Assembly (NCBI GenBank): GCA_024697655.1
Contig: JAILFI010000072.1
Coordinates: 1 to 13,728, forward strand
DNA: 13,728 bases
Direction of reading: 5' to 3'
Origin: Clostridiales bacterium
Lineage (GTDB): Bacteria > Bacillota_A > Clostridia > Peptostreptococcales > Anaerovoracaceae
Below are positions 1-13,728 of the stretch, piece by piece. The translations under genes were made by a program, and so were the position numbers. Positions within the stretch are counted from its first letter, which is position 1. The number at the start of each line of letters is the position of its first letter. The notes below the pieces were generated by a model. It made no database searches and was not told the DNA's origin. It saw nothing but the letters and a program-made list of their open reading frames with translations.

Positions 1-1009
1 TGTGACTGAATTCGCCGAAGGCAAAGACTGCAGCGTTATACTTATGGGCTGCGGCGACGGATACGTCGCGCTCGCCAGCCGGCTCAAAAATAAATTCCCC
101 TCGAACGTCATAGCGCCGTACATAGACATTTCCCTGATGGAAAATCTCATCAACAAGGAAAACTTCTACGACTTCTGCGAAAAGAACGGCGTGGCGTACC
201 CGGATACGTTCGTCCACAGAAAAGAGATGGACAAGGATGTCGAGCTTCCGTTCGGCGGACCGTTCATTATAAAACCGTCCAACGGCATACAGTACTGGAA
301 GCACCCCTACCCCACGCAGAAAAAGGTTTACAAAGTCGACACCCGCGCAGAGCTTGACGGAGTGCTGGACGATATATACGGTTCCGGCTACTCCGATTCC
401 GTCATAATACAGAACTATATCCCCGGAGACGACAGCTACATGCGCGTCCTCACCTGCTATTCCGACAGAAACGGCAAGGTAAAGATGATGTGCCTCGGCC
501 ACGTGCTTCTTGAAGAACACACTCCGCACGGCATAGGAAACCACGCCGTGATCATTACGGAATACGAGGAAAAGCTCATGCTGACCTTCAGAGATCTCCT
601 CGAAATGCTCGAATATACAGGTTTTTCGAACTTCGACATAAAATTCGACAGGCGCGACGGAAAGTTCAAAGCATTCGAGATCAACACGCGCCAGGGCCGC
701 AGCAACTACTACGTCACCAATGCGGGCGCCAACATCGCAAAGCTGGTCGTCGAGGATTACATCGAGGACAAGCCGGCGGAGTTCTGCGCGGTCACGGAGG
801 AACACCTCTGGACGGTCGTCCCGAACAGTGTCATGAAGACCTACATCAAGGACCCGAAGAACCGCGCCCGCGTGAAAGCGCTGCAGAAGGCCGGCAAGGC
901 GGCAAATCCCCTCAAATACGCCTATGATAATGGCATCAAACGGCGTCTCAGGCTGACCAAGTCGCTGCTCGGCCAGAACGTCAAATTCAAGAAGTATCTG
1001 GGCAAATAG
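1..1009 (+). CDS. ATP-grasp carboxylate-amine ligase (5' truncated by window edge)
   Basis: The reading frame is open to the left edge, so the visible 335 residues lack the true N-terminus; the GTG at base 2 is probably not the start. Seen: a nucleotide-binding-like start (VILMGCGDGYVAL), a central segment with GGPFIIKPSNG typical of the ATP-grasp lysine region (about residues 85-95), a loop with VIIQNYIPGDDSYMRVL, and the late metal-binding stretch FSNFDIKFDRRDGKFKAFEINTRQGRSNYY (about residues 212-242; NFDIKF, EINTRQGRSN). These fit the ATP-grasp fold, which joins a carboxylate to an amine using ATP. The set resembles D-aspartate-ligase-like proteins of Firmicutes cell-wall synthesis, but I cannot assign a substrate. 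It lies 23 bp upstream of rho on the same strand. Its first 640 bases use the Ile codon ATA at least ten times, unlike the genes that follow. Confidence 0.75.
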   Translation, partial: VTEFAEGKDCSVILMGCGDGYVALASRLKNKFPSNVIAPYIDISLMENLINKENFYDFCEKNGVAYPDTFVHRKEMDKDVELPFGGPFIIKPSNGIQYWKHPYPTQKKVYKVDTRAELDGVLDDIYGSGYSDSVIIQNYIPGDDSYMRVLTCYSDRNGKVKMMCLGHVLLEEHTPHGIGNHAVIITEYEEKLMLTFRDLLEMLEYTGFSNFDIKFDRRDGKFKAFEINTRQGRSNYYVTNAGANIAKLVVEDYIEDKPAEFCAVTEEHLWTVVPNSVMKTYIKDPKNRARVKALQKAGKAANPLKYAYDNGIKRRLRLTKSLLGQNVKFKKYLGK

Positions 1010-1032
1010 TCTCTGCCCGCAGGCGATTCCCA

Positions 1033-2442
1033 ATGGACGAAACACTGCTGAGATCAAAGAAGATCGGGGAACTCAAGGAACTGGCCAAAGCGGCCGGTGT
1101 TCCCGCCTACTATAAATACAAAAAAGAAGAACTGGTCGGAAAGCTGCTCGAACTCGCCGAAGCGGGGTTTGCAGCGGCGGAAACGCAGACACCGCAGGAT
1201 GCGGAAAAGCCTGTGCCGGAGGAGCCTGCTGCGGAAACCGCGCAGAAGGCAGACCGCAAAGAGCACAGCGGCGGCCGCAGGCAGGACCGCCAGGAACGGT
1301 ATGAAGTCGAAGGAGTCCTCGAACTCGCCGACGGCGGATTCGGGTTTCTGCGATTCCACAACTACCTGACCAGCGACCGGGACATCTACGTGTCGCAGAC
1401 GCAGATCCGCCGGTTCAATCTGAAGACCGGGGACAAGATCTTCGGCATTGCCAGACATCCGGCACCCACCGAGAAGTTCGGCGCGCTTCTGTATGTGACG
1501 ACGGTCAACGGCGAAGAACCGGGTGCGGCAAGACGGCGGCCGGATTTTGACAGACTGACACCGGTCTTCCCGCAGGAACGGCTGCGGCTGGAAAACGGGC
1601 AGGCGGACCTCTCGATGCGCGTCATGGATCTGGTGGCACCCATCGGCAAGGGACAGCGCGGACTCATCGTGGCGGCGCCCAAAGCCGGCAAGACCGTACT
1701 GCTCAAGAAAGTGGCCGCCAGCATCGAAAAACTGCACCCTGAATGCGAACTGATCGTGCTCCTTGTGGACGAGCGTCCGGAGGAAGTCACGGATATGAAG
1801 CGGTCTCTCACGAGCGGCGAAGTCATCTACTCGACATTTGACGAGCAGCCCCAGCACCACATCAAAGTTGCCGAAATGGTCCTGGCGCGGGCGATGCGGC
1901 TCGCCGAGCATGGCAAGGATATCGTGATCCTGCTCGACAGCATCACGCGTCTGGCAAGGGCGTACAACCTCGTGGAGCCCCCGTCGGGCAGAACGCTTTC
2001 CGGCGGTCTGGACCCGGCTGCGCTGTACCGGCCGAAGAAGTTCTTCGGGGCGGCGCGCAACCTGGAAGAAGGCGGCAGCATCACGATCCTGGCGACCGCG
2101 CTGGTCGAGACCGGCAGCCGGATGGACGACGTGATCTACGAGGAGTTCAAAGGCACCGGCAATATGGAACTCCACCTCGACCGCGGGCTGTCCGAGAAGC
2201 GCATCTTCCCGGCGATCGATCTCAACTCGTCCGGCACGAGAAGGGAAGACCTGCTCATGGATCAGGAGGAGATGGAAGCCGTCTGGTACATGCGGCGTGC
2301 GCTGGCAAGCGGCGACACCCAGGAAGCGACGGAGCTCATCATCGACACGCTGATGCAAACGCGCGACAACCGTGAATTCATGCGGATCATCCCGAAGATG
2401 CGGGAGTTCCGCGGCAGCCGCCGGCAGACGGGCGGCAAATAG
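1033..2442 (+). CDS. rho: transcription termination factor Rho
   Basis: Hexameric RNA-dependent ATPase that ends transcription by translocating along nascent RNA. 469 aa. The N-terminal helical Rho_N domain is at about 4-42 ([15 protein letters not shown]). A Glu/Pro/Ala-rich then basic linker covers about 43-90. The cold-shock-like RNA-binding domain is at about 91-165, with GGFGFLRF and [12 protein letters not shown]. The RecA-like ATPase follows: Walker A APKAGKT at 215-221, the VDERPEEV segment at 245-252, Walker B DIVILLDS at 296-303, and the LSGGLDP and GTGNMEL loops that contact RNA and the neighbouring subunit. All key residues appear intact. The ATG is supported by homology of the first 40 residues; the upstream region has no convincing ribosome binding site (only a weak AGGCG), so translation may be coupled to the preceding gene. 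Confidence 0.98.
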
Positions 2443-2469
2443 ATACAGCAAAAGGAACGAACACGATAG

Positions 2470-3579
2470 ATGGATCTGAAACGGATATTTATCAAAGACG
2501 CATGCCCCACCAAGACGGGCGGACAGGCGGTCCTGAACGGCATCATGATGAAGGGGCCGGAAAAGACAGCCGTCGCGGTGCGCCTCCCCGACGAAACGAT
2601 GCATATCAAGATCGAGGAGAACAAACCGCAGATGAAGATCGCGAAAGTGCCTTTCGTGCGCGGCGTCTTTGTGTTCGTCAATTCCCTCGTGCAGGGAACG
2701 CGGATCCTGACCTATTCGGCGGATGTCCTCGAGACCTTCGAACGGGAACATCCGGGGTTTTATGAGGAGAAGGAGAGCGCGGCCGCAGAGGCGGACGGTG
2801 ACGGCGGGCAGTCCGCGGTCCGGGAAGCCGCCGCGGCGCTCACCGAAGAGAAAAAAGAAGAAGGCGGGTTTTACGGCTGGCTGGTGCGCCGGTTCGGGGA
2901 AAAAGGTGCCTGGAACTTCGCGCTTGCCATGTCCGTGATCGGGGCGATCCTGGCGACGGTGCTGATCTTTATCATCGCGCCGACGATCGTCGTCAACCTG
3001 CTCAAGCATGTGACGGAAAACGAGATCATTCTCAATCTGACCGAGGGCGTGCTGCGCATCCTCATGTTCATCGGGTACGTCGTACTCATCGCCAGGATGG
3101 AGGAGATCAAGGACGTCTTCCGGTATCACGGCGCGGAGCACAAGACGATCCACTGCTATGAGAACGGGCTGGAACTGACGCCGGCGAACGCGCAGCAGTT
3201 CTACACACTGCACCCGCGCTGCGGCACGAGTTTTCTGATGTTCGTTCTGGTCATTAGTCTGATCCTGTTCTCCCTGCTTGGCTGGCCCAATCTGTTCTGG
3301 CGGATCGTTTCGCGGCTCCTGCTTCTGCCGGTCATCGCCGGGCTGTCGTTCGAACTGCTCCGGTGGGCAGGGCGCAGCGACAACATCGTTGTGAAGATCC
3401 TCAGCATCCCGGGACTGCTCCTGCAAAAGCTGACCACCAACGAGCCGACGGACAGCCATCTCGAGGTCGCCATCGCGGCGATGAAAGCGGTCCTCTCCGA
3501 GGACGGGCAGACAGGGGAAGGGCTGTGCGACAAGGACGGCCGCATCTATGAACCGCATGTGATCAAAGAACCTGCCTGA
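2470..3579 (+). CDS. yqhQ: DUF1385 / YqhQ-family integral membrane protein
   Basis: 369 aa; conserved Firmicutes membrane protein with no function I can state. Seen: the family start GGQAVLNGIMMKGP at 17-30; the HGAEHKTIHCYENG signature at 220-233; CGTSFLMFVL at 251-260; and a C-terminal LLLQKLTTNEP at 316-326. Hydrophobic helices lie at about 152-180, 192-210, 253-271 and 276-299. Between about residues 97 and 135 there is a charged, Ala/Glu-rich stretch of low complexity that looks like a family-specific insertion and makes the protein longer than the roughly 300 residues I expect for YqhQ. An AAAGGA sequence lies 13 nt before the ATG, a slightly long spacing. It sits between rho and prmC, a neighbourhood common for this family in clostridia. 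Confidence 0.92.
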   Translation: MDLKRIFIKDACPTKTGGQAVLNGIMMKGPEKTAVAVRLPDETMHIKIEENKPQMKIAKVPFVRGVFVFVNSLVQGTRILTYSADVLETFEREHPGFYEEKESAAAEADGDGGQSAVREAAAALTEEKKEEGGFYGWLVRRFGEKGAWNFALAMSVIGAILATVLIFIIAPTIVVNLLKHVTENEIILNLTEGVLRILMFIGYVVLIARMEEIKDVFRYHGAEHKTIHCYENGLELTPANAQQFYTLHPRCGTSFLMFVLVISLILFSLLGWPNLFWRIVSRLLLLPVIAGLSFELLRWAGRSDNIVVKILSIPGLLLQKLTTNEPTDSHLEVAIAAMKAVLSEDGQTGEGLCDKDGRIYEPHVIKEPA

Positions 3580-3612
3580 AAAGGCGATTCCTGAAGATAT
3601 AACGGAGGTACC

Positions 3613-4557
3613 ATGAGCTTTTTACTCGTATCGGACATCATCAAGATGGCGCAGAAACAGCTCGAAGAAGCCGGCGTCGAAGACGTCAAGGGCGACGCGG
3701 AAGCGCTCTACTGCTATCTCAAACACGTCGACCGGGCGCGGTTTTTCCTGTCCTGGTCCAATCCGGCGGATGATCTGACCTGTGAGAACTACTTCGATCT
3801 GGTGGCAAGACGCTGCAAGCGCGAACCGCTGCAGCTGATCACCGGCGAACAGGAATTCATGGGCATCCCGATCAAGACGAAGAAGGGCGTACTCATCCCG
3901 CGGCTCGATACGGAAGTCGTGGCGATGGCGGCGGAGCTGCTCCTGAAAGAGCAGAAGAACAAAACAGTCCTCGACCTCTGCTGCGGCAGCGGTGCGCTGG
4001 GCATCGCACTCGCCAAACGCGCGGATGCGAAGGTGACGTTTGCCGACATCTCCGAGGCGGCGGTCTCCCTGACGAAGGAGAACATCGTGATGAACGCGGT
4101 CAAAGGCGCGGACGTCGTCTGGGGCGATCTGTTCGACCCGGTCGCGAAGAAGCGCTTCGGCATGATCGTCAGCAACCCGCCCTACATCGAGACGGCTGTG
4201 ATCCCCACGCTGATGCCGGAAGTCAGGCAGTGGGAACCGCTGTCCGCGCTCAACGGCGGCGCGGACGGGCTGGACTTTTACCGCCGGATCATCGACGGGG
4301 CCCCGGCCCATCTCAAGAAAGGCGGCACCCTGGTGCTGGAGATCGGCAGCGATCAGGCATACGGCGTGACCGAACTGCTGGAGAAGTCTCCGGCCTTCAC
4401 GGAGATCAAGGTCATCAAAGATCTGGCGCACAACGACCGCGTCGTGACGGCGCAGTTCGACTGGAAAGCGGCCAGACTGGTCTCCAGAGTCACAAGAAAA
4501 CTTGGCAAGATCCCGGCAGCGGAAGGACTGCCGGAAGAAGAGGGGGATGAAGCATGA
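3613..4557 (+). CDS. prmC: peptide chain release factor N5-glutamine methyltransferase PrmC (HemK)
   Basis: Methylates the glutamine of the GGQ motif in release factors RF1 and RF2 using S-adenosylmethionine. 314 aa. Seen: an N-terminal helical release-factor-binding domain (about 1-75), [13 protein letters not shown] at 72-84, VLIPRLDTE at 93-101, SAM-binding [17 protein letters not shown] at 119-135, and the catalytic NPPY at 188-191. The family core ends near the DRVV at 275-278, so about 30 extra residues form a charged tail here. A GGAGGT lies only 3 nt before the ATG, an unusually short spacing, but the first residues match the family start better than the Met at residue 12. The stop overlaps the dtd start by 4 nt (ATGA). 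prfA, often next to prmC, is not present in this window. Confidence 0.96.
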
Positions 4558-5000
4558 AGATGGTCATCCAGCGCGTCAACCACGCCTCCGTTACCATAGA
4601 CGGCAAAGTGCACGGCGCGATCGAAAAAGGCTTTCTGGTGCTCCTTGGGGTCGGACAGGACGACACCGAGGAAATTGCGGATAAATACGTCAAGAAGATG
4701 GCCGGTCTTAGGATCTTCGATGATGAAGAGGGCAAGACCAACCTGTCGCTCGACCAGGTCGGCGGCAGCGTTCTGCTGATCTCGCAGTTCACACTCTACG
4801 CGAACTGCAAAAAGGGCTACCGGCCGAGCTTTATCGAGGCGGGCGATCCAGCCAAAGCGGAGCAACTGTACGAATACGTTATCGCAAAAACAAAGGAAAC
4901 CGTTCCGAACGTTCAGACCGGCATCTTCGGAGCCGAGATGAAAGTGGAGCTCGAAAACGACGGGCCGTTCACGATCGTCCTCGAGGGACTTGAAAAGTGA
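4554..5000 (+). CDS. dtd: D-aminoacyl-tRNA deacylase
   Basis: Hydrolyses D-amino acids (and glycine mis-attached to tRNA-Ala) from tRNA, a proofreading activity in the cytoplasm. 148 aa, the normal length for the DTD family. Seen: the N-terminal strand [24 protein letters not shown] at 77-83 (active-site strand with the conserved SQFTL), and NDGPFT at 135-140 containing the Gly-Pro pair of the chirality-checking loop. The ATG overlaps the prmC stop codon in ATGA, preceded by AGGGGG at 4541-4546 with a 7-nt spacing, so it is translationally coupled and clearly in the same operon. The 3' end in turn overlaps the next gene by 4 nt. Confidence 0.97.
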
Positions 5001-6115
5001 AGACAGGTAAATCATCAAACGCAGAGGGTGGACTCAAGAAAAAAGAAAAGAAATCTCTGATACTGCTTCTGATCGCAGGGCTCCTGCTGGTATCGCTGGC
5101 AGGGTGCGGATCGGACGAAGAAGAGTATCGCTCGGAAGGTGAGGATACGAAGATCGAGATCACCGGCTACAATGCGTATCCGGACGGGCACGACTACTTC
5201 CTGAAGGAGGGAGACAAGGTCGCTGTGATCTCGCCGTCTGAACTGCCGAGCCGCGAACAGGTCGACGCGGTGCTCGAAGGGCTCGAAGGCTGGGGCTATG
5301 TCCCTGTCGAGGGGAAATATGTCTGCCCCGAGGTCCGCACCATGGAGGAACAGATCGAAGATCTGACCTGGGCACTGAACGATCCTGAGATCAAGGCGAT
5401 CTACTGCGTCCGCGGCGGCTACGCGTCGGCGGAAGTCATGGATACGACCGGTCTGGATCTGATCAAAAAGGCGGACAAGCCGATCATCGGGTACAGCGAC
5501 ATCACCGTTTACCATTCCGCGTGGACCATGGCGGGCGTGCCGTCGATCCACGCCAGCATGAGCGCGACGTTCATGGATCTGCCGGAGGAATGCGCCGAGG
5601 TGCAGCAGCACATGATGATGGGTGAGATCCCGTCCTACAAGTGCGAGACGGAATTCAAAGGGATCAATGGCGAAGCCGAGGGCATCCTGGTGGGAGGCAA
5701 TCTGTCCACCTTTGTAACCGTCCTGCAGACCGCGTATGACTGCACGACGATGGATGAACCGTACATCCTCTTCCTGGAGGATGTGGACGATAACTTCCGG
5801 GAGATCCACCGGTATCTGACGATCCTGGATCACTGCGGGGCGCTTGACCGCGCGGCGGGGATCATCTTCGGCGAGTTCACGATGCTGCCGGCGGACGACG
5901 AGGCCAACTTCGGTGTGATCCGCGGCGGGCTGTTCGAATCCGTCGCAGAGATGATCACACGGCAGTTCCTGGCGGACAGAGACATCCCGGTGGCGTTCGG
6001 GTTCCCGGCAGGACACGGGGAAGTCAACTACCCGCTGCTCATGGGCGAGCCTGTCCACCTCAATGTTACGGACGACTTCTACACGATTGACTGGACGGGC
6101 ACAGAAGCGCTGTAA
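4997..6115 (+). CDS. S66-family LD-carboxypeptidase, predicted lipoprotein
   Basis: Serine peptidase of the LdcA/MccF family, which removes the terminal D-Ala from tetrapeptide stems of peptidoglycan or cleaves related L,D bonds. 372 aa. The start is the GTG overlapping the dtd stop (GTGA), preceded by GAGGGA at 4983-4988. Seen: a basic N-region with KKKEKK, a hydrophobic helix at 20-33 and a lipobox LAGC with Cys37, so the mature enzyme should be lipid-anchored outside the membrane. The enzyme starts near residue 72 ([10 protein letters not shown]). The likely catalytic triad is Ser167 in GYSDIT, Glu261 in LFLEDVDDN and His340 in GFPAGHG. Many family members are cytoplasmic, so the lipoprotein signal is noteworthy. 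Subfamily and natural substrate cannot be told from this sequence. Confidence 0.9.
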
Positions 6116-6125
6116 AAGTAATGTA

Positions 6126-6198
6126 AGCGAGGCGCAGCCAGTCCAGTTCGAGCGCATCGTTTTCAGATGCGGGAGAACGGCTGGCTGACAGCCGCGCT
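6126..6198. repeat. intergenic hairpin element A (related to element B)
   Basis: Nested inverted repeats after the carboxypeptidase stop. Basal stem AGCG-A-GGC (6126-6133) pairs with GCC-G-CGCT (6191-6198). Second stem CAGCCAG (6135-6141) pairs with CTGGCTG (6181-6187). GTTC (6146-6149) can pair with GAAC (6175-6178). Apical stem CGCATC (6153-6158) pairs with GATGCG (6166-6171) around the 7-nt loop GTTTTCA. It shares the blocks GCGC, CGAG, CGTTYTCAG and CTGACAGCCGC with element B at nearly identical offsets. It would be transcribed as 3' UTR of the upstream operon and ends 14 bp before the rpmE promoter. A TTTTT follows at 6204-6208, so a weak terminator role is possible. Confidence 0.6.
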
Positions 6199-6212
6199 AT
6201 TCATTTTTGCTC

Positions 6213-6241
6213 TTGCACTCAGCGATTCCTTGTGATATAGT
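6213..6241 (+). promoter_or_regulatory. sigma-70-type promoter of rpmE
   Basis: -35 TTGCAC (6213-6218), 17-bp spacer, -10 TATAGT (6236-6241), with an extended -10 TG at 6233-6234. The expected start is near 6248, giving a leader of about 70 nt before rpmE. Both hexamers and the spacing are close to consensus. Confidence 0.8.
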
Positions 6242-6247
6242 CATAAG

Positions 6248-6304
6248 GCGCGTGAGCAAACGCGCGGAAAATTATTGTCTACAGACTTTTGGCTCGGCCA
6301 AAAG
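6248..6304 (+). promoter_or_regulatory. two-hairpin 5' leader of rpmE (possible L31 leader)
   Basis: The predicted 5' end begins with a perfect hairpin, GCGCGT (6248-6253) and ACGCGC (6260-6265) with loop GAGCAA. A second perfect hairpin, CTTTTGGC (6286-6293) and GCCAAAAG (6297-6304) with a 3-nt loop, stands just before the GAGGTGAG ribosome binding site. Ribosomal protein leaders for L31 have been described in several bacterial groups; whether this belongs to one of them is inference. Confidence 0.5.
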
Positions 6305-6319
6305 AAAGAGGTGAGAAGC

Positions 6320-6520
6320 ATGAAGGAAGGAATCCATCCGAACTATATGGAATGTAAAGTTACTTGCGCATGCGGAAACACGTTCACCACGATGTCTGAT
6401 AAGCCCGAAATGAGACTGGACATCTGCTCTGCGTGTCATCCGTTCTTTACAGGCCAGCAGAAGAATATGACCCGCGGCGGTCGTATCGAAAAGTTCAAGA
6501 ACAAGTACAACCTGGACTAG
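6320..6520 (+). CDS. rpmE: 50S ribosomal protein L31 (zinc-binding, C+ form)
   Basis: 66 aa, normal for bacterial L31, which sits at the central protuberance of the large subunit and contacts the small subunit. Seen: KEGIHPNY at 2-9, Cys16 and Cys18 (CAC), Cys36 and Cys39 (CSAC), and the family signature HPFFTGQQK at 40-48. These four cysteines make the zinc ribbon, so this is the C+ paralogue rather than the zinc-independent form. The ATG at 6320 has GAGGTGAG at 6308-6315; a longer in-frame reading from a TTG at 6275 runs through the leader hairpin and has no ribosome binding site, so I reject it. rpmE is usually found directly after rho in Firmicutes; here it is about 3.9 kb downstream with its own promoter and terminator. 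Confidence 0.97.
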
Positions 6521-6544
6521 TTCTTGGCTCAAAAGTGCGTATAG

Positions 6545-6578
6545 AAAGAAGTGCAGATCCGTCTGCGCTTCTTTTTTT
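6545..6578 (+). terminator. rho-independent terminator after rpmE
   Basis: A 13-bp stem with one internal G-T pair: AAAGAAG-T-GCAGA (6545-6557) against TCTGC-G-CTTCTTT (6562-6574), tetraloop TCCG, ending in an uninterrupted T run to 6578. It is a strong intrinsic terminator for rpmE. Confidence 0.92.
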
Positions 6579-6593
6579 CCGGAGGAACCTATT

Positions 6594-7766
6594 GTGCTGA
6601 ACGAAAAGAAAGTCGAACACATCGAGCTCTTTTATGATCTGATCTTCGTTTACTGCATCTGCAAACTGACGGCGCTGCTGGCGCCGATGACCGAGCATTT
6701 TACGGACTTCAGTCCGCTGCCGGTCTACTTTGTGCTGTTTCTGACGCTGCTGCAGATCTGGACTTTCACGACATTCCTCATCAACCGGTACGGGTACCGG
6801 CATATGGCGGATTATCTGTGCATCTTCGTCAACATGTTCTTTCTGTTTTATATGGCGGACGGCATCCGGGACGGCTGGGGCGGCAGCACGTTCCTCCGGT
6901 TCCATGCCGCATGGGTGCTGATCCTTGTGAACCTCGGCATCCAGTTTGCCTGGAAACTCCACAAGCACGTGTGCATGGACGGGCTGGACGAGAAGATCAT
7001 CCGGCGGTATATGGCGATCCTCTTCACGGAATCGCTCCTCGCGGCGTTCACCGTCCCGCTGTACCTGACGACCGGGATCGACCTGACCGTCGTGCCGCTC
7101 ACCGCCGGGGCAGTCATGACCGCGCTTTCCAACAAGCTGTTCAGCAGGCGGCCGGTCGCGTTCGGGCATCTCGCGGAACGCGTTTCCTTGCTGATCGTCG
7201 TCACCTTCGGCGAGATGGTCGTCGCGATCTCCCGCTACTTCACGGCGTCTGCCGAGCCTTACTTCGGGTTCGTTGTTTTCCTGATCGTATTCGGGATGTT
7301 CCTGATCTATCTGTTCGATTACTACAACTACCGCGACGAGTCCGTCAAGACAGCGGGCATCGGCTACGTCGTACTCAATATCCCGCTCATTTTCGGCATC
7401 AACAACGCCACCATGGCACTCGAGGCGATGCCCGAATCAACGTCGGGCACATGGCCGGAAACGGTCTATCTGATCCTGAGCCTGGCGGTGTTCCTGGCGT
7501 CCTTCCGCGGGCTGGCGCTGTACCACAAACCGGAGTTCCGCGGGAAGGAGACAGACAAACGGTACTTGCAGATGGCGGTTCCCGCGCTGCTCGTTCTGCT
7601 TGGCGCCGCGATGCTGCTTGTGCATGCGCAGCCGCGGATCTGCGCCGCGCTGGCAGTCGTGCTCATGTACGGGGTCCTCGCGCTCCGGTGGCTGTTCTTC
7701 CGGGCCAATACAAAAGAGCAGCGGATCGCTGCTTTCTGCGAGATCCGCCCGCGCTACGACGAATAG
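6594..7766 (+). CDS. low temperature requirement A (LtrA) family membrane protein
   Basis: 390 aa, highly hydrophobic, with about ten predicted membrane helices. Seen: the N-terminal LtrA signature VEHIELFYDLIFVYCICKL at about 7-25 and the second conserved block HLAERVSLLIVVTFGEMVVA at 192-211, both diagnostic for the family. LtrA was named from a Listeria locus needed for growth at low temperature; the biochemical role is unknown. The GTG start is supported by GGAGG at 6581-6585 with 8-nt spacing and by the signature beginning within the first ten residues. The RBS starts 3 nt after the rpmE terminator, leaving no room for a separate promoter in between. Other alleles of the name (ltrA also denotes a group II intron protein) do not apply. 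Confidence 0.88.
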   Translation: MLNEKKVEHIELFYDLIFVYCICKLTALLAPMTEHFTDFSPLPVYFVLFLTLLQIWTFTTFLINRYGYRHMADYLCIFVNMFFLFYMADGIRDGWGGSTFLRFHAAWVLILVNLGIQFAWKLHKHVCMDGLDEKIIRRYMAILFTESLLAAFTVPLYLTTGIDLTVVPLTAGAVMTALSNKLFSRRPVAFGHLAERVSLLIVVTFGEMVVAISRYFTASAEPYFGFVVFLIVFGMFLIYLFDYYNYRDESVKTAGIGYVVLNIPLIFGINNATMALEAMPESTSGTWPETVYLILSLAVFLASFRGLALYHKPEFRGKETDKRYLQMAVPALLVLLGAAMLLVHAQPRICAALAVVLMYGVLALRWLFFRANTKEQRIAAFCEIRPRYDE

Positions 7767-7787
7767 CGGATAGTGAACAAAATAAGA

Positions 7788-7811
7788 GCGCGTCAGCACG
7801 CGCCTTTGTTT
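7788..7811. terminator. bidirectional terminator between convergent genes
   Basis: Perfect hairpin GCGCGT (7788-7793) and ACGCGC (7798-7803) with loop CAGC. On the plus strand it is followed by CTTTGTTTTTTT; on the minus strand by TCTTATTTTG, so it can stop transcription from both the LtrA gene and the opposing GIY-YIG gene. The last codons and the stop of the GIY-YIG gene lie inside it. Confidence 0.8.
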
Positions 7812-8095
7812 TTTTGCATTTTTACAAGTGCCTCTTTCTGCGCGCGGGTGAGTTTTTTGATGGCGCGTTCTCTGGCCTGCGCTTCCCGCTTGTTGTCGTA
7901 TTCCTCGTGGTAGATGAGTTCCGCCGGAAGGCGTGATCTGGTGTACTTGGCGCCCTTGCCGGCATTGTGCGCGGCGACGCGGGCTGCAAGATCCGTGGTC
8001 CAGCCGGTGTAGAAGGTGCCATCGGCGCAGCGGAGGATGTAGACGTACTGCGGCTTGCCGGCGTTTTCCGGCAGCGGCGTTTTCGGCGATTCCAT
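7793..8095 (-). CDS. GIY-YIG domain protein, UPF0213 (YhbQ/YazA) type
   Basis: 100 aa, almost entirely one GIY-YIG nuclease fold. Seen: YVYILRC at 17-23 (the GIY position), FYTGWT at 28-33 (the YIG position, here YTG), Arg39 in DLAARVAAHN, the KYTRSRLPAELIYHEEY block at 50-66, and the conserved Glu76 in the ARERAIKKL helix. The family is widespread and small; a structure-selective nuclease role is suspected but no physiological function is settled. It starts 10 bp after the stop of the ArsR-type gene, and its AGGGGGG ribosome binding site overlaps that stop codon, so the two form a two-gene operon. The coding end (KNKGAC) is embedded in the shared terminator hairpin. Confidence 0.9.
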   Translation of the reverse strand: MESPKTPLPENAGKPQYVYILRCADGTFYTGWTTDLAARVAAHNAGKGAKYTRSRLPAELIYHEEYDNKREAQARERAIKKLTRAQKEALVKMQKNKGAC

Positions 8096-8105
8096 GAAAG
8101 CCCCC

Positions 8106-8429
8106 CTAGAGTTTTTTCACGGTATCGACATACTTGTAGACGAGGCCGGCGTTCACGTAGTAATAGGTCGACTTGTCTTTTTTCATCGTTTCGATCAGAC
8201 CGGACCGCACCAGCGTCTTCATGTGCTGGGAAACGGTCGCCTGCGCGTAACCGAAGGCGGCAACAAGATCCTTGTTGCAGACCGGCGTTCTGGTCTTGTT
8301 CTGCGCCATGATGTAGCGGAGCAGGCGGATCCTGGCGGGATGAGCCAGGGCGTCGGAACAGGCGGCGAGGAATTCGATCTCCTCATCCATGATCTCGTCG
8401 CTTTTTGTATAGTCGTTGCGGATGCGCAT
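8106..8429 (-). CDS. ArsR-family winged-helix transcriptional regulator
   Basis: 107 aa. Seen: an N-terminal helix, CSDALAHPARIRLLRYI at 24-40 (the classic ArsR A-x-x-HP-x-R-xx-IL pattern), the helix-turn-helix with recognition helix QATVSQHMKTLVRSGLI at 63-79, and the wing KKDKSTYYYVN at 83-93. In ArsR metal sensors an ELCVC box lies at the start of the DNA-binding region; here that position reads TPVCNKDL with a single Cys51, so classical arsenite sensing is unlikely and the effector is unknown. The ATG has AAAGGA 6-7 nt upstream. It is first in an operon with the GIY-YIG gene, and no transporter or resistance gene stands beside it. Confidence 0.9.
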   Translation of the reverse strand: MRIRNDYTKSDEIMDEEIEFLAACSDALAHPARIRLLRYIMAQNKTRTPVCNKDLVAAFGYAQATVSQHMKTLVRSGLIETMKKDKSTYYYVNAGLVYKYVDTVKKL

Positions 8430-8500
8430 AGGATTTCCTTTCTCTTTTGCGTGTGAAAAGTCAACTTGGCGGCCGTTTATGCATCGCCTAATTACGATAT

Positions 8501-8529
8501 ATTTTATGAAGAATCGCGCTTTCAGTCAA
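8501..8529 (-). promoter_or_regulatory. sigma-70-type promoter of the arsR-type operon
   Basis: Read on the minus strand: -35 TTGACT (8529-8524), 17-bp spacer, -10 TAAAAT (8506-8501). The predicted start is near 8494, leaving about 65 nt of leader before the ATG. The -35 shares two bases with the foot of element B. I saw no clear palindromic ArsR operator around it. Confidence 0.72.
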
Positions 8530-8604
8530 GAAGCGGCGCCGGTGCATATCACGAGACGAACGTTCTCAGTTCGCCGGCAGATGTGCGCCTGACAGCCGCT
8601 TCTT
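8528..8604. repeat. intergenic hairpin element B (related to element A)
   Basis: Long imperfect hairpin. Basal stem AAGAAGCGGC (8528-8537) pairs perfectly with GCCGCTTCTT (8595-8604). Second stem GGTGCATATC (8541-8550) pairs with GATGTGCGCC (8580-8589) with two G-T pairs. Apical stem CGAAC (8557-8561) pairs with GTTCG (8569-8573) around the 7-nt loop GTTCTCA. No T tract follows on either strand. It lies between two divergent promoters, upstream of both predicted start sites, so it is not a leader of either gene. Confidence 0.65.
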
Positions 8605-8621
8605 ATAGAATGTGGATACGG

Positions 8622-8650
8622 TTGTAAAACGCTTTGAATTGTGGGATAAT
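8622..8650 (+). promoter_or_regulatory. sigma-70-type promoter with palindrome over the -10
   Basis: -35 TTGTAA (8622-8627), 17-bp spacer, -10 GATAAT (8645-8650); start expected near 8657. A perfect inverted repeat, TGTGG (8640-8644) and CCACA (8652-8656) with 7-bp spacer, brackets the -10, which could be an operator or chance. Confidence 0.7.
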
Positions 8651-8681
8651 ACCACAGTAAGTAAAAGGGGGAGTATGCACC

Positions 8682-9338
8682 GTGAGTAAATCTAAGAGCG
8701 GAGTTTCCAGCATCCGGATCATCGTATACGGATATGTCATCATGATCCTTGTGCAGTTCCTGCTGCAGCTGTCCAGGCTGCTTGTCACGAAGAACGCGAT
8801 CGAGATCGGCGCGGTTGCCGTGACGGCGTTTGGTTGGCTGGTCCTGCTGGCGGGGTTCCACAGGATGTCCTCCAAAGGCGGGCAGTTCAAACGCGGCCGC
8901 GCGGCCTGTCTGTTCGGGCTTCTGATGGTGGCGGGCGAGGCATTCTATATTGTTAAGGACCTCAAGGCCGGCCTTGCGGAAGGGACTTTCATTGATTTCT
9001 ACGTCCTGTTTTTCTGGTATATGTCGATCTGCGCGCTCCTCTACACCTTTGCCAAGGCGCTGAAGGGCATGCAGCCCATCGTGGAGATGACCGATGCGAG
9101 ACTGGCAGCCAAATATCCGCGGACGGCGCTTCTGGTCGGCACGATCGTGATCCTGACACTGGTCTTCGTGCCGGTGATGCAGATGCTGCCCGAGGTCACA
9201 GGGTATGTCGGCACGCTCCTGCTCGGCGTGACCGGTGCGATCGCGCAGGGCTATATCTGCAAACTGCTGCTCGACGGGTATCACGCGGTCCGCGCGAATA
9301 CCGAGGAAGCCAGAGAGGCCGCCAGACAGGAACAGTAA
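8682..9338 (+). CDS. six-helix membrane protein of unknown function
   Basis: 218 aa; I do not recognise a family. Hydrophobic segments at about 11-34, 40-60, 73-92, 103-125, 147-169 and 173-198 suggest six membrane helices, with a short basic N-terminus and a charged Glu/Arg-rich C-terminal tail. No catalytic motif is visible. The GTG start follows GGGGGAG (8667-8673) with 8-nt spacing; an ATG 7 nt upstream runs into a stop after four codons and is rejected. It has its own promoter and is followed after 33 bp by a second protein of the same size and helix count, so the two may be distant paralogues or partners in the membrane. Confidence 0.8.
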   Translation: MSKSKSGVSSIRIIVYGYVIMILVQFLLQLSRLLVTKNAIEIGAVAVTAFGWLVLLAGFHRMSSKGGQFKRGRAACLFGLLMVAGEAFYIVKDLKAGLAEGTFIDFYVLFFWYMSICALLYTFAKALKGMQPIVEMTDARLAAKYPRTALLVGTIVILTLVFVPVMQMLPEVTGYVGTLLLGVTGAIAQGYICKLLLDGYHAVRANTEEAREAARQEQ

Positions 9339-9371
9339 GCGGCTTCGGTTCAGAAAAGAGTATCATTATAT

Positions 9372-10055
9372 ATGAAAGAAGATAAGCGTTACAAAGGACT
9401 GCAGAGTTTCGGGATCGGGGTGCTCCTTTTGGGAGCCACCGCGGTCTTGTCGTTGCTCCGGTCCAGTACGCTGATGATGTCGGTCTGCTGTGCGGCGGCA
9501 GCGGTCGGGGAATTCCTGATGGCATACGGCGCGCTGGCGGCGACCAAGTACAGTAAGAAATTCCGCACCGGCGGCATTCTCCTGCTTCTGGCGGCCTTTC
9601 TCCGGACGGTCGGACCGGCGATCCACATGCTGGACATCGCGGGCAGAACGGAAAAGATGGCGATGCTGGAAGGCGGCGCGGCCGCATTGGCGGCGCTTCT
9701 GGATGTGCTCGGCGTGATCGCGGTGATGCAGGGCTGCGTCAGAGTCGATAAAGAACGCAGGATCGGGAAAGGGCTGGCGGTGATCGCGATGATCGCCTAT
9801 CCGGTCGTTCTGCTGTGCGGGCAGGCGGTGCCGATCATTCTGGCGGCAAAGTTCGCCGGGGAACGGTCGCTGGTCATCAGCGGCATTACGATCGCGGCGC
9901 TCATGGTCTTCCTTGTGGCGTACCTTGCGGCAGCAGCCAGCCAGAATTCGTTCCGCAAGATCGAAATGGAATACGAACAGGAACCGGGCACCAGACGTCA
10001 TGTGCGGCGTCCGGAAGCTGCAGACGGAAGGCGGAGCCGGGGCAGCAAGCACTGA
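9372..10055 (+). CDS. second six-helix membrane protein of unknown function
   Basis: 227 aa; not recognised. Hydrophobic stretches at about 12-30, 34-56, 67-88, 100-121, 133-160 and 167-189 suggest six helices, followed by a polar, strongly basic C-terminal tail (about 195-227) rich in Arg. The overall plan mirrors the preceding gene: a Lys-rich N-terminus, six helices and a charged tail, although I see no clear residue-level identity. The ATG has only AAAAGAG 11 nt upstream, so initiation is probably weak or coupled to the preceding gene. It is presumably co-transcribed from the promoter at 8622. Its transcript likely ends at the hairpin and T run at 10083-10112. Confidence 0.75.
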   Translation: MKEDKRYKGLQSFGIGVLLLGATAVLSLLRSSTLMMSVCCAAAAVGEFLMAYGALAATKYSKKFRTGGILLLLAAFLRTVGPAIHMLDIAGRTEKMAMLEGGAAALAALLDVLGVIAVMQGCVRVDKERRIGKGLAVIAMIAYPVVLLCGQAVPIILAAKFAGERSLVISGITIAALMVFLVAYLAAAASQNSFRKIEMEYEQEPGTRRHVRRPEAADGRRSRGSKH

Positions 10056-10082
10056 CGCCGCGGCCTGCAAAGAGAGCCTGAG

Positions 10083-10106
10083 ATGGTGCAAGATTATTTG
10101 CACCAT
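10083..10106. promoter_or_regulatory. palindrome upstream of the activator gene: likely autoregulatory site and/or terminator
   Basis: Perfect inverted repeat ATGGTGCAA (10083-10091), GATTAT, TTGCACCAT (10098-10106). It contains TGCAA-N6-TTGCA, the same half-site arrangement found three times downstream of the decarboxylase. The right arm contains the -35 of the activator promoter, so bound activator would block it. The arms are followed by a T run (10106-10111), so in RNA it can also act as an intrinsic terminator for the membrane-protein genes. Confidence 0.7.
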
Positions 10107-10126
10107 TTTTTATTACATGCTACAAT
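10098..10126 (+). promoter_or_regulatory. sigma-70-type promoter of the activator-decarboxylase operon
   Basis: -35 TTGCAC (10098-10103), 17-bp spacer, -10 TACAAT (10121-10126). The start would be near 10133, very close to the GGAGGA ribosome binding site at 10133-10138, so the leader is extremely short. The -35 is the right half of the palindrome. Confidence 0.7.
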
Positions 10127-10146
10127 GAGCGCGGAGGAAGACGGGG

Positions 10147-11601
10147 ATGGATTATAAAAAGATACTGACAAGCCTGATCCCGGAAATGGACGAAGGCATC
10201 CATATCGTGGACCGCGACGGCATCAATGTCATCTACAGCCAGAAGATGGCGGACATGGAAAAGATCCGGCGTGAAGACGTCATCGGCAAGAGTTTCCGGG
10301 AAGTGTTTTCCTATATCCCGGAAAACGAAAGCACCCTGCTCAAAGCGCTGAAGGGGCAGCCCACGGAATCGCAGCAGCAGACGTTCCTGAATGTCTACGG
10401 GAAGGAGATCACGACGATCAACACGACCGTGCCGATCTGGGACAACGGAGAAGTCATCGCCGCAATGGAGCTCGCCCGGGATATCACGGAGATCAAATCC
10501 ATGGCGGACCGGATCCTGGCGCTGCAGGAAGAGAAGATCGCACCGCCCAGAATGTCCCAGCCGAAGATCCGGCATTACACCTTCTACGATCTGATCGGCA
10601 AGGCGCCTGCGTTCGGGGATGCTGTGAACGTCGCGCGGCGCGCATCGCGCAGCGAGGCGCCGGTCTTCATCTACGGGGAGACCGGGACCGGTAAAGAACT
10701 GTTCGCACAGAGCATCCACTATGACGGCACGCGCAAGAACAAACCGTTCCTGGCGCAGAACTGCGCGGCGATCCCCGAGAGCCTTCTGGAAGGTATCCTC
10801 TTCGGTACGGCGAAGGGCGGCTTCACCGGCGCGGTGGACAGGGCAGGGCTGTTCGAACAGGCAAACGGCGGCACCCTGCTGCTGGACGAGATCAGCGCGA
10901 TGCCGTACGATCTGCAGAGCAAACTCCTGCGCGTCCTGCAGGAAAAATACATCCGCCGCGTAGGCGGAACGAAGGACATACCGGTCGATGTCCGGATCAT
11001 CGGGACTGTCAACGAACCGCCGGAGGACCTGATCGCGCGCAATGCGCTGCGCAGCGACCTGTTCTACCGCCTCGCGGTCATCAATATCGAACTCCCGCCG
11101 CTCAGGGAGCGCAAAGAGGACATCCGAAGCCTTGCGGAACGGTTCCTCGACAAGCATGGCCGCAAGGGCAGGTACGTCCGCTTCAGCCTCAGCCTTGACG
11201 CGCTTGAAAAGCTCCGCGGGTACGAGTACCCCGGCAATGTCCGTGAACTGGAAAACATCATGATCGCGGCGATCGCCATGGCGGAAAGCGGCGAGATCCT
11301 GCCGGAACACATCCGGTTCCCGTTCGAGGCGTTCGAACGCCGGCGTGCCGCGGTACAGGCGGACAGTGCTGCGGAGACGGAGAAAAAGCCGGGCGCAGCA
11401 GCTGACCGTCTTGCGGTGGCCAGCCCCGCGGCGCTGACCGAGGAAGGGCTGACGCTGCCGGAGCGGCTGCACCGGATCGAAGCGGCTCTGATCGACGAGG
11501 CGATGGAGAGAAACGGCGGGAACATTTCCCGCGCAGCGGCAGAGCTTGGCATCAAGCGTCAGGGGCTGCAGTACAAACTCAGGGAGCGTGACAGAAAATG
11601 A
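10147..11601 (+). CDS. PAS / AAA+ / Fis-type sigma-54-dependent activator, RocR-like
   Basis: 484 aa bacterial enhancer-binding protein. Seen: an N-terminal PAS sensor (about 8-115, starting MDEGIHIVDRDGINVIY), a linker, and the AAA+ domain (about 145-390) with Walker A GETGTGKE at 177-184, the sigma-54 contact loop at 224-229 reading GGFTGA instead of GAFTGA, Walker B GGTLLLDE at 241-248, the arginine-finger region LRSDLFYRL at 301-309 and YPGNVREL at 361-368. A Fis-type helix-turn-helix closes it (about 455-482, ISRAAAELGIKRQGLQYKL). An Ala/Glu-rich linker lies at about 398-435. The N-terminus and AAA+ details resemble RocR, the arginine-catabolism activator of Bacillus, which responds to ornithine or citrulline; that effector is inference here. 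ATG start has GGAGGA 8 nt upstream. The stop overlaps the decarboxylase start (ATGA). Confidence 0.93.
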   Translation: MDYKKILTSLIPEMDEGIHIVDRDGINVIYSQKMADMEKIRREDVIGKSFREVFSYIPENESTLLKALKGQPTESQQQTFLNVYGKEITTINTTVPIWDNGEVIAAMELARDITEIKSMADRILALQEEKIAPPRMSQPKIRHYTFYDLIGKAPAFGDAVNVARRASRSEAPVFIYGETGTGKELFAQSIHYDGTRKNKPFLAQNCAAIPESLLEGILFGTAKGGFTGAVDRAGLFEQANGGTLLLDEISAMPYDLQSKLLRVLQEKYIRRVGGTKDIPVDVRIIGTVNEPPEDLIARNALRSDLFYRLAVINIELPPLRERKEDIRSLAERFLDKHGRKGRYVRFSLSLDALEKLRGYEYPGNVRELENIMIAAIAMAESGEILPEHIRFPFEAFERRRAAVQADSAAETEKKPGAAADRLAVASPAALTEEGLTLPERLHRIEAALIDEAMERNGGNISRAAAELGIKRQGLQYKLRERDRK

Positions 11602-13211
11602 AAGACAGCAGGGGGCACCGGCAGCCAAGGACAGGCGGCCGCCCGGCGCTGGAGGAGTTTCTCCTGTCGAATATGCGGCGCGGGACGACGCGGCTGCACA
11701 TGCCGGGGCATAAAGGGCCGGAGATCTTTGTAAAGACGGGGCACGGCAGATTGCTCGACCACCTCGCTGAGATCGACATCACGGAGATCCCGGGGGCGGA
11801 CGATCTGTTCAATCCGGATCCGGAAGGACCGATCGGCGCCATGCAGGCGTGGTATGCCGCACTGTATCAGGTCAAGAAGAGCTATCTCATGGTCAACGGC
11901 GCGAGCGGCGGTATCCTCGCGGCGGTTCTTGCGGTGTGCGGCAGAGGGGACGCGCTCATCGTGGCGCGCAATTGCCATAAAGCGGTGACCAACGCGATGG
12001 CGCTCGGACAGATCCGGCCTGTGTACGTCTACCCGGATATCATAGAAGAGTACGGGATCTGCGGACCGGTCAGGGCGGAACAGATCGAGGAGGCCATCCG
12101 GGAGAACAGCGATGCCAGAGCGGTGCTCGTGACGAGCCCCAACTATTACGGTGTGCTGAGCGATATCCGTGCGATCGCGGAGGTCTGCCGGCGGCACAAT
12201 AAGGTGCTGATCGTCGACCAGGCGCACGGCGCGCATCTGGCGTTCTTCGATGAAGTCGACGGGACTTGCCTGTCGGCGGAGCGGGGCGGCGCCGATCTCA
12301 TCATCAACAGTATCCACAAGACGTTGGCCGGATTCGGACAGACAGCTGTCCTGAACGTGCAGGGCAAGACCGCGCACGGACCGTGCGAAGGCGGAGTGGA
12401 TCTGCTCGCGCTGGAAGACCGTCTGCAGCAGGTGCAGACTTCCAGCCCTTCGTACATCCTGCTGGCCAGCCTTGACGCGAACGGGGAGATCCTCGAGAAC
12501 AACCGCGGTGAGCTGATCTATGAGTGGGGCAAGGATGTCAGGCGTTTCTATGAGGAAGCGGCACAGCTCCGCGGAGTGCGCTGCATCCCGCCGGCACCGT
12601 GGATGGATCCCACAAAGATCAACCTGGGGGTCACCGAACCGCCGCTCAGCGGGGAAGAACTCGCGCGCAGACTGCGCGAAGACTACGGCATCCAGGTGGA
12701 ACTCCACACGCACAGGATGGTCATGTGCCTGACCGGCCTCGGCACCCGGTGGGCAGACCTGTCCAAACTGCTGCAAGCGCTCCGCCGCATTACGGAATCG
12801 CACACCGAAGAACAGGAACTCCAACGCCCCTACGGCCGCCGCAATACACAGGAGATGGACGGCAGCACCCCGGTCAACGGGACCGGCGCTGCGGTGTTTT
12901 TAAGGAAGGCTGCCTGCAGAGAAAGCGCGAAGGCGGCCGCGGCAGAAGCGGATGAAGAAGCGTGGATCCGCCCGCACAGTGTGCAGCCGGTCCCGGATGA
13001 AAAAGAATGGATCCCGCTGCAGGACGCTGCGGGCAGGACCGCGGCGGCGGCGGTAACACCGTATCCGCCGGGCGTACCGGTGGTGTGCCCCGGGGAGGTC
13101 TACACTGCAGAGGATATCGGACATATCGAAGGGCTGCTCGAAGAAGGCGGGATCGTGATGGGGATATCGGACAGCGGCAAGGTGCAGGTCGGAAAGAATA
13201 GTGCAAAATAA
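11598..13211 (+). CDS. PLP-dependent Orn/Lys/Arg decarboxylase family protein
   Basis: 537 aa fold-type I amino-acid decarboxylase. Seen: RLHMPGHKGPE at 32-42, GADDLFNP at 66-73, VNGASGG at 99-105 (cofactor phosphate loop), the PLP-binding VDQAHGAHL at 206-214 with Asp207, SIHKTLAGFGQ at 238-248 with Lys241 as the Schiff-base lysine, and the C-terminal-domain signature YPPGVPVVCPGE at 489-500. These are the residues of Orn/Lys/Arg decarboxylases; which amino acid is used is not readable, though a RocR-like partner favours arginine or ornithine. Between about 404 and 475 there is a low-complexity Ala/Glu/Arg-rich stretch that looks inserted between the two domains. It overlaps the activator gene by 4 nt and is co-transcribed with it. 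The stop codon lies inside a palindromic site. Confidence 0.92.
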   Translation: MKDSRGHRQPRTGGRPALEEFLLSNMRRGTTRLHMPGHKGPEIFVKTGHGRLLDHLAEIDITEIPGADDLFNPDPEGPIGAMQAWYAALYQVKKSYLMVNGASGGILAAVLAVCGRGDALIVARNCHKAVTNAMALGQIRPVYVYPDIIEEYGICGPVRAEQIEEAIRENSDARAVLVTSPNYYGVLSDIRAIAEVCRRHNKVLIVDQAHGAHLAFFDEVDGTCLSAERGGADLIINSIHKTLAGFGQTAVLNVQGKTAHGPCEGGVDLLALEDRLQQVQTSSPSYILLASLDANGEILENNRGELIYEWGKDVRRFYEEAAQLRGVRCIPPAPWMDPTKINLGVTEPPLSGEELARRLREDYGIQVELHTHRMVMCLTGLGTRWADLSKLLQALRRITESHTEEQELQRPYGRRNTQEMDGSTPVNGTGAAVFLRKAACRESAKAAAAEADEEAWIRPHSVQPVPDEKEWIPLQDAAGRTAAAAVTPYPPGVPVVCPGEVYTAEDIGHIEGLLEEGGIVMGISDSGKVQVGKNSAK

Positions 13212-13217
13212 TTTGCG
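13202..13217. promoter_or_regulatory. predicted activator-binding site 1 (overlaps decarboxylase stop)
   Basis: TGCAA (13202-13206), N6, TTGCG (13213-13217): same half-sites and spacing as the palindrome at 10083-10106. It is centred about 430 bp upstream of the expected sigma-54 start site. The last codons and TAA of the decarboxylase form its left part. Confidence 0.6.
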
Positions 13218-13221
13218 GTTT

Positions 13222-13233
13222 CTTGTATACAAG
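13222..13233. promoter_or_regulatory. 12-bp perfect palindrome, GntR-operator-like
   Basis: CTTGTATACAAG is perfectly self-complementary. Its core resembles the TTGTATACAA core known for GntR-family operators in Bacillus. No GntR-type regulator is encoded in the window, so the assignment is tentative. Confidence 0.35.
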
Positions 13234-13281
13234 GTCGGAAACGGCGAAAACGCAAGTCGTGGCAAGGCTCCGCTGCCATTG

Positions 13282-13297
13282 TGCAAAATTATTTGCG
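13282..13297. promoter_or_regulatory. predicted activator-binding site 2
   Basis: TGCAA (13282-13286), AATTAT, TTGCG (13293-13297). Nearly identical to site 1 over 16 bp and spaced 80 bp from it centre to centre. Confidence 0.65.
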
Positions 13298-13304
13298 CCC
13301 CCAA

Positions 13305-13320
13305 CGCAAAATATTTTGCG
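13305..13320. promoter_or_regulatory. predicted activator-binding site 3 (perfect palindrome)
   Basis: CGCAAAATATTTTGCG is a perfect 16-bp palindrome with the same N6 spacing between CGCAA and TTGCG. It lies 23 bp centre to centre from site 2, about two helical turns, a spacing that would place two activator dimers on the same face of the DNA. Confidence 0.7.
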
Positions 13321-13347
13321 ACTCAATACAAAAATTACCATTCCACC

Positions 13348-13387
13348 TGCTTATAGGTTGTTAATGCGATTGCTTATGGTTGTTGAT
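13348..13387. repeat. two tandem direct repeats between the sites and the sigma-54 promoter
   Basis: TGCTTATAGGTTGTTAAT (13348-13365) and TGCTTATGGTTGTTGAT (13371-13387) differ by one missing A and one A/G change; their starts are 23 bp apart. Function unknown; the position suggests a protein-binding role. Confidence 0.55.
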
Positions 13388-13441
13388 CAGCCAAAACAGA
13401 GAAAAACATAAAAAAGACATTTTTTGCACCGGGTATCAAGT

Positions 13442-13474
13442 GACCGCCGCAGATCTTGCAGCGGTCCTTCTTTT
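13442..13474 (+). terminator. probable rho-independent terminator downstream of the decarboxylase
   Basis: GACCGC-C-GCA (13442-13451) pairs with TGC-A-GCGGTC (13457-13466) with one mismatch and a 5-nt loop, then CTTCTTTT (13467-13474). It would end the activator-decarboxylase transcript about 260 nt after the stop codon and insulate the sigma-54 promoter. Confidence 0.6.
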
Positions 13475-13612
13475 GCACGGAAGACCATTGCAATCAAGGG
13501 CTTTCCAAGAGTCTGGCCGTGGAATAAAGCCTTCTGCATCATGGTTTTTGCACAGTATAAAATAGATGATTATGCGGGTTTTTTCGGGCGCTATGCAGGA
13601 TAACGCGTTTTT

Positions 13613-13628
13613 TGGCACGATATTTGCT
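13613..13628 (+). promoter_or_regulatory. sigma-54 (-24/-12) promoter directed out of the window
   Basis: TGGCAC (13613-13618), 5-bp spacer, TTGCT (13624-13628). Both blocks match the sigma-54 consensus TGGCAC-N5-TTGCW exactly, including the invariant GG and GC at the required spacing. The start site is expected near 13639. It is 1.9 kb after the end of the sigma-54 activator gene and about 300 bp downstream of its predicted sites. Confidence 0.88.
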
Positions 13629-13642
13629 ATACCATATACATG

Positions 13643-13725
13643 AGTTCGCTCGTCGAACTTTTTCCTGGTCATCAGGATAGTTAGGGGGCTTGGCGTCTGA
13701 CGGCAGTGTCCATAGACTACTGCCG
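13643..13725 (+). promoter_or_regulatory. structured 5' leader behind the sigma-54 promoter
   Basis: Three consecutive hairpins follow the predicted start: AGTTCG (13643-13648) with CGAACT (13654-13659) then TTTT; CCTG (13664-13667) with CAGG (13673-13676); and CGGCAGT (13701-13707) with ACTGCCG (13719-13725), the last extended by GTC/GAC. The first resembles a short terminator at the very 5' end. I do not recognise a known riboswitch class, and the element is cut by the window edge. Confidence 0.4.
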
Positions 13726-13728
13726 CCA

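Follow-up and report, generated by a model that had tools for sequence, protein, structure and literature searches.

OrdR, a sigma-54-dependent activator already described in Clostridiales, has a distinct UAS motif and a -24/-12 promoter, and its regulon comprises the ornithine degradation genes ord-ortBA-oraSEF-orr-nhaC, with most UAS located at 100-250 bp (PMC6615313, main text). In C. difficile, OrdR corresponds to CD0441, and a SigL promoter has been mapped upstream of ord (PMC6615313, PMC7438776, each in part). SoxR of Bacillus thuringiensis HD73 is also a sigma-54 activator, which switches on catabolic genes while reducing the expression of its own gene and thus provides a precedent for self-repression by an activator of this kind; it differs from the system described below in its sarcosine genes, in an inverted repeat of 11 bp with a 7-bp gap and in its two opposing transcription units (PMC4941409, in part). 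PrdR, the best NCBIfam equivalog of the activator studied here, controls proline reductase genes instead and has UAS of the TGT-N10-12-ACA type (PMC6615313, main text). RocR of Bacillus subtilis resembles the present system as a sigma-54 activator that controls arginine/ornithine catabolism from A/T-rich upstream sites, but has other target genes; the sequences of its DNA sites were not found in the literature searched, and nothing on ornithine was found in PMC9130780.

Here we analysed a stretch of 13,728 nucleotides from a Clostridiales bacterium (contig JAILFI010000072.1; the window) together with 80 related loci kept from 99 confirmed ones, that is 81 loci in all. The window very probably carries a sigma-54-dependent ornithine fermentation circuit of the OrdR type, with a self-limiting activator and, just beyond its right edge, a UAS-driven oraS operon. 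It shares with the OrdR regulon a sigma-54 activator, UAS, a -24/-12 promoter and an ornithine degradation target, the last of these taken from the sister locus L001. In contrast to that regulon, oraS directly follows the promoter in L001, ord-ortAB was not found in the sister assembly, and in the window activator and promoter are separated by a decarboxylase-like gene.

The activator and its probable target operon

The activator gene (10147..11601, + strand) encodes, according to Pfam, a PAS domain, an AAA+ domain (PF00158, Sigma54_activat, E 4.3e-60) and a Fis-type helix-turn-helix (HTH_8, E 3.8e-13). Its translation contains GETGTGKE, GGFTGA and GGTLLLDE, which we take to be the Walker A and B motifs and the FTGA loop. 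With this AAA+ domain and its motifs, the Fis-type helix-turn-helix and a -24/-12 target promoter, the protein is a sigma-54 enhancer-binding protein. The partner sigma factor, whose presence the sequence-only reading had presupposed, is encoded in the sister genome G001 (rpoN; Sigma54_DBD, E 3.8e-54).

That reading had also called the activator RocR-like. RocR and the activator have a similar domain layout, but the label was not retained: the best NCBIfam equivalog is PrdR (NF041552), and the target in the sister locus is an aminomutase operon, not the roc genes. PrdR was rejected as an identity in turn, as the score of 355.4 bits is far below the cut-off of 795. Judged by synteny and target genes, the activator fits OrdR better than RocR. 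As for OrdR, the gene lies beside a sigma-54 promoter that drives ornithine degradation genes, as seen in L001; a target operon including ord-ortAB was found neither in the L001 cluster nor in the G001 assembly.

The activator of L001 is 87% identical to that of the window, and the sister locus continues into a D-ornithine 4,5-aminomutase operon, oraS-oraE-glmL-like-orr. OraS was recognised by OAM_alpha (E 3.3e-53), and OraE (1354 bits, cut-off 800), the GlmL-related Or-4 (709, cut-off 600) and Orr (504, cut-off 480) all exceeded their thresholds. The expectation that the operon to the right is linked to arginine or ornithine use was thus right for the sister locus; for the window itself, whose right flank is read from L001, a matching oraS operon is presumed.

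Palindromes and promoters

The sequence-only reading had reported four palindromes, and all are exact matches to YGCAAN6TTGCR, with no others in the window (0.10 expected; none of 200 shuffles contained four or more). None is assigned to a strand. Operator O1, TGCAAGATTATTTGCA, lies at 10087..10102, upstream of the activator gene. UAS1 (13202..13217) overlaps the 3' end of the decarboxylase-like gene, and UAS2 (13282..13297) is followed at 23 bp by UAS3 (13305..13320). UAS1 and UAS2 have exact counterparts at the aligned positions in L001, where the counterpart of UAS3, AGCAAAATATTTTGCG, is one base off the pattern. A further palindrome, TTGTATACAA, adjoins UAS1.

The genome-wide scan proposed in that reading, which we ran on G001, separated two forms of the motif. 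As written, the loose pattern is barely above background, occurring at 10 places compared to 7 for a reversed-pattern control. The form with an A/T-rich core (5 or 6 of 6) is specific: only three of the 10 places have it, all at this locus, and only four such sites occur elsewhere in 1.235 Mb of loci when the UAS of the window and L001 are set aside. In 72/81 loci an A/T-core palindrome preceded the activator at 20-300 bp, while the other nine, some of them cut by contig ends, had none. After the activator, TGGCAYN5YTGC was found in 74/81 loci, preceded by at least one palindrome in 63 and by no exact palindrome in 11; neighbouring UAS were spaced 22-23 bp apart in 27 cases. These counts are not independent, since the loci are related and two of them (L027 and L056) come from one species. 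The conserved placement in the 80 related loci favours the earlier prediction that the palindromes are sites of the encoded activator, and we infer that this protein binds O1 and UAS1-3.

The -24/-12 promoter TGGCACGATATTTGCT (13613..13628, + strand) lies where the sequence-only reading had placed it and faces outward. It is the only match to TGGCACN5TTGCW at up to one mismatch in the window, although at least one such match occurred in 68 of 200 shuffles, so that a match alone is not rare. Its weight comes from conservation, as the same promoter is found at the same place in L001 and a -24/-12 site is present in 74/81 loci. The UAS centres are 403 bp (UAS1), 323 bp (UAS2) and 300 bp (UAS3) away from the -24 element, compared to mostly 100-250 bp for OrdR (PMC6615313, main text).

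A second promoter, of sigma-70 type, was recognised before the activator gene (10098..10126, + strand), consisting of TTGCAC (10098-10103), a spacing of 17 bp and TACAAT (10121-10126), with an extended -10 TG at 10118-10119. The site at 10087 had been described as lying at the activator's own promoter, which is correct in location but understated, since the site contains the -35 element itself. An operator overlapping the -35 at a fixed place is the usual geometry of occlusion. Self-repression is therefore predicted from this overlap, with the activator repressing its own gene through O1. A -10-like hexamer is found at offset 34 from the upstream palindrome in 58/72 loci (maximum of 10 in 200 shuffles), as an extended -10 in 44 of the 58. 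A joint -35/-10 score placed the -10 at offset 34 in 61/79 upstream sites; as this score favours that offset, we prefer the separate count. No precedent for self-repression by OrdR was found in the open literature searched or in the main text of PMC6615313, where neither autoregul nor auto-regul occurs as the start of any word.

It appears unlikely that O1 instead lets the activator stimulate its own gene, or recruits it without repression. O1 sits over the -35 at a constant position, as in occlusion, and the window contains no second match to TGGCACN5TTGCW at up to one mismatch. Furthermore, SoxR inhibits its own expression (PMC4941409, in part). Self-repression through O1 must also be weighed against termination. 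Extended by its flanks, O1 reads ATGGTGCAA-N6-TTGCACCAT followed by a six-T run (10083..10111, + strand), forming a 9-bp stem that includes the first T of the run, and it may additionally serve the preceding gene (9372-10055) as an intrinsic terminator. That the site is mainly such a terminator, with the activator binding only the three downstream sites, is suggested by this stem and T-run in the window and by at least three flanking pairs plus TTTT in 7/72 loci with an upstream site, but we regard it as quite improbable: not a single flanking base is complementary in 37/72 upstream sites and only 12/72 have at least three pairs, whereas the 16-bp core is retained and the -10 follows at offset 34 in 58/72; in the window and in L001 the two roles are compatible with each other. 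Finally, although the palindrome beside UAS1 indicates that other factors may act at the locus, it is very improbable that the four sites belong to a regulator other than the encoded one, as palindromes flank the activator gene in most of the 81 loci, including two in which the ornithine operon is oriented the other way (L063, L071), and the loci contain hardly any A/T-core sites at other places.

An apparently rearranged lineage

Among the 80 related loci, 67 carry a co-oriented ord no more than 1.2 kb downstream, and 70 have ord or oraS; in L042 the same sites and promoter are followed by argC, argJ and argB in place of ord. In the window, the start of the decarboxylase-like gene (11598..13211, + strand) overlaps the activator stop (ATGA). 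Its product is a PLP protein of the Orn/Lys/Arg decarboxylase family with both characteristic domains (OKR_DC_1, E 1.5e-52; OKR_DC_1_C, E 1.1e-10), and its closest solved chain is 2x3l (E 7e-33). Judging from the sequence, this gene is part of the activator operon in the lineage of the window.

The L001 gene cluster lacks ord-ortAB. In the G001 assembly, the completeness of which is not established, Ord had no match; OrtB had nothing above the general level of PLP enzymes, and OrtA had no match in a search whose controls gave none either. OraE scored above its cut-off in 121/296 family genomes, and in tables read by eye an OrtB match better than 1e-50 was missing in G001, G038 and G073 and only partial in G143. 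G038 and G143 have OrtB pieces at a contig edge, and in G073 the contig ends inside oraS, which leaves only G001 as a genome with OraE and without OrtB. Two loci without ortAB (L017, L030) were likewise rejected, as their oraE coordinates coincide with the ones in G152 and G029, two genomes that carry OrtB at another place.

Between promoter and oraS lies a conserved leader, of which the window holds the 5' part (13640..13728, + strand) and which runs for about 150 nt in L001; it is thus known from two sequences, one of them cut off. Identity to L001 is 77% in the leader compared to 53% in the spacer (13326-13605). Among the 81 loci, the spacer blocks TGCTTAT[AT]GGTTGTT and GAAAAACA[CT]AAAAA[AG]GACA occur only in the window and L001. 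A known riboswitch or RNA family was rejected for the leader: in the window Rfam returned nothing up to E 1, and its six weak matches in L001 (7690-8400) all stayed below their gathering scores. The leader pattern ATAGTTAGGGGGCTTGG at up to two mismatches was found at 28 places in 25/296 family genomes, perfectly only in G001 and with one or two mismatches elsewhere, and a reversed-pattern control also matched many genomes. Covariance model R2 recovered only G001 across the 296 genomes under the stricter filters of large searches. Applied to 31 of the 81 sources, made up of 30 loci and the window, it recovered the window and L001, each with an additional weak match on the opposite strand. Model R1 was set aside, since the promoter itself was paired in its structure.

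A far-reaching reading would combine these features: with the aminomutase operon split from ord-ortAB, the cell would produce 2,4-diaminopentanoate without oxidising it along the known route, the co-transcribed decarboxylase-like enzyme would have ornithine or 2,4-diaminopentanoate as its substrate, and the new leader RNA would add a translational on/off step. Taken jointly, this is unlikely; if true, the leader UUUCCU would either pair with the oraS ribosome-binding site (AGGAGA) or sit in a CCUGG/UCAGG hairpin.

Proposed circuit and its significance

In the OrdR-type circuit that we propose, the activator and decarboxylase-like genes would be transcribed from the sigma-70-type promoter, until the activator blocks this promoter at O1 and so limits its own synthesis. 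Bound at UAS1-3, it would loop to sigma-54 polymerase at 13613-13628, and its PAS domain would sense a signal, presumably ornithine or a relative, upon which oraS-oraE-glmL-like-orr, just right of the window, would be switched on. The switch thus seems to be of a known kind, with an unusually rearranged gene set under its control. For the family, the 81 loci yield a sharp candidate operator for OrdR, and from the conserved layout of an operator within the promoter, activators of this class are predicted to restrain their own production. The loci also mark one lineage whose anaerobic ornithine pathway appears to be rewired.

Candidate operators and promoter in the window and related loci

The four palindromes reported from the sequence alone, of the loose pattern YGCAAN6TTGCR, were recovered at 10087-10102, upstream of the activator gene (10147..11601, + strand), and at 13202-13217, 13282-13297 and 13305-13320, ahead of the sigma-54 promoter (13613-13628). 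The window contains no other match; four compare with 0.10 expected, and none of 200 shuffles reached that number. The promoter, TGGCACGATATTTGCT, is an exact match as claimed. Matches with at most one mismatch also occurred in 68 of 200 shuffles and are not rare alone; the weight of this match stems from its conservation.

Of 99 relatives confirmed in one scan, 80 loci were kept and analysed together with the window. In 72 of the 81 loci, counting the window, an A/T-core site (five or six of the six central bases A/T) precedes the activator by 20-300 bp. Downstream of the activator, 74 of 81 have a TGGCAYN5YTGC element; one to three loose-pattern palindromes precede it in 63 of these and none in 11. 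The element was not found in L003, L004, L027, L048, L063, L066 and L071; the ornithine genes of L063 and L071 run in the opposite direction. Neighbouring sites are spaced by 22 or 23 bp in 27 cases and by 80 bp in two. Elsewhere, only 4 A/T-core sites occur in 1.235 Mb (setting aside the enhancer sites, or UAS, of the window and its sister locus, L001) versus 12 non-A/T sites. In the sister genome, G001, the loose pattern proved near background (10 matches versus 7 for the control), whereas the A/T-core form was specific, with only the three sites at the locus.

Directly after the first promoter-upstream site lies a perfect palindrome, CTTGTATACAAG (13222-13233), which is kept in L001 and is a possible site for another regulator. 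Its core, TTGTATACAA, occurs six times in the 81 sequences.

Ornithine genes as the probable target

The proposed link of the downstream target to ornithine was borne out in L001, the locus of the best relative (uncultured Clostridiales bacterium RUG13615; activator 87% identical), because the same promoter there precedes, after a leader, oraS, oraE, a glmL-like gene and orr, followed by mscL. OraE (1354 bits), the GlmL-related protein (709) and Orr (504) all exceed the NCBIfam curated cut-offs for ornithine degradation, and OraS is matched (E 3.3e-53) by the Pfam family for the alpha subunit of D-ornithine 4,5-aminomutase.

Of the 80 related loci, 67 carry ord on the same strand no more than 1.2 kb downstream, and 70 contain ord or oraS. 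Five of the other ten stop less than 1 kb from the activator (L012, L013, L025, L039, L048), and four (L003, L004, L027, L066) contain neither gene despite 10 kb beyond it; L003 and L004 have an Orr-like gene (39-41%) upstream. In the remaining locus, L042 (11566-14260), the same palindromes and a -24/-12 site follow the OrdR-like gene and precede argC (392 bits, cut-off 234), argJ (481 bits, cut-off 351) and the start of a truncated argB, apparently an arginine biosynthesis operon under a sigma-54 activator.

The activator combines PAS, sigma-54 AAA+ and Fis-type HTH domains; its best NCBIfam model, PrdR, scored far under its cut-off. We call the circuit OrdR-like because of the ord/oraS neighbourhood, the OrdR regulon predicted by Nie et al. 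(PMC6615313) and the SigL promoter that has been mapped ahead of ord in C. difficile, where OrdR is CD0441 (PMC7438776). The name reflects gene neighbourhood and target. Two adjacent genes of the window, at 8682-9338 and 9372-10055, encode proteins (218 and 227 aa) that matched no Pfam or NCBIfam model at E 0.001.

Gene order and leader in the window lineage

In the window, a decarboxylase-like gene (11598..13211, + strand) begins within the activator stop codon and separates activator and promoter by about 2 kb. Measured from the -24 element, the enhancer centres are at 403, 323 and 300 bp, versus 90-219 bp in other site-bearing loci except L001 (402, 322) and L054 (332). Decarboxylase-like genes 43% identical to that of L001 also occur upstream of the OrdR-like gene in L052 (8525-9925) and L080 (6602-8005).

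Of 52 loci with oraS, only L001 is without ord; ortB is absent from L001, L017 and L030. The G001 assembly gave no Ord match, no OrtB match above the general PLP-enzyme level and no OrtA match, the last in a weak search where no control matched. In 121 genomes OraE exceeded its cut-off; as judged by eye from the tables, G001 is alone among them in lacking OrtB without contig edges that would explain it. Loss of ord-ortAB is likely, though not proven, as the completeness of G001 is not given. L017 and L030 have ord and oraS separated by about 1.2 kb, and neither ortA nor ortB turned up in the locus; OrtB occurs elsewhere in genomes whose coordinates match these loci.

The promoter is followed by a conserved leader (window 13640-13728; L001 8153-8301) that contains GGATAGTTAGGGGGCTTGG and has two alternative predicted folds. 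Window and L001 are 77% identical from the promoter onward versus 53% in the spacer ahead of it, a leader identity not above that of the activator (83%) and decarboxylase (77%) genes. In L001, the predicted fold of 8141-8300 is stabler than those of shuffled sequences (z -2.5), of which 2 in 200 were equally stable, and one of the near-equal alternatives pairs UUUCCU with AGGAGA ahead of the oraS start. No Rfam family reached its gathering score, and no leader relatives were found beyond the window and L001. These leader results amount to a lead rather than a finding.

Predicted self-repression of the activator

In 58 of 72 loci, the start of a -10-like hexamer (at least four of six positions matched, A2 and T6 fixed) falls exactly 34 bp past that of the upstream palindrome; 44 of the 58 have an extended -10. 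The runner-up offset, 29, counts 19, and across all offsets in 200 shuffles the counts peaked at 10. Given this fixed offset, the right half of the palindrome is therefore the -35 element, as in the window (TTGCAC-17-TACAAT). The operator of the window, like that of L001, also belongs to a hairpin with a T-run, a layout present in 7 of 72 loci, and may for this reason act as a terminator too. Judged from the layout, protein bound at the operator should shut out sigma-70 polymerase, which predicts self-repression. A precedent is SoxR of B. thuringiensis, a sigma-54 activator described as inhibiting its own expression (PMC4941409); for the window activator, such self-repression is predicted from the layout.
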